From Bacteroidota bacterium (GTDB lineage: Bacteria; Bacteroidota; Bacteroidia; Bacteroidales; JAGONC01): DNA of 64,000 nucleotides. The number at the start of each line of letters is the position of its first letter. Position 1 is the first letter of the stretch. Location of the stretch: NCBI GenBank assembly GCA_026391695.1, contig JAPLDP010000084.1, forward strand, positions 1-64,000, in the 5' to 3' direction. The position numbers and the translations under genes are program-made. Of this stretch, positions 1 through 64,000 are shown in pieces. The notes below the pieces were generated by a model. It saw nothing but the letters and a program-made list of their open reading frames with translations, made no database searches and was not told the DNA's origin.

Positions 1-242
1 TGAATCCTGTTATTCAGGTCAGCACCAACATCTTTTGCTTCGATGAAGCCAATGGGGATGCCTTTCTTTGTAATGATATAATCAGGTGCTCCGCACTCAA
101 TCCGGGAAGGTTCATTGGTTGCTGCCACACCGGGAAGCAAACTTTCGAGAAGGTTTCGAAGGTCAGGCCGGTAACTATGCTCCGTTGATATGCCGGATTT
201 GTATAGTTGGTTGACTTTTTGCAGGTATTCCTGAACGGTCAT
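1..242 (-). CDS. N-terminal fragment of a restriction/methylase-type protein with a PD-(D/E)xK-like motif (cut by window edge)
   Basis: The reverse strand from an ATG at 240-242 encodes 80 residues with no stop before the window edge. The fragment starts MTVQEYLQKV and carries a PD...EAK arrangement (P53-D54, then E68-A69-K70), the pattern of a PD-(D/E)xK nuclease core. The opening resembles the N-terminal nuclease part of large fused N-6 DNA methylase/restriction proteins (type IIG or ISP-like); that is from memory of the family. The methylase and specificity regions would lie to the left of this window, so the full architecture and function cannot be confirmed. If correct it is a defence gene close to the hicBA pair. 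An alternative is a stand-alone nuclease-like protein. Confidence 0.6.
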   Translation of the reverse strand, partial: MTVQEYLQKVNQLYKSGISTEHSYRPDLRNLLESLLPGVAATNEPSRIECGAPDYIITKKGIPIGFIEAKDVGADLNNRI

Positions 243-742
243 TTTGAAACTTATTAGCCAATAAATTTAAGGTTTTTTCCCGAGATAACAGTGCGGGGAT
301 ATTATGGGTTAAATAATATTTTTATGCGCACTCGTAGTAATTATCAGTTATTTTTTTATTTATGTACTTTTCTTTGTCTTAATACAAAGAAAAGTACCAA
401 AAGAAAGATCAAGGCTGGACTTCTCGGCGACCCACTCCTTGAATATCCAATATCGAACATTCGAAATAGAAGTTGAATTGGAAAGCGATGTCGAAGTAGA
501 ATTGATTTTTGAAGTGTCTTGTCCTAAAATAGGGCTACACCCATATCTGACATCGAACATCACTCAATCGACAATCGCCCAATCATATTGGGTGCCCCGC
601 CTGCAAACCCTAAGGCCTTTAAAAGGACACCGCCTCATAAAAATCCCCAGCTGGCGCGCGTTTCCGAACGCGTGCCTGGTATCAGCGCGTTTGAAACGCG
701 CAATTCTTTAGCACGCGTCACAGAGGCGCGCTAGCATTGGGG
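243..742. other. 500-base gap without a gene, mostly hairpin repeats
   Basis: The first ~100 bases are AT-rich and unremarkable. From about 350 onward the region is the left copy of the composite repeat described separately. Short open frames here (291-476, 439-711) read through hairpins and repeats, look like nothing known and are not called as genes. Confidence 0.6.
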
Positions 743-747
743 CTAAA
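360..747. repeat. Left copy of composite hairpin repeat flanking hicBA
   Basis: This copy shares three blocks in the same order and orientation with 1629-1948: a 14-bp perfect hairpin (arms 364-377 and 384-397, 6-nt loop), a 42-base identical block (424-465, matching 1692-1733) and a 53-base identical block (593-645, matching 1862-1914). It ends with a GC-rich palindromic section: GCGCGTTT/AAACGCGC around 686-702, a second small hairpin at 657-671, and outer arms CCCCAGCTGGCGCGC near 645-659 and GCGCGCTAGCATTGGGG at 727-743. No coding signal is convincing. Confidence 0.75.
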
Positions 748-976
748 TATTATCGATTATTTTATAAAATTCTCTTATACTGATATTTAAATACCTTAAA
801 TGCTGTCTAATAATAAATGCAGGAACAGGATCAATATGAGTTTGAAGAGTTAATGGGCGTTTTAAATCTGATCTTGAATAGTGTTGATGCCCATCGGTAG
901 TTCGATAACATTTGCACTCACAAAATTCAAGAAACCTCAAATATTTTCTCAGAGAAATATTATCAATCTTTGCCAT
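743..976 (-). CDS. hicA: HicA-like toxin
   Basis: A 77-residue protein resembling HicA mRNA interferases, small dsRBD-fold ribonucleases that cleave mRNA when free of their HicB partner. Visible features are GHQHY (residues 29-33), which would hold the catalytic His region, followed by a basic beta-strand segment (SRSDLKRPLTLQTH) and a helix RQHLRYLNIS matching the family's C-terminal helix. It is longer than compact HicA proteins (about 60 residues) and lacks the usual early glycine-rich loop, so divergence is possible. Its ATG (974-976) overlaps the hicB stop by one base (TAATG), implying translational coupling. The gene order is antitoxin then toxin. The 3' end touches the left composite repeat. 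Confidence 0.65.
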   Translation of the reverse strand: MAKIDNISLRKYLRFLEFCECKCYRTTDGHQHYSRSDLKRPLTLQTHIDPVPAFIIRQHLRYLNISIREFYKIIDNI

Positions 977-1362
977 TACATAACGGGCAATGCAACACGC
1001 TCATTTATTCTGGAAAATTCTTTTTCCCTTATAATATCCTTAAGATAAGATTTATCTCTAAGAAGCTGATCAAGAAAGGGTTGATTATAAATGGGGTTAG
1101 GTTGATGTTTAACAATTGTCCATCCAAGCCTCTTTAATTCATCATTTAAAGTTTTTTTATTAGTAGTATACCTTAGAAACTCTTTAAGAGCGATATTAAA
1201 TGAATCTCTTGCTTCTTGATCGGTATTACCATATCCAGTGATATCTAATGTAGGAGAATAAACAAAACAAATATCATTCTCTTTGAATGTGATAAGAGCC
1301 AATACAACGTTAATCTTATTTTTAGGCCCAAGATATCCGGCTTTAAATTTTAATTTACCCAT
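976..1362 (-). CDS. hicB: HicB-like antitoxin
   Basis: A 128-residue protein whose N-terminal half matches the partial RNase H fold of HicB antitoxins: a strand ending ICFVYSPTLDITGYG, then TDQEARDSFNIALKEFL, the usual 'G.g.T..EA..n...al..fl' pattern. The C-terminal ~45 residues are basic and charged and could be a DNA-binding or toxin-binding tail; no clear helix-turn-helix or ribbon-helix-helix motif was recognised. HicB proteins neutralise HicA and usually repress their own promoter. The stop codon overlaps the hicA start. Upstream lies a near-consensus Bacteroidetes promoter with a dyad over its -33 element. A lone HicB-family domain protein is possible, but the neighbour makes the TA reading stronger. 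Confidence 0.7.
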   Translation of the reverse strand: MGKLKFKAGYLGPKNKINVVLALITFKENDICFVYSPTLDITGYGNTDQEARDSFNIALKEFLRYTTNKKTLNDELKRLGWTIVKHQPNPIYNQPFLDQLLRDKSYLKDIIREKEFSRINERVALPVM

Positions 1363-1407
1363 TGCCCTATTAGCTTGTATAAAAAATTTAAGCGTCTGAT
1401 TAGAATG

Positions 1408-1437
1408 CCAAAATTATAAATTCCTCTAAATGTACAA
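1408..1437 (-). promoter_or_regulatory. hicBA promoter with overlapping dyad
   Basis: On the minus strand TTTG (1434-1437), an 18-base gap and TAATTTTG (1408-1415) match the Bacteroidetes TTTG/TAnnTTTG promoter, about 45 bases before the hicB ATG. An inverted repeat AAATGT-N4-ACATTT (1427-1442) covers the -33 element and could be the HicB operator. The promoter is read from sequence; the operator is inference. Confidence 0.5.
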
Positions 1438-1480
1438 ACATTTAACGCATATTAATCAAAAAAAGTTCAAGGAGGCTAAT

Positions 1481-1600
1481 TACTATTTTGATGCGCCAGG
1501 TATATTATTTTGCAGAACTGAATTCGAATAGATTTAATTTTTTTGTTGTTAGGTTTTCTGGTATGTTATAATGCGAATAGAGGTGATGTTCACTGAAAAA
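1481..1600. repeat. Dispersed repeat, copy 1 (related to 26857-26985)
   Basis: About 120 bases align without large gaps to 26857-26985. Shared landmarks in order are TATTTTGATG, GCCAGGTA, ACTGAAT, AGGTTTTCTGGTATGTT, and TGATGTTCA followed by an A-rich tail. There is no open frame in either copy. Confidence 0.6.
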
Positions 1601-1628
1601 TAGAAGTGGCTTGAGAATGTTTTTTTAT

Positions 1629-1948
1629 TGATGTACTTTTCTTTTGTGTGTCCAAAAGAAAAGTACGAAAAGAAAAAGACAGCCTGGGTTTTCGGCGACC
1701 CACTCCTTGAATATCCAATATCGAACATTCGAAGTAGATGGCGAAATAATGTTTGAGGTTAAAGACATTAAACAAAAGCCTCTGCTATGCAGTGTCTACT
1801 TTTACATCTAAATTGCCATATTGACTAATTGACTAATTTTCAAATTCTCAAATTAATTCCCTGCCCCGCCTGCAAACCCTAAGGCCTTTAAAAGGACACC
1901 GCCTCATAAAAATCGCTCGCGTCACAGACACGCAATAGCATTGGTATT
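1629..1948. repeat. Right copy of composite hairpin repeat flanking hicBA
   Basis: It is in direct orientation relative to 360-747. The hairpin arms are 1633-1646 and 1653-1666; both arms differ from the left copy while pairing is kept. The identical blocks are 1692-1733 and 1862-1914. The GC-rich palindromic tail is about 66 bases shorter than in the left copy, having lost the internal GCGCGTTT/AAACGCGC hairpins. Confidence 0.75.
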
Positions 1949-2097
1949 TCATGATCGTAACCAGATATCGATATCAGTTTTTCTAATGACTGTATTTTTT
2001 TAGTGTCCGGTGACGTATGATTATTTTGTAACTTCGGACGATTTTTCCGGAAGACCTGGGCAGTTGATATCGGACTTTTTATTTAACGTGGTCGTTC

Positions 2098-3603
2098 ATG
2101 ATTAAAAAAATACTTGTTGCCAACAGGGGCGAAATAGCTGTCAGGGTGATGAGATCATGCAGGGAGATGGGAATACGCTCGGTAGCTGTTTTCTCAGAGG
2201 CAGATAGAAAATCTTTACACATCAGATATGCAGACGAAGCCTTTTTCATCGGGCCCTCACCTTCCTCTGAAAGTTACCTCGTTATAGATAAAATCATTGA
2301 CGCAGCAAAAAAAAGCGGTGCAGATGCCATTCATCCGGGATATGGATTCCTCTCGGAGAACGCCCGCTTCTCAGAGCGATGTAAACAAGAGGGTATCAAG
2401 TTCATCGGTCCTTCAGCTTATTCAATTGCTACAATGGGCGATAAACTCACAGCCCGTAAAACCATCATGGCTGCCGGAATACCTGTTGTCCCTGGGTCAA
2501 AAGGGAAAATTGATGACGACGATTCAGCCGTTATAACAGCCATGGAATTAGGACTGCCGGTCATGATAAAGGCATCATCCGGTGGCGGTGGCAAAGGCAT
2601 GCGTCTGGTTTACAAAAAAGAAGATATCGTCAGCGCCATGCGTGGTGCACGCTCCGAAGCTCTCTCTGCCTTTGGTGACGATACAATCTATATTGAAAAA
2701 TATATCGCTTCACCCCATCATATCGAATTTCAGATACTTGCCGACAGCTTTGGACATACCATTCACCTGTTTGAACGTGAATGCTCAATACAGCGCCGCC
2801 ATCAGAAAGTCATTGAAGAAACACCCTCGCCGGTCATTACACCGGAGATACGGGAAATAATGGGGCAACATGCTGTGGCTGCGGCTAAAGCCGTCAATTA
2901 TGAAGGAGCCGGTACCATTGAATTTATCGTCGATGACCATCTGAATTACTATTTTCTCGAAATGAATACACGGCTACAGGTAGAACATCCTATCACTGAG
3001 CGTGTTGTCGGCGTTGATCTGGTCAAGGAACAAATCCGTATTGCCAACGGTGAGCCACTTGCCCTGAAACAGGATAAACTGCAACAATTTGGCCATGCTA
3101 TTGAATGCAGGATATATGCCGAAGATCCTGACAATGGTTTCATGCCAAGCCCGGGTGTCGTCAAACATATCACTGAACCACTCGGACTGGACGTTAGAAA
3201 TGACAGCTATATGTATGAAGGTTACGAAATACCCTTGTATTACGATCCCCTCATTTCAAAACTTATTGTCTGGGGAAGGACACGCGACGAGGCTATAAAC
3301 AGGATGAAGCGTGCGCTCTATTCTTACAAGATCTCCGGAGTAAAGACAACCATTAAATTCCTTATGAAAATTTTGGATATTCCTGCATTCCGGCAAGGAG
3401 TTTATAATACACATTTTATTGAAGATCACAAAAAAGAGATCATGGAAACCGAACGTTGCGATGCTTTATGCGAGGATGTGGCAATAATCGCAACATATAT
3501 GGATTATATTTCGAACCTGAATAAAAATTCTGCAAACCGCATGGCTCCGGTCAGGTCTAACTGGAAGGAATTTGGCAGAAGAAAGGGCATCCAGCGTTCA
3601 TAA
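2098..3603 (+). CDS. accC: Biotin carboxylase subunit of acyl-CoA carboxylase
   Basis: A 501-residue biotin carboxylase: it uses ATP and bicarbonate to carboxylate biotin on the carrier protein encoded just downstream. Visible are the N-terminal ILVANRGEIAVRV signature, the ATP-grasp glycine loop GGGGKGM (162-168), the ATP-binding FLEMNTRLQVEHP segment near residue 290, and the C-terminal biotin carboxylase domain. About 50 residues extend past the usual ~450-residue fold, a tail common in acyl-CoA carboxylase forms and too short to carry a biotinyl domain, which is on the next gene. Start is the ATG at 2098. With the downstream BCCP and carboxyltransferase it forms a complete propionyl/acetyl-CoA-type carboxylase. 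Substrate cannot be decided from sequence alone. Confidence 0.93.
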   Translation: MIKKILVANRGEIAVRVMRSCREMGIRSVAVFSEADRKSLHIRYADEAFFIGPSPSSESYLVIDKIIDAAKKSGADAIHPGYGFLSENARFSERCKQEGIKFIGPSAYSIATMGDKLTARKTIMAAGIPVVPGSKGKIDDDDSAVITAMELGLPVMIKASSGGGGKGMRLVYKKEDIVSAMRGARSEALSAFGDDTIYIEKYIASPHHIEFQILADSFGHTIHLFERECSIQRRHQKVIEETPSPVITPEIREIMGQHAVAAAKAVNYEGAGTIEFIVDDHLNYYFLEMNTRLQVEHPITERVVGVDLVKEQIRIANGEPLALKQDKLQQFGHAIECRIYAEDPDNGFMPSPGVVKHITEPLGLDVRNDSYMYEGYEIPLYYDPLISKLIVWGRTRDEAINRMKRALYSYKISGVKTTIKFLMKILDIPAFRQGVYNTHFIEDHKKEIMETERCDALCEDVAIIATYMDYISNLNKNSANRMAPVRSNWKEFGRRKGIQRS

Positions 3604-3672
3604 TATCCTTTTGATCAGAGAACGATCATTCGGACCCTTTAAGATTTTAAGTTGAACCAAATCTGAAATCCT

Positions 3673-4182
3673 ATGTCACTGGAAATGAATCTCAATAACC
3701 GAAAAGCCACAGTCGAGTTGCTTTACAAGGAGGAGAATAAAGTCAAAGTGGCTGTTGACAATACAATTTATGAACTGGATATCGTTAAAGTCGAAGAGGG
3801 TGTTTATTCAATTCTTTTAAATAACAGGTCATATAATATCGAATTGTTCCAGAATGGCAACAGTAATAAATATACTGTCAATACATATCTTAACACCTAT
3901 AACGTTGAGATTGTGGATGCAGAGACGAAATACCTGAGAAGCCGTGAGAAAAGTATTTTTGGCCAGGCTGAAAATAAAATTTATTCTCCTATGCCCGGAA
4001 AAGTGGTCAGAATATTTGTTAAAGTCGGTGATCAGGTTAAGGAGGGCCAGACTGTGATTGTGGTTTCTGCCATGAAAATGGAAAGCGAGTTCAAAGCCAG
4101 AAAGGATGGGTATGTTAAGGAAGTTCTCACAAGTGAAGGAGCTACTGTCAACGGGAATCAAACTCTGGTCATCATTGAATGA
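3673..4182 (+). CDS. Biotin carboxyl carrier protein
   Basis: A 169-residue biotinyl carrier. The C-terminal ~75 residues are a biotinyl domain with the SAMKME motif, biotinylated Lys135, preceded by SPMPGKV, the usual first strand. The N-terminal ~95 residues are a beta-rich region without a clear name that probably contacts the carboxylase partners. Between accC and the carboxyltransferase, with gaps of 69 and 63 bases, it would shuttle carboxybiotin between the two active sites in the cytoplasm. Related carriers serve oxaloacetate or methylmalonyl-CoA decarboxylases, but no membrane decarboxylase subunit is nearby, so carboxylase use is favoured. Confidence 0.9.
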   Translation: MSLEMNLNNRKATVELLYKEENKVKVAVDNTIYELDIVKVEEGVYSILLNNRSYNIELFQNGNSNKYTVNTYLNTYNVEIVDAETKYLRSREKSIFGQAENKIYSPMPGKVVRIFVKVGDQVKEGQTVIVVSAMKMESEFKARKDGYVKEVLTSEGATVNGNQTLVIIE

Positions 4183-4245
4183 TCGCCCGATATTCAGGAG
4201 ATACCGGATAATGTCTTTGGCTTATTGTTAATTAAATCATTGACT

Positions 4246-5784
4246 ATGTCAACATTAGAAGAAAAATTCAGGCAGTTTGAAGAGCGGAATAAAGTTGCAG
4301 AATTAGGTGGGGGAAAAGAAAGAATAGAACGGCAACATAATGCCGGACGCAATACTGCCAGAGAGCGCGTCAAAGACCTTCTTGATCCCAATACTTTTGT
4401 TGAAATGGACCGTTTCGTCACCCATAGGGCACATGATTTTGAAATGGAGAAAAATAAAATCTATGGGGATGGCGTGGTTTCAGGGTATGGTAAGATTGAC
4501 GGAAGGCTTGTCTATGTATTTGCCCAGGATTTCACCGTTTTTGGCGGCACCCTCAGCCGTGCCAACGCCGAAAAGATAGTTAAGGTTTCACAGCTGGCCA
4601 TGAAAATGGGCGCACCATTAATCGGACTCAATGACTCCGGAGGAGCAAGGATACAGGAAGGTGTTGAAAGCCTGGCAGGTTATGCCGACATTTTTTATCT
4701 GAATGTCATGAGTTCGGGCGTCATACCGCAGATATCCGCCGTGCTCGGCCCCTGCGCCGGTGGCGCTGTCTATTCCCCTGCCATGACCGACTTTATATTC
4801 ATGGTCAAGGATTCCAGCTATATGTTCGTCACCGGTCCCGACGTCATTAAGGCTGTGACCCACGAAGAAGTGACAAAAGAAGAACTTGGCGGCGCAATGA
4901 CTCATAACTCCAAAAGTGGCGTGGCGCACTTTGTCGCTGAAAATGACGAACAGTGCATGATGATGATCCGCGAATTGATGACATTCCTGCCATCCAATAA
5001 TATGGAAGACCCTCCTGTGAAACCATGCATGGATAATATCCATCGTGAGGATGAAAAACTCCAGACCATCGTACCTGTCGATCCCAACAAGCCATATGAT
5101 ATGAAGGAGATCATACTCACCGTCGTGGACGATCATCACTTCTTTGAGGTCATGCCCTATTATGCACAGAACATTATCATTGGCTTTGCACGCCTGGGTG
5201 GAAGACCTGTCGGCATCGTAGCCAATCAGCCCGATGTCCTTGCCGGTGTCCTGGATATCAATTCAGCGGTCAAAGCCGCACGTTTTGTCCGGTTTTGTGA
5301 TGCCTTCAATATTCCGTTGATCACTTTTGTCGATGTACCTGGCTTTCTCCCCGGGACAGCGCAGGAATTTGGCGGTATCATTAAACATGGCGCAAAGCTT
5401 TTATATGCATTCTGCGAGGCCACCGTGCCAAAAATTACGGTTATTACCCGTAAAGCTTATGGCGGAGCCTATGACGTGATGTCAAGCAAACATATTGGCG
5501 CTGATGTCAATTTTGCCTACCCTACTGCTGAAATCGCTGTCATGGGACCAGCAGGCGCAGTGAATATTATCTTCAGGGATAAACTGTCGGATGAGGATAA
5601 AAAAATAGCTGTCGACGAATACAAGAAAACCTTTGCCAGTCCTTATAAAGCTGCGGAACTTGGCTATATCGATGAGATCATCTTTCCGAAACAAACCCGC
5701 TTTAAACTGATACAGGCATTGGAAATGACTCAAAACAAAAATAAAAACAATCCGCCCAAAAAACATGGGAATATCCCTTTATAA
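4246..5784 (+). CDS. pccB: Carboxyltransferase (beta) subunit, propionyl-CoA carboxylase type
   Basis: A ~512-residue carboxyltransferase that moves the carboxyl group from biotin to an acyl-CoA. It has the two crotonase-like halves: the first includes [15 protein letters not shown] and [12 protein letters not shown], with [13 protein letters not shown] lining the oxyanion hole; the second includes [18 protein letters not shown] and [14 protein letters not shown]. Length and motifs fit the PccB/MMCD family. I prefer the ATG at 4246 (MSTLEEKF) over an in-frame TTG at 4225 because family members begin there. It is last in the accC-BCCP-pccB operon. Methylmalonyl-CoA carboxyltransferase activity is a close alternative. 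Confidence 0.92.
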
Positions 5785-5859
5785 TAATTTGATTCCCGAA
5801 AATCGACTCAATACACCTGCCCCTGTGACCTATCGGATGAATGAAACGGCTGTTACGCT

Positions 5860-7056
5860 ATGATTAAGAAAGTATTACGTTTTTCATTTAAAATCTGTCT
5901 CTCATTTCTCTTACTCCTGTTTTGCATTTTTAGTGTCTTTTACCTTTTATGTCCTATTTATAAATTTCCTCAGCCTGGTAAATTTGAAGGTCATAGGATA
6001 TACAATCCTTATGAAGATATGAATCCTTCACAATGGAAAAAAGCAAACTTTCAGATCCAGTCACGTGTTTGGCTTGGTATTACAAATGGTCGAAAAAATT
6101 CGAGTGAAAACATATATGCAAAATACCGGTTGTTGGGTTATGATGTGGTCGGTATCTCCGATTATATGAAGATCAACAGGTATGGGGAGGGAAAGCAGGG
6201 TTATGTACCTGAATATGAACATGGTTACAACATCAGAAAGACGCATCAGGTTTGCATCGGAACGAAAAAGGTTTTCTGGATCGATTACCCGCTACTACAA
6301 AATCTAAATCATAAACAGAATATCATTAATAGGCTCAGACATGACAATGAGTTGATATTTTTAGCGCATCCCTTATTCAGACATGGGTATATACCTGAAG
6401 ACATGAAATACCTCACCAATTACGATGGCATAGAGGTGTTGAACAATCAACGGGTGTCGATCCGGCATTGGGATGCAGCCCTGTCAGCAGGACATTATGT
6501 CACCATTATCGGCGATGATGATGGACATGACCTGACCATCCCTGATGAAGTTGGACGCCGGTGTACTTTCATCAATACCGGAACTGCAAATCATGATGAC
6601 ATTATTGCCGCTCTCAAAAAGGGAAATGCCTTCGGAGCCGATATCAACTATGTCCCCGGTGAATCTTATGAAGTAAAAATAGACCGGCATAAAAATCTTC
6701 CTGTTCTCAGCCAGATAAAGATGATTGGCGATACGCTCGTTGTTGCGGCCGACAAACCTGCTTCCTTCAGGTTTATAGGTCAGGATGGACAGATCAGGAA
6801 AACAGAATCAAAAAGTTATTCTGCCAGCTATACCCTTTTACCTGATGATACTTACATCCGCAGTGAAATTTCCTTTGCTGATGGTACCACCTATTACCTT
6901 AATCCGGTTGCACGCTATAACGACCGCATTCCAACCGATCAACCCAAAGCAGTTATTGATAAAACCAAAACCAATATATTCCGGATAATTTATCTTATTA
7001 TTGTCATCTCATTGGTGACTCTCATTTTTTTCAGGTACACAGGAAGAAAAAAATAG
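5860..7056 (+). CDS. Membrane-anchored PHP-like protein with degenerate metal site
   Basis: 398 residues with transmembrane segments at about 7-31 and 373-392, so the middle probably lies in the periplasm. The middle resembles PHP-domain phosphoesterases: the segment around residues 64-102 parallels the usual start, with YRLLGYDVVGISDY in place of '..GYd.laitDH', then EYEH (118-121), THQ (128-130), FLAHP (167-171) and GDDDGH (218-223). The first HxH metal motif is missing (QIQSRVW occupies its place) and the TDH histidine is a Tyr, so the phosphoesterase site may be inactive or changed. It ends 3 bases before the glycosyltransferase gene, so the two are probably co-transcribed. A function in envelope glycan or lipid handling is only a guess. 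Confidence 0.6.
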   Translation: MIKKVLRFSFKICLSFLLLLFCIFSVFYLLCPIYKFPQPGKFEGHRIYNPYEDMNPSQWKKANFQIQSRVWLGITNGRKNSSENIYAKYRLLGYDVVGISDYMKINRYGEGKQGYVPEYEHGYNIRKTHQVCIGTKKVFWIDYPLLQNLNHKQNIINRLRHDNELIFLAHPLFRHGYIPEDMKYLTNYDGIEVLNNQRVSIRHWDAALSAGHYVTIIGDDDGHDLTIPDEVGRRCTFINTGTANHDDIIAALKKGNAFGADINYVPGESYEVKIDRHKNLPVLSQIKMIGDTLVVAADKPASFRFIGQDGQIRKTESKSYSASYTLLPDDTYIRSEISFADGTTYYLNPVARYNDRIPTDQPKAVIDKTKTNIFRIIYLIIVISLVTLIFFRYTGRKK

Positions 7057-7059
7057 TCA

Positions 7060-8604
7060 ATGGAGAGAACAAGCACTATTCATATTTATCTGGCTGTATT
7101 GATCATACTCTCTGCTGCTGTCAGGGCTTTTATTGCAGGTTTTGTCGAGTTGGGCAATGATGAGGTCTATTATTGGACATATGCGTTATATCCTGCCTTG
7201 AGCCATTTCGACCACCCCCCAATGATTGGATGGGTCATCCAGCTATTCACATTGAATCTTACTTTCTCTGGCGAATTTTTCTTACGTCTTCCATCTATCG
7301 TATTCGGAGCTATCAATACCTGGCTCATATATCTCATCGGCTCACGTCTTAAAAACCAGATGACAGGCTTATATGCCGCTTTTTTCTACACGGGATCGAT
7401 CTATTGCTTTGTCATTACCGGGATCCTCATTTTGCCAGACACACCGCAGTTGTTTTTCTGGCTCATAAGTCTGTTCCTTTTGCTGGATATTCTTAAAAAA
7501 CAAGATTTCCTTCCATCTGACCGTGTAAAGATGATTCTTGCAGGCGCTTCAATTGGCCTGGCATTATTGTCAAAATATACCTCTGCTTTTCTCTGGGCAG
7601 GAGCCTTGCTATATATTCTGTTCTTTAACAGGAAATGGCTGAGGACAAAAGAGCTCTATCTGGCCGTTTTGCTTTCTGCACTGATCTTCCTGCCGGTCAT
7701 AATCTGGAATGTTCAAAACGATTTTATTAGCTTCACCTATCACAGCAGCAGGGTAGATATGACTCATTCAGGTTTCAGGCCTGTATTTTTGGCCACTGAA
7801 CTGCTCGGTCAGTTTTTTTATAACAATCCGGTGAATGTCATTGTGATCATTCTCTCATTATGGGCTGTTTTAAAGCACAGGAATTTTATTGAAAAGGAGC
7901 ATAAGTCAGCATTGTTGCTTTTCAGCCTGCCGCTCATCGGCATGTTCCTTGTTTTTGCCATGTTCCGTCGTACATTACCTCATTGGTCCGGACCCGGATA
8001 TCTTTCTCTTATTCTTCTGGCTTCTGCCTGGCTCGATGATCGACTGAATGCATCAGGTGTGATAAAATTATTCCCTCTTTGGAATAAGATTTCGATAGTA
8101 CTGATGATACTCATTCTGACAATAGGCATCCTGCAAATCAGGTATGGACTGGTGAATTCCCATAGGTTGAGATTTAATGATCCTTCTCTCGAAATGTATG
8201 GATGGAAACAACTTGAAAAGCACTTTATACCAATTTATGATCGAGATATAAAAGACGGCCGGATGAAAAAAGATGCTGTCATCATCAGCCCGAAGTGGTT
8301 TCCAGCCGCTCATCTCGATTATTACCTGGCTTACCCGAATCACATCAACCTGTTCGCCGTGAACACCTTGGAAGAGATACACAAATATGCATGGATCAAC
8401 AAGGCAAGAGGAGGCTTACAGACCGGAACAGATGCGTATTATATCACGCCGGATAATTACTTCAGGAATCCTGCAGATCTTTATAAGGGTATGTTTGAGA
8501 TTATTGAAGAACCTGATACCATAACTATTTACAGGGGAAAAATAAAGCTTAAGGAGGTATATGTCTACAGGATGAAGAATCTCAAAGATCCCGGAGACTT
8601 TTAG
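7060..8604 (+). CDS. GT-C glycosyltransferase, family 39/ArnT-like
   Basis: 514 residues with about 10-12 hydrophobic segments in the first ~355, then a soluble periplasmic C-terminal region. The first loop carries the GT39/ArnT-type acidic motif GNDEVYYW (about residues 31-38), then LSHFDHPPMIGW, both characteristic of polyprenyl-phosphate-sugar-dependent transferases that act on the outer face of the inner membrane. Acceptor and sugar cannot be told from sequence. It follows the PHP-like gene by 3 bases, which suggests joint work on a surface polysaccharide or lipid. The stop codon lies within the loop of a hairpin that probably ends transcription. Confidence 0.85.
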   Translation: MERTSTIHIYLAVLIILSAAVRAFIAGFVELGNDEVYYWTYALYPALSHFDHPPMIGWVIQLFTLNLTFSGEFFLRLPSIVFGAINTWLIYLIGSRLKNQMTGLYAAFFYTGSIYCFVITGILILPDTPQLFFWLISLFLLLDILKKQDFLPSDRVKMILAGASIGLALLSKYTSAFLWAGALLYILFFNRKWLRTKELYLAVLLSALIFLPVIIWNVQNDFISFTYHSSRVDMTHSGFRPVFLATELLGQFFYNNPVNVIVIILSLWAVLKHRNFIEKEHKSALLLFSLPLIGMFLVFAMFRRTLPHWSGPGYLSLILLASAWLDDRLNASGVIKLFPLWNKISIVLMILILTIGILQIRYGLVNSHRLRFNDPSLEMYGWKQLEKHFIPIYDRDIKDGRMKKDAVIISPKWFPAAHLDYYLAYPNHINLFAVNTLEEIHKYAWINKARGGLQTGTDAYYITPDNYFRNPADLYKGMFEIIEEPDTITIYRGKIKLKEVYVYRMKNLKDPGDF

Positions 8605-8619
8605 AAACCCCGGGATCTT
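8585..8619. terminator. Hairpin between convergent genes
   Basis: Perfect 10-bp arms AAGATCCCGG (8585-8594) and CCGGGATCTT (8610-8619) with a 15-base loop that contains the glycosyltransferase stop codon. There is no strong T run on either side. Its position between convergent transcripts (GT39 and fumC) favours a bidirectional terminator. Confidence 0.5.
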
Positions 8620-8632
8620 CAGGTTGAATTCG

Positions 8633-10018
8633 TCAGATCATCTTTTTTGGATCGACCCATTCGGTGAACTGTTCATTTGTCACCAATCCCAGTTCCATTG
8701 CAGCCTCACGCAGTGTTTTATTTTCGGCATGTGCCTTTTTGGCTATCTTGGCTGAGTTGTCATAACCGATATACGGATTCAATGCGGTGACCAGCATTAA
8801 TGAGTTTTCAAGGTTCTTCTGAATATTGACCAGGTTAGCCTGGATGCCGGCAGCACAATTATCATTGAATGAAACACAGGCATCTCCAAGCAACCGGGCT
8901 GACATCAGGAAGTTATAGATCATCACGGGCTTAAAGACATTCAGTTGGAAGTGGCTGTTCAATCCACCAACAGTAATGGCTACATCATTACCCATCACCT
9001 GTGCACAAACCATGGTAAGTGCTTCCGGTTGTGTCGGATTGACTTTACCGGGCATAATTGAGGATCCGGGTTCATTTTCAGGAAGAATAAGCTCTCCAAT
9101 GCCACATCTGGGGCCGGAGCCCAGCATGCGGATATTGTGTGCGATTGCCATCAGGCTGACAGCCAGACGCTTCAATGCCCCGGAAGCTTCCACAATGGCA
9201 TCATGAGCCGAAAGGGCTTCAAACTTGTTTGGTGCCGTTACAAACGGATAACCGGTGAGCTCTGCAATTTTTTTTGCGACAAGCACATCATAACCCTTTG
9301 GAGCATTTATTCCCGTTCCGACGGCCGTTCCGCCCAAAGCCAGCTCTAACAGATGAGGCAAAGTATTTCGTAAAGCTTTGAGCCCATGATCAAGTTGTGA
9401 CACATATCCTGAGAACTCCTGTCCCAGAGTCAGGGGCGTGGCATCCATCAGGTGTGTGCGGCCGATTTTCACGATGACGGCAAATTCTTTAGCCTTCTTA
9501 TCCAGCGTTTCCCTTAACTTTTCAACACCGGGTACGGTTATTTCCACCACTGCATTATAGGCAGCGATATGCATAGCTGTCGGAAAAGTATCATTAGAAG
9601 ACTGGGATTTATTCACGTCGTCATTGGGATGAATGAATTTTTGTCCTTCTCCAAGCACACCACCATGGATGACATGGGCTCTGTTGGCAATCACCTCATT
9701 GAGATTCATGTTCGTTTGCGTGCCTGATCCTGTCTGCCATACGACCAATGGAAACTGGTCATCCAGCTTGCCATCTGTAATCTCATCACAAACCTGGCAT
9801 ATCAGATCTTTCTTCTCTGCCGGTAATTTTCCAAGGTCATAATTAACCAGGGCGGCAGCCTTTTTTAATGTCGCAAAAGCTCTGATAATCTCAATGGGCA
9901 TTCTCCCGTCACCGATTTTAAAATTGTCCTTTGATCGTTGGGTCTGGGCTCCCCAATACTTATCGGCAGGTACCTCAACAGGCCCCATGGTGTCTTTTTC
10001 AATCCGTGTTTTCGTCAT
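8633..10018 (-). CDS. fumC: Class II fumarate hydratase
   Basis: A 461-residue iron-independent fumarase interconverting fumarate and malate in the TCA cycle. Signature [16 protein letters not shown] (the mobile active-site loop) and [14 protein letters not shown] are present, as are [12 protein letters not shown] and [18 protein letters not shown], all typical of FumC. Length is normal. The start at 10018 (ATG) gives the family's usual [17 protein letters not shown] opening. It is the last gene of a minus-strand run that begins with malic enzyme, so malate-handling enzymes bracket the run. Confidence 0.96.
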
Positions 10019-10030
10019 ATAAATATTTTG

Positions 10031-10378
10031 TTAGATTAATAGATTATCAATGTTTGAGGGTGGATCGCCAATGACGGCTTTGTAGTTTTTAACAATGATT
10101 GGGCGCTGGATGAGTTGGGGGTGTTCAACCATGATTTTGATCCATTCCTGGTCAGTGAAGTTTTTACCCCTGAATCTGTCCTTGAAAATATCTTCCTGGG
10201 TGCGGATGATTTCATGTGGCCTCTTGTTGAGTCTCATCAAAATATCAGATAACTCTTTTTCACTGATGGCCTTCTTCATGTATTCGATGACTTCCACCCT
10301 GAAACCCTTGTCCTTCAGGTATTGCAACCCGGCCCTTGACTTACGGCATCGGGGGTTGTGGTAAATTTTATAGAGCAT
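10031..10378 (-). CDS. ArsC/Spx-family thioredoxin-fold protein
   Basis: A 115-residue member of the arsenate reductase (ArsC)-like family. The N-terminal YHNPRCRKSR holds the single active-site-type cysteine (C12 in a CxxS arrangement), and RPIIVKNYKAVIG near the end matches the family's 'RPiv......iG' motif. Several ArsC-like proteins of this type are of unknown substrate, and nothing nearby suggests arsenic resistance, so I would not call it arsenate reductase. It lies 12 bases before fumC and 14 after prfB, in the same likely transcript. Confidence 0.85.
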   Translation of the reverse strand: MLYKIYHNPRCRKSRAGLQYLKDKGFRVEVIEYMKKAISEKELSDILMRLNKRPHEIIRTQEDIFKDRFRGKNFTDQEWIKIMVEHPQLIQRPIIVKNYKAVIGDPPSNIDNLLI

Positions 10379-10392
10379 ATTCCGCGTGTGTT

Positions 10393-11482
10393 TTATCGTT
10401 TTCCGAATTCCATCAGGTATGCCTTTATGAAATCATCTATTTCTCCGTCAAGAACAGCTTGTGCATTTGATGTTTCATAACCCGTCCGCACATCCTTGAC
10501 CATTTTATAGGGTTGTAACACATAGCTTCTGATTTGAGATCCCCATTCAATTCTTTTTTTATTGCCTTCAATTTTGGCCTGCTCCTCTTTCTTTTTCCTC
10601 AGTTCGATTTCAAATAATTGCGATTTCAGCATCCTGAGGGCTTTATCCTTATTTTGCATCTGGGAGCGTGTTTCCTGGCACTCAATAATGATACTGCTGG
10701 GCTTATGCTTCAGGCGGACAGCTGTTTCGACCTTGTTGACATTTTGCCCGCCGGGGCCTCCTGAACGAAATGTATCCCACGTGATATCAGCCTGGTTTAT
10801 TTCGATCTTGATATTTTCATCAACAACAGGGTAAGCATAAACTGAAGCAAAGGATGTATGACGGCGGTTGTTGGCATCAAATGGCGACAGACGGACGAGA
10901 CGGTGAACGCCATTTTCTCCTTTCAGGTAACCATAGGCAAATTCGCCTTCAAATTCCAGTGTAACTGATTTCAGGCCAGCCACATCACCCTGCTGATAAT
11001 CAATTTCTTTGACATTATACTTGTGGCGTTCACCCCAGCGGATGTACATCCTCATCAGCATCTGAGCCCAGTCCTGGCTTTCTGTGCCACCGGCACCAGG
11101 ATTTATGTTTACAATGGCACTAAGTTTATCCTCCTCATTACCAAGCATATTCATAAATTCCAAATCCTCAATTAATTTGCGAGATTTGGAATACTGCATA
11201 TCCAATTCCCTCTCCGTTCCTTCACCCAAGGTGAAAAATTCGAAAATGACTTTCAGGTCATCGAATGAACCGGCAGATTCATCAAATGACCTGGTCCAGA
11301 TCTTTTTATCTTTAATGGATCGTAACACCTGTTCAGCTTGTTTCTGGTCATCCCAGAAACCTGGCTCCCGCGTCAAAGCCTCTTCATCGGCGATAAGTTT
11401 CAGCTTGTTGTCGATATCAAAGATACCTCCGCAAGGCTTCAAGCCTTTTATCAAGCTCTTTGATCATTTCAGGTGTTACCAT
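10393..11482 (-). CDS. prfB: Peptide chain release factor 2, with programmed +1 frameshift
   Basis: RF2 recognises UAA and UGA. The complete product needs a +1 frameshift: frame 1 starts at the ATG 11480-11482 and runs 21 codons ([10 protein letters not shown]...RRYL) to an in-frame TGA at 11417-11419; skipping one base joins DIDNKL in the second frame. The slippery CTT-TGA is preceded by CGGAGG-TAT, matching the Escherichia coli RF2 site in spacing. The ~362-residue product then has the SPF anticodon-like motif ([10 protein letters not shown]) and the GGQ motif ([12 protein letters not shown]). An annotation starting at 11454 would miss the true N-terminus. The gene start overlaps the end of recX by 14 bases. 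Confidence 0.95.
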
Positions 11483-11960
11483 AAGGCTGTATCATTCTTT
11501 TCACTACTTCCCACACCAACTCCGGTTCATACCCTTTCCCGATGACAAATGTAGCAACTTTTTTTTGCGTGGTCAGTATTTTTTCACTTTTAATTTGGGA
11601 AATTTTTTTCAGAATCAGCGATGTTAAAACCTGCCTGTACTCCGCCTCGTCAATTTCTTCAAGGCTCTTATGGATAAGCCTTTCAGGGATATTCAGTTGT
11701 TTCAGGCTATGAACGATTTTCAGCCTTCCCCATTTATTCATTCTGAATTGCATGCCTGCATAGGCTTTTGCAAAACGTTCCTCGTTTATATAATTCTCAT
11801 TGACCAGCCGTTCGATGACAATTCCGGCAATGTCACCACTGATAGTCCATTTTTTCAGTTTCAATGAAACCTGGCTGATGCACCGTTCATACCGTGAACA
11901 ATATACGGCGGCCTTAACAAAGGCTTCAATTACGTCAATCCCGACGCCTGTTTTTCCCAT
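11469..11960 (-). CDS. recX: Regulatory protein RecX
   Basis: 163 residues matching RecX, a small modulator that binds RecA filaments and restrains their activity. The protein is made of repeated three-helix units; visible family motifs include CSRYERCISQV, INEERFAKAY and KWGRLKIVHSLKQLNIPERLI. It is short but typical for the family in Bacteroidetes. Its last 14 bases overlap the true start of prfB, and it follows maeB by 35 bases, so translation of prfB may be coupled to it. No recA is in the window. Confidence 0.9.
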   Translation of the reverse strand: MGKTGVGIDVIEAFVKAAVYCSRYERCISQVSLKLKKWTISGDIAGIVIERLVNENYINEERFAKAYAGMQFRMNKWGRLKIVHSLKQLNIPERLIHKSLEEIDEAEYRQVLTSLILKKISQIKSEKILTTQKKVATFVIGKGYEPELVWEVVKRMIQPYGNT

Positions 11961-11995
11961 CTTTTACTCAGATATTTTTACACTCCATGTGCTGT

Positions 11996-14269
11996 TTATT
12001 TTTTTTCGTGGCCTTGAGCGTCGATAACAGCCACTGTAACGAGGTTCACGATTTCTGATACAGATGCTCCCATTTGAACGATATACACTGATTTCCGTAA
12101 TCCATTGAGAATCGGTCCAATCACTTCGAATTTTCCGACTTCCTGCATGAGCTTGTAAGCTATATTGCCGGCGGTGAGGTAAGGGAAAATCAAAACATTG
12201 GCAGGGCCTCCCACTAACTTTGAGAAGGGGAAATCTTCCTTCAAAATTTCGCTGTTAAGGGCATAATTGACCTGCATTTCACCATCCACAATCAGATCAG
12301 GGTAATCCCTGTGAAGTATTTCAATAGCTTCTCTTTGCATATCGGGTATTTTACCCGGATGCGAGCCGAAGTTTGAATAGGATGCAAAGGCCACCCTTGG
12401 TTTGATATGGAACTGTTTGACGGCATGAATGGTTTGCAGCGCGATCTCAACCAGCTGTTCCTTTTGAGGATTTTTTGTCACCGTGCAATCGGCAAAGAAA
12501 AGAGGCCCTTCTTTGGTCATGATAATATACATTCCTGTGACAAGTGAAGCGCCTTCTCTTCTGCCGATGATATCCAGCACAGGATTCAACTGATCCATAT
12601 AATGTCTTGTCAGCCCCGATACCATGGCATCAGCAAATCCGGTTTCGACAAGCATGGGCGCAAAATAGTTGCGGTGCATGATGGTTTCCTCGGCAGATGT
12701 TAAATTAACTCCCTTTCTCTGCATCTTATGGTAAAACATGGTGGCAAACTGTTTCCTGCGTTCTGCCTGTTCCTGTGATTTCGGATCGATGATCTCTACG
12801 CCATCCAGCTCAAGACCATTCTGATTGATGATATCATGTATCACCTGAACATTTCCGAGCAGAATAGGTTTTGCGACATTTTCATTGAGGATAATCTCAG
12901 CTGTCTTGAGCATTTTATAATTTTCAGCCTCAGCGAACACCACCCTTTTGGGATCTTTTCTGGCCCGCTCTTTTATTTGGCGTATAAGCGTATTTTGAGC
13001 GCCAAGGCGTTTGTTGAGTTCCTCAATATAGGCATCCCAATCAGTAATAGGTTTGCGTGCCACACCTGTTTCCATGGCAGCTTTTGCAACAGCAGGTGCT
13101 ACCTTTGAGATCAGCCGCGGATCCATCGGTTTTGGGATAAAATAGTCTCTTCCAAAACTCAGGTTTGTTGTCTGGTACGCAATGTTGACCTCTTCAGGAA
13201 CAGGTTCCTTGGCCAATTCGGCCAGGGCATGAGCAGCGGCCAGTTTCATTTCGTCATTGATGGTCGTAGCCCTGACATCGAGAGCGCCCCTGAAGATGAA
13301 TGGAAAACCCAGAACATTGTTAATCTGGTTGGGATAATCTGAACGTCCGGTTGCTATTATGATATCATCACGGGTGGCAGTGGCTTCCTCGTAAGTGATT
13401 TCCGGAACAGGATTGGCCATGGCAAAAACAATCGGATTCTTAGCCATCAACAGCAGGAGCTCTTTCTTTAATGCACCGGCCACCGACAATCCAAGAAATA
13501 AATCAGCACCTTTTATGGCTTCTTCAAGCGTGTGGACATTCTTTGCCGTTGCAAACTGCTGCTTTGTCTTGTTCATGTCTTTACGGTCCTTATGCAGGAC
13601 ACCTTTGCTGTCAAGCATAATGACATTATCCGGATTTACACCCAATTTTATATACAACCGTGTACATGATATGGCAGCAGCTCCAGCACCATTAATGACA
13701 ATTTTAATATCCCCGATCTTTTTACCAATGATTTCAAGCACATTCAATAAACCGGCTGCAGTGATGATAGCTGTGCCGTGCTGGTCATCATGCATGACAG
13801 GTATATCAAGGGCTTCCTTGATCCTGTCCTCGATTTCAAAACATTCCGGAGCTTTGATGTCTTCGAGATTAATACCACCAAAAGTCGGCGCTATAAGAAT
13901 GACTGTCTCGACAAACTTATCTATATCCTTCGTGTCAATTTCAATATCAAACACATCGATGTCAGCAAACACTTTAAATAACAATCCTTTTCCTTCCATT
14001 ACCGGTTTGCCGGCTGCTGCACCGATATCGCCCAAACCAAGAACGGCTGTGCCATTCGAGATGACGGCAACCAGATTCCCTTTGGCGGTGTATTTGTAAA
14101 TGTCATCAGGATTTTTTTCAATCTCAAGACAAGGTTTTGCCACACCCGGTGTGTACGCAAGAGATAAATCCCTTTGAGTGCTGTAAGGTTTTGTTGGTAT
14201 CACTTCAAGTTTCCCTGGCCGGCCCAACGAGTGATACAATAAAGCATCTTTTCTGATATTCGGATCCAT
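11996..14269 (-). CDS. maeB: NADP-type malic enzyme fused to phosphotransacetylase-like domain
   Basis: A 757-residue two-part protein. Residues ~1-430 are malic enzyme (malate to pyruvate and CO2 with NAD(P)H): LAYTPGVAKPCLEI near the N-terminus, HDDQHGTAIITAAGLLN in the middle and the NINGAGAAAIS-type Rossmann segment. Residues ~430-757 resemble phosphate acetyltransferase and in MaeB proteins act as a regulatory, usually acetyl-CoA-sensing, module. Length and order match MaeB. It opens a five-gene minus-strand run and has a TAnnTTTG element upstream. Confidence 0.95.
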   Translation of the reverse strand: MDPNIRKDALLYHSLGRPGKLEVIPTKPYSTQRDLSLAYTPGVAKPCLEIEKNPDDIYKYTAKGNLVAVISNGTAVLGLGDIGAAAGKPVMEGKGLLFKVFADIDVFDIEIDTKDIDKFVETVILIAPTFGGINLEDIKAPECFEIEDRIKEALDIPVMHDDQHGTAIITAAGLLNVLEIIGKKIGDIKIVINGAGAAAISCTRLYIKLGVNPDNVIMLDSKGVLHKDRKDMNKTKQQFATAKNVHTLEEAIKGADLFLGLSVAGALKKELLLLMAKNPIVFAMANPVPEITYEEATATRDDIIIATGRSDYPNQINNVLGFPFIFRGALDVRATTINDEMKLAAAHALAELAKEPVPEEVNIAYQTTNLSFGRDYFIPKPMDPRLISKVAPAVAKAAMETGVARKPITDWDAYIEELNKRLGAQNTLIRQIKERARKDPKRVVFAEAENYKMLKTAEIILNENVAKPILLGNVQVIHDIINQNGLELDGVEIIDPKSQEQAERRKQFATMFYHKMQRKGVNLTSAEETIMHRNYFAPMLVETGFADAMVSGLTRHYMDQLNPVLDIIGRREGASLVTGMYIIMTKEGPLFFADCTVTKNPQKEQLVEIALQTIHAVKQFHIKPRVAFASYSNFGSHPGKIPDMQREAIEILHRDYPDLIVDGEMQVNYALNSEILKEDFPFSKLVGGPANVLIFPYLTAGNIAYKLMQEVGKFEVIGPILNGLRKSVYIVQMGASVSEIVNLVTVAVIDAQGHEKK

Positions 14270-14309
14270 AGTTTGAAACTTTTGAATTTTAAGTAGATTT
14301 CCTGGGTGA

Positions 14310-14317
14310 CAAAACTA
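14310..14317 (-). promoter_or_regulatory. Candidate -7 element for maeB
   Basis: TAGTTTTG on the minus strand, about 40 bases upstream of the maeB ATG, fits the Bacteroidetes TAnnTTTG consensus. GTTG at 14341-14344 could be a weak -33. Confidence 0.4.
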
Positions 14318-14378
14318 ATAATTATTTGTTAAAAAAATAACAACTGAAACATTTTTGTTTTTAACCATTCGCCTGTCA

Positions 14379-14410
14379 TTGTTTTAGATTAAATTAATAT
14401 TGTAATTTTG
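14379..14410 (+). promoter_or_regulatory. Candidate promoter for ruvA(-sprA)
   Basis: TTG at 14379-14381, a 21-base gap, then TAATTTTG at 14403-14410, ending 27 bases before the ruvA ATG. It is a good match to the Bacteroidetes promoter. Confidence 0.5.
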
Positions 14411-14437
14411 CACCCTTTGAACCAATCATCATATACA

Positions 14438-15043
14438 ATGTATTCATTTATTGAGGGGAAACTTGAAAAGATCACACCTGCTTGCGTAGTTGTCTATACC
14501 AGTGGGATAGGTTATCTCCTGAATATATCCCTGAACACCTATTCCCAGATTAAGGATAAGTCTGAATACAGGCTTTTCACCCATCTGGTCGTCAGGGAGG
14601 ATGCCATGATACTTTTCGGTTTCGCCGATGAGGATGAACGCCACCTGTTCCGCGAACTGATCTCCGTATCCGGCATCGGACCTAATACAGCTAGAGTTAT
14701 CCTCTCCTCCCTGTCACCGGCCGAAGTGCAGGATGCAATTACCTCTGAAAAAATATCTGTACTGCAATCTGTGAAAGGAATCGGAGCAAAATCAGCACAG
14801 AGAATAATTGTAGACCTTAAAGACAGGTTTACGAAAAGGGAAAATTTAATAGAATTTTCTAACCTTACACACAATAGAGCCAGGGAAGAAGCGTTATCAG
14901 GATTAATAATGCTGGGCTTTAATAAACATTTAATCGAGAAAACTCTGGACAAAATCCTTAATTCTCCCGATATCCGCCAGGGGAGAGACGCCTCGGCCTT
15001 GTCTGTCGAAGATCTGATAAAACAGGCCTTGAAGCTGTTGTAA
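14438..15043 (+). CDS. ruvA: Holliday junction DNA helicase subunit RuvA
   Basis: A 201-residue RuvA, which binds four-way junctions and loads RuvB for branch migration. The N-terminal OB fold starts MYSFIEGKLEKI and includes YTSGIGYLLNIS; two helix-hairpin-helix motifs follow (SGIGPNTARVILSS, VKGIGAKSAQRIIVDLK); the C-terminal three-helix RuvB-binding domain is present. I choose the ATG at 14438; the longer frame from 14408 starts at a TTG lying inside the promoter element and is rejected. It is directly upstream of sprA, a gene order I recall from other Bacteroidetes. Confidence 0.96.
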   Translation: MYSFIEGKLEKITPACVVVYTSGIGYLLNISLNTYSQIKDKSEYRLFTHLVVREDAMILFGFADEDERHLFRELISVSGIGPNTARVILSSLSPAEVQDAITSEKISVLQSVKGIGAKSAQRIIVDLKDRFTKRENLIEFSNLTHNRAREEALSGLIMLGFNKHLIEKTLDKILNSPDIRQGRDASALSVEDLIKQALKLL

Positions 15044-15088
15044 AGGGATCGCGTCTGGAATTATGAACTGAATAACTGGGTTTTTCTT

Positions 15089-18000
15089 TTGGGGTATCTT
15101 ACTAAAATTATAAAATCATTCGGTTTTATCCTGATGGTCACCCTTGTCGTATCTTTTATCCAGGCAGGGACGTCCTCATCAGATATTTTTCCCGGCCCCG
15201 ATGAAAAATCCCTCGCAGCAGAACCCGACACGACAAATTCAGGCGATACCACCAAATTACCCTTTCCATTTCATGATGATTCCGGTTATCCCTATCTTGA
15301 TAAAGGGAATACCAATGGCCTTTATCTGAATCCTACATCGGTTAAAAAAGAAGTGGAATATGACCGTGACAATAACCAGTATATCATCAACAGTAAGATT
15401 GGTAATGTGAACTACCGTGATCCGGTGCCCATGTCGTTTAAGGAATACCTTGATTACGATCTGGATAATTCACTCGACAGTTACTGGCGACAGCGGGCGC
15501 GAACTGCCGGGGCAACCAAACGCACAGGTTTCCTCCCTCAGATTCATATCGGTGGTGAAATATTCGACAGGATATTTGGCACCAGCACCATCGATATCCG
15601 GCCACAGGGTTCTGCAGAACTGATATTCGGCGTTCTCCATAACAGAAGAGATGATCCAGCTCTCAGCGTCAGGCAGAGAAGGACAACCAATTTCGATTTT
15701 GAAGAAAAAATACAAATGAATGTCGTCGCGAAAATCGGCGATAAGATTGAATTCAATACAAATTATAATACCGAAGCGACCTTTGACTTTGAAAATAAAT
15801 TAAAACTCCGGTACGAAGGGAAAGAAGATGAAATTGTCAAGTTAATTGAAGCCGGTGATGTGACGCTGCCCCTGACCAGCACGCTTATTACGGGAAGCCA
15901 GAGTTTATTCGGCATTAAGACACAACTGCAGTTTGGAAAAGCTACAGTTACCGCTGTATATTCCGAACAGAAAAGCCAGACCAGCAGCGTGAGGGTCGAA
16001 GGAGGAGCGCAAACCACACCTTACAACATCCGCGCTGATGAATATGAAGAAAACCGCCACTTCTTTCTTGCACAGTATTTCCGGGATCACTATGAGCAGG
16101 GATTAGCCCAGTTGCCTATCATCAGTTCAGCCATCAACATCACAAAGATTGAGGTGTGGGTCACCAACATAGGCCCTGCTGTGGAGGAAAACAGGAATAT
16201 CGTAGCCTTCTCCGACCTGGCTGAAGTCACACCTTTCAATCCTAATATTAACACCTTGCCAGGAGCTGGCAATTATCCCTCCACGCTTTCAAACGACCTT
16301 GTTCTCCAGCTCGATCCTGCCCAGATCAGGGATATCAACATGGTGAGTAACTACCTCAATAATCACCAGGCCCATTTCGTTTCAGGCGTTGATTATGAAA
16401 AAGTCGAGAGTGCGCGTAAACTAAGGCCCATTGAGTATTCTTTCAACAGTAAACTGGGTTTTATTTCCTTAAACACATCCCTTAATACAGATCAGGTGTT
16501 AGCCGTTGCCTTCCAGTATACCGTTATCGGTATTGACAGCGTATTTCAGGTTGGCGAACTCTCCGACGAGGGTATAACGCCCCCAGGGTGCCTCGTTGTC
16601 AAGTTGCTGAAGAGCACCGCTGTGAACACCATGATACCTATGTGGAACCTGATGATGAAAAATGTGTATTCCATAGATGCTTATCAGATAAATCCACAGG
16701 ATTTTATTTTAAATATCCTGTATTCCGGTAACGACAATGGTGTTCCGACAGGATACCTGACCGAAGGACCTCCTGCAGTGAAAGGCATTCCCCTCATTCA
16801 GGTTTTAAATTTCGACAACCTGGATCCCTTTCTTAATCCTCCTAACGATGGTCTTTTCGACTTCATCGATAATGCATCTACCAGGGGGGGAACCATCCAA
16901 TCGAACAATGGACGTGTTTATTTCACCGTCCTGGAGCCCTTCGGCAGTTATCTGCGGCGAAAATTCGGCGATAATACCCAACTAGCTGATAAATACTGTT
17001 ATGATTCGTTATATACCCTGACAAAATTCGGCGCACAGCAATATCCCGAAAAAAATAAATACCTGATACAGGGTATGTATAAATCTGCCTCCGGTTCGGA
17101 GATCTCACTGAATGCAATTAACGTACCCCAGGGCTCGGTGCGGGTCACAGCCGGCGGCGTACCCCTGACCGAAAATATCGACTATACCGTCGACTATACT
17201 TTAGGACGTGTGCGCATCATTAATGAGGGTATTCTCAATTCCGGCACCCCTATCAATATCTCACTTGAAAACAATTCCATGTTCCAGATCCAAACCCAGC
17301 GTCTGGTGGGAGCCCATATCGATTATGTATTCAATAAAAACCTGAGTATAGGTGGGACTGTTTTGAATCTCCGGGAACGGCCGTTGACACAGAAAACCAA
17401 TTACGGCGAAGCCCCCATATCCAACACTATGCTGGGACTGGAAATGAACTACCAGAAAGAGATTCCGTTCATTACAAAACTGGTCGACGCCTTGCCGTTT
17501 TACAGCACTAAGGCTCCATCAACAGTTACAATTATGGGAGAGGTAGCCCAGTTCCTGCCGGGACATTCCAAAGCTATCGGAAAAACCGGCACATCATACA
17601 TTGACGATTTCGAGGCCAGTAAATCCACCATCGACCTAAAAAATTACAGCACATGGTTTCTGGCCAGTACACCACAGGATCCTTCGTTGTTCCCCGAAGG
17701 CCTGGTCAGCGGAAACCTGGCCTATGGCGCTAACAGGGCTAAACTATCCTGGTATATCATCGATCCTCTCTTCTATCAGAAATCCGGAACGCTGAAACCC
17801 AAGAACATCAGCAAGGATGAATTATCAAATAATTATTCAAGATACATTCCTGAAAGCGAAGTCTTTCCCAATATTGACCCGCCTAACGGTCAGCCTATGA
17901 ACCTGGCAGTTTTTAACCTGGCTTTTTATCCTTCTGAAAGAGGCCCATATAATTATGACGTAGAGCCTACGCCATTTTCTGAAGGTATGAGTGAGGACGG

Positions 18001-21000
18001 CACTTTGAATACTCCTGGTTCCCGGTGGGGAGGCATAATGCGCCAGATTGAAACCACTGACTTTGAATCAACCAATGTCGAATACATCGAGTTCTGGTTA
18101 ATGGATCCTTTTGCCGACGGAACCCTGAATAGCGGAAGGGGTGGTAAACTATACTTCCACCTAGGTGATATCTCCGAAGACATTCTTAAAGATTCGCGTA
18201 AAAGTTATGAAAATGGTCTTCCTGTTTCAGCCCAGGTGCAAAATGTCGATACCACTGTCTGGGGAAGGGTTCCCACTCTGCAGGCTCTGGTTAATTCGTT
18301 CGACAATACCCAGGGCTCCCGGCAGTACCAGGATATTGGGTATGATGGCCTCTCCACTGAAGAGGAACGTTCATTTTTCGAAGATACTTATCTCAACAGG
18401 ATTGTGAACTATTTCAACGGAACCAACAATAGTGCATATGCCAATGCATTCATTGATCCTTCGGGCGATGATTACCATTACTTCCGCGGTACGGATTATG
18501 ATGATGATCCCACTTACAGTAATATTCTGGAACGTTATAAACAGTTCAATAATCCCGAAAAAAACTCCCCCAGCGATGAGCAAAATCCTGAAACCTATCC
18601 TACCTCCTATACCCAGTTACCCAATGTTGAAGATATCAATAATGATAATACACTCAGTGAGGCTGAACGCTATTTTGAATATGAGATTGATCTCGATACA
18701 GCCCATATGAAGATTGGTCAGAATTATATTGCCGACATGCGGGTAGCCCAAAATATCCCACTGGAGAACGGACAAAAAGGAGAGGTGACATGGTACCAGT
18801 TTAAGATTCCTGTTTCAAATCCTGAACGGGTAGTCGGCAATATCCAGGACTTCAAGTCTATCAGGTTTATGCGTATGCTGTGCAGGGATTTCCAGGAACC
18901 TATAATATTGCGCTTTGCTACGCTCGAACTTGTAAGAGGTGAATGGCGGCGGTATAAATATGATCTTCTTTATCCTGGTGAATATATCCCTAATGATAAT
19001 CAGAATCAAACCACCTTCGACATTTCAACTGTCAGTTTTGAGGAAAATGGCAGCAGGGCTCCAATTCCTTATGTCATTCCTCCTGGCATTGAAAGGGAAA
19101 TAAATATAGGCACAACGAACCTGCAACAGATTAATGAGCAGGCTATGGATTATAAGATTTGTGGTCTCCTGGACGGCGATGCCCGTGCGGCTTATAAGAC
19201 AACCGATTTTGATTTCAGGGATTATAAACACCTCCGGATGTTTATTCACGCTGAGGATGCCGATCCGGCACAGACCATTCAGAATGGCGACCTCACTCTT
19301 TTCGTGCGGCTTGGCACAGACTTTACCGAGAACTTTTACGAATATGAGATGCCCCTCGTCTTCACTCCCTGGTATACGACTGATCCGGAATCCATATGGC
19401 CTGAATCGAACCGGATGGATATCGTTCTTCAAACACTGGTGGATGCAAAAATGCAACGCAATGAGGCCATGCAACAGAACGCCTGGATGTCGGCGTCGCA
19501 ACCTTTTATCACCTATGACGGAAATAATAAAATCACTATTGTCGGTACACCCAGCATCAGTGATATCAAGGCCATCATGATCGGCGTGCGCAATCCCAAA
19601 AAATTGAATGCATCCGATAATGATGATGGCGAAACCAAATGTGCCGAGATATGGATAAATGAACTTCGCGTTACCGATTTTGACGATAAAGCCGGATGGG
19701 CTGCCACAGGCCGTTTGAGTGCAAACCTGGCCGACCTCGGCAATGTCATCATCGGAGGCTTGCACAGCACACCGGGATTTGGCAGCATTGATAAAAAGGT
19801 GAATGAACGCCAGAAAGAAACGATATCACAATATGATTTCGCCACCAATATAGAAGTCGGTAAATTCTTCCCGCCTACATGGGGTGTGCGTATCCCGATG
19901 CACTTCGATTACTCACAAACCCTCAGCAATCCACAATATAATCCACTGGATCCCGATGTCCTGTATAAGGATGAATTAAAATATCTGGATAAAAATGGGA
20001 AAGACTCACTTAAGGCCCGGTCACAGGAGGTGACCCGAAGGAAAAACCTGAATTTCATTAATGTCCGCAAAGAACGTCTGGGCGCCACTACAAAACCTTA
20101 TCCCTGGAATATTGAGAACTTTAATTTTACCTATGCTTACCAGGAGATTTATCAGCGCAGTGAAGATATCGAATACGATAAACAAAAGAAATACAGGGGA
20201 GGACTGGGCTATACATTTTCATTGAGTCCTAAGAATGTATCACCTTTTGCCGGTTTAGGTTTTCTTAAATCCAAGGCCTTTACCCTCATACGTGATTTTA
20301 ATTTTTATTACCTGCCTAAACTGTTCAGCTTCAGGACTGAAATGAACCGGCAGTATAATGAACGAAAGTTGCGCAATAAAAGCACAGTACTCATTATCAT
20401 CCAGCCGACTTATCTCAAGAAATGGGACTGGATCAGGGCATGGGATCTGAAATATGATCTGACAAAGGGCCTTAAAATCGACTATACTGCTACAGGAAAT
20501 GCCTTTATCAGCGAGCCACCGGGGATTATTGATAAAAACTCGGCCGACTGGGGCGCCTATAAGGATTCCATCTGGTCCGAAGTGCGTGGCTTCGGAACCA
20601 TGGGGCTCTTCAATCAGAACTTCGATCTCAACTATAATATTCCGATTAATAAATTTCCATATCTGGATTGGATCAACGCCACACTGAGATATGGAAGCAC
20701 ATACAGATGGCGAGCTGCACCATTATCTATCCAGCCGATCATGGGCAATACGATTGAAAATAATCAGAACGTCGATATCAATGGAGGTATTCGGCTGTCG
20801 ACTATCTATAATAAAATCGGCTACCTGAAAAAACTGGGACAGCCCTCAAACCAGAAAGGGAAGAAAGAACCTCCCAACAAAGCAAAAACCGGGAAGACTG
20901 CACAACAGGTTGCTGACTCTATACAAGCCGATACCGCAAAGGCCAAACCCCGAGTCAATTACTTCAAACTTTTTGGTGATGGCCTGGTCAGAATACTCAT

Positions 21001-22357
21001 CTGTGTGAAGGATATCACGGTGACCTATTCCGAAAATAATGGGATGATACTCCCCGGCTTCAAACCTGAACCCAATTTTCTTGGCATGCGCTGGAATGAC
21101 ATGGCTCCCGGATGGGGATTTGTCTTTGGACTGCAAAACGACATCCGTAATACAGCAGTAAAAAATGGATGGCTCACAACTGATACTCTTTTAAATAATC
21201 CTTATATCACCAGGGCTACAAAAGATCTTACCTACAGGGCAAACATTGAACCCTTCAGGGATTTCCGTATCGAAATCACCGGAAACTGGAGCAAGAGCCT
21301 CACACACGAAGAGTACTTCAAAGCAGGCCCCGACGGGATCTTTAGACCCTTTTCTCCCGTCGACAGGGGCACCTTCACCATGTCGTACTGGATGTGGAAA
21401 TCAGCATTTGTCAATGATGAAGTGGGCAATATTTCACCGACTTTCCAGAAATTTCTCGATAACCGTAAGGAAATCGCTTTCCGTCTGGCAAGGGATAATC
21501 CAAACTGGAATGGGGCAGTTACCGATTCCACAGGATTTCCCGTTGGTTATGGACCATCGTCAGTTCAGGTACTGGCACCCTCCTTTATGGCTGCTTTTTC
21601 CAACATATCAACCGATAAAATATTCCTGAGTCCTTTCCCGAATATTCCTTATCCAAACTGGCGACTGACATATAACGGGCTGAACAAAGTGGAATTCTTC
21701 AAGAAACTCCTGAAAAACATCAATATCACTCATGCATACCGCTCAGTTTACAGCATCTCATCGTTTGTCTCTAATCTCGATTACAGGGAAAATTTGCAGT
21801 ATCCTGATAATCCTTCTGCTTTTGATAAATCAGGGAACTATATTGCCCAGTACAGGATTGACCTGATCTCCATTACGGAGCAGTTTGCACCCCTGATAAA
21901 TATCGACATGACATGGTACAACAGCCTGCTGACACGTGTCGAATTCAACCGCTCACGCAACCTCTCGCTGAGTTTTGTCAATAACCAGCTCACCGAGGTG
22001 TCAAGCAACGAATTCATCATCGGTGTCGGATACCGTTTCAAGGATGTACAGTTTAATGTCACCTCCATCGGCGGAGGTGGGAAAAAGACGCGCATCAAAA
22101 GCGACCTCAACATAAAACTGGATTTCTCTGTAAAAAACAATAAAACCATTCTGCGGCGTATAGACGAGGTCTATAACCTGATATCCAGCGGACAGAGGGT
22201 GTTTTCCATCAATGCATCAGCCGATTATATGATCAATCAAAAACTAAACGTCAGGTTTTTCTTTGATCAGACTGTGAATAATCCCTATACATCCAACCAG
22301 TTCAAGAATTCCACAACCAGGGGAGGCATAAGCCTACGCTTCACTCTGGCGCAGTGA
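15089..22357 (+). CDS. sprA: SprA, outer-membrane translocon of the type IX secretion system
   Basis: A 2,422-residue protein matching SprA (Sov in Porphyromonas), the giant ~36-strand beta-barrel through which T9SS cargo crosses the outer membrane; it also supports gliding in motile species. After a signal-like hydrophobic stretch (residues ~8-27) comes a long run of alternating beta segments, with family landmarks such as YIDDFEASKSTIDLKNYSTW near residue 840 and repeated W-rich segments, ending in a barrel-type strand (GGISLRFTLAQ). Length matches known SprA (~2,400). The start is TTG at 15089; no in-frame ATG precedes the signal peptide. The protein would export the sorting-domain proteins at 38340, 45633 and 49812. 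Confidence 0.95.
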   Translation: MGYLTKIIKSFGFILMVTLVVSFIQAGTSSSDIFPGPDEKSLAAEPDTTNSGDTTKLPFPFHDDSGYPYLDKGNTNGLYLNPTSVKKEVEYDRDNNQYIINSKIGNVNYRDPVPMSFKEYLDYDLDNSLDSYWRQRARTAGATKRTGFLPQIHIGGEIFDRIFGTSTIDIRPQGSAELIFGVLHNRRDDPALSVRQRRTTNFDFEEKIQMNVVAKIGDKIEFNTNYNTEATFDFENKLKLRYEGKEDEIVKLIEAGDVTLPLTSTLITGSQSLFGIKTQLQFGKATVTAVYSEQKSQTSSVRVEGGAQTTPYNIRADEYEENRHFFLAQYFRDHYEQGLAQLPIISSAINITKIEVWVTNIGPAVEENRNIVAFSDLAEVTPFNPNINTLPGAGNYPSTLSNDLVLQLDPAQIRDINMVSNYLNNHQAHFVSGVDYEKVESARKLRPIEYSFNSKLGFISLNTSLNTDQVLAVAFQYTVIGIDSVFQVGELSDEGITPPGCLVVKLLKSTAVNTMIPMWNLMMKNVYSIDAYQINPQDFILNILYSGNDNGVPTGYLTEGPPAVKGIPLIQVLNFDNLDPFLNPPNDGLFDFIDNASTRGGTIQSNNGRVYFTVLEPFGSYLRRKFGDNTQLADKYCYDSLYTLTKFGAQQYPEKNKYLIQGMYKSASGSEISLNAINVPQGSVRVTAGGVPLTENIDYTVDYTLGRVRIINEGILNSGTPINISLENNSMFQIQTQRLVGAHIDYVFNKNLSIGGTVLNLRERPLTQKTNYGEAPISNTMLGLEMNYQKEIPFITKLVDALPFYSTKAPSTVTIMGEVAQFLPGHSKAIGKTGTSYIDDFEASKSTIDLKNYSTWFLASTPQDPSLFPEGLVSGNLAYGANRAKLSWYIIDPLFYQKSGTLKPKNISKDELSNNYSRYIPESEVFPNIDPPNGQPMNLAVFNLAFYPSERGPYNYDVEPTPFSEGMSEDGTLNTPGSRWGGIMRQIETTDFESTNVEYIEFWLMDPFADGTLNSGRGGKLYFHLGDISEDILKDSRKSYENGLPVSAQVQNVDTTVWGRVPTLQALVNSFDNTQGSRQYQDIGYDGLSTEEERSFFEDTYLNRIVNYFNGTNNSAYANAFIDPSGDDYHYFRGTDYDDDPTYSNILERYKQFNNPEKNSPSDEQNPETYPTSYTQLPNVEDINNDNTLSEAERYFEYEIDLDTAHMKIGQNYIADMRVAQNIPLENGQKGEVTWYQFKIPVSNPERVVGNIQDFKSIRFMRMLCRDFQEPIILRFATLELVRGEWRRYKYDLLYPGEYIPNDNQNQTTFDISTVSFEENGSRAPIPYVIPPGIEREINIGTTNLQQINEQAMDYKICGLLDGDARAAYKTTDFDFRDYKHLRMFIHAEDADPAQTIQNGDLTLFVRLGTDFTENFYEYEMPLVFTPWYTTDPESIWPESNRMDIVLQTLVDAKMQRNEAMQQNAWMSASQPFITYDGNNKITIVGTPSISDIKAIMIGVRNPKKLNASDNDDGETKCAEIWINELRVTDFDDKAGWAATGRLSANLADLGNVIIGGLHSTPGFGSIDKKVNERQKETISQYDFATNIEVGKFFPPTWGVRIPMHFDYSQTLSNPQYNPLDPDVLYKDELKYLDKNGKDSLKARSQEVTRRKNLNFINVRKERLGATTKPYPWNIENFNFTYAYQEIYQRSEDIEYDKQKKYRGGLGYTFSLSPKNVSPFAGLGFLKSKAFTLIRDFNFYYLPKLFSFRTEMNRQYNERKLRNKSTVLIIIQPTYLKKWDWIRAWDLKYDLTKGLKIDYTATGNAFISEPPGIIDKNSADWGAYKDSIWSEVRGFGTMGLFNQNFDLNYNIPINKFPYLDWINATLRYGSTYRWRAAPLSIQPIMGNTIENNQNVDINGGIRLSTIYNKIGYLKKLGQPSNQKGKKEPPNKAKTGKTAQQVADSIQADTAKAKPRVNYFKLFGDGLVRILICVKDITVTYSENNGMILPGFKPEPNFLGMRWNDMAPGWGFVFGLQNDIRNTAVKNGWLTTDTLLNNPYITRATKDLTYRANIEPFRDFRIEITGNWSKSLTHEEYFKAGPDGIFRPFSPVDRGTFTMSYWMWKSAFVNDEVGNISPTFQKFLDNRKEIAFRLARDNPNWNGAVTDSTGFPVGYGPSSVQVLAPSFMAAFSNISTDKIFLSPFPNIPYPNWRLTYNGLNKVEFFKKLLKNINITHAYRSVYSISSFVSNLDYRENLQYPDNPSAFDKSGNYIAQYRIDLISITEQFAPLINIDMTWYNSLLTRVEFNRSRNLSLSFVNNQLTEVSSNEFIIGVGYRFKDVQFNVTSIGGGGKKTRIKSDLNIKLDFSVKNNKTILRRIDEVYNLISSGQRVFSINASADYMINQKLNVRFFFDQTVNNPYTSNQFKNSTTRGGISLRFTLAQ

Positions 22358-22459
22358 TGGACTTCTATAGCCGATATGGTGGAATCCGGGCTGAATCTCT
22401 CATGCTGAGGCAGGGAGTAAATTTTTTCTGACAGGCGTATTCCGATTAGCGAAATTTTT

Positions 22460-22467
22460 TAATTTTG
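22460..22467 (+). promoter_or_regulatory. Candidate -7 element for gcvH
   Basis: TAATTTTG 28 bases upstream of the gcvH ATG. No clear -33 TTG partner. Confidence 0.4.
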
Positions 22468-22495
22468 GACGTTTAAAATCTAAACCAGCATCAAC

Positions 22496-22873
22496 ATGAA
22501 TATACCAGGCAATTTAAAATATACAAACGATCACGAATGGATCAGAGTTGAAGGACGGACCGGGATCATTGGTGTCACCGATTTTGCACAGGGCGAATTG
22601 GGCGATGTCGTTTTCATTGAGGTGGAAACCGTTGGCGAATCACTTGGCAAACATGAAACATTCGGTACCATTGAAGCAGTCAAAACAGTTTCCGATATGT
22701 TCATGCCCGTTTCAGGTGAAGTGTTGGAATTCAATGCAGAACTTGAAGCCAAACCTGAACTGATCAATAAAGATCCTTATGGTGATGGTTGGATTATCAA
22801 AATCAGGATTAGTGACGTAGATGAATTGGATGACTTGCTTGACGCCGGTCAATATAAGGAGATTATCGGATAA
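22496..22873 (+). CDS. gcvH: Glycine cleavage system H protein
   Basis: A 125-residue lipoyl carrier shuttling the aminomethyl group between the P and T proteins of glycine cleavage. The lipoylation site is Lys63 in [16 protein letters not shown], and DHEWIRVEG and [15 protein letters not shown] are standard. Length is normal. No gcvP or gcvT is in the window; gcvH next to sprA is a gene order I recall from other Bacteroidetes rather than a functional link. It has its own TAnnTTTG element, so it need not depend on sprA transcription. Confidence 0.96.
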
Positions 22874-22923
22874 CGTGATGTCTTTTTCTTCAGTTGAGGT
22901 ACCCTATATTATTTATAAAACAC

Positions 22924-22954
22924 TTGTAAAATATTAGAAATATTTGTAATTTAG
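22924..22954 (+). promoter_or_regulatory. Candidate promoter for the TonB-like gene
   Basis: TTG at 22924-22926, a 20-base gap, and TAATTTAG at 22947-22954 (one mismatch to TAnnTTTG), 33 bases before the ATG. Confidence 0.35.
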
Positions 22955-22987
22955 CAGTCACAAGGAAACCGTTTAAAACCATAACAA

Positions 22988-23677
22988 ATGGATACGAAAA
23001 AATCACAAAAGGCAGACCTTGAAAGCAAGAGGACCATTTACACCCAAATCGGGTTGATTATTGCTTTAGGACTGGTATTGCTCGGCTTTGAATATAAGAG
23101 CTATGAAAGGGTGACCTTCGAGATGAGCGTACGGCAGAATGTCGAACAGATCGAAGAAGTGGTTATGCAGACACAGCAGGAGACAAAAATCGATGCTCCC
23201 AAACCCTTACCTCAAACCACTATACTGAATATTGTCGACGATAATGTCAATATCACAGATGACATTGTCATTGATGCCGAAGCGAACCAGAATACCCAGA
23301 TTGAGGAATATGTTGCCCCGGTATCCAATGTGAAGGAGGAAGAAGAAATTGTGGAGGCAGAGATTTTCACCGTTGTTGAGGAATCACCTTCATATCCTGG
23401 CGGGGAAGCAGCCCGGATCCAATATCTGCAGGATAACATCAAATACCCGCAGATGGCCAGGGAAAGCGGCATCCAGGGTACCGTTTATGTCACTTTCGTT
23501 GTTGAACCCGACGGTTCGGTGAGCCATGTGCTAGTCCTCAGAGGCATTGGCGGCGGCTGCGATGAGGAAGCTATCCGGGTTGTCAACTCCATGCCCAGGT
23601 GGAATCCCGGCAAACAACGGGGAAAACCTGTCAGGGTGCAGTTCAACATGCCTATCAAATTCACACTGCAGGGATAA
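22988..23677 (+). CDS. TonB family energy-transducing protein
   Basis: 229 residues: a short cytoplasmic start, one transmembrane helix (~20-37), an acidic rather than proline-rich periplasmic linker (~55-135), and a C-terminal TonB domain (~140-229) with YLQDNIKYPQMARESGIQGTV and VEPDGSVSHVLVLRGIGGGCDEEA, the standard Bacteroidetes TonB pattern. It would couple inner-membrane proton motive force to a TonB-dependent receptor, though no exbB/exbD or receptor is nearby, so its partner is unknown. The single Cys in the TonB domain is common in this family. Confidence 0.9.
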   Translation: MDTKKSQKADLESKRTIYTQIGLIIALGLVLLGFEYKSYERVTFEMSVRQNVEQIEEVVMQTQQETKIDAPKPLPQTTILNIVDDNVNITDDIVIDAEANQNTQIEEYVAPVSNVKEEEEIVEAEIFTVVEESPSYPGGEAARIQYLQDNIKYPQMARESGIQGTVYVTFVVEPDGSVSHVLVLRGIGGGCDEEAIRVVNSMPRWNPGKQRGKPVRVQFNMPIKFTLQG

Positions 23678-23704
23678 AAGCCCGTGCATCCTATTCCTTT
23701 AATG

Positions 23705-23721
23705 CGACCCCGCCGGGGTCG
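23705..23721. terminator. GC-rich palindrome after the TonB-like gene
   Basis: CGACCCCG (23705-23712) and CGGGGTCG (23714-23721) form a perfect 8-bp stem around one base, 28 bases after the tonB-like stop. No T run follows. It may be a small REP-like unit acting as a terminator. Confidence 0.4.
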
Positions 23722-23860
23722 GAGGTTTATCTCATACATTCAGTTTTACAAACAGGTGATGCCTCTGGCATCGTGCGGTTAAAATAATTGAATGTAATTT
23801 CCCAGAAATAGTTTTAATTATCAATGAACAACGAAGGGTTCACCCGTTTGTAAAAAAGGT

Positions 23861-25657
23861 TCATGAATGAAAAAATCCATATATGACCCGTGCTTTCGTC
23901 TGGCCAATAACCTCCTGTAACTCCTCAACAGACGCCTTCCTGATATTTTTTACGGATTTGAATTTCCATAATAACGACTGGGCGGTCGCAAACCCTATCC
24001 CTTCTATCTCTGTCAGAACCGATTTGATGCTGCCTTTCACCCTCCGTTTCCGGTGATGGGTGATGCCAAACCGGTGCGCTTCATCACGCATATACTGGAT
24101 GACCTTAAGGGTTTCCGATTTTTTATCAAGATATAATGGTAGTGTGTCGTCAGGGTAATAAATTTCCTCAAGCTTCTTGGCTATGCCAATGACGGTAATC
24201 TGACCGTAGATGCCCAGTGTTTTCAGGCTATTGACTGCAGCGCTCACCTGGCCTTTACCGCCGTCAATGACAATGAGCTGCGGCAGGGTTTTATTTTCGT
24301 CGATCAGCCGCCTGTACCGGCGCGTGATGATCTCCACCATCGTGGCAAAATCATCTGGTCCCTCTACTGTCTTCACATTAAAATGCCGGTATTCCTTCTT
24401 TTCGGGTTTGGCGTTTTTGAATACCACCATCGCCGATACCGGGTAATTACCCTGGATATTTGAGTTGTCGAAACATTCCATGTGAACAGGTAGTTCCTTC
24501 AGCCGCAGATCCTTCATCATCAGGTTCAGTATGCGCTTTGTATGGCGCTCCGGATCGACGAGATCCCTCTGTTTTTGTTTTTCGGCCTGGTAATACTTGA
24601 CATTACGTTCCGAAAGTTCAAGGAGCTTTTTTTTATCGCCCCGCTGCGGCACAGTCAGAGTGACCTTTGGAATTTCAAGATCCAGCGTAAAGGGTAGGAT
24701 GACCTCCCGTGCATCGCTGCTGAAACGCTGCCTGAAGTCCATCACTCCAAATGTGAGCAGCTCTTCGGGCGACTCATCCAGCTTCTTGGTGATCTCCACC
24801 GTATGAGCCTGCACTATGGCGCCATTGACGACCTTGAGGAAATTTATATAACCATATTTTTCATCCGTAAGTATGGAAAAAACATCCACATTGTCGATAG
24901 CTGGATTCACCACTGCCGATTTGCTTTGGTATCTTTCAAGAAGCTCGATTTTCTCCTTGACGATATGGGCTTTTTCAAATTCCATCCGCCCTGCATACCC
25001 ATGCATCAATTCATGAAGCCTCTCCGTGACCAAATGGATATTCCCTTTGACGATATCCCTGATGTATGAGAGGTTGCTGTCATAATCCTCGCGGGTCTGC
25101 AATCCTTCGCATGGTCCTTTGCAGTTGCCGATATGGTATTCAAGGCATACCCTGAACTTTTTTTTCCGGATATTCTCCTCAGAAAGGTTAAGATGACAAT
25201 TTCGCAGGGGATAAAGCTGGCGGATAAGGTCCAGTAACGTATTCATCATCCGCACCGAGGCATAGGGGCCGAAATAGGAGGAGCCATCGCGTATGACATT
25301 CCTGGTGGGAAAAACACGCGGGAAAGGCTCATTTTTCACGCATATCCATGGAAAGGTTTTATCATCCTTCAGCATCACATTATAGCGGGGCTGGTACTTC
25401 TTGATCAGGTTATTCTCGAGCAAAAGGGCATCCAGCTCGCTATCCACCACCATGAATTTGATATCATCAATTTTATTCACCAGCACCTGCACTTTGCCGC
25501 TGAGTGAGGTATCTTTATTAAAATATGAAGCCACCCTCTTTTTCAGATTCTTGGCTTTGCCGATATATATGATCTTCCCCTCCTTATCAAAATACTGGTA
25601 TATCCCCGGCCTCTCCGGTAAAGTTCTAATGATCAAATCAACCTTATCGTCTTTCAT
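23861..25657 (-). CDS. uvrC: Excinuclease ABC subunit C
   Basis: A 598-residue UvrC, which makes both incisions around a lesion in nucleotide excision repair. Order: GIY-YIG nuclease (~14-95: PGIYQYFDKEGKIIYIGKA), Cys-rich region (HLNLSEENIR to NCKGPC), UVR motif for UvrB binding (~205-240), RNase H-like second nuclease (MECFDNSNIQG and LIVIDGGKGQVSAA), and a C-terminal helix-hairpin-helix pair (LTEIEGIGFATAQSLL). Length is normal. It starts about ten bases after thiL ends, in a short repeated ATGAAAG tract, so the two are probably co-transcribed. Confidence 0.96.
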   Translation of the reverse strand: MKDDKVDLIIRTLPERPGIYQYFDKEGKIIYIGKAKNLKKRVASYFNKDTSLSGKVQVLVNKIDDIKFMVVDSELDALLLENNLIKKYQPRYNVMLKDDKTFPWICVKNEPFPRVFPTRNVIRDGSSYFGPYASVRMMNTLLDLIRQLYPLRNCHLNLSEENIRKKKFRVCLEYHIGNCKGPCEGLQTREDYDSNLSYIRDIVKGNIHLVTERLHELMHGYAGRMEFEKAHIVKEKIELLERYQSKSAVVNPAIDNVDVFSILTDEKYGYINFLKVVNGAIVQAHTVEITKKLDESPEELLTFGVMDFRQRFSSDAREVILPFTLDLEIPKVTLTVPQRGDKKKLLELSERNVKYYQAEKQKQRDLVDPERHTKRILNLMMKDLRLKELPVHMECFDNSNIQGNYPVSAMVVFKNAKPEKKEYRHFNVKTVEGPDDFATMVEIITRRYRRLIDENKTLPQLIVIDGGKGQVSAAVNSLKTLGIYGQITVIGIAKKLEEIYYPDDTLPLYLDKKSETLKVIQYMRDEAHRFGITHHRKRRVKGSIKSVLTEIEGIGFATAQSLLWKFKSVKNIRKASVEELQEVIGQTKARVIYGFFHS

Positions 25658-25667
25658 CTTTCATCTT

Positions 25668-26762
25668 TCATACTTCATTCTTCATATCATCCATATTCCT
25701 ATACCTGAAATCATCAGTTCTCTTCAATATGGAATCCCATCCCTGTGCAGTTATGGGTACAAGTGTGCCTGACCTGGAGATGAGATGAACGCCGCTGTTC
25801 TGATCTGTCATGTGGCCGATGATCTGAATATCGGGGCATTGTTGGATTTTGTCATAATCTTTCTGGCTGATGGTGAAGAGAAGCTCATAATCTTCACCAC
25901 CGTTCATAGCGCATGTGGTCGGATCGATATTGAACTCTTTGGCCATATTGACTGTAGTCGGATCAAGAGGTATTTTTTCTTCATAGATGCTGCATCCCAC
26001 CTTTGATTCGTGGCAGATATGAAGGACATCCGAAGCCAGTCCGTCAGAGATGTCGATCATGGCTGTGGGTTTGATTTTAATATCCTTTAGGAGTCTGATA
26101 ATATCCGTCCTTGCTTCGGGTTTAAGCTGGCGTTCAAGGATATAGTCATGACCTTCCAGGTCGGGTTGCATGTCGGGGTTGGCTTTAAACACCTGTTTCT
26201 CCCTTTCGAGGACAAGTAATCCCGTATATGCCGCACCAAGGTCGCCGGTGACGCAAAGAAGGTCATTTACCTGTGCTCCGCTCCGGTATACGATATCGTC
26301 TTTGTCGGCCTCGCCCAGCACGGTTAGCGACATCAATAATCCCTGCAGGCTTGTGGTGGTATCACCACCGATGAGGTCAACGCCATATTTTTCACAAGCC
26401 AGCAATATCCCTGAGTAGATCTCGTCGATGGCTTCGAGGCTAAAGCGGTTCGATACGGAAATGCTTACCGTTATCTGGCCCGGCAGGGCATTCATTGCCG
26501 CAATATCCGAAAAGTTGACAACAGCAGCCTTATAGCCCAAATGCTTGAGAGGATAATAGGTCAGGTCGAAGTGTATCCCCTCAATGAGCAGATCGGTCGA
26601 AACAAGGATCATTTTGCCTTTATAATCCAGCACAGCCGCATCGTCGCCAACACCTTTCACGGTACTTTTATTCCGCAATAGTATGTGACGTGTCACATGA
26701 TCGATGATACCAAATTCTCCTAAATCGGATAATTCGGTTCGTTTTTTCCGGTCTTCAAACAT
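25668..26762 (-). CDS. thiL: Thiamine-monophosphate kinase
   Basis: A 364-residue AIRS-family kinase that phosphorylates thiamine monophosphate to the active diphosphate. Visible motifs: VGDDAAVLD near residue 40, FSDIAAMNALP (~84-94), the metal-binding GGDTTTS, and MIDISDGLASDVLHIC in the second half with NGGEDYELLFT. Length is slightly above average, with an ordinary N-terminal extension. dxs, whose product feeds thiamine and isoprenoid synthesis, lies further on, but no other thi genes are present. Confidence 0.94.
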   Translation of the reverse strand: MFEDRKKRTELSDLGEFGIIDHVTRHILLRNKSTVKGVGDDAAVLDYKGKMILVSTDLLIEGIHFDLTYYPLKHLGYKAAVVNFSDIAAMNALPGQITVSISVSNRFSLEAIDEIYSGILLACEKYGVDLIGGDTTTSLQGLLMSLTVLGEADKDDIVYRSGAQVNDLLCVTGDLGAAYTGLLVLEREKQVFKANPDMQPDLEGHDYILERQLKPEARTDIIRLLKDIKIKPTAMIDISDGLASDVLHICHESKVGCSIYEEKIPLDPTTVNMAKEFNIDPTTCAMNGGEDYELLFTISQKDYDKIQQCPDIQIIGHMTDQNSGVHLISRSGTLVPITAQGWDSILKRTDDFRYRNMDDMKNEV

Positions 26763-26781
26763 GTCTTAAGAATTAATCATG

Positions 26782-26789
26782 CAAAGTTA
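26782..26789 (-). promoter_or_regulatory. Candidate -7 element for thiL-uvrC
   Basis: TAACTTTG on the minus strand, 19 bases upstream of the thiL ATG. Confidence 0.4.
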
Positions 26790-26856
26790 TTATTTTCAGC
26801 GACACCTTTCCGCCAGGAAACGCTGAACTCCATATTACTAAACCGTTTACTTGCTA

Positions 26857-26985
26857 AATAATATTTTGATGTGCCAGGTAAATTGATTTGCCGGACTGAA
26901 TGCGGAAAGACATTAATTTTTTATTGCCAGGTTTTCTGGTATGTTTTAATACAAAAAGGGTTGATGTTCATTGAGAAAGAGAAAT
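26857..26985. repeat. Dispersed repeat, copy 2 (related to 1481-1600)
   Basis: Aligns over ~125 bases with 1481-1600 in the same orientation, sharing AGGTTTTCTGGTATGTT exactly and several shorter blocks. It lies in an intergenic region 25 kb from copy 1. No open frame. Confidence 0.6.
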
Positions 26986-27132
26986 AATCTAAAAAAGTAT
27001 GCATCTATGAAACAAATCTTTAATTATAGAACTCTTCAATCTTTAACACATCAAAATATTTTTTAACCTTTTTACTTTATAAATTGTTATATTCAGAAGT
27101 TCAAATACCGGTTATGATATCGTGAATATTAC

Positions 27133-27140
27133 TATATTTG
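27133..27140 (+). promoter_or_regulatory. Candidate -7 element for the suf operon
   Basis: TATATTTG, an exact TAnnTTTG match, 36 bases before the sufB ATG. The -33 region lacks a clear TTTG. Confidence 0.45.
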
Positions 27141-27176
27141 CACACTTTTTTAACAAAAGGAAAACAGGGATTGATC

Positions 27177-28625
27177 ATGGAGAAAGATCAGCATAACATC
27201 CTGGATCAGGTAACCCAGGGAGAATACAAGTACGGGTTTGTGACGGATATAGAGATGGAGAAGGCCCCCAGGGGATTGAATGAAGATATCATCAGGTTTA
27301 TTTCAGCAAAGAAGAACGAACCGCAATTCTTACTTGATTTTCGCCTGAAAGCTTACCGGCGATGGCTCGAAATGAAAGAACCCACATGGGCCCACATCAC
27401 ACATCCCCCAATTGATTTCCAGAATATCATATATTATGCTGCACCGGTAAAAAAGCCTGCACTGAAAAGCCTTGATGAAGTCGATCCTGAACTGATAAGC
27501 ACTTTCGACAAACTCGGAATATCACTCGAAGAACAGAAACTATTGTCAGGCGTGGCGGTTGATGCTGTTTTCGACAGTGTATCGGTCAAGACCACCTTTT
27601 CGGAAACTCTTGAAAAACTGGGGATCATTTTCTGCTCTTTCAGCGAGGCGGTCAGAAAATATCCTGATCTGGTCAAAACCTATATGGGTTCGGTCGTCCC
27701 TCCTGACGATAATTATTTTGCCGCTTTGAATTCGGCTGTTTTCAGCGACGGGTCATTTTGTTATATACCTAAAGGCGTACGCTGTCCCGTGGAATTGTCG
27801 ACGTATTTCAGGATTAATTCCGCAAATACAGGACAATTTGAGAGGACTTTGCTCATCGCTGATGAAGGCAGCTATGTGAGCTATATGGAAGGTTGCACGG
27901 CTCCTATCCGCGATGAAAACCAGTTACATGCCGCTGTCGTGGAAATCGTGGCGATGAAAGATGCCGCAGTTAAATACTCGACGGTTCAAAACTGGTATCC
28001 GGGAGATAAAGACGGTAAAGGCGGCATTTATAATTTCGTCACCAAAAGGGGGATGTGCAAGGGAAACCACTCGAAGATATCCTGGACACAGGTGGAAACA
28101 GGCTCTGCCATCACATGGAAATACCCCAGTGTTGTTCTGCTGGGTGATAACTCCGTTGGAGAGTTCTATTCCGTGGCGGTCACCAATAACCATCAGCAGG
28201 CCGATACCGGTACAAAGATGATCCATATCGGGAAAAATACGCGGAGCACTATCCTGTCAAAGGGTATTTCAGCCGGATTTGGTAATAACAGTTACCGTGG
28301 GCTGGTTAAGATCATTAAAAGGGCTTCCAACTGCAGGAATTATTCCCAGTGCGATTCCCTGCTTCTGGGCGATAAATGCGGGGCGCATACATTTCCATAC
28401 ATCAACGTCGAAAACCAATCCTCTATCGTTGAACATGAAGCAACCACTTCAAAGATATCCGACGACCAGCTTTTTTACTGCAAGCAAAGAGGAATAAGCG
28501 TTGAAAATGCTGTCGGGTTGATAGTGAATGGTTATGCCAGGGAAGTGCTGAAGCAGTTGCCGATGGAGTTCGCCGTTGAAGCCCAGAAACTGCTGTCGAT
28601 CAGCCTGGAAGGAAGCGTGGGGTAG
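27177..28625 (+). CDS. sufB: Fe-S cluster assembly scaffold subunit SufB
   Basis: A 482-residue SufB, part of the SufBC2D complex on which Fe-S clusters are built. SufB motifs are clear: [51 protein letters not shown] and [19 protein letters not shown] choose the ATG at 27177 ([10 protein letters not shown]); the frame from 27138 begins with a TTG inside the promoter element. It is the first gene of sufB-sufC-sufD-sufS-sufE-MIP18, with 131 bases to sufC that include a 7-bp tandem repeat. Confidence 0.97.
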
Positions 28626-28632
28626 GATTCAG

Positions 28633-28671
28633 TGATCAATGATCAATGATCAATGATCAATAATTGGGGAG
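28633..28671. repeat. 7-bp TGATCAA tandem repeat between sufB and sufC
   Basis: Four exact TGATCAA units (28633-28660) followed by TAATTGGGG. The repeat is palindrome-rich and contains four GATC sites. The same units in reverse orientation occur at 32991-33042. Confidence 0.7.
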
Positions 28672-28756
28672 ACAGTTTGGAAGAGAAGAGTTATGTTTAT
28701 GTCAATCTTAGTGATACATAATTTTATTGAAAACCAATCAAGAACTATAATATAAG

Positions 28757-29497
28757 ATGCTGATTATAAAAGATTTAAAAGTTGCTATTGCGGGTAAGGA
28801 GATCATCAGCGGGTTAAGCCTTGAGGTGAAAGCCGGCGAAATTCATGCTGTGATGGGACCGAATGGAACAGGCAAAAGTACACTGGCATGGGCTATTGCC
28901 GGAAATGAAATGTATACCGTAACTGGTGGCACGATGACTTATAAGGGTAAGAATCTTCTCGACCTGTCGCCGGAAGAAAGAGCTTGTGAAGGAATATTCC
29001 TTGGATTCCAGTATCCTGTCGAAATACCGGGTGTGAGCATGAACAATTTCCTGCGTACAGCCATTAATGAGCAACGTAAATACCGCGGGCTGGATCCAAT
29101 GCCGGCAGGGGAGTTCCTTGCCAGGCTGGAAGAAACCAGGAAGCTTGTCGAAATCGATGCGAAACTTGCCCTCCGCTCCGTCAACGAAGGTTTCTCGGGA
29201 GGAGAGAAAAAAAAGAATGAGATTTTTCAGATGGCTATGCTGGAACCGACATTGTCGATACTCGATGAAACAGATTCCGGCCTCGATATAGATGCTCTTA
29301 AAATAGTGGCCAATGGCGTGAATAAGCTGCGGTCAAAAGATAATGCCATTGTGGTCATCACTCATTACCAGCGCCTGCTCGAATATATCGTTCCCGACTT
29401 TGTTCATGTCCTGTACAAAGGCAGAATCGTGAAATCAGGCGGTAAGGAGCTTGCACTTGAGCTGGAGCAAAAAGGCTATGAATGGTTAAAAAACTGA
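28757..29497 (+). CDS. sufC: Fe-S cluster assembly ATPase SufC
   Basis: A 246-residue ABC-type ATPase of the SufBCD scaffold. Walker A is GPNGTGKSTLAWAIAG, the signature is the SufC form FSGGEKKKNEIFQMA, and Walker B plus following is SILDETDSGLDIDALK, typical of SufC rather than transporters. Length is normal. Its ATPase cycle drives SufB-SufD rearrangement during cluster formation in the cytoplasm. It lies between sufB and sufD, as expected. Confidence 0.97.
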   Translation: MLIIKDLKVAIAGKEIISGLSLEVKAGEIHAVMGPNGTGKSTLAWAIAGNEMYTVTGGTMTYKGKNLLDLSPEERACEGIFLGFQYPVEIPGVSMNNFLRTAINEQRKYRGLDPMPAGEFLARLEETRKLVEIDAKLALRSVNEGFSGGEKKKNEIFQMAMLEPTLSILDETDSGLDIDALKIVANGVNKLRSKDNAIVVITHYQRLLEYIVPDFVHVLYKGRIVKSGGKELALELEQKGYEWLKN

Positions 29498-29543
29498 CAG
29501 GTGTCGCATGACACACCGTATATTTTAATACCGCCACCGGCAC

Positions 29544-30956
29544 ATGGATGATTTAGTGATTAAAACGGACCTGAAGGAAAAGTTGATCGGTTTATTCGAG
29601 GAGAACCGCCAGGAGATATGCAGAAATGACACCCCTGCAATCTCACAGGCACGGGTGAAGGCTATTGAAATATTCGGAAAGCTGGGCTTTCCAACCACAA
29701 AGCTTGAACAATGGCGCAATACGGATATTTCCAAAGCTCTTTCACGGGATTATGAGCACTGCTTCCAGCCATCAGAAATACCTGCTGCTACCGTTACGTC
29801 ATTCCAGTGTGAAGTACCTGACTTCGACACCTATCTTATTACGCTGTTAAACGGTTGGTTTTTACCGAATCTGAAGCCATTGAAGAAGTTTCCTGATGGA
29901 ACCCTTATCGGCAGCCTGGCACAGGCCATGATCGAATACCCCGATATCGTTGAAGAATACCTGACAAAAGAGCGAAATTATTCCCGCAATGGACTGGATG
30001 CCTTAAACACAGCCTTTTCACAGGATGGTATTTTTATTTATGTACCGGATGGCGTCGAGGTAAAGGATAATATCCAGATGGTGGATATGATCAACCTTGA
30101 AGCGCAGTCTTTCATCCAGAACCGTAATCTGATCATTTTAGGAAAGAACAGCAGGCTCACTCTCGTTCATTGCGATGACTCGCTAAACCACCAGGTGAGT
30201 TTCACCAATACCATGACCGAAGTCTTTCTTGGAGAAAATGCGGTCATGGATCATTATAAACTTCAAAATATAAACGATAATTCCACCTTCATCAATTCCG
30301 TGTATTTCCATCAGGATAATGGCAGTCGCCTCTCAACCAACTCGATCATCCTGAACGGCGGACTGATACGTAATGATATCCATGTGAAGATCGAAGGGCA
30401 CAACTGTGAATCACATATTTTTGGATTATATCTTGTCGATAAGGAACAGCACATCGATAATCAGATTTACGTTGATCATATAAAACCCGGCAGCATCAGC
30501 ACACAGTTGTTCAAAGGGATTATTGACGATCACTCAAAAGCTGTTTTCAATGGCCATATCCGCGTCCACAGGGATGCTCAGAAAACCAGCGCAAATCAAA
30601 CCAATAAGAACATTCTACTCACGGATAAGGCCACGGTGAATGCCAAGCCTTTCCTTGAGATCTATGCGGATGACGTGAAATGCAGTCATGGCGCTACCGT
30701 GGGTCAGCTTGATCCTAATGCAATGTTTTATATCCGTTCAAGAGGACTGTCGGAATACAATGCCAGGATGCTGCTGATGTATGCATTTGCAGCCGAAGTC
30801 ATCAATAAGATTTCCATCAGCGCCCTGCGGCTCACCATCGATGACCTGGTCAAAAAACGGCTTCGCGGTGAACTCTCGGTCTGTGACCAGTGTGTCCTGA
30901 ATTGCAGGAATAAGGAGAATACCATTTCCTTTAATATTGACATGAGCAAGATTTGA
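29544..30956 (+). CDS. sufD: Fe-S cluster assembly protein SufD
   Basis: A 470-residue SufD, the SufB paralogue forming the scaffold heterodimer and helping iron entry. C-terminal SufBD signatures are visible: HIRVHRDAQKTSANQTNKNILLT-type segment near residue 340, EIYADDVKCSHGATVGQLD and FYIRSRGLSEYNARMLLMYAF. The N-terminal third is variable, as usual. It follows sufC by 46 bases and precedes sufS by 41. Confidence 0.95.
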   Translation: MDDLVIKTDLKEKLIGLFEENRQEICRNDTPAISQARVKAIEIFGKLGFPTTKLEQWRNTDISKALSRDYEHCFQPSEIPAATVTSFQCEVPDFDTYLITLLNGWFLPNLKPLKKFPDGTLIGSLAQAMIEYPDIVEEYLTKERNYSRNGLDALNTAFSQDGIFIYVPDGVEVKDNIQMVDMINLEAQSFIQNRNLIILGKNSRLTLVHCDDSLNHQVSFTNTMTEVFLGENAVMDHYKLQNINDNSTFINSVYFHQDNGSRLSTNSIILNGGLIRNDIHVKIEGHNCESHIFGLYLVDKEQHIDNQIYVDHIKPGSISTQLFKGIIDDHSKAVFNGHIRVHRDAQKTSANQTNKNILLTDKATVNAKPFLEIYADDVKCSHGATVGQLDPNAMFYIRSRGLSEYNARMLLMYAFAAEVINKISISALRLTIDDLVKKRLRGELSVCDQCVLNCRNKENTISFNIDMSKI

Positions 30957-30997
30957 TCTGAAAAATTATAACGTTTGTCTATTAAAAACCGGAGATT

Positions 30998-32218
30998 TTG
31001 AGCTATAATGTTGCAGAAATAAGAAAGGATTTTCCATCATTAGACCAGAAAATATATGGACGGCAACTGGTATACCTCGACAATGCAGCCACAACACAGA
31101 AGCCATTGGATGTTATCAGGTCTATATCGGATTATTACTCAACGATCAACAGCAACATCCACAGGGGCGTGCATTACCTCAGCCAGGAGGCTACCAATGC
31201 TTACGAAGGTACCAGGAAAGTCGTGCAGCATTTCATCAATGCACGGCATGACCACGAGATTATCTTTACAAAGGGCACTACCGAAGCCATAAACCTTGTC
31301 GCATGCAGCTTCGGCAGAAAGTTTATTTCGAAAGGTGATGAAATCATCATTTCGGCACTCGAGCACCATTCCAATATTGTCCCATGGCAAATCCTCTGCG
31401 AGGAAAAAGGTGCCCGTTTGCGTGTTATCCCGATCAATGACGATAATGAAATCATGGTCAGCAAATTTCCGGAGATGCTGAATGACCGCACACGGATAGT
31501 GGCCATAACCCATATATCAAATGCGTTAGGCACTGTTGTACCACTAAAGGAAATTATAAAAATCGCCCATACTCACAATATTCCTGTGCTTGTCGATGGC
31601 GCCCAGGCCGTTGCACATATGAGGGTGGATGTTCAGGATCTGGATTGTGATTTTTACTGTTTTTCTGGACATAAGATGTACGGACCAATGGGCATTGGCA
31701 TCCTCTATGGCAGGGAGAGATTACTGGAAGACATGCCTCCTTATCAGGGTGGTGGCGAAATGATCCGTACGGTGACATTTGAGAAGACTACCTATAACGA
31801 TCTGCCCTATAAATTTGAAGCTGGTACGCCCAATGTTGCTGATGTGATCGGATTCAAAACAGCCATTGATTACCTGGATAAAATTGGCTTTGAAAACATC
31901 ACTCCGTACGAAGCCGGCGTATACAAATACGCCACCACTGCATTGGAATCCATTGAGGGGCTCAGGATAATTGGCACCGGAAAGAATAAATCCGGCGTCA
32001 TATCATTTCTCATCGGGAATATTCATTACTTTGATGCCGGAACTGTATTGGATAAACTGGGTATCGCCGTGCGCACAGGAAACCATTGTGCACAGCCATT
32101 GATGGAACTATGCAGGTTAACAGGTACTGTCAGGGCATCCTTCGCCATGTATAACACAAAGGAAGAAGTCGATATATTAACCGACGGAATAATAAAAGTC
32201 AAAGAATTATTTGGTTAA
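30998..32218 (+). CDS. sufS: Cysteine desulfurase SufS
   Basis: A 406-residue class V aminotransferase-fold PLP enzyme that takes sulfur from cysteine for cluster assembly. Motifs: GRQLVYLDNAATTQKP near the N-terminus, TEAINLVACSFG, the PLP lysine in FSGHKMYGPMGIGILYG, and the persulfide cysteine in RTGNHCAQPLMELC. It appears to begin with TTG at 30998; family members start with this same MxYxxxxIRxDFP pattern and no in-frame ATG fits. sufE follows after 4 bases, consistent with SufS-SufE working as a pair. Confidence 0.96.
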   Translation: MSYNVAEIRKDFPSLDQKIYGRQLVYLDNAATTQKPLDVIRSISDYYSTINSNIHRGVHYLSQEATNAYEGTRKVVQHFINARHDHEIIFTKGTTEAINLVACSFGRKFISKGDEIIISALEHHSNIVPWQILCEEKGARLRVIPINDDNEIMVSKFPEMLNDRTRIVAITHISNALGTVVPLKEIIKIAHTHNIPVLVDGAQAVAHMRVDVQDLDCDFYCFSGHKMYGPMGIGILYGRERLLEDMPPYQGGGEMIRTVTFEKTTYNDLPYKFEAGTPNVADVIGFKTAIDYLDKIGFENITPYEAGVYKYATTALESIEGLRIIGTGKNKSGVISFLIGNIHYFDAGTVLDKLGIAVRTGNHCAQPLMELCRLTGTVRASFAMYNTKEEVDILTDGIIKVKELFG

Positions 32219-32222
32219 ATAG

Positions 32223-32660
32223 ATGATGACAACATTAGATTTAGAGAATCAGATCGTCGTAGAGTTTCAGCAGTTTGATGACTGGATGGATAAATACAAT
32301 TACCTCATCGAGATGGGAAAAGCCCTCATGCCTATTGAAGAGATGTATAAAACTGACAACTACCTGATTACCGGATGCCAGTCGAGGGTTTGGTTATATG
32401 CTGTGTATGAAGGTGGAAAGATCTATTTCAGGGCCGACAGCGATGCGGTCATCACAAAAGGTATTATCAGCATGCTGATCAGGGTGTTATCAGGCCACAC
32501 TCCGGATGATATCATCAATGCGCCACTGGCATTTGTCGACCAGATCGGCCTGAAAGAACATCTGTCGCCCACGCGCTCAAACGGCCTTACATCAATGATC
32601 AAACAAATGAAACTTTACGCCCTCGCTTTTAAAACCAAAGAACAGACCGGATCACACTGA
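32223..32660 (+). CDS. sufE: SufE family sulfur acceptor
   Basis: A 145-residue SufE, which takes the persulfide from SufS and hands it to SufB. The active cysteine sits in ITGCQSRVWLYA, the family hallmark, and the N-terminal QQFDDWMDKYNYLIEMGK and the later RVLSGHTPDDIINAPLAFVDQIGLKEHLSPTR-type region (around residues 86-117) fit well. It lies 4 bases after sufS and 3 bases before the MIP18-like gene, so all three are tightly linked. Confidence 0.96.
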   Translation: MMTTLDLENQIVVEFQQFDDWMDKYNYLIEMGKALMPIEEMYKTDNYLITGCQSRVWLYAVYEGGKIYFRADSDAVITKGIISMLIRVLSGHTPDDIINAPLAFVDQIGLKEHLSPTRSNGLTSMIKQMKLYALAFKTKEQTGSH

Positions 32661-32663
32661 CAA

Positions 32664-32987
32664 ATGGGAAACCCACAGGAAAAGATAAAACTTGAGAATG
32701 AGATCATAAGCCAGCTTAAGACTGTGTTTGATCCGGAGATACCTGTTAATATCTATGATTTGGGACTAGTTTATAAAATCGATATCGGTGACGATCAGGT
32801 TGTCAGCATAACCATGACACTCACCGCACCGAATTGTCCTGTTGCCGATTCGCTTCCGGCAGAGGTCAGTGATAAAATTAAAAACATTCATGGCGTGAAA
32901 GATGTCAATGTACAGATTGTATTTTATCCGCCATGGTCGAAAGATATGATGTCGGAAACAGCCTTGCTGGAACTTGGGTTTTTATGA
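32664..32987 (+). CDS. MIP18/SufT-like Fe-S assembly protein
   Basis: 107 residues of the MIP18 (DUF59, PaaD/SufT-like) family, small proteins that help mature Fe-S proteins. Landmarks are VFDPEIPVNIYDLGLVYKI at the N-terminus, the conserved cysteine in TLTAPNCPVADSLP, and IVFYPPWSKDMMSE near the end. It is typically the last gene of Bacteroidetes suf operons, which is its position here. Whether it is a carrier or a maturation factor cannot be told from sequence. Confidence 0.93.
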   Translation: MGNPQEKIKLENEIISQLKTVFDPEIPVNIYDLGLVYKIDIGDDQVVSITMTLTAPNCPVADSLPAEVSDKIKNIHGVKDVNVQIVFYPPWSKDMMSETALLELGFL

Positions 32988-32990
32988 CAA

Positions 32991-33042
32991 TGATCAATGT
33001 TCATTGATCATTGATCATTGATCATTGAACAATAATTGAGGT
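32991..33042. repeat. TTGATCA tandem repeat between the MIP18-like gene and dxs
   Basis: TGATCAA at 32991-32997, then TTGATCA units at 33004-33010, 33011-33017 and 33018-33024 and a degenerate TTGAACA, followed by ATAATTGAGG. Reverse-complement units of 28633-28671 with a similar trailing AATAATTG. Confidence 0.7.
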
Positions 33043-33079
33043 TTTTTAACATTATAATTAATAGCTATAGCCAAATACA

Positions 33080-34987
33080 ATGACCATTGACCAGGGTAGA
33101 ATATTAGCTAAAATCAATACTCCAGAGGACCTCAGGCTGTTGAAAGAGGAGGAGCTGCCGCAGCTTTGCAGTGAGATCAGGCGTTTCATCATTGATGTTC
33201 TCTCGGCGAATCCCGGACATTTGGGTGCAAGCCTGGGCACTGTCGAACTGGCTGTGGCCATACATTATGTCTTCAACACCCCCTACGATAAACTCATCTG
33301 GGATGTAGGCCATCAGGCCTATGCTCATAAGATACTCACAGGACGGAAAAATATTTTTCATACCAACAGGATGTATAAGGGTATAAGCGGATTCCCTAAA
33401 ATGTCGGAAAGTGAATATGATGCCTTTGGGGTTGGCCATGCATCCACATCCATCTCTTCAGCGCTGGGCATGGCTGTCGCTGCCAGTCTGAAGGATAATA
33501 ATGGCCGGCAGCATATTGCAGTGATAGGCGATGGCGCCATGACCGGTGGTATGGCATTGGAGGGACTTAACAATGCCGGCGTCTCAAAGGCAAATCTTCT
33601 GGTCATCCTGAATGATAATGGCATCGCCATCGATAAGACCACCGGTGCTTTCAATGACTACCTGACATATATTGTGACATCCAAGACCTTTAAGCGGATC
33701 AAGGATATTGTCTGGATATTGATGGGTGGCCGAACCAGGTATGGTAAAAATTCCAGGGAAGTTGTGCGGCAGATCACAGCTGCAGTCAAATCAACCATTC
33801 TGAAACGCAGTAATTTTTTCGAAGCTTTTAATTTCAGATATTTTGGCCCTGTCGACGGGAACGATGTCATGAAACTGACCAAGCTCCTTACAGTGCTTAA
33901 GACGATACCGGGTCCTAAGTTGCTGCATGTCATGACTGTCAAGGGGAAGGGCTATGAGCATGCCGAAAAGGACCAGACCACGTTCCATGCCCCCGGCGTT
34001 TTCAACAAGGCCACCGGCGAGATCATTGATGAGCCTTGCATGGGTAAGCTCGCACCACGGTATCAGACCGTATTCGGACGTACCATCGTTGAGCTGGCTG
34101 AAAAGAATGACAGGATTGTCGGTATTACTCCGGCGATGCCGACAGGCTGTTCACTGAACATCATGATGGCCAAGATGCCTGGTCGGGCATTTGACGTCGG
34201 CATTGCCGAACAGCATGCAGTGACATTTTCGGCCGGGCTGGCAGCAGGGGGCATGATTCCTTTCTGTAATATTTATTCCACCTTCCTGCAGCGTGCCTAT
34301 GATCAGGTCATTCATGATGTAGCCCTGCAGAAACTTCATGTAGTCTTTTGCCTCGACCGCGCCGGCCTCGTCGGTGAGGACGGTGCCACACACCATGGCA
34401 TGTTCGACCTGGCCTATTTGCGCTGCATACCTCACATGATCATCGCAGCTCCACTCAATGAGAAAGAGATGCGAAACATGATGTACACCGCTCAGCTCGA
34501 GGACATGGGACCCTTTGCCATACGTTATCCCAGAGGCCGCGGCGTCATGCCCGAATGGAAAACATCATTTGAAAAAATCGAAGTTGGCAAAGGCCAACGC
34601 ATCAGGCAGGGAAAGGATATTGCCGTCATATCCATTGGCCATATCGGCAATACTATTATTAATGCAACTAAAGATCTGGAGAAGGAAGGAATTGATGTGG
34701 CCCATTATGACTTGCGGTTCCTGAAGCCCGTTGATGAAGATCTTCTGCACGAAGTCTTTAAAACCTTCACACGGATCATCACCGTTGAGGACGGCACTAT
34801 CGTCGGTGGCATGGGAAGCTGTGTGCTGGAATTCATGGCCGAACACCATTACAGTGCTCATGTGCGGCGACTGGGTATCCCCGACCGGTTCATCGACCAG
34901 GGAAGCATAGCAGAACTTCACGCCGAATGCGGCTATGATAAAAACGGCATCATTAAAGCAATAAAGGACATGCTTGCCGAATCATAA
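33080..34987 (+). CDS. dxs: 1-deoxy-D-xylulose-5-phosphate synthase
   Basis: A 635-residue thiamine diphosphate enzyme joining pyruvate and glyceraldehyde 3-phosphate, the first step of the MEP isoprenoid pathway and a supplier for thiamine and pyridoxal. Visible: NPGHLGASLGTVELAVAIHYVF, DVGHQAYAHKILTGR, the ThDP-binding GDGAMTGGMALEGLNNAG...NDNGIAI, and the transketolase-like half with DVGIAEQHAVTFSAGLA and EDGTIVGGMGS. Length is normal. It sits downstream of the suf operon; later MEP enzymes (IspG, IspH) need Fe-S clusters, so the neighbourhood may be more than chance. Confidence 0.97.
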   Translation: MTIDQGRILAKINTPEDLRLLKEEELPQLCSEIRRFIIDVLSANPGHLGASLGTVELAVAIHYVFNTPYDKLIWDVGHQAYAHKILTGRKNIFHTNRMYKGISGFPKMSESEYDAFGVGHASTSISSALGMAVAASLKDNNGRQHIAVIGDGAMTGGMALEGLNNAGVSKANLLVILNDNGIAIDKTTGAFNDYLTYIVTSKTFKRIKDIVWILMGGRTRYGKNSREVVRQITAAVKSTILKRSNFFEAFNFRYFGPVDGNDVMKLTKLLTVLKTIPGPKLLHVMTVKGKGYEHAEKDQTTFHAPGVFNKATGEIIDEPCMGKLAPRYQTVFGRTIVELAEKNDRIVGITPAMPTGCSLNIMMAKMPGRAFDVGIAEQHAVTFSAGLAAGGMIPFCNIYSTFLQRAYDQVIHDVALQKLHVVFCLDRAGLVGEDGATHHGMFDLAYLRCIPHMIIAAPLNEKEMRNMMYTAQLEDMGPFAIRYPRGRGVMPEWKTSFEKIEVGKGQRIRQGKDIAVISIGHIGNTIINATKDLEKEGIDVAHYDLRFLKPVDEDLLHEVFKTFTRIITVEDGTIVGGMGSCVLEFMAEHHYSAHVRRLGIPDRFIDQGSIAELHAECGYDKNGIIKAIKDMLAES

Positions 34988-34996
34988 TAATAAGTT

Positions 34997-35042
34997 ATAA
35001 AATGAAAATTTTAATTTTTCAATTTAAAATTTAAAATTTTAT
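34997..35042. repeat. AT-rich dyad after dxs
   Basis: An almost pure AT stretch with nested inverted repeats (ATAAAAT...ATTTTAT; AAAATTTTAA...TTAAAATTT). It could form an A-T hairpin between dxs and the TSUP gene; terminator role uncertain. Confidence 0.3.
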
Positions 35043-35043
35043 C

Positions 35044-35832
35044 ATGTCCTGGTTCGAAATTACCGCCCTTATAGTTGCAGGCATACTCGTTGGCATCATC
35101 AATACCCTGGCAGGAGGGGGATCGATCATTTCCCTTCCTTTGCTGATGTTTATGGGATTGCCTGCCGATATAGCCAACGGTACCAACAGGATTGCCATTC
35201 TCCTACAGAATGTCAGCTCCGTTGGTATGTTTCAGCATAAAAAAGTTCTTGACCTGAAAAAAGGACTCTGGCTTTCCCTGCCGGCAGTGGTGGGTTCTGT
35301 CGCCGGCGCCTGGATCGCTGTCGACGTCAACAAGGAAGTGATCGAAAAAAGCATTGCCGTTGTGATGCTGTTCATGCTGTTTTTTATCCTCGTCAAACCG
35401 CAACGCTGGATAAAGGAACGAAAGGAGCTGATCGAAAAAAAGGTGAGCTTTTTCCAGGTCGTCATTTTTTTCTTCATTGGCCTTTACGGCGGATTTATCC
35501 AGGTAGGTGTAGGTTATTTTCTCCTGGCAGGCCTTGTGCTGAGTGCAGGTTATGAACTCGTCAAAGCCAATGCCCTCAAGGTTTTCATCGTGCTGTTTTT
35601 TACTCCTTTTGCCCTTGTTATTTTCATCATCAATCACCAGGTCAACTGGTCGTATGGCCTTATCCTCGGCATTGGTTCGCTCATCGGCGGTTATCTGGCC
35701 TCAAAGATGGCCATAAGCTGGGGTGCAAACTTTGTCAGGTGGGTTATTGTCATCACTATCCTGCTCACCGCAGCACATATCTTTGGATGGATTGATATCC
35801 AGGGGGCGATACAAAGTGTGGTGAAAAAGTAG
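35044..35832 (+). CDS. TSUP (TauE/SafE) family membrane permease
   Basis: 262 residues with about 7-8 hydrophobic segments, matching the TauE/SafE family of anion (often sulfite or organosulfonate) permeases. The family's N-terminal glycine-rich GIINTLAGGGSIISLPLLM with the following ANGTNRIAILLQN is clear, and the internally repeated half near residues 155-175 (GLYGGFIQVGVGYFLL) is as expected. Substrate is unknown. A sulfur link to the nearby suf genes is conceivable but not supported by anything in the sequence. Confidence 0.88.
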   Translation: MSWFEITALIVAGILVGIINTLAGGGSIISLPLLMFMGLPADIANGTNRIAILLQNVSSVGMFQHKKVLDLKKGLWLSLPAVVGSVAGAWIAVDVNKEVIEKSIAVVMLFMLFFILVKPQRWIKERKELIEKKVSFFQVVIFFFIGLYGGFIQVGVGYFLLAGLVLSAGYELVKANALKVFIVLFFTPFALVIFIINHQVNWSYGLILGIGSLIGGYLASKMAISWGANFVRWVIVITILLTAAHIFGWIDIQGAIQSVVKK

Positions 35833-36065
35833 GAGCTACGAGCCTCAGGTCTTCAGATATAAATTTCAGGTCTCAGGTCTCAGGTTGCAAGTTACAGGTT
35901 ACAAGTCAAATGTTGTATTTCCATTTAATAGTTATTCTAGCTTTAAAGCTAAAACTGAGATTATTGGGATAAAATTTAGAATATAGCAACCTGTAACCTG
36001 CGACCTGTAACCTGCGATCCGTAACCTGCAACCTACATTCTATTAGTTAATAGCTTGCAGCTCCT
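35830..36065. repeat. Large imperfect inverted repeat built of CAGGTTACAAG-like units
   Basis: Left side (35870-35905) holds tandem CAGGTCT and AGGTTGCAAGTTACAGG units; right side (35986-36034) holds inverted GTAACCTG/CGACCTG units. Outer arms AGGAGCT and AGCTCCT (35831-35837 and 36059-36065) and the central palindrome TAGCTTTAAAGCTA (35938-35951) complete the structure, which fills the convergent gap between the TSUP gene and the deaminase gene. Confidence 0.6.
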
Positions 36066-36564
36066 ATTGATCCGCATACCTCATCACCCTGTCACTGACA
36101 TATACCAGCTCAATTCCGGCTGTTGTGAACATCTCTTCAGTTTCATGTGCGAGGTGGTATTTTTTTTCGCAGACGACACGGGTGATACCGCAATTAATAA
36201 TGAGCATGGCGCAGGTGTGGCAGGGTGTCATGCGGCAGTACAGGGTGGCATTCTGCAGGGATATGCCCAGTCGCGCAGCCTGGCAGATGGCATTCTGCTC
36301 GGCATGCACGGTACGGACACAATGCTGGCTGATGCTGCCGTCCTCATGGATGATTTTTTTCATCAGATGTCCGATGTCGTCACAATGCGGCAGTCCGACA
36401 GGCGATCCGACATACCCTGTGACGAGGAGCTGCCTGTCACGGGCTATCACACACCCGCTCCTGCCACGGTCACACGTAGCCCGCTTGGCAATAGTCTTGG
36501 CTACCTCCATGAAATATTCATCCCACGACGGACGATGATACCTTTTTTTTCTGGTTTCTGGCAT
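36064..36564 (-). CDS. CMP/dCMP-type deaminase
   Basis: 166 residues of the zinc-dependent cytidine/deoxycytidylate deaminase superfamily. The catalytic VHAEQNAICQAA (His and Glu) and the zinc ligands MTPCHTCAM are intact, and an extra Cys/His-containing insertion (CDRGRSGCVIARD, LPHCDDIGH, SQHCVRTVHAE) is typical of the dCMP deaminase/ComEB group that binds a second zinc. It probably converts dCMP to dUMP for dTTP synthesis. The stop is inside the end of the large inverted repeat. Confidence 0.9.
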   Translation of the reverse strand: MPETRKKRYHRPSWDEYFMEVAKTIAKRATCDRGRSGCVIARDRQLLVTGYVGSPVGLPHCDDIGHLMKKIIHEDGSISQHCVRTVHAEQNAICQAARLGISLQNATLYCRMTPCHTCAMLIINCGITRVVCEKKYHLAHETEEMFTTAGIELVYVSDRVMRYADQ

Positions 36565-36577
36565 CTTATTTATTTGG

Positions 36578-36628
36578 CCTCACCCCCCGTCCCCCTCTCC
36601 TCGAAGAGAGGGGGTGAAGGTGGTGAGG
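36578..36628. repeat. 51-base GC-rich hairpin repeat
   Basis: Outer arms CCTCACC (36578-36584) and GGTGAGG (36622-36628) enclose CCCCCTCTC and GAGAGGGGG around a short loop near 36600. A second weaker hairpin (AATTCC..GCA/TGC..GGAATT) lies at about 36639-36665. It resembles widespread small palindromic repeats of Bacteroidetes. It lies upstream of the deaminase gene and 200 bases before the MFS gene. Confidence 0.6.
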
Positions 36629-36827
36629 TGGTTTGGTTCAATTCCCCGCAACTCGCTGCGGAATTTGAATCCAGAGCTTGCTATGGAGTTTATGTCAATT
36701 GATTGATTTTTAATATTTTACTACAAAATATTTCAGCCCTGTTTCACATGTCGAAATTATGTCAAATTTAATCAGGAAATGACACTGAATAAATTTTTCT
36801 ATATTTACATGGTCACATTATCGCATC

Positions 36828-38030
36828 ATGATGTCCAGCCGGAATTTAAGGTACACCATGTTCGCCCTTCTTTACTTTGCCCAAGGTTCGGTACTGGGAT
36901 ACTTCACCTCTTTGAATGCCCTTTACCTGCGCTCCTTTGACCTGCCTATGAGCCAGATAGGCATATTTTCAGCCATTGCCCTGACGCCGATGATATTGAA
37001 GATATTCTGGGGTATGCTCAGCGACAAGGTGAACCTGTTCGGGCTGGGATACCGCAAGCCATATATCATCATCGGACTACTGATACAAGCCGGTGGTCAG
37101 TTGATCTTTCCCTTTATAAATCCCTCTCATTCATTCGCCCTGTTGACGACTGTGGCTTTCTTCAGTCTGTCGGGCATGGCGCTTTATGACACCTGTACCG
37201 ATGGGCTGGCACTCGACACTACGCCGCCGGAAGAGAGAGGCAAGGTGCAGGGCATCATGGTTGCAGGGCGGGCTGTGGGTGTAGTCATAATCGCAGCTGC
37301 CGTCGGTTTTCTTTCCTATCTCACTAACTGGACGGCTGTTTTCATCGCACTGGCCGTCATGACATTACTTCCGTTGCCTCTGGTACTCTTAACCAGGGAG
37401 CCTGTCCATCCTGCCGGACGCACCTTCGTCTGGAAAGCTTTCCGGGCTTTCAGGCGCCGCGATGTTCTGGCTGTGGGCATGCTGGGGCTGATCAGTTTCA
37501 TGATCACCGGCGGCACAAACCAGCTTGTAAATCCCTTTTTGAAAGAAAATTATAATATCACGCTTCTCATGGCCGGGTTTTACACGGCTTTATGGGGCAT
37601 TGGCGTCACACTGGGTGGCTTGACAGGAGGCAGGCTCACCGACAGGATCGGGCATCGCCGGGCGGTGGTGGGAGCCATCGTTACGGCACTCATAGCCATT
37701 TTCCTGTTTGCAGTGGTGACAGGTCCGGCTCTGGCCTGGCCTCTGGTATTCTTATTTGGACTGGCTTACGGCTATTATGAAGCGGTTTTCTTTGCCACAT
37801 CAATGGCCAAGACTGATATACGCATTGCAGCTTCGATGTTTGCCATCCTCATGGCCATGTCGAATGCAGGCGCCGGCCTGGGATTGGCTGCCGGCGGCCG
37901 CCTCAGCGATATGATCGGCTACCGCTGGACATTTATCCTGTTTGCCGGAATGAACCTGCTGATTCTGCCCCTGTTGCCGGTCATCTTCGGCAAAAAAAAC
38001 AATAACAATAAACAAGCGGATACGCAGTAG
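36828..38030 (+). CDS. MFS transporter
   Basis: 400 residues with about 12 hydrophobic segments, a major facilitator permease. Loop motifs after helix 2 (FWGMLSDKVNLFGLGYRKPYII) and in the second half (GGLTGGRLTDRIGHRRAVVGA) match the conserved MFS 'G.l.Dr.grr' pattern. The overall shape recalls AmpG/acetyl-CoA transporter-type or sugar permeases, but no substrate-defining motif was recognised. A near-consensus TATATTTA lies at 36800-36807. No partner gene suggests a substrate. Confidence 0.88.
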   Translation: MMSSRNLRYTMFALLYFAQGSVLGYFTSLNALYLRSFDLPMSQIGIFSAIALTPMILKIFWGMLSDKVNLFGLGYRKPYIIIGLLIQAGGQLIFPFINPSHSFALLTTVAFFSLSGMALYDTCTDGLALDTTPPEERGKVQGIMVAGRAVGVVIIAAAVGFLSYLTNWTAVFIALAVMTLLPLPLVLLTREPVHPAGRTFVWKAFRAFRRRDVLAVGMLGLISFMITGGTNQLVNPFLKENYNITLLMAGFYTALWGIGVTLGGLTGGRLTDRIGHRRAVVGAIVTALIAIFLFAVVTGPALAWPLVFLFGLAYGYYEAVFFATSMAKTDIRIAASMFAILMAMSNAGAGLGLAAGGRLSDMIGYRWTFILFAGMNLLILPLLPVIFGKKNNNNKQADTQ

Positions 38031-38052
38031 TCATTGCTACCATACTATCGTA

Positions 38053-38141
38053 ACTACGTTGCTATTGGATGCCGCGCCTACGGCACTATTGGATGTCGCA
38101 ACTACGTTGCTATTGGATGGCGCGACTACGTCGCTAACCGC
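38053..38141. repeat. 24-bp tandem hairpin repeat
   Basis: Three full units (38053-38076, 38077-38100, 38101-38124) plus a partial fourth, consensus ACTACGTTGCTATTGGATG + 5 bases. At unit junctions small hairpins form: GCAAC-TAC-GTTGC (38098-38110) and GCGAC-TAC-GTCGC (38122-38134), with an A:T to G:C compensatory change. Confidence 0.75.
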
Positions 38142-38144
38142 ATA

Positions 38145-38169
38145 ATTCCGTTAGAACGAAATTTAATAG
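38145..38169. repeat. Short REP-like repeat (TTCCGTTAGAACGAAATTTAATAG type)
   Basis: Shares GAACGAAATTTAATAG with the copy at 38201-38226 and ACGAAATTCAATAG with the copies at 41153-41228. The stem TTCC/GAA is short here (one G lost). Confidence 0.6.
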
Positions 38170-38200
38170 CTTATTAAATGCCGCGACTACTCATTGCATA

Positions 38201-38226
38201 GTTCCGTTAGGAACGAAATTCAATAG
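38201..38226. repeat. Short REP-like repeat, second copy
   Basis: GTTCCGTTAGGAAC forms a 5-bp stem (GTTCC/GGAAC) followed by GAAATTCAATAG. Same family as 38145-38169, 41153-41180 and 41201-41228. Confidence 0.65.
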
Positions 38227-38339
38227 CCCTGTAAGGGCGACAGATTTTTAATAACGATGCGGTGATTAATGAAACAGGAAAAATTAGGCCAGCTTTTCCG
38301 ATTGCATTTGTTCTCCATGAATATATATAGTATCTTTAG

Positions 38340-39860
38340 ATGCGCAAAATTTTACTATTTATCATGAATTTCAAATGGCATTTGTATTTACTAATTGCGT
38401 TCTGTCACATGAACTTTTACCCCATATTAACAGCACAGCCGTTAGTATGGGATAAAGAATATCGTTTCTTCGAGGATTATCAAGGATATTTCACTAAAAT
38501 CCTTCAAGTAAATAACGGTGATTTATTTCTGGCAGGATATGCTGAATACGATTATTACGAATATACTCCGGGTTTTATGAGGATCGATTCGAACGGTACT
38601 AAAATCTGGGATATTTCCTATACTTTTCCTTATACATTTCATCAAGAGATTACAAATACCCTTGTGCAAAAGCCTGATGTGGATATTTTCTATTCATTCA
38701 GCTTTAATCCACTGTGGCCTGTACCTATAAATGAGGGTTTAAAAAGACAAGAGTCTCTTAACGATTGCTGGCTGATTAAAATTAATGGCAATGGTGATAC
38801 TTTGTTAAAAAAATATAGCACAGATATTGGTTGGGTGAATGACCTGTTATGGGACAATGGATACCTGGTTGCTGTCGGCAGTACAAATTATGAAGAACAG
38901 AATCCATGGGAATATCATAGTAAGGCAACTATTTTGGTATTAGACACCTCAGGAAATGTATCACTGAGAAAAGAGTTTCTGACTGACGTCGACGCCAGGG
39001 CCAGTTCGATTATTAAACAGCCCGATGGCGGTTATTATGTAGTGGGAGCAATAGTAAGTTATTCTATTGAATGGGGGTGGGTTCCCGATGGGATGTTTTT
39101 GGTGGAATTTGATCCAGCCTTTAATCATATCTGGACGTATATTTCAGAAGATCTGTATAGCGAGAGTACAAAAATTATTCATTGTTCAGATGGTAATTTT
39201 GCAATTATCGGCGATGGTTATAATCCGGAAACTGAGAACAGGGATATTATATTATGGAGGCTTAATGCCGACACGGTCATTTATCAGAAACAGTTTTATG
39301 ATATCTCAAATTCTGACTATGCCTATTCCTTAAAACAAACCAATGACAGTGGCTTTATATTTTGTGGTTCTATTTCCCCGCAAAACTATTCATATCCAGC
39401 GTTCTTTTACATGAAGACCAACAAAGATGGGATGGAAGATTGGCAATGGAATTATGGATATTACTATGAAGCTTTCGATGTTATTTTAAATGGAAATACA
39501 GGATATTATGTTGTCGGGCATGGTATTCATGCAAAACTTGTTAAAGCGGATTTGACAGGTTATGGTCTAAATGTGTCAATTGACGATCATCAATTCAAAA
39601 CAGGCAAAAACCTGATCAAAATTTATCCTAATCCGGCTTATGAAGAGGTGAGCATAAGTTTAAAAAATACAGAGGACAACCCGGATATTATAATTCAATA
39701 TTTTAATGATGTTGGAAGGAAAGTGTTTGAAACCAAGATTCATAAAGGGCAAAAGGAGATCGCTGTGGATGTCGCAGGGTGGCAGCCGGGGCTGTATATT
39801 GCCATGGTCACAAGCCAGGGAAAAGTCGCGGGGAAAGAAAAATTTGTGGTGATGAATTAA
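38340..39860 (+). CDS. Secreted protein with beta-propeller-like repeats and T9SS sorting domain
   Basis: 506 residues. An N-terminal hydrophobic segment (~12-32) ending near ILTAQPLV is a probable signal peptide. The body contains repeated units of the form 'DGG.yyvvGai', 'dGnfaiiGdgy', 'dsGfifcGs' and 'gnTGYYVVGHG', a propeller-like repeat common in secreted Bacteroidetes proteins. The C-terminal ~80 residues are a type A T9SS sorting domain: KIYPNPAYEEVSI, then VAGWQPGLYIAMVTSQGKV and a final KFVVMN. It is therefore probably exported through SprA and attached to the cell surface. The molecular function is unknown. It stands alone between repeat-rich gaps and looks AT-richer than its neighbours, so it may be a recent arrival. 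Confidence 0.8.
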   Translation: MRKILLFIMNFKWHLYLLIAFCHMNFYPILTAQPLVWDKEYRFFEDYQGYFTKILQVNNGDLFLAGYAEYDYYEYTPGFMRIDSNGTKIWDISYTFPYTFHQEITNTLVQKPDVDIFYSFSFNPLWPVPINEGLKRQESLNDCWLIKINGNGDTLLKKYSTDIGWVNDLLWDNGYLVAVGSTNYEEQNPWEYHSKATILVLDTSGNVSLRKEFLTDVDARASSIIKQPDGGYYVVGAIVSYSIEWGWVPDGMFLVEFDPAFNHIWTYISEDLYSESTKIIHCSDGNFAIIGDGYNPETENRDIILWRLNADTVIYQKQFYDISNSDYAYSLKQTNDSGFIFCGSISPQNYSYPAFFYMKTNKDGMEDWQWNYGYYYEAFDVILNGNTGYYVVGHGIHAKLVKADLTGYGLNVSIDDHQFKTGKNLIKIYPNPAYEEVSISLKNTEDNPDIIIQYFNDVGRKVFETKIHKGQKEIAVDVAGWQPGLYIAMVTSQGKVAGKEKFVVMN

Positions 39861-39869
39861 AAGATTGAG

Positions 39870-39920
39870 CGATGGCCGATGGCTGATTGAGCGATATTCG
39901 ATGGAGAACCTCGGCCATCG
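39870..39920. terminator. Inverted repeat after the T9SS cargo gene
   Basis: CGATGGCCGA (39870-39879) and TCGGCCATCG (39911-39920) are perfect 10-bp arms with a 31-base spacer that itself repeats GATTGAGCGAT. It lies between convergent genes, so it may act as a terminator for either. TTCAATCG tandem units follow. Confidence 0.45.
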
Positions 39921-39949
39921 TGTAATCGTTCAATCGTTCAATCGCCCAA

Positions 39950-40507
39950 TCACTTCCTGATCTCTTCCATCACCGTTTTCACCCTGCGGTACAGCTCCTC
40001 TTTCGTGCCGTCGTTTATTAACGAATAATCCGCATGCCTGATGCACCACAGGATGTTCTGCTTATTCGGATCGGCCGAACTCATTTCGCGCTGTTCATTA
40101 TCGAGGAATGTTTCAAAGCTGATGCGGTCGGTATTTGAATTTCGTACGACAATACGTTCGTATCGTATCAGAGGATGCGCATCAACAGAGAACAGGTAAA
40201 AATTCCCTTTTTTCCGGAGTGATTCCACCTCACCCGGTGTGCGTATGCTTTCAATCACGCAATCACGGCCCGATCTGCTGGCTCTCTCGTAGAGCTGGTC
40301 AATGATATAGGAAGGCGAATGACGCGTACGGAGCTCATTGGCTACCAATGTCATGCTGTCGCGGTTTACAGGCAGTCCTCTATGAAAAATTTTTTCAGTC
40401 AGAAATTCCCTGACTGAAAAATGATTAAAATGCTCCTTTTCAACAAGATACTCAACGATAGCACCCTTTCCTGCACCCAATGTTCCTGTTATCCCGATAA
40501 TGAGCAT
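39950..40507 (-). CDS. P-loop nucleotide/CoA-type kinase
   Basis: 185 residues with Walker A GITGTLGAGKGAIVEYL at the very N-terminus (GxxGxGK form), and a lid-type basic region (~115-150) with conserved Arg residues (RYERIVVR). The fold matches the dephospho-CoA kinase/deoxynucleoside monophosphate kinase group. The CVIESIRTPGEVESLR stretch near residue 92 is typical of the AAA/dephospho-CoA-kinase-like proteins of unknown substrate. It is not canonical CoaE. It starts 12 bases after the LOG gene ends, so they probably share a transcript. Confidence 0.7.
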   Translation of the reverse strand: MLIIGITGTLGAGKGAIVEYLVEKEHFNHFSVREFLTEKIFHRGLPVNRDSMTLVANELRTRHSPSYIIDQLYERASRSGRDCVIESIRTPGEVESLRKKGNFYLFSVDAHPLIRYERIVVRNSNTDRISFETFLDNEQREMSSADPNKQNILWCIRHADYSLINDGTKEELYRRVKTVMEEIRK

Positions 40508-40519
40508 AGAGTGTATTCC

Positions 40520-41110
40520 TTAAAGTATGTGTTTCAGTTCATCGACCCATTTACTGTCGACCATGACAGGCTTGTATGTTTCTAATTTTTCCAGCAGCCG
40601 TGAAGCATCATCATCAATGATGAGGTTATTCCTGTGTTCGGTGCGCAAAAACCGTTCGCTGACACAATGGTCAAGGTACCGGATCAGGTGATCAAAATAG
40701 CCGTCGATGTTGAAAAGCGCAAGCGGCTTTTTGACGATTTCGAGCTGCGACCAGGAGAGTATTTCAGCCAGTTCATCGAGTGTGCCCAAGCCGCCGGGCA
40801 AAGCTATAAAGGCATCCGACAGCCCGGTGATGGTGGTCTTGCGATCATGCATCGAGTTGACAATATGAATCTCGTTAAGACCTGTGTGGGCGATTTCTTT
40901 GCTGACCAGAATATGTGGCATGACACCTATGGCATATCCGCCATGTTCAAGTGTGCTGTCGGCAAGGATCTTCATCAGCCCGATATTGGCGCCGCCATAG
41001 ACTAACCGGATACCTTTTACGGCCAGCAGCCTGCCGAGTTCAGCGGTATGTTTCTTGTACACACCGTTACGGCCCATGCTGGATCCACAAAAGACGCCGA
41101 TGCTTTTCAT
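40520..41110 (-). CDS. LOG family protein (TIGR00730)
   Basis: About 196 residues of the LOG (Lonely Guy) family, which in plants and some bacteria releases cytokinin bases from riboside monophosphates and in bacteria more widely acts as a nucleoside monophosphate phosphoribohydrolase. The motif PGGLGTLDELAEILSW carries the family PGGxGTxxE signature, and VYGGANIGLMKILAD is standard. I choose the ATG at 41110 (MKSIGVFCGSSMG); the longer frame from 41173 runs into the REP-like repeat. Substrate is unproven. Confidence 0.88.
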   Translation of the reverse strand: MKSIGVFCGSSMGRNGVYKKHTAELGRLLAVKGIRLVYGGANIGLMKILADSTLEHGGYAIGVMPHILVSKEIAHTGLNEIHIVNSMHDRKTTITGLSDAFIALPGGLGTLDELAEILSWSQLEIVKKPLALFNIDGYFDHLIRYLDHCVSERFLRTEHRNNLIIDDDASRLLEKLETYKPVMVDSKWVDELKHIL

Positions 41111-41152
41111 AACCGGATATGTTATCTGCACAAAATTAAAAATAATTCCTAC

Positions 41153-41180
41153 AGAGTCCCATCGGGACGACATTTAATAG
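41153..41180. repeat. Short REP-like repeat (GTCCCATCGGGAC type), copy 1
   Basis: AGAGTCCCATCGGGACGACATTTAATAG: a 5-bp stem GTCCC/GGGAC around AT, followed by the same trailer as the repeats near 38145-38226. Confidence 0.7.
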
Positions 41181-41200
41181 AAAAATGAAAAATTTCCAAT

Positions 41201-41228
41201 AGAGTCCCATCGGGACGAAATTCAATAG
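41201..41228. repeat. Short REP-like repeat (GTCCCATCGGGAC type), copy 2
   Basis: Differs from 41153-41180 in only a couple of positions in the trailer, in direct orientation 48 bases apart. Confidence 0.7.
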
Positions 41229-41246
41229 AAAAACGAAAAATATTCC

Positions 41247-41254
41247 TAATTTTG
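41247..41254 (+). promoter_or_regulatory. Candidate -7 element for manA
   Basis: TAATTTTG, an exact TAnnTTTG match, about 112 bases before the manA ATG, leaving a ~105-base leader that contains the GNRA-type hairpin. Confidence 0.4.
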
Positions 41255-41288
41255 AAATGTTGCATCATCAATCAATCGGGATATGAAG

Positions 41289-41359
41289 TTGAACGAGGCG
41301 AAGCCGAGTGAAATCCCGACGAAAGTCGGGAGATGAAAAATGAAAAATGAAAAATGAAG
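41289..41359 (+). repeat. manA leader: small hairpins and AAAAATG tandem
   Basis: GGC-GAA-GCC (41296-41304), then a perfect 6-bp stem CCCGAC (41315-41320) closed by GAAA with GTCGGG (41325-41330), then an 8-base ATGAAAAA tandem (about 41333-41359) ending just before the ATG. It resembles common Bacteroidetes intergenic repeats as much as a regulator. Confidence 0.5.
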
Positions 41360-41366
41360 AATAAAC

Positions 41367-42353
41367 ATGAATACATTATATCCGTTAAAATTCAAGCCAA
41401 TATATAAAGACAAGATCTGGGGAGGGCAGAAGATCAGGACTGTGCTGGGCATGGATTTTTCACCGCTGCCCAACTGTGGCGAAGTGTGGGTTCTTTCAGG
41501 TTATGAAGGCAGCCAGAGCATCGTCGACAATGGATTTCTGGCAGGAAATGAACTCAATGAGCTGGTGGAGGTATACATGGATGATCTGGTGGGTGGTAAT
41601 GCTTTCGAGAGATTTGGCAACGAATTCCCCATCCTGATCAAATTCATCAATTCGAACGATTATCTCTCCGTACAGGTGCATCCCGATGATGAGATTGCAG
41701 CCCTGCGGCATGACAGCCAGGGTAAGAATGAAATGTGGTATATCGTCCAGGCCGATGAAGGTTCCGAGCTCATCTCAGGATTTAACCGCAAGATCGACAG
41801 GGACGTTTTTGTCAGATATCTCAAAGAAAAAAATCTGAAAAAAATTCTCAATGTTGAGAAAGTGCTTAAAGGAGATGTGTTCTTTATTCCCACCGGACGG
41901 ATACACTCACTTGGCCCGGGCATTCTTTTAACAGAGATTCAGCAGACTTCCGACCTGACCTACCGCGTTTATGACTGGGACCGCGTTGATGAAAAGGGAA
42001 AATCACGTGAATTGCATATTGTACAGGCTCTCGACGCCATGGATTATAATTTTTACAAGGATTATAAAACCTCTTACGTCAAACAACTTAATCGTACCGT
42101 GCAACTGGTAAAAAGTCCCTGGTTCAGCACAAACCTTCTCCATATTGACCGGCCTATTGGCAAAGATTTTAATGCCATTGATTCATTTGTAATCTATCTC
42201 TGCATAAAAGGAGATGTGAACATCCATTACACCGGTGGCATGGAAAATCTGAAGATGGGCGAGACCGTGCTGATCCCTGCAGCCATCGCATCCGAGATAA
42301 CCCTGTTTCCCAGAATTGAATCAAAACTCATCGAGGTATATATTGAGCAATGA
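41367..42353 (+). CDS. manA: Mannose-6-phosphate isomerase, type I
   Basis: 328 residues of the class I phosphomannose isomerase family, interconverting fructose 6-phosphate and mannose 6-phosphate at the start of mannose/GDP-sugar metabolism. The zinc-binding SVQVHPDDEIAA is present (Gln and His ligands), as are IPTGRIHSLGPGILLTEIQQTSD and VYDWDR, with the cupin-like second half. It starts at the ATG 41367. It stands alone, and a small hairpin lies in its leader. Confidence 0.95.
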   Translation: MNTLYPLKFKPIYKDKIWGGQKIRTVLGMDFSPLPNCGEVWVLSGYEGSQSIVDNGFLAGNELNELVEVYMDDLVGGNAFERFGNEFPILIKFINSNDYLSVQVHPDDEIAALRHDSQGKNEMWYIVQADEGSELISGFNRKIDRDVFVRYLKEKNLKKILNVEKVLKGDVFFIPTGRIHSLGPGILLTEIQQTSDLTYRVYDWDRVDEKGKSRELHIVQALDAMDYNFYKDYKTSYVKQLNRTVQLVKSPWFSTNLLHIDRPIGKDFNAIDSFVIYLCIKGDVNIHYTGGMENLKMGETVLIPAAIASEITLFPRIESKLIEVYIEQ

Positions 42354-42420
42354 GCCCATCCTGAGATCTTAGAAATAAATTAAATAAGATTCAGGTTCAG
42401 CATCTTTAAAAAAAATCCTG

Positions 42421-42428
42421 TATTTTTG
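42421..42428 (+). promoter_or_regulatory. Candidate -7 element for the TlpA-like gene
   Basis: TATTTTTG, a TAnnTTTG match, 44 bases before the ATG at 42473. The -33 is unclear. Confidence 0.4.
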
Positions 42429-42472
42429 GCAGGCATTTTGAGAAGCCAAAGCGTCAATTTTAAAGTGGATTT

Positions 42473-42994
42473 ATGAAAAAAACGTTTTTCTTCCTGGTTT
42501 TATTTCTTCTTGGCTTGGTTGTTATTGCGCAGAATGACGAGGGCAAATTGCGTAAGCTCCCTTCAGTGATGATAAAAAATGTGAGGGGCGAAAATTTCAA
42601 CACGGCCGACATCTCCAATAACGGCAAGCCTGTCATCATCAGTTTCTGGGCTTTATGGTGCAAGCCATGCATCAAAGAATTGACGACCATTGCGGATGTT
42701 TATGATGATTGGCGTGAAGAAACCGGCGTTAAGCTCATCGCTGTGTCAATAGATGATGCCAGGTCATCGTCGAATGTGCAGCCGACGGTGAATGGAAAAG
42801 GATGGGAATATGAAGTCATTTTAGACCAGAATGGTGATTTCAAGCGTGCCATGAACGTCGGCGTCATTCCCCATACTTTTTTGGTGAATGGCAAAGGTGA
42901 GATCGTCTGGCAGCACACCTCTTTTGTTGAAGGAGGCGAACTGGAACTCATCGGCAAGGTCAGGGCATTGATCGCCGGTCAACCCTTGGAGTGA
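42473..42994 (+). CDS. TlpA-like envelope thioredoxin
   Basis: 173 residues: a signal-like N-terminus (MKKTFFFLVLFLLGLVVIA) followed by a thioredoxin fold with the redox pair C63-K-P-C66 in SFWALWCKPCIKELTT, a TlpA/ResA-type arrangement used for disulfide reduction in the periplasm or on lipoproteins. The VNGKGEIVWQHTSFVEGG stretch near the end is typical. Substrates are unknown, but it is immediately followed (34 bases) by DUF6029 and then Omp28-like genes, both with cysteine pairs, suggesting it serves them. Confidence 0.9.
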   Translation: MKKTFFFLVLFLLGLVVIAQNDEGKLRKLPSVMIKNVRGENFNTADISNNGKPVIISFWALWCKPCIKELTTIADVYDDWREETGVKLIAVSIDDARSSSNVQPTVNGKGWEYEVILDQNGDFKRAMNVGVIPHTFLVNGKGEIVWQHTSFVEGGELELIGKVRALIAGQPLE

Positions 42995-43028
42995 AAAATA
43001 TCATCCTCTACTATATTTAATTGTTACT

Positions 43029-44711
43029 ATGCAACGGAAAAGAGTTTTACCCCGGAAATTCCTTTTTGCCATTTTCCTGATTATCCCATTTCTGTCAAAT
43101 GCGCAGAGTTTTCTGGAACAGAGTAAGGTCAGCGGAAATTTTGAGGCCGACGTTCAGACCTATCAGCCTGATGTCGATTTAGGTATAACCGACTCGACCA
43201 TCAACGGCGAAAAGATCGGCTTGAACGGATTCGGAAATGTTATTTATACCTTGGGAGATTTTTCGGCAGGGCTCAGGTTCGAAACCTACCTGAAGCCTAT
43301 TGCCGGTTATGACAGGGAATATGAGGGTTTAGGCATTCCATACTGGTTTGCCAATTACAGGAAGTACAACCTTGAAGTGACACTGGGAAATGTGTATGAC
43401 CAGTTTGGCAGCGGGCTGGTGTTCAGGTCCTATGAACAGTGGGATCTTGGTTATGATAATGCAGTGCAGGGACTGGGGCTGAAGTATACTCCTTCAAAAG
43501 GTATTTTGCTTAAAGGTATCATCGGCTCGCAAAGGTATTACTGGGTCAAATACAAACCCGGTGACAGGGGATATGTGAGAGGTCTGGATGCTGAATTTAC
43601 CCTGAATGATATTTTTAAGGGGTGGCAGGAAAATAAAACCAGGATCATCCTGGGTGGCAGCGCTGTGAGCAAATATCAGAAAGATGATCCCACATTTAAG
43701 TTTAAGCTCCCTGAAAACGTCGCTGCTTTTGCCGGGAGACTCAACGTCACCCGGGGAAAATACAACATCCAGGGTGAATATGCCTATAAAATAAATGATC
43801 CTTCAGCCTTCAATAATTTCATCTTCAAAAAAGGACAAGCTGTTTTCCTGACAGGATCTTATTCGACAAAGGGCCTCGGCATCTCCCTTTTCGCCAAGTG
43901 GATCGATAATATGAGCTATAAAACTGACCGGAGGGTGATAAAAAATGGACTGGACATCAGCTTTATCCCACCGCTCACCAAGCAGCACAACTATACCCTT
44001 GAGTCGATATATCCTTATGCATCACAACCCAACGGAGAATTTGACGTTATGGCTCAGGTTACCTATACCATCCCAAAGAAATCGAAATTAGGCGGAAAAT
44101 ACGGTACAACAATATCCTTACTATTCTCCCAGGCTAATTCCATTAAGAAAAATATGCTCAATGATACGACGCCTGTTAGTGAAAGAGGAACGTTGGGCTA
44201 TAAGAGCCCCTTTTTCAAACCCGGTAATGAGTTGTATTTTCAGGATATGGACTTTGAGATTACTAGGAAAATCAGCGATAAATTCAAAGTCAATTTTGAA
44301 TACATGTACCATTCCTATAACCAGGAGGTTATGGAAGGCCATGGAAGTATGGTTTATGCACATATTGCCGTTGCTGACATGACGTATAAGTTCACGCCGA
44401 CCAAATCTCTCAGGATGGAATTGCAATATTTGGGAACAAAACAGGATAAGGGTGATTGGGGTCTGGCATTGCTGGAATACACCATAGCTCCCAAGTGGTT
44501 TTTCACTATCCAGGACCAGTTCAATTTCAATCGTCCCGATGGAGGTGATCCGGTACATTACTATTATGGAGCCCTGGGATTCACCCATGAAACGAATCGT
44601 ATATCACTGGCTTATGGCCGGCAGCGTGAGGGCCTGCTATGCGTGGGAGGTGTCTGCCGCCAGGTGCCTGCTGCCAGCGGATTTATGCTGACTATTACGA
44701 GTAGCTTCTAA
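43029..44711 (+). CDS. DUF6029 family outer-membrane beta-barrel protein
   Basis: 560 residues: a signal peptide ending ...FLIIPFLSNAQ (about residue 25), then a long run of amphipathic beta segments rich in Y, G and alternating hydrophobics (for example YNLEVTLGNVYDQFGSGLVFRS and a terminal MLTITSSF strand), which reads as an outer-membrane barrel of the DUF6029 family. The C-terminal region contains C538 and C543 in CVGGVCR, a conserved feature in members I recall. No enzymatic motif was seen. It lies between a thioredoxin and an Omp28-like lipoprotein, so a role in folding or display of exported proteins is a reasonable guess. Confidence 0.85.
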   Translation: MQRKRVLPRKFLFAIFLIIPFLSNAQSFLEQSKVSGNFEADVQTYQPDVDLGITDSTINGEKIGLNGFGNVIYTLGDFSAGLRFETYLKPIAGYDREYEGLGIPYWFANYRKYNLEVTLGNVYDQFGSGLVFRSYEQWDLGYDNAVQGLGLKYTPSKGILLKGIIGSQRYYWVKYKPGDRGYVRGLDAEFTLNDIFKGWQENKTRIILGGSAVSKYQKDDPTFKFKLPENVAAFAGRLNVTRGKYNIQGEYAYKINDPSAFNNFIFKKGQAVFLTGSYSTKGLGISLFAKWIDNMSYKTDRRVIKNGLDISFIPPLTKQHNYTLESIYPYASQPNGEFDVMAQVTYTIPKKSKLGGKYGTTISLLFSQANSIKKNMLNDTTPVSERGTLGYKSPFFKPGNELYFQDMDFEITRKISDKFKVNFEYMYHSYNQEVMEGHGSMVYAHIAVADMTYKFTPTKSLRMELQYLGTKQDKGDWGLALLEYTIAPKWFFTIQDQFNFNRPDGGDPVHYYYGALGFTHETNRISLAYGRQREGLLCVGGVCRQVPAASGFMLTITSSF

Positions 44712-44713
44712 AT

Positions 44714-44733
44714 CCCCGCACTAAAGTGTGGGG
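44714..44733. terminator. Hairpin between DUF6029 and Omp28-like genes
   Basis: CCCCGCACT (44714-44722) pairs with AGTGTGGGG (44725-44733) around AA, three bases after the stop. No T run follows, so it may be a REP-like unit in the operon rather than a true terminator. Confidence 0.4.
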
Positions 44734-44785
44734 CTAAGTAATAGGATAAATAGACTATTGAATGAACTTGAACCTTTGATCAGAT

Positions 44786-45706
44786 ATGAAAACCTTATTA
44801 AAATTTCTCTCATTTTCCGTATTCGTCCTGTTCGTGTCTTCCTGTGATATCATTGATGAACCTTTTACCAGGGAAACAGTAATAGATACTTCAAGTACAC
44901 AGGCTGTTCGAAAAGTATTGCTGGAAGATTATACCGGACATACCTGTATAAATTGTCCCACCGCTGCTGTTACAGCGAAAGATTTGAAAGATTATTATGG
45001 GAATAAAGTTGTAGTCATGGCTGTCCACGCAGGTTTTTTTGCTATGCCGCAATCAGGTAATTATTCAGCCGATTTTCGCACCCCAGCAGGGAATGAGCTG
45101 GATAATTTCTTCGGCATCAGCGGTGTGGGCAATCCCAATGGCATGGTTAACCGTATGGAATACAATCAGAACCGTATCATAGCGCCTGAAAAATGGGGAG
45201 CAGCAATCGAGGATATTATCGATTTACCCCCTGATGCATATATAGAGTTAGGTTTGATATACGATCAGATCTCGCGGAAGTTGAGTGGCGACTGTCATGT
45301 CAAGTTTATAAATCAGCTTGATGGTACATTCAGGTTTTGTCTTTGTCTGATTGAGAATAATATTGTCGCACCTCAGAAGAACAATAATCAATCGATTGGT
45401 CCCACACCTGACTGGCTCGATTATGTGCATCAGCATGTTCTCAGGGGTGCTATCAATGGCACATGGGGTGAAGAAATCAATCCGGGTGGCCCTGTTGAGA
45501 CAGGATTAAAATATCATCTGAGTTTCACAAATTTCGAAATCCTGCCTGATTGGAAGTACGAGGATTGTTCTGTGGTGGCGTTTGTTTTTAATGCCGATAC
45601 AAAAGAAGTGATTCAGGCTGAGGAGATGGACGTTATTTCATCAGCACCATTTTCCTTGTGCTCAGATAATCCCCGGCTTTCATCTGGTAGAAGTAGATAC
45701 CTTTAG
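44786..45706 (+). CDS. Omp28-related thioredoxin-like lipoprotein
   Basis: 306 residues. Lipobox LFVSSC with C20, followed by acidic DIIDEP, fits a Bacteroidetes surface-export lipoprotein signal. The body has a thioredoxin-like start (VRKVLLEDYTGHTCINCPTA, redox pair C54/C57) and the Omp28 pattern of GNELDNFFGISGVGNPNGMVNR. Omp28-type proteins are outer-membrane or surface proteins of uncertain function. The 3' end runs 74 bases over the C25 peptidase gene on the opposite strand, giving a tail (VISSAPFSL...SRYL) that does not look like family sequence. Confidence 0.88.
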   Translation: MKTLLKFLSFSVFVLFVSSCDIIDEPFTRETVIDTSSTQAVRKVLLEDYTGHTCINCPTAAVTAKDLKDYYGNKVVVMAVHAGFFAMPQSGNYSADFRTPAGNELDNFFGISGVGNPNGMVNRMEYNQNRIIAPEKWGAAIEDIIDLPPDAYIELGLIYDQISRKLSGDCHVKFINQLDGTFRFCLCLIENNIVAPQKNNNQSIGPTPDWLDYVHQHVLRGAINGTWGEEINPGGPVETGLKYHLSFTNFEILPDWKYEDCSVVAFVFNADTKEVIQAEEMDVISSAPFSLCSDNPRLSSGRSRYL

Positions 45707-48700
45707 ATACCTGGCGGTTAAAGTCGTCAGTACAATCCCATGCGGCTTCATGCAGGCCGGCCTTCATGGTTTCATCAACAAGTGTTTTCACCTTTTCACC
45801 GGTCAGCTTATAGATATCTATCAACACTTCGCTGTTACTCTTCAGGGAGTATCTTATGGTTGTTTCATCGGTGAAAGGATTCGGGTAGTTGGTGCCAAGT
45901 TTTGTCACAGTAGATGTGTTATCATCACCGGGAATACCGGTAGCAGTGTACTCAATGGTCACTGTTTCTGTTGGGAGGCTCTCACTGTCATTTTCATACA
46001 TGGCCGTTACATAGTAATGATAAAAACCTGCTGCCGGCAGTACGTCATTATAACCATTTTCAGTGGTTGTGGTCAGCAATTCAAATTGATCATCATTCTT
46101 ACTTCTGTATACACAGAAATACTTGAATACCCTGTCATTGTCCATATTCCATGTCAGTGTCACTATGTTCTGGGCGAGTGAAGCTTCGAGGTTATAGGGT
46201 GCACTGAGGATGGCAAGGGAAAAGTTGTGTATGATGGTAGAGTCGCTGTAAATGGTAATGGTTTCACAATTCGTTTCAAATCCTTCTGCTGTAACGCACA
46301 AAGGCCATTCGCCGGCCGGGAAGGTTCCGGTGAAAGAACCGTCGTCACTGGTGACAGCGATGTAGCTGCCCACTTTGATTTCGGCTCCAACAACAGGATT
46401 TCCGTTGCCGGCATCGGTAACAACACCTGTAACATTGCCGGTTGGTAGTTGTCCGATGCCGAAGAAGTCAATGATTTCCCGCATCAATTCATCTTTGGTG
46501 GATGGTGATGTGCCATCTGTCAATCCGGCAAATTCAAATGAAGTGCCTATAGTCTTATAAGTCCCGGCATCATAAGCGACAGCGGCAGTATACTCGGGGC
46601 TGGAATTTTTGAATACCGCATAAGCCGGGGCTATGGGTTCGATTTGGTCCATATAGGAATTCTCACCAGCATAGGAAAATGACATGCCTTCAGCGAAGGT
46701 CCCTGTCTCCCCGCTCAGTATGTTCATGTTGCCTGAGCCGTCATTTACTCCCTGGATATTGAACATAGCATGAACCGCTGTTTGCTCGTTAAAGGCCCAG
46801 GTGTCACCTCCTTCCATATAAAGATTTCCGCCATCGTTCAGGTATGCTGCAAGAGCCTGTCCATCAGCCTGGCTCAGGGAATAATTGTCATAATATATGC
46901 CGAGGCAGACAAAAATGGAAGAATAGAGGCTCATGTTGACAGGAAGATTGGTAAGGTATTCCGCTGCTATTCCGATATCCTGCAGTGCAGTCTGGAGCAC
47001 CGGGCCAGAGCTGTGATTATTATCAAGATCGACGATCAGCACAGGTATCTGGCCAATGATTATATCAAATGATGAGCTGGTTGTTACACCTGGAGTGGCT
47101 GTCATGGTAAAGTCGAATGAAGCTGAGTGACCCGGAGGTGTAAGTATATCGGCTGTTACTGTATAGATTTGCACGGCAGAGCCTCCGGCAGGAATGCTTC
47201 CATAGGGCATAAAATTTCCCAGGATGGTGACATTTGGATCGCCGGATACCAGAATACCCTGAACATCAGCAGCATCAGAGGAACCTGCATTGGTTATGGT
47301 TATTGAGATTTCAGCCGTCTCACCCGGATCAAGCTTCCCATTATTATTGCCTGTCAGATCGTTGATCGATAAGCTGGCAAATTCAATAGATGGTGCATGT
47401 GCAATAATGTTAAAGTTACTGGTCCAGGTGTCTCTTCCGGTGCTGGTGGCTTCCATGGAGAATGTGATCACATGCAGGTCAGTAATATCGGGAGTCACTT
47501 GGATGGAAAAGGCATCGGTGATCATCACTGATCCACCTGAGGGTACAGTGCCGAAGTCGGCATTATTATCTGTAATAGTCACATAGGGATCGGCAGAAGC
47601 AATGGTGATGCTGACATTTGACGCATTTTCTGTTCCGATATTTTTTACACTGAAATTAAGGTTTGCGGCTTCACCGTTATCAAGTTGTCCGTTGCCATTA
47701 CCGGCCGCGTCATTTATTTCGTAAGCGTCAAATACAACATACGGTCCGTTGGCAGGAATGACTTCAACATCAGCCGTATAAGGCAGGTAGTTATAGGCTG
47801 TGACAACCACCGATAGGGTATCGAGTTCTGTAAGAGGATCGAATTCAATGATGGCCGAGCCGCTCTGGATAGTGGCTGTGCCGAGGATGGTGTTGCCGGT
47901 TGTCAGGGCCACAAGTGCACCATCCGTACTACAGTTTATGCTGAATTGCGAAGATCCGAGTAATAGAACGGCATCATGTGTGACAGTGAGGGTTTGCGGG
48001 AAGGCTGTCCTCACCACCAGCGACGGGTCACCAAAAGTTGACCATGCGTTGGTTTCAATTGCTCCGTCTCCACCATAGGAATCGTTCATGCTCATGCAAC
48101 CATTCATCGAAATCCCGGCGAATGTTCTTTTAATATTATCCTGGTAGCTCTCCACAAGGATGGCTACCATTTCATCCTGGCCTTCCATAGGTGGAGACCA
48201 CGACTGGCTGATGGTGGACATAAATGTTGCAATCGCTCCGGTAGGATTGCCTGAAATATCAGTAGCCCTGAGCCACGCTTCAGCGAAACATGTCACTCCT
48301 CCAAAAGTGCCGTTATTACATGCCACTGACCAGATAAATGGCCACATGCCTGTATTGGTAAGTTCATCGACATCGGAGTTGGAGAATCCGGATGTTCCCC
48401 ATAATGTTATGTTTCCATGACCTGTGTAATTGATTATGCTGGCGCCGGCATTCACCTTGTCAGCTACCATTGGCGGTGAGGGATTTCCCGGCAGGTCTTC
48501 ACCACCCTGGTCACCGTCGTAAAGTTCAGCACACTGGGTATAAGTATAGTCCAATAGTTGTGTCCGGAGATTACGGGAATGCTCCCAGTCATATTCATTG
48601 TCATCACCTGTACCCTGGTCCGAGGCAATGCCTATGCCAGTTGAAAACCAATCGGTTGATGTGGGCGGATTCTGTTCGTACATGAGGGTACGCTCTACCT

Positions 48701-49748
48701 GAGTGGTGACATGATCGACATTTTCAGCCGAAAACCGGCCGACGAAAAGTTCCGGATAGGAGTCACTTCCTGTAAGGAATCCATAGCTGTTGTCCGATTC
48801 ATTCACACCTCCATAGGGATGTGAAGGAACCTGCTCTGCATCGCCGACAAGCAATAAAAATGTCAATCCATTTGAATTATAATAATTTTCAACAAAGGTT
48901 TTTATTGCGCTGGCATCACCGATCGTTGCCACATCCACGATCTCAGTCGGCATACCGGTTTTAATCTTCCAGTCGACAAAGGGCTGCATGGCAGCAATAA
49001 AATCACCATAAGAAATGATCAGCATATTACCATGATCATCCAGAGGGGTATATCTGATATCACTGCTATTCAGAAAATGACGGTCATAGATCCTTTGAAA
49101 TTCGCTGTTGATCTCGGTTATTTCATTTACACGGTGAAATGGGTTTGAACCATCATTTCCCACTTTCTTAACTTCTACTGTGATCTCTTTATAGACCCTG
49201 AGAATATGAGTGACAGGATTATACTGGAAAGGATAAACGATGATAGCCTGTCCGCGGTAATCCCTTAAAATATAGGGTGATCCTAATTCAGCGAGTGTCT
49301 GTGGAAAGAATCCGTCATGATCATATACTTTTCCATATTGATAAGGGATGGATGCCGGATTAATATCGCGGGAGAGATTACCTTTTGAAGGTGCAACCAG
49401 GATATCGGGAAAGTCGGTAAAGGATGAGGCGATCACTTTCACATCCATCCGGGCCAGGTCAGGGATAATCACAGAACCTGTGAGCCTGGGCAGATCTGGA
49501 GAACCACCAACCAGCATGGGTGTGCCATTGTCAACGGTAATGACCACAGCCTCACCACGCGGCGTCTGCACCACCTGCTGATAAAAACCATCTAGCGTAA
49601 ACCGGACAACCGACCTGTCGACAGTGGATGAAAGGAGCTGCACTTTGGCAGGAGTCGGATTAGTGGAAATGATGCTGGTCCAGTTGGTGCCCAATGTTAA
49701 ATGAATAATACCAAGGAACAGGAAAGATATGATTATAGGTTTTTTCAT
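45633..49748 (-). CDS. Gingipain-like C25 cysteine peptidase with T9SS sorting domain (A)
   Basis: 1,371 residues: signal peptide (~1-20), a propeptide-like beta region (~30-235), the C25 peptidase with catalytic-type His444 (INYTGHGNITLW) and Cys477 (WSVACNNGTFG), then CARDB/Ig-like repeats, a carboxypeptidase-regulatory-like domain around 1145 (VTGVVTDAGNGNPVVGAEIK), a fibronectin type III-like segment and a type A T9SS C-terminal sorting domain (LGTNYPNPFTDETTIRYSL ... GIYFYQMKAGDY ... KMVLMK). Related to gingipains, surface or secreted proteases exported by SprA. It lies 63 bases downstream of a second C25 gene, so they are probably one transcript. Substrate specificity (Arg or Lys) cannot be read. 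Confidence 0.93.
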   Translation of the reverse strand: MKKPIIISFLFLGIIHLTLGTNWTSIISTNPTPAKVQLLSSTVDRSVVRFTLDGFYQQVVQTPRGEAVVITVDNGTPMLVGGSPDLPRLTGSVIIPDLARMDVKVIASSFTDFPDILVAPSKGNLSRDINPASIPYQYGKVYDHDGFFPQTLAELGSPYILRDYRGQAIIVYPFQYNPVTHILRVYKEITVEVKKVGNDGSNPFHRVNEITEINSEFQRIYDRHFLNSSDIRYTPLDDHGNMLIISYGDFIAAMQPFVDWKIKTGMPTEIVDVATIGDASAIKTFVENYYNSNGLTFLLLVGDAEQVPSHPYGGVNESDNSYGFLTGSDSYPELFVGRFSAENVDHVTTQVERTLMYEQNPPTSTDWFSTGIGIASDQGTGDDNEYDWEHSRNLRTQLLDYTYTQCAELYDGDQGGEDLPGNPSPPMVADKVNAGASIINYTGHGNITLWGTSGFSNSDVDELTNTGMWPFIWSVACNNGTFGGVTCFAEAWLRATDISGNPTGAIATFMSTISQSWSPPMEGQDEMVAILVESYQDNIKRTFAGISMNGCMSMNDSYGGDGAIETNAWSTFGDPSLVVRTAFPQTLTVTHDAVLLLGSSQFSINCSTDGALVALTTGNTILGTATIQSGSAIIEFDPLTELDTLSVVVTAYNYLPYTADVEVIPANGPYVVFDAYEINDAAGNGNGQLDNGEAANLNFSVKNIGTENASNVSITIASADPYVTITDNNADFGTVPSGGSVMITDAFSIQVTPDITDLHVITFSMEATSTGRDTWTSNFNIIAHAPSIEFASLSINDLTGNNNGKLDPGETAEISITITNAGSSDAADVQGILVSGDPNVTILGNFMPYGSIPAGGSAVQIYTVTADILTPPGHSASFDFTMTATPGVTTSSSFDIIIGQIPVLIVDLDNNHSSGPVLQTALQDIGIAAEYLTNLPVNMSLYSSIFVCLGIYYDNYSLSQADGQALAAYLNDGGNLYMEGGDTWAFNEQTAVHAMFNIQGVNDGSGNMNILSGETGTFAEGMSFSYAGENSYMDQIEPIAPAYAVFKNSSPEYTAAVAYDAGTYKTIGTSFEFAGLTDGTSPSTKDELMREIIDFFGIGQLPTGNVTGVVTDAGNGNPVVGAEIKVGSYIAVTSDDGSFTGTFPAGEWPLCVTAEGFETNCETITIYSDSTIIHNFSLAILSAPYNLEASLAQNIVTLTWNMDNDRVFKYFCVYRSKNDDQFELLTTTTENGYNDVLPAAGFYHYYVTAMYENDSESLPTETVTIEYTATGIPGDDNTSTVTKLGTNYPNPFTDETTIRYSLKSNSEVLIDIYKLTGEKVKTLVDETMKAGLHEAAWDCTDDFNRQVSKGIYFYQMKAGDYLSTRKMVLMK

Positions 49749-49780
49749 CCTATTAAAATTAAAAAATTTAAAATGCCTGT

Positions 49781-49788
49781 CAAAAATA
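49781..49788 (-). promoter_or_regulatory. Candidate -7 element between the two C25 genes
   Basis: TATTTTTG on the minus strand, 32 bases before the start of peptidase A. It would allow separate transcription from the upstream C25 gene. Confidence 0.35.
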
Positions 49789-49811
49789 GAGAAAAATAAT
49801 GTTTAATTCAA

Positions 49812-52800
49812 TTATTGTGTAAGAATTAATTTCCTGGTGACGATTTGACTGCCTGTTTCAAAACGGCAATAATAGATACCCGGCACAAGCCCTGAAGCGT
49901 TTAGTGTGCATGAATAGTTGCCCGCGGGCTGGTTCCGGGTGTTGATAAGAACAGAAATTTCTTTTCCAACAGTATTGAATAAAACAAGTTTCACATCCGA
50001 AATTTTATCCAGTGAATAGCTGATATTCACGCGATCGTTAAATGGATTCGGGAAAACCGTCAGCTTGCTGTCACTTTCAAGTTCTTCAACAGCAATATAA
50101 ATGTAATATATGGTATTTGATGGTGCGGATTCACAGCCATTTTCGTTGGAATAGGTGGCATAATATTCACCGGTAGCCAGAGGTGTGTATGTCTGTTCGG
50201 TGGCTCCTGCAATAGGTTGTCCCCAGATATACCACTGGTTGCCGATTGCTGAGCTGGAAACCAGTTGTTCTGCTTCCTGGGTGATAGCCGGTGGTTCAGG
50301 CAGTTCAAGGACAGGAAGGGTGACTTCAGCATACAGAGTATCTTGTCCATCGGTGACCTGCACAGTGTAAATGGTTGTTTCTGCCGGGTTTGCAAAAGGA
50401 TTATATGCAGTGGGATCATTCAACGTTTCGGCGGGTGACCATAAGTAGGCATACATGCCCGTTCCGCCGGAAGGTAAAGCTAACAGTTGCGCGCCATCGC
50501 CAATACATACCTGCTGAGGATAGGCGACAGCTGTAAGCGAAAGAGGTTCGCCGGCCCCGCCAACCGACGGCAGCACAACATAATCAATCCAGCCACAATC
50601 ACCGCCATACGATTCACTGTAATCTTTATCGTATTGCCATTTGAATGTGTGCGTTCCCGAGGTCACCGCATAGGCAAAACGTTCCCAGTCTTTTTCGCCT
50701 GACCACTGCCCGGCCTGGACGTCATCAATATAAAAGCTCAGGTAATCGTACCCATCTTCCGAAGATACTTTCCTGAAGAAAGAAATGGTGTCATCAGCCG
50801 GTACATCGAAGGTAATTTCAAGCCAGGATGCCTGTTCATCGCCTATATCGCCTGACACTGCAGAAAATGTACCTGACCAGACATTATTGTCAGTCACCGT
50901 CCACTCGGCATCGCCACCCATTTGCCAGTCAAAAGCAGTAAAGTCACCCGTTTCAAAATCCTCAAGCACCAAGCCGATCTTTTGGCTGAAGGATTTTTCT
51001 GCTGAATAGGCGGATGATTCAGCGTATGATGTAAAATCAGCAACAGTTCCGACAGGAGTTGCAGGGTTGACGGTAACTATGAATACCGTATTTACCGATT
51101 GACCGTAAGGGATAATACCAGGTTCTGCTGAACTGGCATTCAGAATAAGATATTCACTTGTGGAGGCTAACATGGCCATGGCATTGGGAGCATCACTGCT
51201 ACCTGTGTTGAAGACAGGAATGATGATCTCTGCCATCTCACCAGGGTCAAGTCTTCCATTGCTGTTGCCGACAATGTTATCGGCGATGGTCATCTGGCCG
51301 ATGAATAATACAGGGGCGCATAGTGAAACGGGGAAGTTCGACGACCATACATCACTGCCATCATTGATGGATAGATTGAAAATGACCTTATGCTGGTCAG
51401 GGATAGAGTCATTCACGACAAAAGTAAAGGCATTTGTCTCGGTGACTGTAGTGCCGCTCAGAATATCAGCCAGGGTAGTATTATTATCAGTAATCTCAAC
51501 GTATTGATCGGATGTAGTCAGTAGTGCTGTCAGATTTGTAGCATCGGAGTTGCCGACATTTTCAAGTGTAACATTCAATGAAATGGTTTCACTAAAATCT
51601 GCCATGCCATTGTTATTCCCGCTTTGGTCGTTGATGATGCATGTTTTAAACAACACATAGGGTCCATCGGGTGAGGCCACGGTAACTGTGCCGATAAACG
51701 GTTGGCGGTTCTGGTTAGTGACCACCACGTCAGCGGTTCCCGGTACAGATATTGGTGTCAGGCTGACTTCTGCTATTCCTGACTCATTAGCCACAGCAGC
51801 TCCGTATAGCACCCCTTCTTTTGAAATGGCCACCAGTGCATAGGGATTAGCTGTCACAGTAAAAGATGTCGATCCTAATGGCATAAGCTGGTCATAGGTG
51901 ACTGTCATTTGGCTGGGTACACCCATATAGGGCGATACTGAGGGATCACCCATAAGGCAGTAAATCTCCCAGTAATACTGAGCGCTGCCGGGAGCCCCTT
52001 CGGTCACGGCAAGGTTTCCTGCAAAGATCATCTGGTCCTGTGTGGTATACCAGTCAGCCCATGGTTCGCCGTGGTCATGGAACATCCGGTCATAAGCGCC
52101 GAGGGTTGTCTCCTCATAGGATGGAGGATCTTCCGTTATAGGTCCGACGCCGACACCCCAGTAATAATCTTCATCCCAAAACGTACTGTTGGAGCCGCCG
52201 ATATATCCAATGGCGCCTTTATTTTCTGCCCGCAACAGGGCTTCTCCGAAACATTCCGGAGTCTGGAATTCACTTGTGGAGCAGCAATTTCCAACCAGCA
52301 AGCCATATTTATCCTGGTTTTGCAAGGTTCCAATATCGGACACACTGAATGACGGATCGGCCCATCCGTCGGGGCTTCCATGTGCCGTATAGTTGGCGTA
52401 ACCTACACCATCACTCACATTCTGAATAATATCAGCAGCATGACTGCCTGAAGCAGGATACAAATAAGTATATGAAAAGATGCCGTGTGCCTCGTTGAAA
52501 TAGTTTTCCGTACCATAGTTGATCTGGCCATTAGCCCAAACCTGCGCGTAATTGCCGTCCATTCCGCCTATCATGACCACATTGCCGAGATAGGAGAGAT
52601 CGGGCATGGTGCACTGCTCAAACTGCAAAGTTTTATCTATCTGCGGTTGCAATTGGGCAGGTGTCTGAGCCGAAAATCGTCCATAGAAAACTTCAGGAAA
52701 ATAGTCGCCGGTATACTCACAATAAGTTAAGTCGGACGCGCCGCTTAAACTCCATGCCGGCACCAGCTCGACATCCCCCACAAACAGAATAAACGACGGA

Positions 52801-53738
52801 GCAGGATCCTCGGGCGTCCCCGATTCGTATAGTGACTGTAAATAGGCTTTAATTGAATTCAGGGTATTGCCAACAAGCGGATCATTTGTATAAGCTTCAA
52901 TGACATTGAAGCCTTTCCTGATCTTCCATGAAATGAACGGCTGAAGTTGGTCGTAAAACATCGGATCGGAAACGATCACAAATTTTACAGGGTATTTTGT
53001 GATCGTATCCCGTGTTTCGACTGGCTTATAATTGAGAAACATCCGGTTGAGGCTGCTGAAGTATGGGGAAGCATTTTTCTGTTTCTCCTGAATAGTCAAA
53101 GGGATATTTGCATCCCTGAAAATAATTTCAACATCTATTTCCTTGTAAACCCTGAGGATTTGTGTAACCGGGTTGTATCGGACAGGTGCAATGTTCAGCC
53201 TTCCGATGCGCAGTCCTCGCATGATACCCAGATCATCAACAGAAGCCATCGCTTCACCATAAAATACGTCGGTATTGTAAACAGTTGTATTATATTCAAA
53301 AGGTGGCAGCGGGTGATTATTTTTTGGCACAGGAGGTTGCGTAGGCAGTATGGCGTTAAGAATGCCTAGCTCCGACAAGGTATAGTCCTTATAATCTGAA
53401 CTAATGATGCGTACTTCGGGAACAGCGCCAGCCGGGATTTCTATCAGTTTTCTTAAAACAGGAAGCTTTGGAGAACCGATAGCCAGTGTATTTGAATACG
53501 CTCCGGCGAAAAGCTCGGTAAAATCACCCTGGTCAGTTTTAATAACGAAATAATCCAAGGAGTTTAGACTATTTGAAACATACAACCTGTTGTAAGTATT
53601 CTCTTTGACTGTAAGATCATTCTTTCCGCCATTCAGCGAAATATTTTCTGAATGAACAATATTTAAAGAAAAAAGGACAATAGTCGTGATCACAAAAACT
53701 TTGATCGAACGGCAGGTTGGTTGCGTAAAGGTCTTCAT
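49812..53738 (-). CDS. Gingipain-like C25 cysteine peptidase with T9SS sorting domain (B)
   Basis: 1,308 residues with the same plan: a signal peptide (~12-31), a propeptide-like region including SDYKDYTLSELGILNA, and a C25 domain with His453 (YANYTAHGSPDGW) and the Cys pair GNCCSTSEF, where C485 aligns with the catalytic Cys. CARDB-like repeats follow, then a jelly-roll/MAM-like segment around residues 930-1060 (DGYDYLSFYIDDVQAG), an Ig/PKD-like segment (AYLWSPAETLNDPTAYNP) and a type A sorting domain (FPNPFNDRVNISYSL to KLILTQ). It resembles peptidase A but has different accessory domains, so the pair likely arose by an old duplication with domain exchange. Confidence 0.93.
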   Translation of the reverse strand: MKTFTQPTCRSIKVFVITTIVLFSLNIVHSENISLNGGKNDLTVKENTYNRLYVSNSLNSLDYFVIKTDQGDFTELFAGAYSNTLAIGSPKLPVLRKLIEIPAGAVPEVRIISSDYKDYTLSELGILNAILPTQPPVPKNNHPLPPFEYNTTVYNTDVFYGEAMASVDDLGIMRGLRIGRLNIAPVRYNPVTQILRVYKEIDVEIIFRDANIPLTIQEKQKNASPYFSSLNRMFLNYKPVETRDTITKYPVKFVIVSDPMFYDQLQPFISWKIRKGFNVIEAYTNDPLVGNTLNSIKAYLQSLYESGTPEDPAPSFILFVGDVELVPAWSLSGASDLTYCEYTGDYFPEVFYGRFSAQTPAQLQPQIDKTLQFEQCTMPDLSYLGNVVMIGGMDGNYAQVWANGQINYGTENYFNEAHGIFSYTYLYPASGSHAADIIQNVSDGVGYANYTAHGSPDGWADPSFSVSDIGTLQNQDKYGLLVGNCCSTSEFQTPECFGEALLRAENKGAIGYIGGSNSTFWDEDYYWGVGVGPITEDPPSYEETTLGAYDRMFHDHGEPWADWYTTQDQMIFAGNLAVTEGAPGSAQYYWEIYCLMGDPSVSPYMGVPSQMTVTYDQLMPLGSTSFTVTANPYALVAISKEGVLYGAAVANESGIAEVSLTPISVPGTADVVVTNQNRQPFIGTVTVASPDGPYVLFKTCIINDQSGNNNGMADFSETISLNVTLENVGNSDATNLTALLTTSDQYVEITDNNTTLADILSGTTVTETNAFTFVVNDSIPDQHKVIFNLSINDGSDVWSSNFPVSLCAPVLFIGQMTIADNIVGNSNGRLDPGEMAEIIIPVFNTGSSDAPNAMAMLASTSEYLILNASSAEPGIIPYGQSVNTVFIVTVNPATPVGTVADFTSYAESSAYSAEKSFSQKIGLVLEDFETGDFTAFDWQMGGDAEWTVTDNNVWSGTFSAVSGDIGDEQASWLEITFDVPADDTISFFRKVSSEDGYDYLSFYIDDVQAGQWSGEKDWERFAYAVTSGTHTFKWQYDKDYSESYGGDCGWIDYVVLPSVGGAGEPLSLTAVAYPQQVCIGDGAQLLALPSGGTGMYAYLWSPAETLNDPTAYNPFANPAETTIYTVQVTDGQDTLYAEVTLPVLELPEPPAITQEAEQLVSSSAIGNQWYIWGQPIAGATEQTYTPLATGEYYATYSNENGCESAPSNTIYYIYIAVEELESDSKLTVFPNPFNDRVNISYSLDKISDVKLVLFNTVGKEISVLINTRNQPAGNYSCTLNASGLVPGIYYCRFETGSQIVTRKLILTQ

Positions 53739-53781
53739 ATGTTAGTTTTGATGATTGATGTGTTCTTATGTTTCAGGCTCG

Positions 53782-53789
53782 CAAAATTA
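53782..53789 (-). promoter_or_regulatory. Candidate -7 element for peptidase B
   Basis: TAATTTTG on the minus strand, 43 bases upstream of the ATG. Confidence 0.4.
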
Positions 53790-53860
53790 TAAAATTTCAT
53801 TCATTTATCGTCTATCCGCAAGATAATTAATGATGTTATGACGTAAAAAGAAAAAACAAT

Positions 53861-55093
53861 CTAAGATAATTTTTGTTGCAGGTATTTTTTTGAGATTTGC
53901 CGGACCGGGTACCATGCTGATCCCATTCCGATGATCATAACGGTCAGGAATACAAGCAGGAAGTCCTTTACCTGCATTCTGACAGGGTAGGCATCAATGA
54001 TAAAGGAGCCGCTGCCTGCCTCCAGTTTAATGATACCGAACCGCTGTTGTATCCAGCATATCATCGCGCCAAGCAGAAGCCCCAGCAAAGCACCCGATAG
54101 CGAAATCATCAGCCCCTCTGCCAGGAAGATCCTTTTTATCAGGGTATTGCTGGCTCCCATGCTCCATATTACACCAATGTCTTTTCTTTTATCGAGGATG
54201 AGCATGGATAATGAACCTACGACATTGAAAGTGGCGATCAGCAGAATGAATCCCAATATAAAGTAAATAGCCAGCTTTTCCGATTTCATCATTTTATACA
54301 GAAGCTCCTGCTGCTGATACCTGTTCTTGACGCTAAAGTCATCGCCGCAAAGCTGTTTCACCTGTTCCTGGATGTTTTCTTTGTCAGTCCATGAAGCCAG
54401 CCCTATTTCAATGGCCGTGACTTCGCTGGTATATTCAAGCAGGGTGCGGGCAAAGCCAACAGGCACAAGCACATATTTTGAGTCAAAATCCTGCTGTATG
54501 GAGAAAATCCCTGAAGGCGTGATAACACCTGAATTAAAAGCCTGGTCAATGGATGAAAGCGTCTTCTTGGTCCTTTTCGGGACATACACATAAATGGAAT
54601 TATCAAAAGCACTCAGGTTGACCCCGAGATAATAGGATACGCCATAGCCAAGAACCATGAAAGGGCGCGCACCCTTTTGCAGCACCAGTTCCCCTTCGAC
54701 CAGCATACTGTCCAAACCACTATATTTTTCATAGTCTTCTGATACGCCTTTGATGGTGGCAATGTATTGTTTTGAACCATATTTCAGCAGGGCATTTTCT
54801 TCAACTACTTCAGTATAACGGATCACACCGGGGATATTTCTGATCGTTTCAGCCGGCAGGCGTGATGGATCAAAGACTTTTCCCTCTTTCACAGTGATGA
54901 GCAGATCCGGATCAAAGGAATTGAACAGTTTCGTAACGATATTCTCGAATCCGTTGAAGACCGACAGGATGATGATCAGTGCCATGGTACCTACTGTGAT
55001 ACCGGCCACTGAAATCCCGGATATGATATTAATTATATTATAGGATTTCCTTGAGATAAGATACCTTCTGGCTATGAATAATGGCAGTTTCAA
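53861..55093 (-). CDS. ABC transporter permease, LolC/LolE (FtsX) type
   Basis: 410 residues: an N-terminal cytoplasmic start, one transmembrane helix (~25-48), a large periplasmic MacB-like domain (~50-270), then three transmembrane helices (~275-300, 320-350, 378-400). The pattern MKLPLFIARRYLISRKSYNIINIISGISV is standard for the LolC/E-like permeases that lift lipoproteins off the inner membrane in Bacteroidetes. It starts with TTG (55091-55093); no in-frame ATG fits. No ATPase partner lies next to it, so one must come from elsewhere. rbfA, often its direct neighbour in this phylum, is separated from it here by two genes. Confidence 0.88.
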   Translation of the reverse strand: MKLPLFIARRYLISRKSYNIINIISGISVAGITVGTMALIIILSVFNGFENIVTKLFNSFDPDLLITVKEGKVFDPSRLPAETIRNIPGVIRYTEVVEENALLKYGSKQYIATIKGVSEDYEKYSGLDSMLVEGELVLQKGARPFMVLGYGVSYYLGVNLSAFDNSIYVYVPKRTKKTLSSIDQAFNSGVITPSGIFSIQQDFDSKYVLVPVGFARTLLEYTSEVTAIEIGLASWTDKENIQEQVKQLCGDDFSVKNRYQQQELLYKMMKSEKLAIYFILGFILLIATFNVVGSLSMLILDKRKDIGVIWSMGASNTLIKRIFLAEGLMISLSGALLGLLLGAMICWIQQRFGIIKLEAGSGSFIIDAYPVRMQVKDFLLVFLTVMIIGMGSAWYPVRQISKKYLQQKLS

Positions 55094-55148
55094 GGATCGC
55101 AGGGTTAGTTGAAATACATAAGGTTATTATAACGATTATTCAGGTTAC

Positions 55149-57263
55149 TTATTTGCAGTAATTATTCAGAAATCCCAATGCTTGTGTATAGCCAAGGCGG
55201 TAAGCATCATTCCAGTCTCTGCAGGCAGCTGCCAGGTCATTAAGATGAAATTTGGCTACACCCCTATTAAAATAGGCTAAGCTGTAACTTGGATACATAT
55301 TGATGGTCCGGGTAAAATCCTGCACCGCACCCTGATAATCCTCCATGCTCAGTTTGGTATATCCCAGGCCGTGTAAAGCTTGGACATTGTTGGGACTGAT
55401 CCTGAACGAGAGGGTAAAATCTGCAATTGCACCCTGATAATCCTTCATTAATATTCTTGTGTTCCCGCGGTTAATATAGGCCATGACATAATAGGGATTA
55501 TACTTCAGACAAGTCGTGAAGTCCTGAATGGCTTTCTGATACTCTTCAAGTTTCTGCCATGCCATGCCACGTCCGTTATAAGCGGAGACATATTCATTAT
55601 CCAGGCGGAGGGCTTCATTAAAATCCTTTAGTGCTTCCTGGGTCTGTCCAAGTGTCAGTTTTGTAATACCCCTGTTACTTAATGCCAATGAGAACGTCGG
55701 TTCCATCCTGATTGCCAGATCATAATCGCGGAGTGCCCCTGCATAATCACCTGTGTGATGTTTGGCTAATCCCCGTGCATTCAGCATAATAGCCTGGTTG
55801 GGATTCAATTCATGAGATTTGTTGAAATACTGAATCGCCTTTTCCGGTTTTCCAAGATCAAGATAACTGTTGCCCAGGGAGGTATAACCGAAGTAAAGTT
55901 TTGGAAATCTTGTCACCAGGTCTTCAAAAAGGGTTATACTATCATGCCATACTTTGACGCGCAGATAAGTAGAAACGCCAAAAAACAACAGATAAACAGC
56001 AAATATTGAAAGAAGAAAGTACTTAATTTTTGGCCAGCGCGATGCTAATTCCAGAACAATAATTCCTATCAACAAATAAATTCCTATCGATGGGAAATAA
56101 GTATAGCGATCAGAAACATAACTCTCATTAATATAAATATTTAAGACTGGAAGGATGGTGATAAAATAGAATGCGATAGCTGCAGTTAGTGCACGAATCC
56201 GGTTATAAAAAAAGATCCCTGCTGCGATCATCAGAAGAATAGGTAACACGAAAACGAGATCTACCAGCTTATAACGATCAGGATAATACAATTTCGGCAA
56301 AGGATAAACCACTGATAATTTATAAGGAACAACTGATCTTGTCACCCACTCAGTGAGACGGGAAGAGTGGAAAGAAGCCTTGTAAGCCATATAAGTGGGC
56401 TTATTTGGGAAGGATTTTATCGAAATTCTATTGTGTAGTGCTTCCCTTCCAGGAGTAAGTGCATGATATGCATGAGGCGGAGACCAAAAAAATCCGTAGA
56501 ATCCCAAACCAATCAGTAGAACTATAAAAAAAGGTACCTTTTCACTGATAAGATTAAAGTTTATCTTTCTCTTGAATAAAAAGTCAATAAGAAAAAGGAT
56601 AACCGGCAGGGTAATGATCATTGATTTGCACATTAACCCAAAAAGAAATAAGATGCTTCCGACAAGGATATTGTAATACTTTCTTCCGGTTAAATAATTA
56701 ACATAGCAGTATAAGCTTGATAAATAGAAGAATCCAAACATCACATCTTTACGTTCGACTGCCCAGGCTACAGATTCAACTTTTAGCGGACTGATGCCGA
56801 ACAGTGCTGCGACGAGAAGTGCAATCCATGGAGTGAATTCATTCTGAGGATATGTTTTTCGAAATAACTTTAGAAGAATTAAAAACAGAAAGATCGTGTT
56901 TGCTATATGGAATAAGAGATTTGTCGTGTGAAATACCACTGGATTTAAACCAAAGATCTTTTTCTCAATGGCCCAGGATAAATAGACCAGGGGTTTATAC
57001 CACGGTGTGAAATTGTGTTCTGTAAAAATATTAACCAGACTTTTTGAATTTAATTCTTTTATGAGTAAGTTATTATATATGAATTTCTTATCATCATAAT
57101 CCACAAATCCGTTTTTAAAAACAGATGAAAATGAAGCCAGGACGATGATGACTAATGAGATCGACATCCAGAGCACCAGACGTTTCCTTTTCGTATCACC
57201 TTCATGGCTTTCCGGCAACGTATTATTCTGAGTCCTTTCTGATTTGGAAATGATCTTTACCAT
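55149..57263 (-). CDS. TMTC-like GT-C protein with TPR repeats
   Basis: 704 residues. The N-terminal ~425 carry about 10-11 hydrophobic segments and GT-C features: an acidic motif FVDYDDKKFIYNN in the first loop and the FGISPLKVESVAWAVERKDVMFGFFYL stretch typical of TMTC-type O-mannosyltransferase-like proteins. The C-terminal ~260 residues are about 7-8 tetratricopeptide repeats (for example LGNSYLDLGKPEKAIQYFNK and NRGNTRILMKDYQGAIADFT). A glycosyltransferase acting on exported proteins is possible, with TPRs for partner binding. It is AT-richer than its neighbours and sits, with the methyltransferase, between rbfA and the permease, where I do not expect it. Confidence 0.8.
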   Translation of the reverse strand: MVKIISKSERTQNNTLPESHEGDTKRKRLVLWMSISLVIIVLASFSSVFKNGFVDYDDKKFIYNNLLIKELNSKSLVNIFTEHNFTPWYKPLVYLSWAIEKKIFGLNPVVFHTTNLLFHIANTIFLFLILLKLFRKTYPQNEFTPWIALLVAALFGISPLKVESVAWAVERKDVMFGFFYLSSLYCYVNYLTGRKYYNILVGSILFLFGLMCKSMIITLPVILFLIDFLFKRKINFNLISEKVPFFIVLLIGLGFYGFFWSPPHAYHALTPGREALHNRISIKSFPNKPTYMAYKASFHSSRLTEWVTRSVVPYKLSVVYPLPKLYYPDRYKLVDLVFVLPILLMIAAGIFFYNRIRALTAAIAFYFITILPVLNIYINESYVSDRYTYFPSIGIYLLIGIIVLELASRWPKIKYFLLSIFAVYLLFFGVSTYLRVKVWHDSITLFEDLVTRFPKLYFGYTSLGNSYLDLGKPEKAIQYFNKSHELNPNQAIMLNARGLAKHHTGDYAGALRDYDLAIRMEPTFSLALSNRGITKLTLGQTQEALKDFNEALRLDNEYVSAYNGRGMAWQKLEEYQKAIQDFTTCLKYNPYYVMAYINRGNTRILMKDYQGAIADFTLSFRISPNNVQALHGLGYTKLSMEDYQGAVQDFTRTINMYPSYSLAYFNRGVAKFHLNDLAAACRDWNDAYRLGYTQALGFLNNYCK

Positions 57264-57302
57264 AGCAACTTTTCAATATTTCGGGCTGTTATATTAATTG
57301 TT

Positions 57303-58109
57303 TCATCTCCATGCTTTTACGAGCAATCCTGTTCCTGTCCTTTGCCTGAAATTCAAATCAATACAGTTCAATAGGAGTGCAAAAGGCATAACGGCCAGAT
57401 AGTAAAAAGGCAGAAGGATGAAAAAAAGTTTGGATATGCCAAGCAGGACAATCGGGTATTTCATCGATAATCTCCATGAAATCTGACCGGGGATGCCATA
57501 CGTATAACTGGCTTCAATTTGGCTGAATCCGGAGCTTTTCAGTTTCTCCCTGATCTCTTCCATGTTGTATCCTTCTCTTACATGTTCTTCGATAAAGGAT
57601 TCCTGACCGTGCTCATGCACATCCGATCCGCCTTTGTCGGATGGTGTTGAAATCAACAACAGACCACCCTTTTTAAGCGATTCTGAAAAGTTATTAAGGA
57701 CAATAAGGTCTTCTCCGATATGTTCCATCACATCAACACACAGGATCAGGTCGTAAGCGGCTGTTTTTTTATACGTAATCAGATCAGCATAAATAAAATG
57801 GGCGTTGTTCAGGCCTGCCCTGCTGAAAAACTGGTTACAGTCATTGATTTGTTCCTGTTTAAGGTCTATACCGGTTATGGACATATTCCTCCATTTATTT
57901 GCCATGTAGAAGCTGTATTGTCCGAAGCCGGATCCTGCATCAAGCACCTGCCCTTCACCCTGTTGTGCGGCAGACCAGGATATCAGCTCACGCCTCACAT
58001 GCCATGACCGCAAAAGCAACAGGTCGAGGAGTTTATAGAAAATTTTCCGGAGCCATATGGTTTTATTGAACACTATCCCCAGACGCCGTTTAATTGGATC
58101 ATATTCCAT
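57303..58109 (-). CDS. SAM-dependent class I methyltransferase
   Basis: 268 residues with the SAM-binding motif I VLDAGSGFGQYSFYMA (~54-69), motif II around ITGIDLKQEQI, and the CVDVMEHIGEDL acidic motif. The C-terminal ~60 residues hold a hydrophobic stretch (~218-252), so it may associate with the membrane. The acceptor is unknown. It starts at the ATG 58107-58109 and is followed 40 bases later by the TPR gene. An SAM methyltransferase of a polyprenyl or sugar substrate would fit the neighbouring GT-C gene, but this is inference. Confidence 0.82.
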   Translation of the reverse strand: MEYDPIKRRLGIVFNKTIWLRKIFYKLLDLLLLRSWHVRRELISWSAAQQGEGQVLDAGSGFGQYSFYMANKWRNMSITGIDLKQEQINDCNQFFSRAGLNNAHFIYADLITYKKTAAYDLILCVDVMEHIGEDLIVLNNFSESLKKGGLLLISTPSDKGGSDVHEHGQESFIEEHVREGYNMEEIREKLKSSGFSQIEASYTYGIPGQISWRLSMKYPIVLLGISKLFFILLPFYYLAVMPFALLLNCIDLNFRQRTGTGLLVKAWR

Positions 58110-58151
58110 AAACGCTTAATTTAAGATCCATGTATTCATCATATGACAGGA

Positions 58152-58490
58152 TCATTTCTTAAGTAATTCTTCGATTTTTTCGATATAATCCAGAGAGTCA
58201 TCCAGGAAGAATTCCAATTCAGGCATGATACGGACCTGGTTTTTAATACGTACAGCCAGTCTTTTCCTGATCTCCCTGGATTGCAGGCATATTTTACCCA
58301 GCAGCTCATTTTTATCCTTTATGGCAAATAAACTGACGTATATTCTGGCAATGGAGAGGTCTTTTGTAACATGAACCCTGGTAACGGTTATCATCGCCCC
58401 TTCAAAGAGGTTGCGGCCCTCATAAAGGAAAATCTCAGCCACTTCCTTCTGAATCAGTCGCGATATCTTATTTTGTCTTTTTGTTTCCAT
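58152..58490 (-). CDS. rbfA: Ribosome-binding factor A
   Basis: 112 residues of RbfA, a KH-fold protein that helps mature the 30S subunit, especially in the cold. Motifs: METKRQNKISRLIQKEVAEIF at the start and later VTRVHVTKDLSIARIYVSLF and MPELEFFLDDSLDYI. I choose the ATG at 58490; the longer open frame to 58574 includes the promoter and is rejected. The -7 element TACCTTTG lies only 4 bases upstream of the ATG, so the mRNA may be leaderless or nearly so. Confidence 0.93.
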   Translation of the reverse strand: METKRQNKISRLIQKEVAEIFLYEGRNLFEGAMITVTRVHVTKDLSIARIYVSLFAIKDKNELLGKICLQSREIRKRLAVRIKNQVRIMPELEFFLDDSLDYIEKIEELLKK

Positions 58491-58494
58491 GATA

Positions 58495-58502
58495 CAAAGG
58501 TA
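58495..58502 (-). promoter_or_regulatory. rbfA -7 element, 4 bases from the start codon
   Basis: TACCTTTG on the minus strand followed by TATC and the rbfA ATG. A start site expected a few bases downstream of the -7 box would fall at or inside the start codon. Confidence 0.5.
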
Positions 58503-58592
58503 AGATTTTGCGAACTTACCGAAAAATCTTGTATTATTTAATCGAATTGGCATATATGGACAATTTACGATCATAATTGTCTGTTTTCATTT

Positions 58593-58600
58593 TATATTTG
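58593..58600 (+). promoter_or_regulatory. ABC exporter -7 element, 5 bases from the start codon
   Basis: TATATTTG followed by CATGG and the ATG at 58606. No strong -33. Divergent from the rbfA promoter. Confidence 0.5.
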
Positions 58601-58605
58601 CATGG

Positions 58606-60447
58606 ATGAAAAAGCTGATCAAAATACTGCATTATGCTCTCTCATATTCAGGCTATGCCAGCCTGAACATACTTTTCAACATTCTATCGATACTCTTCTC
58701 CCTGGTTTCTTTCGCCCTTTTCATTCCAATCCTTCAGATGCTGTTTAAAACTACTGAAATACCCGGAACAAAGCCGCCGTTCACATTGTCCAGTTTTGAG
58801 TCGGTAAAACAGAATTTTTATTATGAGATCGGACGGATGATCCATGAACGGGGAGAGATGACAGTCCTGATGTATATTGCCATTTCCATTGTGGTTCTGT
58901 TTTTTCTCAAGAACCTGTTCCGGTACCTCGGCATGTTTTTTCTTGCGCCCCTGCGCAATGGCGTTGTCAAGGATATCAGGAATGAAATGTATTTAAAGAT
59001 ACTCATCCTGCCCTTATCCTATTACACCGAGCAAAAAAAAGGTGACCTCATCTCGCGTATGACATCAGATGTGCAGGAGGTTGAGTGGTCGATCATGAGC
59101 TCTCTGGAAATGATTTTCCGTGAGCCTCTCACCATCCTCTTTTTTGTCATCACCCTTTTTCTCATCAGCCCATCCCTCACAGTTTTTGTTCTTGTCCTGT
59201 TGCCCATCAGTGGTTACCTGATCGGGCAGGTGGGTAAAAGCTTAAAAAGGACCTCCATGAAGGGACAGAGAAAGATGGGAGAGTTATTATCTATTATTGA
59301 AGAGACTATTTCCGGTTTGCGGATTATCAAAGCTTTTAATGCCATCCCATCGGCTGAGCAAAATTTCAATGACCATAACCGGTCCTACTTCCGGTTAATG
59401 ACACGTCTGTACCGGAAACGTGACCTGGCATCGCCGCTGAGTGAGTTTCTTGGTGCACTGGTAATGGTCGTTGTTCTCTGGTTCGGGGGCCGGCTTGTTC
59501 TGGGTCCGCAAAATCCTCTGGATGCGGCAACATTTATCGTTTACCTGGGCATTTTCTCCCAGCTCATACCTCCTGCAAAAGCTATCACCACGGCAGTGTA
59601 CAACATTCAAAGGGGCGCCGCCTCTGTCGAACGCATCGAAGAAGTCCTGAAAGCCGAGGAGGTCATCGTCGAAAAACCTGATGCCAGACGGGTTAGCGAG
59701 TTCAAACAGGAAATAGAATTCCGTGATGTCTGTTTTTCATATGCCCCAGCTGATAATAAAGCAGAACAGGAGGTGCTGAAGGACATCTGCCTGCGCATTC
59801 CCAAGGGCAGGACCATCGCCCTTGTCGGACCTTCCGGTGCCGGGAAGACCTCAATGATCAACCTGTTACCACGATTCTATGATGTGACAAAAGGGGAGAT
59901 ACTCATTGACGGTATACCTCTTAAAGACCTGGTCATTTCGGATGTGAGAGGATTGATGGGCCTCGTCACGCAAGAATCTATTTTGTTTAATGACACAGTC
60001 TTTAACAATATCGCCCTTGGAAACAGGAAGGCAACAATGGAAGAGGTGGAGGCTGCAGCCAGAATTGCCAATGCCCATGAGTTCATCATGAAGATGGACA
60101 ATGGATATTTTACCAATATTGGCGACAGGGGTACCAAACTGTCGGGAGGACAGAAACAAAGGTTAAGTATTGCCAGGGCGGTGCTGAAAAATCCGCCGAT
60201 CATGCTGCTGGATGAAGCCACCTCATCCCTCGATACAGAATCGGAGCGTCTCGTCCAGGATGCATTGATCAATCTCATGAAGAACAGAACATCCGTTGTC
60301 ATCGCCCATCGCCTGTCGACCATCCAGTTTGCCGATGAAATCATCGTCCTGGATAACGGTGAAATCGTTGAAAGAGGCTCGCACCAGGAACTTATTGAAC
60401 ATAATGGCCTCTATAAAAAACTCCATGCCCTTCAATCCTTTAAATAA
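58606..60447 (+). CDS. ABC exporter, fused permease and ATPase (MsbA-like)
   Basis: 613 residues: six transmembrane helices (~1-330), then an ATPase with Walker A GPSGAGKTSMINLLPRFY, signature LSGGQKQRLSIARAVL and Walker B PIMLLDEATSSLD, with the H-loop in VIAHRLSTIQ. The type is a half-transporter that dimerises, like MsbA (lipid A) or multidrug exporters. No substrate-specific feature was seen. The -7 element lies immediately before the ATG, and rbfA is divergent. Confidence 0.93.
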   Translation: MKKLIKILHYALSYSGYASLNILFNILSILFSLVSFALFIPILQMLFKTTEIPGTKPPFTLSSFESVKQNFYYEIGRMIHERGEMTVLMYIAISIVVLFFLKNLFRYLGMFFLAPLRNGVVKDIRNEMYLKILILPLSYYTEQKKGDLISRMTSDVQEVEWSIMSSLEMIFREPLTILFFVITLFLISPSLTVFVLVLLPISGYLIGQVGKSLKRTSMKGQRKMGELLSIIEETISGLRIIKAFNAIPSAEQNFNDHNRSYFRLMTRLYRKRDLASPLSEFLGALVMVVVLWFGGRLVLGPQNPLDAATFIVYLGIFSQLIPPAKAITTAVYNIQRGAASVERIEEVLKAEEVIVEKPDARRVSEFKQEIEFRDVCFSYAPADNKAEQEVLKDICLRIPKGRTIALVGPSGAGKTSMINLLPRFYDVTKGEILIDGIPLKDLVISDVRGLMGLVTQESILFNDTVFNNIALGNRKATMEEVEAAARIANAHEFIMKMDNGYFTNIGDRGTKLSGGQKQRLSIARAVLKNPPIMLLDEATSSLDTESERLVQDALINLMKNRTSVVIAHRLSTIQFADEIIVLDNGEIVERGSHQELIEHNGLYKKLHALQSFK

Positions 60448-60460
60448 ACCTTTCTTTCTC

Positions 60461-60488
60461 TTGTAATTCAACAAACTTCTTATCTTTG
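60461..60488 (+). promoter_or_regulatory. Candidate promoter for the M20 peptidase gene
   Basis: TTG at 60461-60463, then a 17-base gap and TATCTTTG at 60481-60488, 23 bases before the ATG. Confidence 0.45.
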
Positions 60489-60511
60489 AACATGTGACAA
60501 ATTAATTTTCG

Positions 60512-61711
60512 ATGAATCATCTGAAGGAACGTATAAAAGCCCTCTCCATTGAGTATCAGCAGGAGATCGTTGAGATCAGGCGACATTTTCATGCCAATCC
60601 TGAACTCTCTATGCAGGAATATAGGACCTCTGCAAGCATTGCATCATACCTGGAAAGTTATGATATTCCCTTTAAAAAAGGTATGGCCAGAACCGGTATC
60701 GTCGGTATTATTGAAGGCCAGGATCCTGCATCAAAGGTCATCGCCCTGCGTGCTGATATGGATGCTTTGCCGCTGGACGAAAAAAGCGATGTACCATACT
60801 CCTCAAAAATCAGTAATGTCATGCATGCCTGCGGGCACGATGTGCATATGGCCTGCCAGCTTGGTGCAGCAAAGATCCTTAAAGCCCTTTCAAATGAATA
60901 CAGCGGCACAGTGAAACTGATATTTCAGCCTTCAGAAGAACAATATCCCGGTGGGGCGATCATGATGATCAATGAGGGTGTCCTCGAAAATCCCCATGTT
61001 GACAAGATATTCGGTTTACATGTTTACCCCGATCTTGATGCCGGTAAGGTTGGAATGAAGGCAGGAAAATATATGGCCTCAAGCGATGAATTATATTTTA
61101 CCGTCCGTGGCAGAGGCGGGCATGGCGCCACACCCCATCTGAATATTGACCCGATAGTCATCTCAGCCAATATCATCCAGGCGCTGCAGACTATTACCAG
61201 CAGGTCTTCCTCACCTCTTAATCCCACGGTTCTGACAATAGGACGTGTAATGGCCAACGGCAAAACCAATATCACACCCGATGAGGTGATCATGGAAGGG
61301 ACATTACGCACCTATGATGATGCCTGGAGAAAAGAAGCTATTGATAAAATCATTACTATTGCCCAGTCGGTCGCTAATGCCTATGGAGGTTCATGTGAAA
61401 TATTTGTCGATAAAGGTTATCCTTTTCTTTATAATGATCCCGGAACAACGGCTGCTGTCAGGAATTATGCTGAGGAGTTACTCGGAAAAGATCAGGTTGT
61501 TGAACTGGATATGCGGATGACAGCCGAAGATTTTGCCTATTATGCCCATGCCCGTCCGGCTTGTTTTTACAGGCTGGGCATAAGAAATGAGGCGAAAGGC
61601 ATCACTGCTAATCTGCACAATGCACAGTTTGATGTTGATGAAAGCTGTTTGGCTGTCGGTATGGGTTTGATGGCATGGATTGCCGTTAATGAATTATTTC
61701 AGGATAAGTAA
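60512..61711 (+). CDS. M20 family amidohydrolase/peptidase
   Basis: 399 residues of the M20D (IAA-amino-acid hydrolase/carboxypeptidase) group: RRHFHANPELSMQEYRT at the start, metal ligands in MHACGHDVHMA and PSEEQYPGGA, the GLHVYPDLDAGKVG strand, and a dimerisation domain around residues 185-300 with the GRGGHGATPHL motif. It likely cleaves an N-acylated or aminoacylated substrate, which cannot be named. Start is the ATG at 60512. It is followed 37 bases later by mtnA. Confidence 0.92.
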   Translation: MNHLKERIKALSIEYQQEIVEIRRHFHANPELSMQEYRTSASIASYLESYDIPFKKGMARTGIVGIIEGQDPASKVIALRADMDALPLDEKSDVPYSSKISNVMHACGHDVHMACQLGAAKILKALSNEYSGTVKLIFQPSEEQYPGGAIMMINEGVLENPHVDKIFGLHVYPDLDAGKVGMKAGKYMASSDELYFTVRGRGGHGATPHLNIDPIVISANIIQALQTITSRSSSPLNPTVLTIGRVMANGKTNITPDEVIMEGTLRTYDDAWRKEAIDKIITIAQSVANAYGGSCEIFVDKGYPFLYNDPGTTAAVRNYAEELLGKDQVVELDMRMTAEDFAYYAHARPACFYRLGIRNEAKGITANLHNAQFDVDESCLAVGMGLMAWIAVNELFQDK

Positions 61712-61748
61712 CAGAACAGAGAGGTGACAAGCGGATCATATTTATGCG

Positions 61749-62825
61749 ATGAAGGTTAACAACAGGGAATACCGGACTATATGGATGGATGATCAGAAGG
61801 TTTATATGATCAACCAGAACCTTTTGCCTTTCCGTTTCGAAATATTTACAGTACTGGATTACAGGCAGTTATGTCGTGCTATCGTGATGATGACCGTCAG
61901 GGGTGCCGGTGCCATTGGCGCTGCTGCAGGCTTTGCCATGGCACTGGCATTTAAGGAAGCGGAACAGACGAAGAAGATAGATCTTCCTGAAATTGCTCGG
62001 AAAGAAATAGAATCGACAAGGCCTACTGCACAGAATCTCTTTTATGCTACACGGAGAGTATATGATGCAGGACTGCGATCTTTCCGGCATGCTTATGATG
62101 AAGCACAGCAAATAGCTGATGAAAATGCCGCGGAGGGTCGCAAAATTGGAGAGTATGGTGCGGAGCTTTTATCTGATGGTTGCCGGATTGAAACTCACTG
62201 CAATGCCGGGTGGCTCGGTTTCGTCGATTATGGCACAGCCCTTTCACCTGTTTATCTGGCTCACCGGTCAGGGAAAAAATGTTTTGTTTATGTTGATGAA
62301 ACCCGGCCCAGAGGACAGGGAGCCAAACTGACAGCCTGGGAGCTCCAAAATGAAGGAGTACCCCACTGTATCATCACGGATAATGCCGGTGCTTATCTGA
62401 TGTCACAAGGTTTAATCGACATCATGATCGTCGGAGCCGACAGGGTCGCAGCTAATGGTGATGTGGCCAATAAAATCGGCACCTTCGAGAAGGCCATCGC
62501 CGCCAGAGAATTTAATATCCCGCTTTATGTGGCTGTTCCTGCATCAACATTTGATATGAATTGCCCATCAGGTTCTGAAATACAAATTGAAGAAAGAAGC
62601 ACGGATGAGGTCCTGTTTCAGGAAGGGATGACAGATCATGGTGAGATTATCAGGGTACGTATTTCTGCCCCTGGATCGGAGGCCATCAATCCTGCTTTTG
62701 ACATAACACCGGCTCGTTATATTACTGGTTTGATTACGGAAATGGGGATTATTAAACCCACGGAAATGGAGATTCATAGTCTGCTCGTGAAAGCTGCTAC
62801 CGGTAGCAATGATATTCCATGTTAG
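61749..62825 (+). CDS. mtnA: S-methyl-5-thioribose-1-phosphate isomerase
   Basis: 358 residues of the MtnA/eIF2B-like family, the aldose-ketose isomerase of methionine salvage. The catalytic Cys is in GCRIETHCNAGWLGFVDYGTA and the Asp in IVGADRVAANGDVANKIGT; the C-terminal Arg/Asn-containing PAFDITPARYITGLITEMG motif is standard. Length is normal. No other mtn gene is in the window, so the salvage pathway cannot be judged. Other bacterial members of the family act on ribose 1,5-bisphosphate; the presence of ETHCNAG favours MtnA. Confidence 0.92.
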   Translation: MKVNNREYRTIWMDDQKVYMINQNLLPFRFEIFTVLDYRQLCRAIVMMTVRGAGAIGAAAGFAMALAFKEAEQTKKIDLPEIARKEIESTRPTAQNLFYATRRVYDAGLRSFRHAYDEAQQIADENAAEGRKIGEYGAELLSDGCRIETHCNAGWLGFVDYGTALSPVYLAHRSGKKCFVYVDETRPRGQGAKLTAWELQNEGVPHCIITDNAGAYLMSQGLIDIMIVGADRVAANGDVANKIGTFEKAIAAREFNIPLYVAVPASTFDMNCPSGSEIQIEERSTDEVLFQEGMTDHGEIIRVRISAPGSEAINPAFDITPARYITGLITEMGIIKPTEMEIHSLLVKAATGSNDIPC

Positions 62826-62854
62826 GATGAACAAATTATGTCGTTTGAGATTAT

Positions 62855-64000
62855 ATGGAAAAGAAGTACACCTTTATAGAAGTCCATGATAAAAAGTCAA
62901 AGAAGGCATTTATCATGTTACCTGTCTGGTTATACAGGAACGATAAAACATGGATACGCCCACTTGATAATGACGTGGAAAGGATCTTTGATCCCAGGCA
63001 GAATAAGTATTTCCAGCATGGTGAATGTACACGGTGGATTTTAAATAACAGCTCCGGACAGACTGTTGGCAGGGTTGCCGCCTTTATTGACACCAAGCAG
63101 GCTTTTAAGCAAGATCAACCGACAGGAGGTATGGGTTTTTTTGAGTGTATCAATGATAAGGAAGCAGCCTTTGCTCTTTTCGATCAATGCAGGAATTGGT
63201 TGAGAGAAAAAGGTATGGAAGCCATGGATGGACCGGTTAATTTCGGAGAACGTCATCAGTGGTGGGGACTCCTCGTCGAGGGATTTTTAGAACCCAACTA
63301 TTGCACACCATATAATTTCCCTTACTACCAGGATCTTTTTGAGGCTTATGGTTTTAAACTTTACTTCCAGCAGTATACCTATCATCGCAGGGTCACATCG
63401 GAACTACAGGATACGGTGCGTAAAAAGGCAGAAAAGATATTGACCAATCACGATTACACTTTCCGGCATCTGGACATTAAACAGATCGACCGCTTTACTC
63501 AAGACTTCCGAACAGTATATAATAAAGGATGGATCAAACATACCGGTGTGAATATGATGAGCGAGGTGCAGGCAAAGGCAACCATTAAAAAGCTTGTACC
63601 CATCCTGGATGAACGGCTGGTTTGGTTTGCCTATTACAACAATGAACCTGTGGCCTTTTTCATCATGCTACCCGAAGTGAACCAGATTATTAAGCACTTG
63701 AATGGTAAAATGGACCTTGTCGGAAAGCTTAAATACTATTATCATAAGAAAGCAAAAACATGTAAAAAAGTATTGGGGATGCTTTTTGGTGTTGTACCGG
63801 AACAGCAGGGCAAAGGTGTGGAGGCCGCCATCGTCGTTGTGTTTGCAAATGTTGTGGCATCCGGCCATCTCCATTATACTGACCTCGAGATGAACTGGAT
63901 TGGCGACTTTCATCCAAAAATGATGCATGTTGCGGAGCAGGTAGGAGGGAAAATTTTAAAGACCCATATCACCTACCGGTATTTATTTAATCCGGAGGCT
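62855..64000 (+). CDS. GNAT-like N-acyltransferase (YghO-like), cut by right edge
   Basis: An open frame starts at the ATG 62855-62857 and runs 382 codons to the window edge without a stop. The start MEKKYTFIEVHDKKSKKAFI and the following PVWLYRNDKTWIRP, FDPRQNKYFQHGECTRWIL and RVAAFID match a family of ~380-residue GNAT-fold proteins (YghO-like). A GNAT-type acceptor region appears in FGVVPEQQGKGVEAAIV near residue 310. The end is probably only a few codons beyond the edge. The acyl group and substrate are unknown. Confidence 0.8.
   Translation, partial: MEKKYTFIEVHDKKSKKAFIMLPVWLYRNDKTWIRPLDNDVERIFDPRQNKYFQHGECTRWILNNSSGQTVGRVAAFIDTKQAFKQDQPTGGMGFFECINDKEAAFALFDQCRNWLREKGMEAMDGPVNFGERHQWWGLLVEGFLEPNYCTPYNFPYYQDLFEAYGFKLYFQQYTYHRRVTSELQDTVRKKAEKILTNHDYTFRHLDIKQIDRFTQDFRTVYNKGWIKHTGVNMMSEVQAKATIKKLVPILDERLVWFAYYNNEPVAFFIMLPEVNQIIKHLNGKMDLVGKLKYYYHKKAKTCKKVLGMLFGVVPEQQGKGVEAAIVVVFANVVASGHLHYTDLEMNWIGDFHPKMMHVAEQVGGKILKTHITYRYLFNPEA

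Follow-up and report, generated by a model that had tools for sequence, protein, structure and literature searches.

Truncated ISL3/ISAon1-type MITEs on either side of a hicBA toxin-antitoxin pair: most likely independent insertions upstream of accC

The first base of the window analysed here (64,000 nucleotides) is also the first base of contig C84, in a genome of 3.63 Mb that is divided between 95 contigs. Near this end a hicB-hicA pair lies between two direct repeats, here called copies 1 and 2, upstream of accC (Table 1). The stop codon of hicB overlaps the start codon of hicA. The first-pass annotation had stated that the repeats enclose no gene other than this pair, and that a restriction-type protein is found just outside them. 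Both statements hold; the protein belongs to a type IIG restriction-methylation enzyme, of which the contig end leaves only the N-terminus.

Table 1. Positions in the window of the genes and repeats discussed in the text
Feature	Position	Strand	Remarks
Type IIG restriction-methylation enzyme, N-terminus, cut by contig end	3..242	-	PADLOC PDLC03610, E=3.4e-23
Octamer ATATTATG	299..306	+	Adjoins left terminal repeat of copy 1; also on contig C86, with no MITE after it
Copy 1, left part of MITE	307..645	+	Terminal repeat 307-329, hairpin 355-406, blocks 424-465 and 593-645
GC-rich second dispersed repeat, ~97-99 bp, palindromic	646..742	+	Ends CCCCA/TTGGGG; abuts hicA stop codon
hicA, 77-aa mRNA-interferase-type toxin	743..976	-	Predicted fold, and homologues adjoining hicB in other genomes
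hicB, 128-aa antitoxin	976..1362	-	Overlaps hicA start; homologues 27-51% identity
Copy 2, left part of MITE	1474..1914	+	Terminal repeat 1474-1496, hairpin 1618-1681, blocks 1692-1733 and 1862-1914
GC-rich repeat remnant, 30 bp	1915..1944	+	25/30 identity to 711-740; joined at same MITE base as copy 1
accC-type biotin carboxylase, fixed right neighbour	2098..3603	+	Orthologues 72-76% identity in four family relatives
Complete 217-bp MITE, same family	26852..27068	+	Both terminal repeats; flanking octamers agree at 6/8 bases

The identification of the pair as a HicBA toxin-antitoxin system is well supported by predicted structure and by homology. The model of HicA (pLDDT 94.1) has a dsRBD-like fold matching the HicA structures 6g26, 4c26 and 4p78; the best PDB matches are HicA toxins and 1whz, with probabilities of 0.85-1.00 and weak Foldseek E-values (0.09-0.26). 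The catalytic histidine, H30, is invariant. The top fold match of HicB is the HicB3 chain of the HicA3-HicB3 complex (probability 0.95, again with a weak E-value); no sequence relative of HicB was found in the PDB, and a first scan of the genome collection with HicB alone as query gave no match. In most of the homologous loci hicB and hicA are adjacent. The small HicA fold, conserved His30, upstream position of hicB and overlapping reading frames are as in type II HicBA systems, from which the present pair differs in that neither protein matches Pfam or NCBIfam above the cut-offs, a criterion of detection rather than of biology. A distant hicA homologue (L061) does pass PF07927. By family, the genes would be expected to function as an ordinary HicB antitoxin and HicA toxin. 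We note that a related hicBA pair in another genome (L060, G030:C63) lies directly beside apparent CRISPR cas1 and cas2 genes.

The two repeats share a 42-base block (424-465 and 1692-1733) and a 53-base block (593-645 and 1862-1914), identical and in the same order and orientation, just as the first-pass annotation had placed them. The cores of these blocks occur in only two places in the window, where shuffled sequences would give 0. The extents first given for the composite elements (360-747 and 1629-1948) require correction. The repeats are real, but those boundaries missed the terminal inverted repeats at which copies 1 and 2 begin, i.e. at 307 and 1474, and they took in segments at 646-742 and 1915-1944 that belong to a second repeat family. 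Each bracketing repeat is the left part of a miniature inverted-repeat transposable element (MITE). The left terminal repeats of the two copies point the same way and neither copy has a right one, so that they are fragments and not intact members of the family. Their left arms are of different subtypes and thus the copies are not simply one duplicated block; their middles also differ. A string resembling the terminal repeat at the hicA stop codon (738-752) was judged a coincidence, as the hicA of a relative (L058) ends in a similar pattern of residues.

MITE repeats were mapped across the genome by sequence searches. Complete copies are 217-714 bp in length with terminal inverted repeats of ~26 bp (GGSTAAATAMTATTTTGATGYGC... 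and GGSTAAATAMTATTTTGATGYGCYRG), and the family has no coding capacity. A 17-base core of the terminal repeat is found at 27 places in the genome, whereas the reversed-pattern control gave counts of 0 and 1. There are ~27 copies or fragments, nearly all of them solitary. The family therefore occurs singly and with no link to cargo, which the first-pass annotation had named, at hundreds of copies, as evidence against a cassette; here the copies are in the tens. The search that it proposed for other genes bracketed by the repeat found none except a tandem gene duplication on contig C16. The repeats were also considered as an RNA gene, but no Rfam family was matched at its gathering score, Flavo-1 scoring 21.7 bits where 42 is needed.

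Perfect target duplications of 8 bp flank a complete element on contig C57 (CTTTTCTT), another at C88:111669-111948 (CAACTCTT) and an element in a related genome (L166; AAATTTAT). Over 19 candidate elements the agreement between flanking octamers exceeded that in all 20,000 shuffles. Young complete copies have the 8-bp duplication, and several other copies have no recognisable duplication.

Mapping of modules through the genome reveals that the family is a mosaic of left hairpin, variable middle, right block and further hairpins. As the shortest complete element is without hairpins or right block, these modules look to be later accretions, and the 217-bp element in the window may be the ancestral short form that preceded the hairpins. 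In a search of 393 genomes, the present one alone proved to have the right block. The stem of the left hairpin (C85:16097-16179 and C70:63105-63152) carries matched changes on both arms, giving GTAC, GCCG and GTCA stems. The inner unit running from hairpin to right block is sometimes found with no terminal repeats, and it may for this reason be a separate nested element.

The ends of the MITE, with one mismatch allowed, turn up in 27 of the 393 genomes searched in the order, and the control in none. In one of these (G286, L147:1501-3010) matching 26-bp ends enclose an insertion sequence of 1,510 bp that contains two overlapping open reading frames with a match to the ISL3 transposase domain (PF01610, E=8.9e-38). 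Its N-terminal region scores 100 bits with the ISAon1_upstream model (cut-off 55), while the transposase body scores 210 bits with ISAon1_downstr, below the cut-off of 250. No target duplication is seen around this element, and for both reasons its assignment to the exact ISAon1 subgroup is approximate. Since its ends are shared with the MITE, an ISL3-family (ISAon1-type) transposase acting in trans is the likely mover of the family. No match to the ISL3 transposase (PF01610) was found in the present genome (G000), the fragmented assembly of which could hide one in a gap. Subject to such gaps, the MITE family may now be immobile here. This bears on its present mobility and not on its descent.

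The family thus resembles the ISL3-mobilised MITEs of the ISAon1 group in having terminal inverted repeats that start with GG, 8-bp duplications, a non-coding interior and ends shared with the ISL3 insertion sequence of a relative. It differs in its interior, a mosaic in which hairpin and palindrome modules seem to have accreted, and in that a transposase was not found in its host.

The GC-rich repeat (CCCCAGCTGGCGCGCG...CTAGCATTGGGG) has copies elsewhere on contigs C88 (two), C86, C25, C87, C79, C22, C31 and C28. MITE left arms run directly into it in copies 1 and 2 and, in a similar fusion, on C87. Copies 1 and 2 leave the MITE at the same base, after ...CATAAAAATC, where copy 1 enters a complete GC-rich repeat and copy 2 the 30-bp remnant of one. 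This joint is found only in these two of the 17 copies of the right block. A derived joint that is common to both copies and absent from the others examined indicates that recombination has probably shaped the site, hinting at a past local exchange.

The end of contig C86 carries a near-duplicate of window positions 1-306 (98% identity; 300/306). The homology stops exactly at 306/307, where copy 1 begins with its terminal repeat, and is followed on C86 by 38 unrelated bases, after which it resumes within the GC-rich repeat (window 646-739). C86 thus offers a naturally occurring version of the site that lacks copy 1. Comparison of the two sequences suggests that the MITE of copy 1 was inserted at this site, and that its right end was then lost together with the 38 bases. 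As this left-flank near-duplicate has the GC-rich repeat with no MITE, it seems that the fusion in copy 1 arose at that same site. The N-termini of the type IIG enzyme in the window (3-242) and on C86 (85479-85793) are near-identical (98% in DNA over 306 bp) and both lie at contig ends; these two may represent either a duplicated locus or variants from different strains. A diverged copy at C47:3322-7270 has 63% amino acid identity and is interrupted by stops.

We consider it most probable (at roughly 0.8) that two truncated ISL3/ISAon1-type MITEs inserted independently upstream of accC, with a chromosomal hicBA operon, present once in the genome, between them. Moved in trans by an ISL3-type transposase, the MITEs would reach new sites and generate 8-bp duplications there, which are seen for complete copies and presumed for the truncated copies 1 and 2. 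These two would have inserted in the intergenic DNA so as to flank hicBA, which they would not have carried, and both would later have lost their right ends, each now being fused to the GC-rich palindromic repeat. The right block and joint common to copies 1 and 2 may owe their uniformity to local recombination or gene conversion between the two. For ~27 loci in 3.63 Mb, a simulation that takes uniform placement as an approximation predicts 0.23 neighbouring pairs at this spacing and gives a probability of 0.21 for at least one. A single adjacent pair in a family of 27 copies is thus no surprise, and it is most likely by chance that the repeats bracket hicBA. Besides this pair, a close one is found just on C16, within a tandem duplication of secreted-protein-like genes that copied the repeat together with the genes. 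Against independent insertion stands the joint shared by copies 1 and 2, which two wholly independent histories would be unlikely to produce.

The joint, present on both flanks, is also consistent with hicBA being a cassette that homologous recombination between the direct repeats brought in or removed, as first suggested, and so are their identical 42- and 53-base blocks. Four family relatives have no hicBA upstream of accC, yet all are of other genera that lack the right block altogether, so that the missing genes say nothing about the repeats. We regard the cassette as unlikely. There is just one copy of hicB in the genome, no other cargo is bracketed apart from the C16 duplication, and the left arms of the copies differ in subtype. 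Moreover, no MITE repeats surround the 18 loci with hicB homologues in other Bacteroidota (a count in which some places appear twice), and hicBA as a recurrent cargo was rejected on this ground. What survives of the proposed entry or exit by recombination is the origin of the repeats in mobile DNA and probable recombination at the site; the cassette itself is not supported, given repeats that mostly stand alone, the missing right terminal repeats and ISL3 transposase, and the repeat-free homologous loci. Recombination between the identical blocks of 42 and 53 bases might, in principle, delete hicBA. A single MITE/GC-repeat unit might instead have been duplicated locally with hicBA caught between the copies, in keeping with the same fusion point on both sides and the identical 53-bp block. 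The subtype differences in left arms and middles, and the indication from C86 that the fusion formed at the copy 1 site, make this quite improbable.

Pairs of Tn3-derived miniature elements (TIMEs) form composites that move the intervening DNA (PMC4133298), and the elements here are likewise miniature, non-autonomous, transposon-derived and paired around other DNA. A composite transposon moving hicBA in this way is nonetheless contradicted by the structure of the locus, and we give it almost no weight. With co-oriented left repeats and no right terminal repeat in either copy, hicBA does not lie between inverted ends and the pair cannot transpose as a cassette; copy 2 in particular lacks the outer right end that a composite would have. 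The present pair differs from TIMEs also in transposase family and in the length of the duplication, and the genome gave no ISL3 transposase. A very doubtful further idea is that MITE left arm and GC-rich repeat together form a recurrent hybrid element, the palindrome replacing the lost right end and promoting local gene exchange; if true, this could affect for example hicBA and the restriction genes.

Independent insertion makes the finding most likely a largely ordinary one, i.e. fragments of ISL3-type MITEs adjoining a chromosomal toxin-antitoxin operon. The presence of two repeats around a toxin-antitoxin pair does not, taken alone, argue for a mobile cassette. In place of a possible cassette there is now a defined MITE family, with terminal repeats, target duplication and a likely transposase, which should allow other hairpin-rich repeats, those of related Bacteroidales genomes, to be annotated correctly.

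The GC-rich repeat resembles the REP repeats associated with RAYT (PMC3733652) in being an extragenic palindrome beside the 3′ end of a gene, and differs from them in that no adjoining Y1 transposase gene is seen and that its ends resemble terminal inverted repeats (CCCCA/TGGGG). A Y1 (RAYT) transposase was rejected as mover of the MITE; only one of the five Y1 genes in the genome is near a similar hairpin, and the target duplications do not fit the mechanism. Three of the five lie inside obvious palindrome arrays. These RAYT-like genes (L064, L065 and L066, on contigs C27, C34 and C32) are each set amid their own arrays, which include a GTCCCTACGGGAC type and a CCCACGACTTTAGTCGTGGG type, and the gene on C34 contains a stop.
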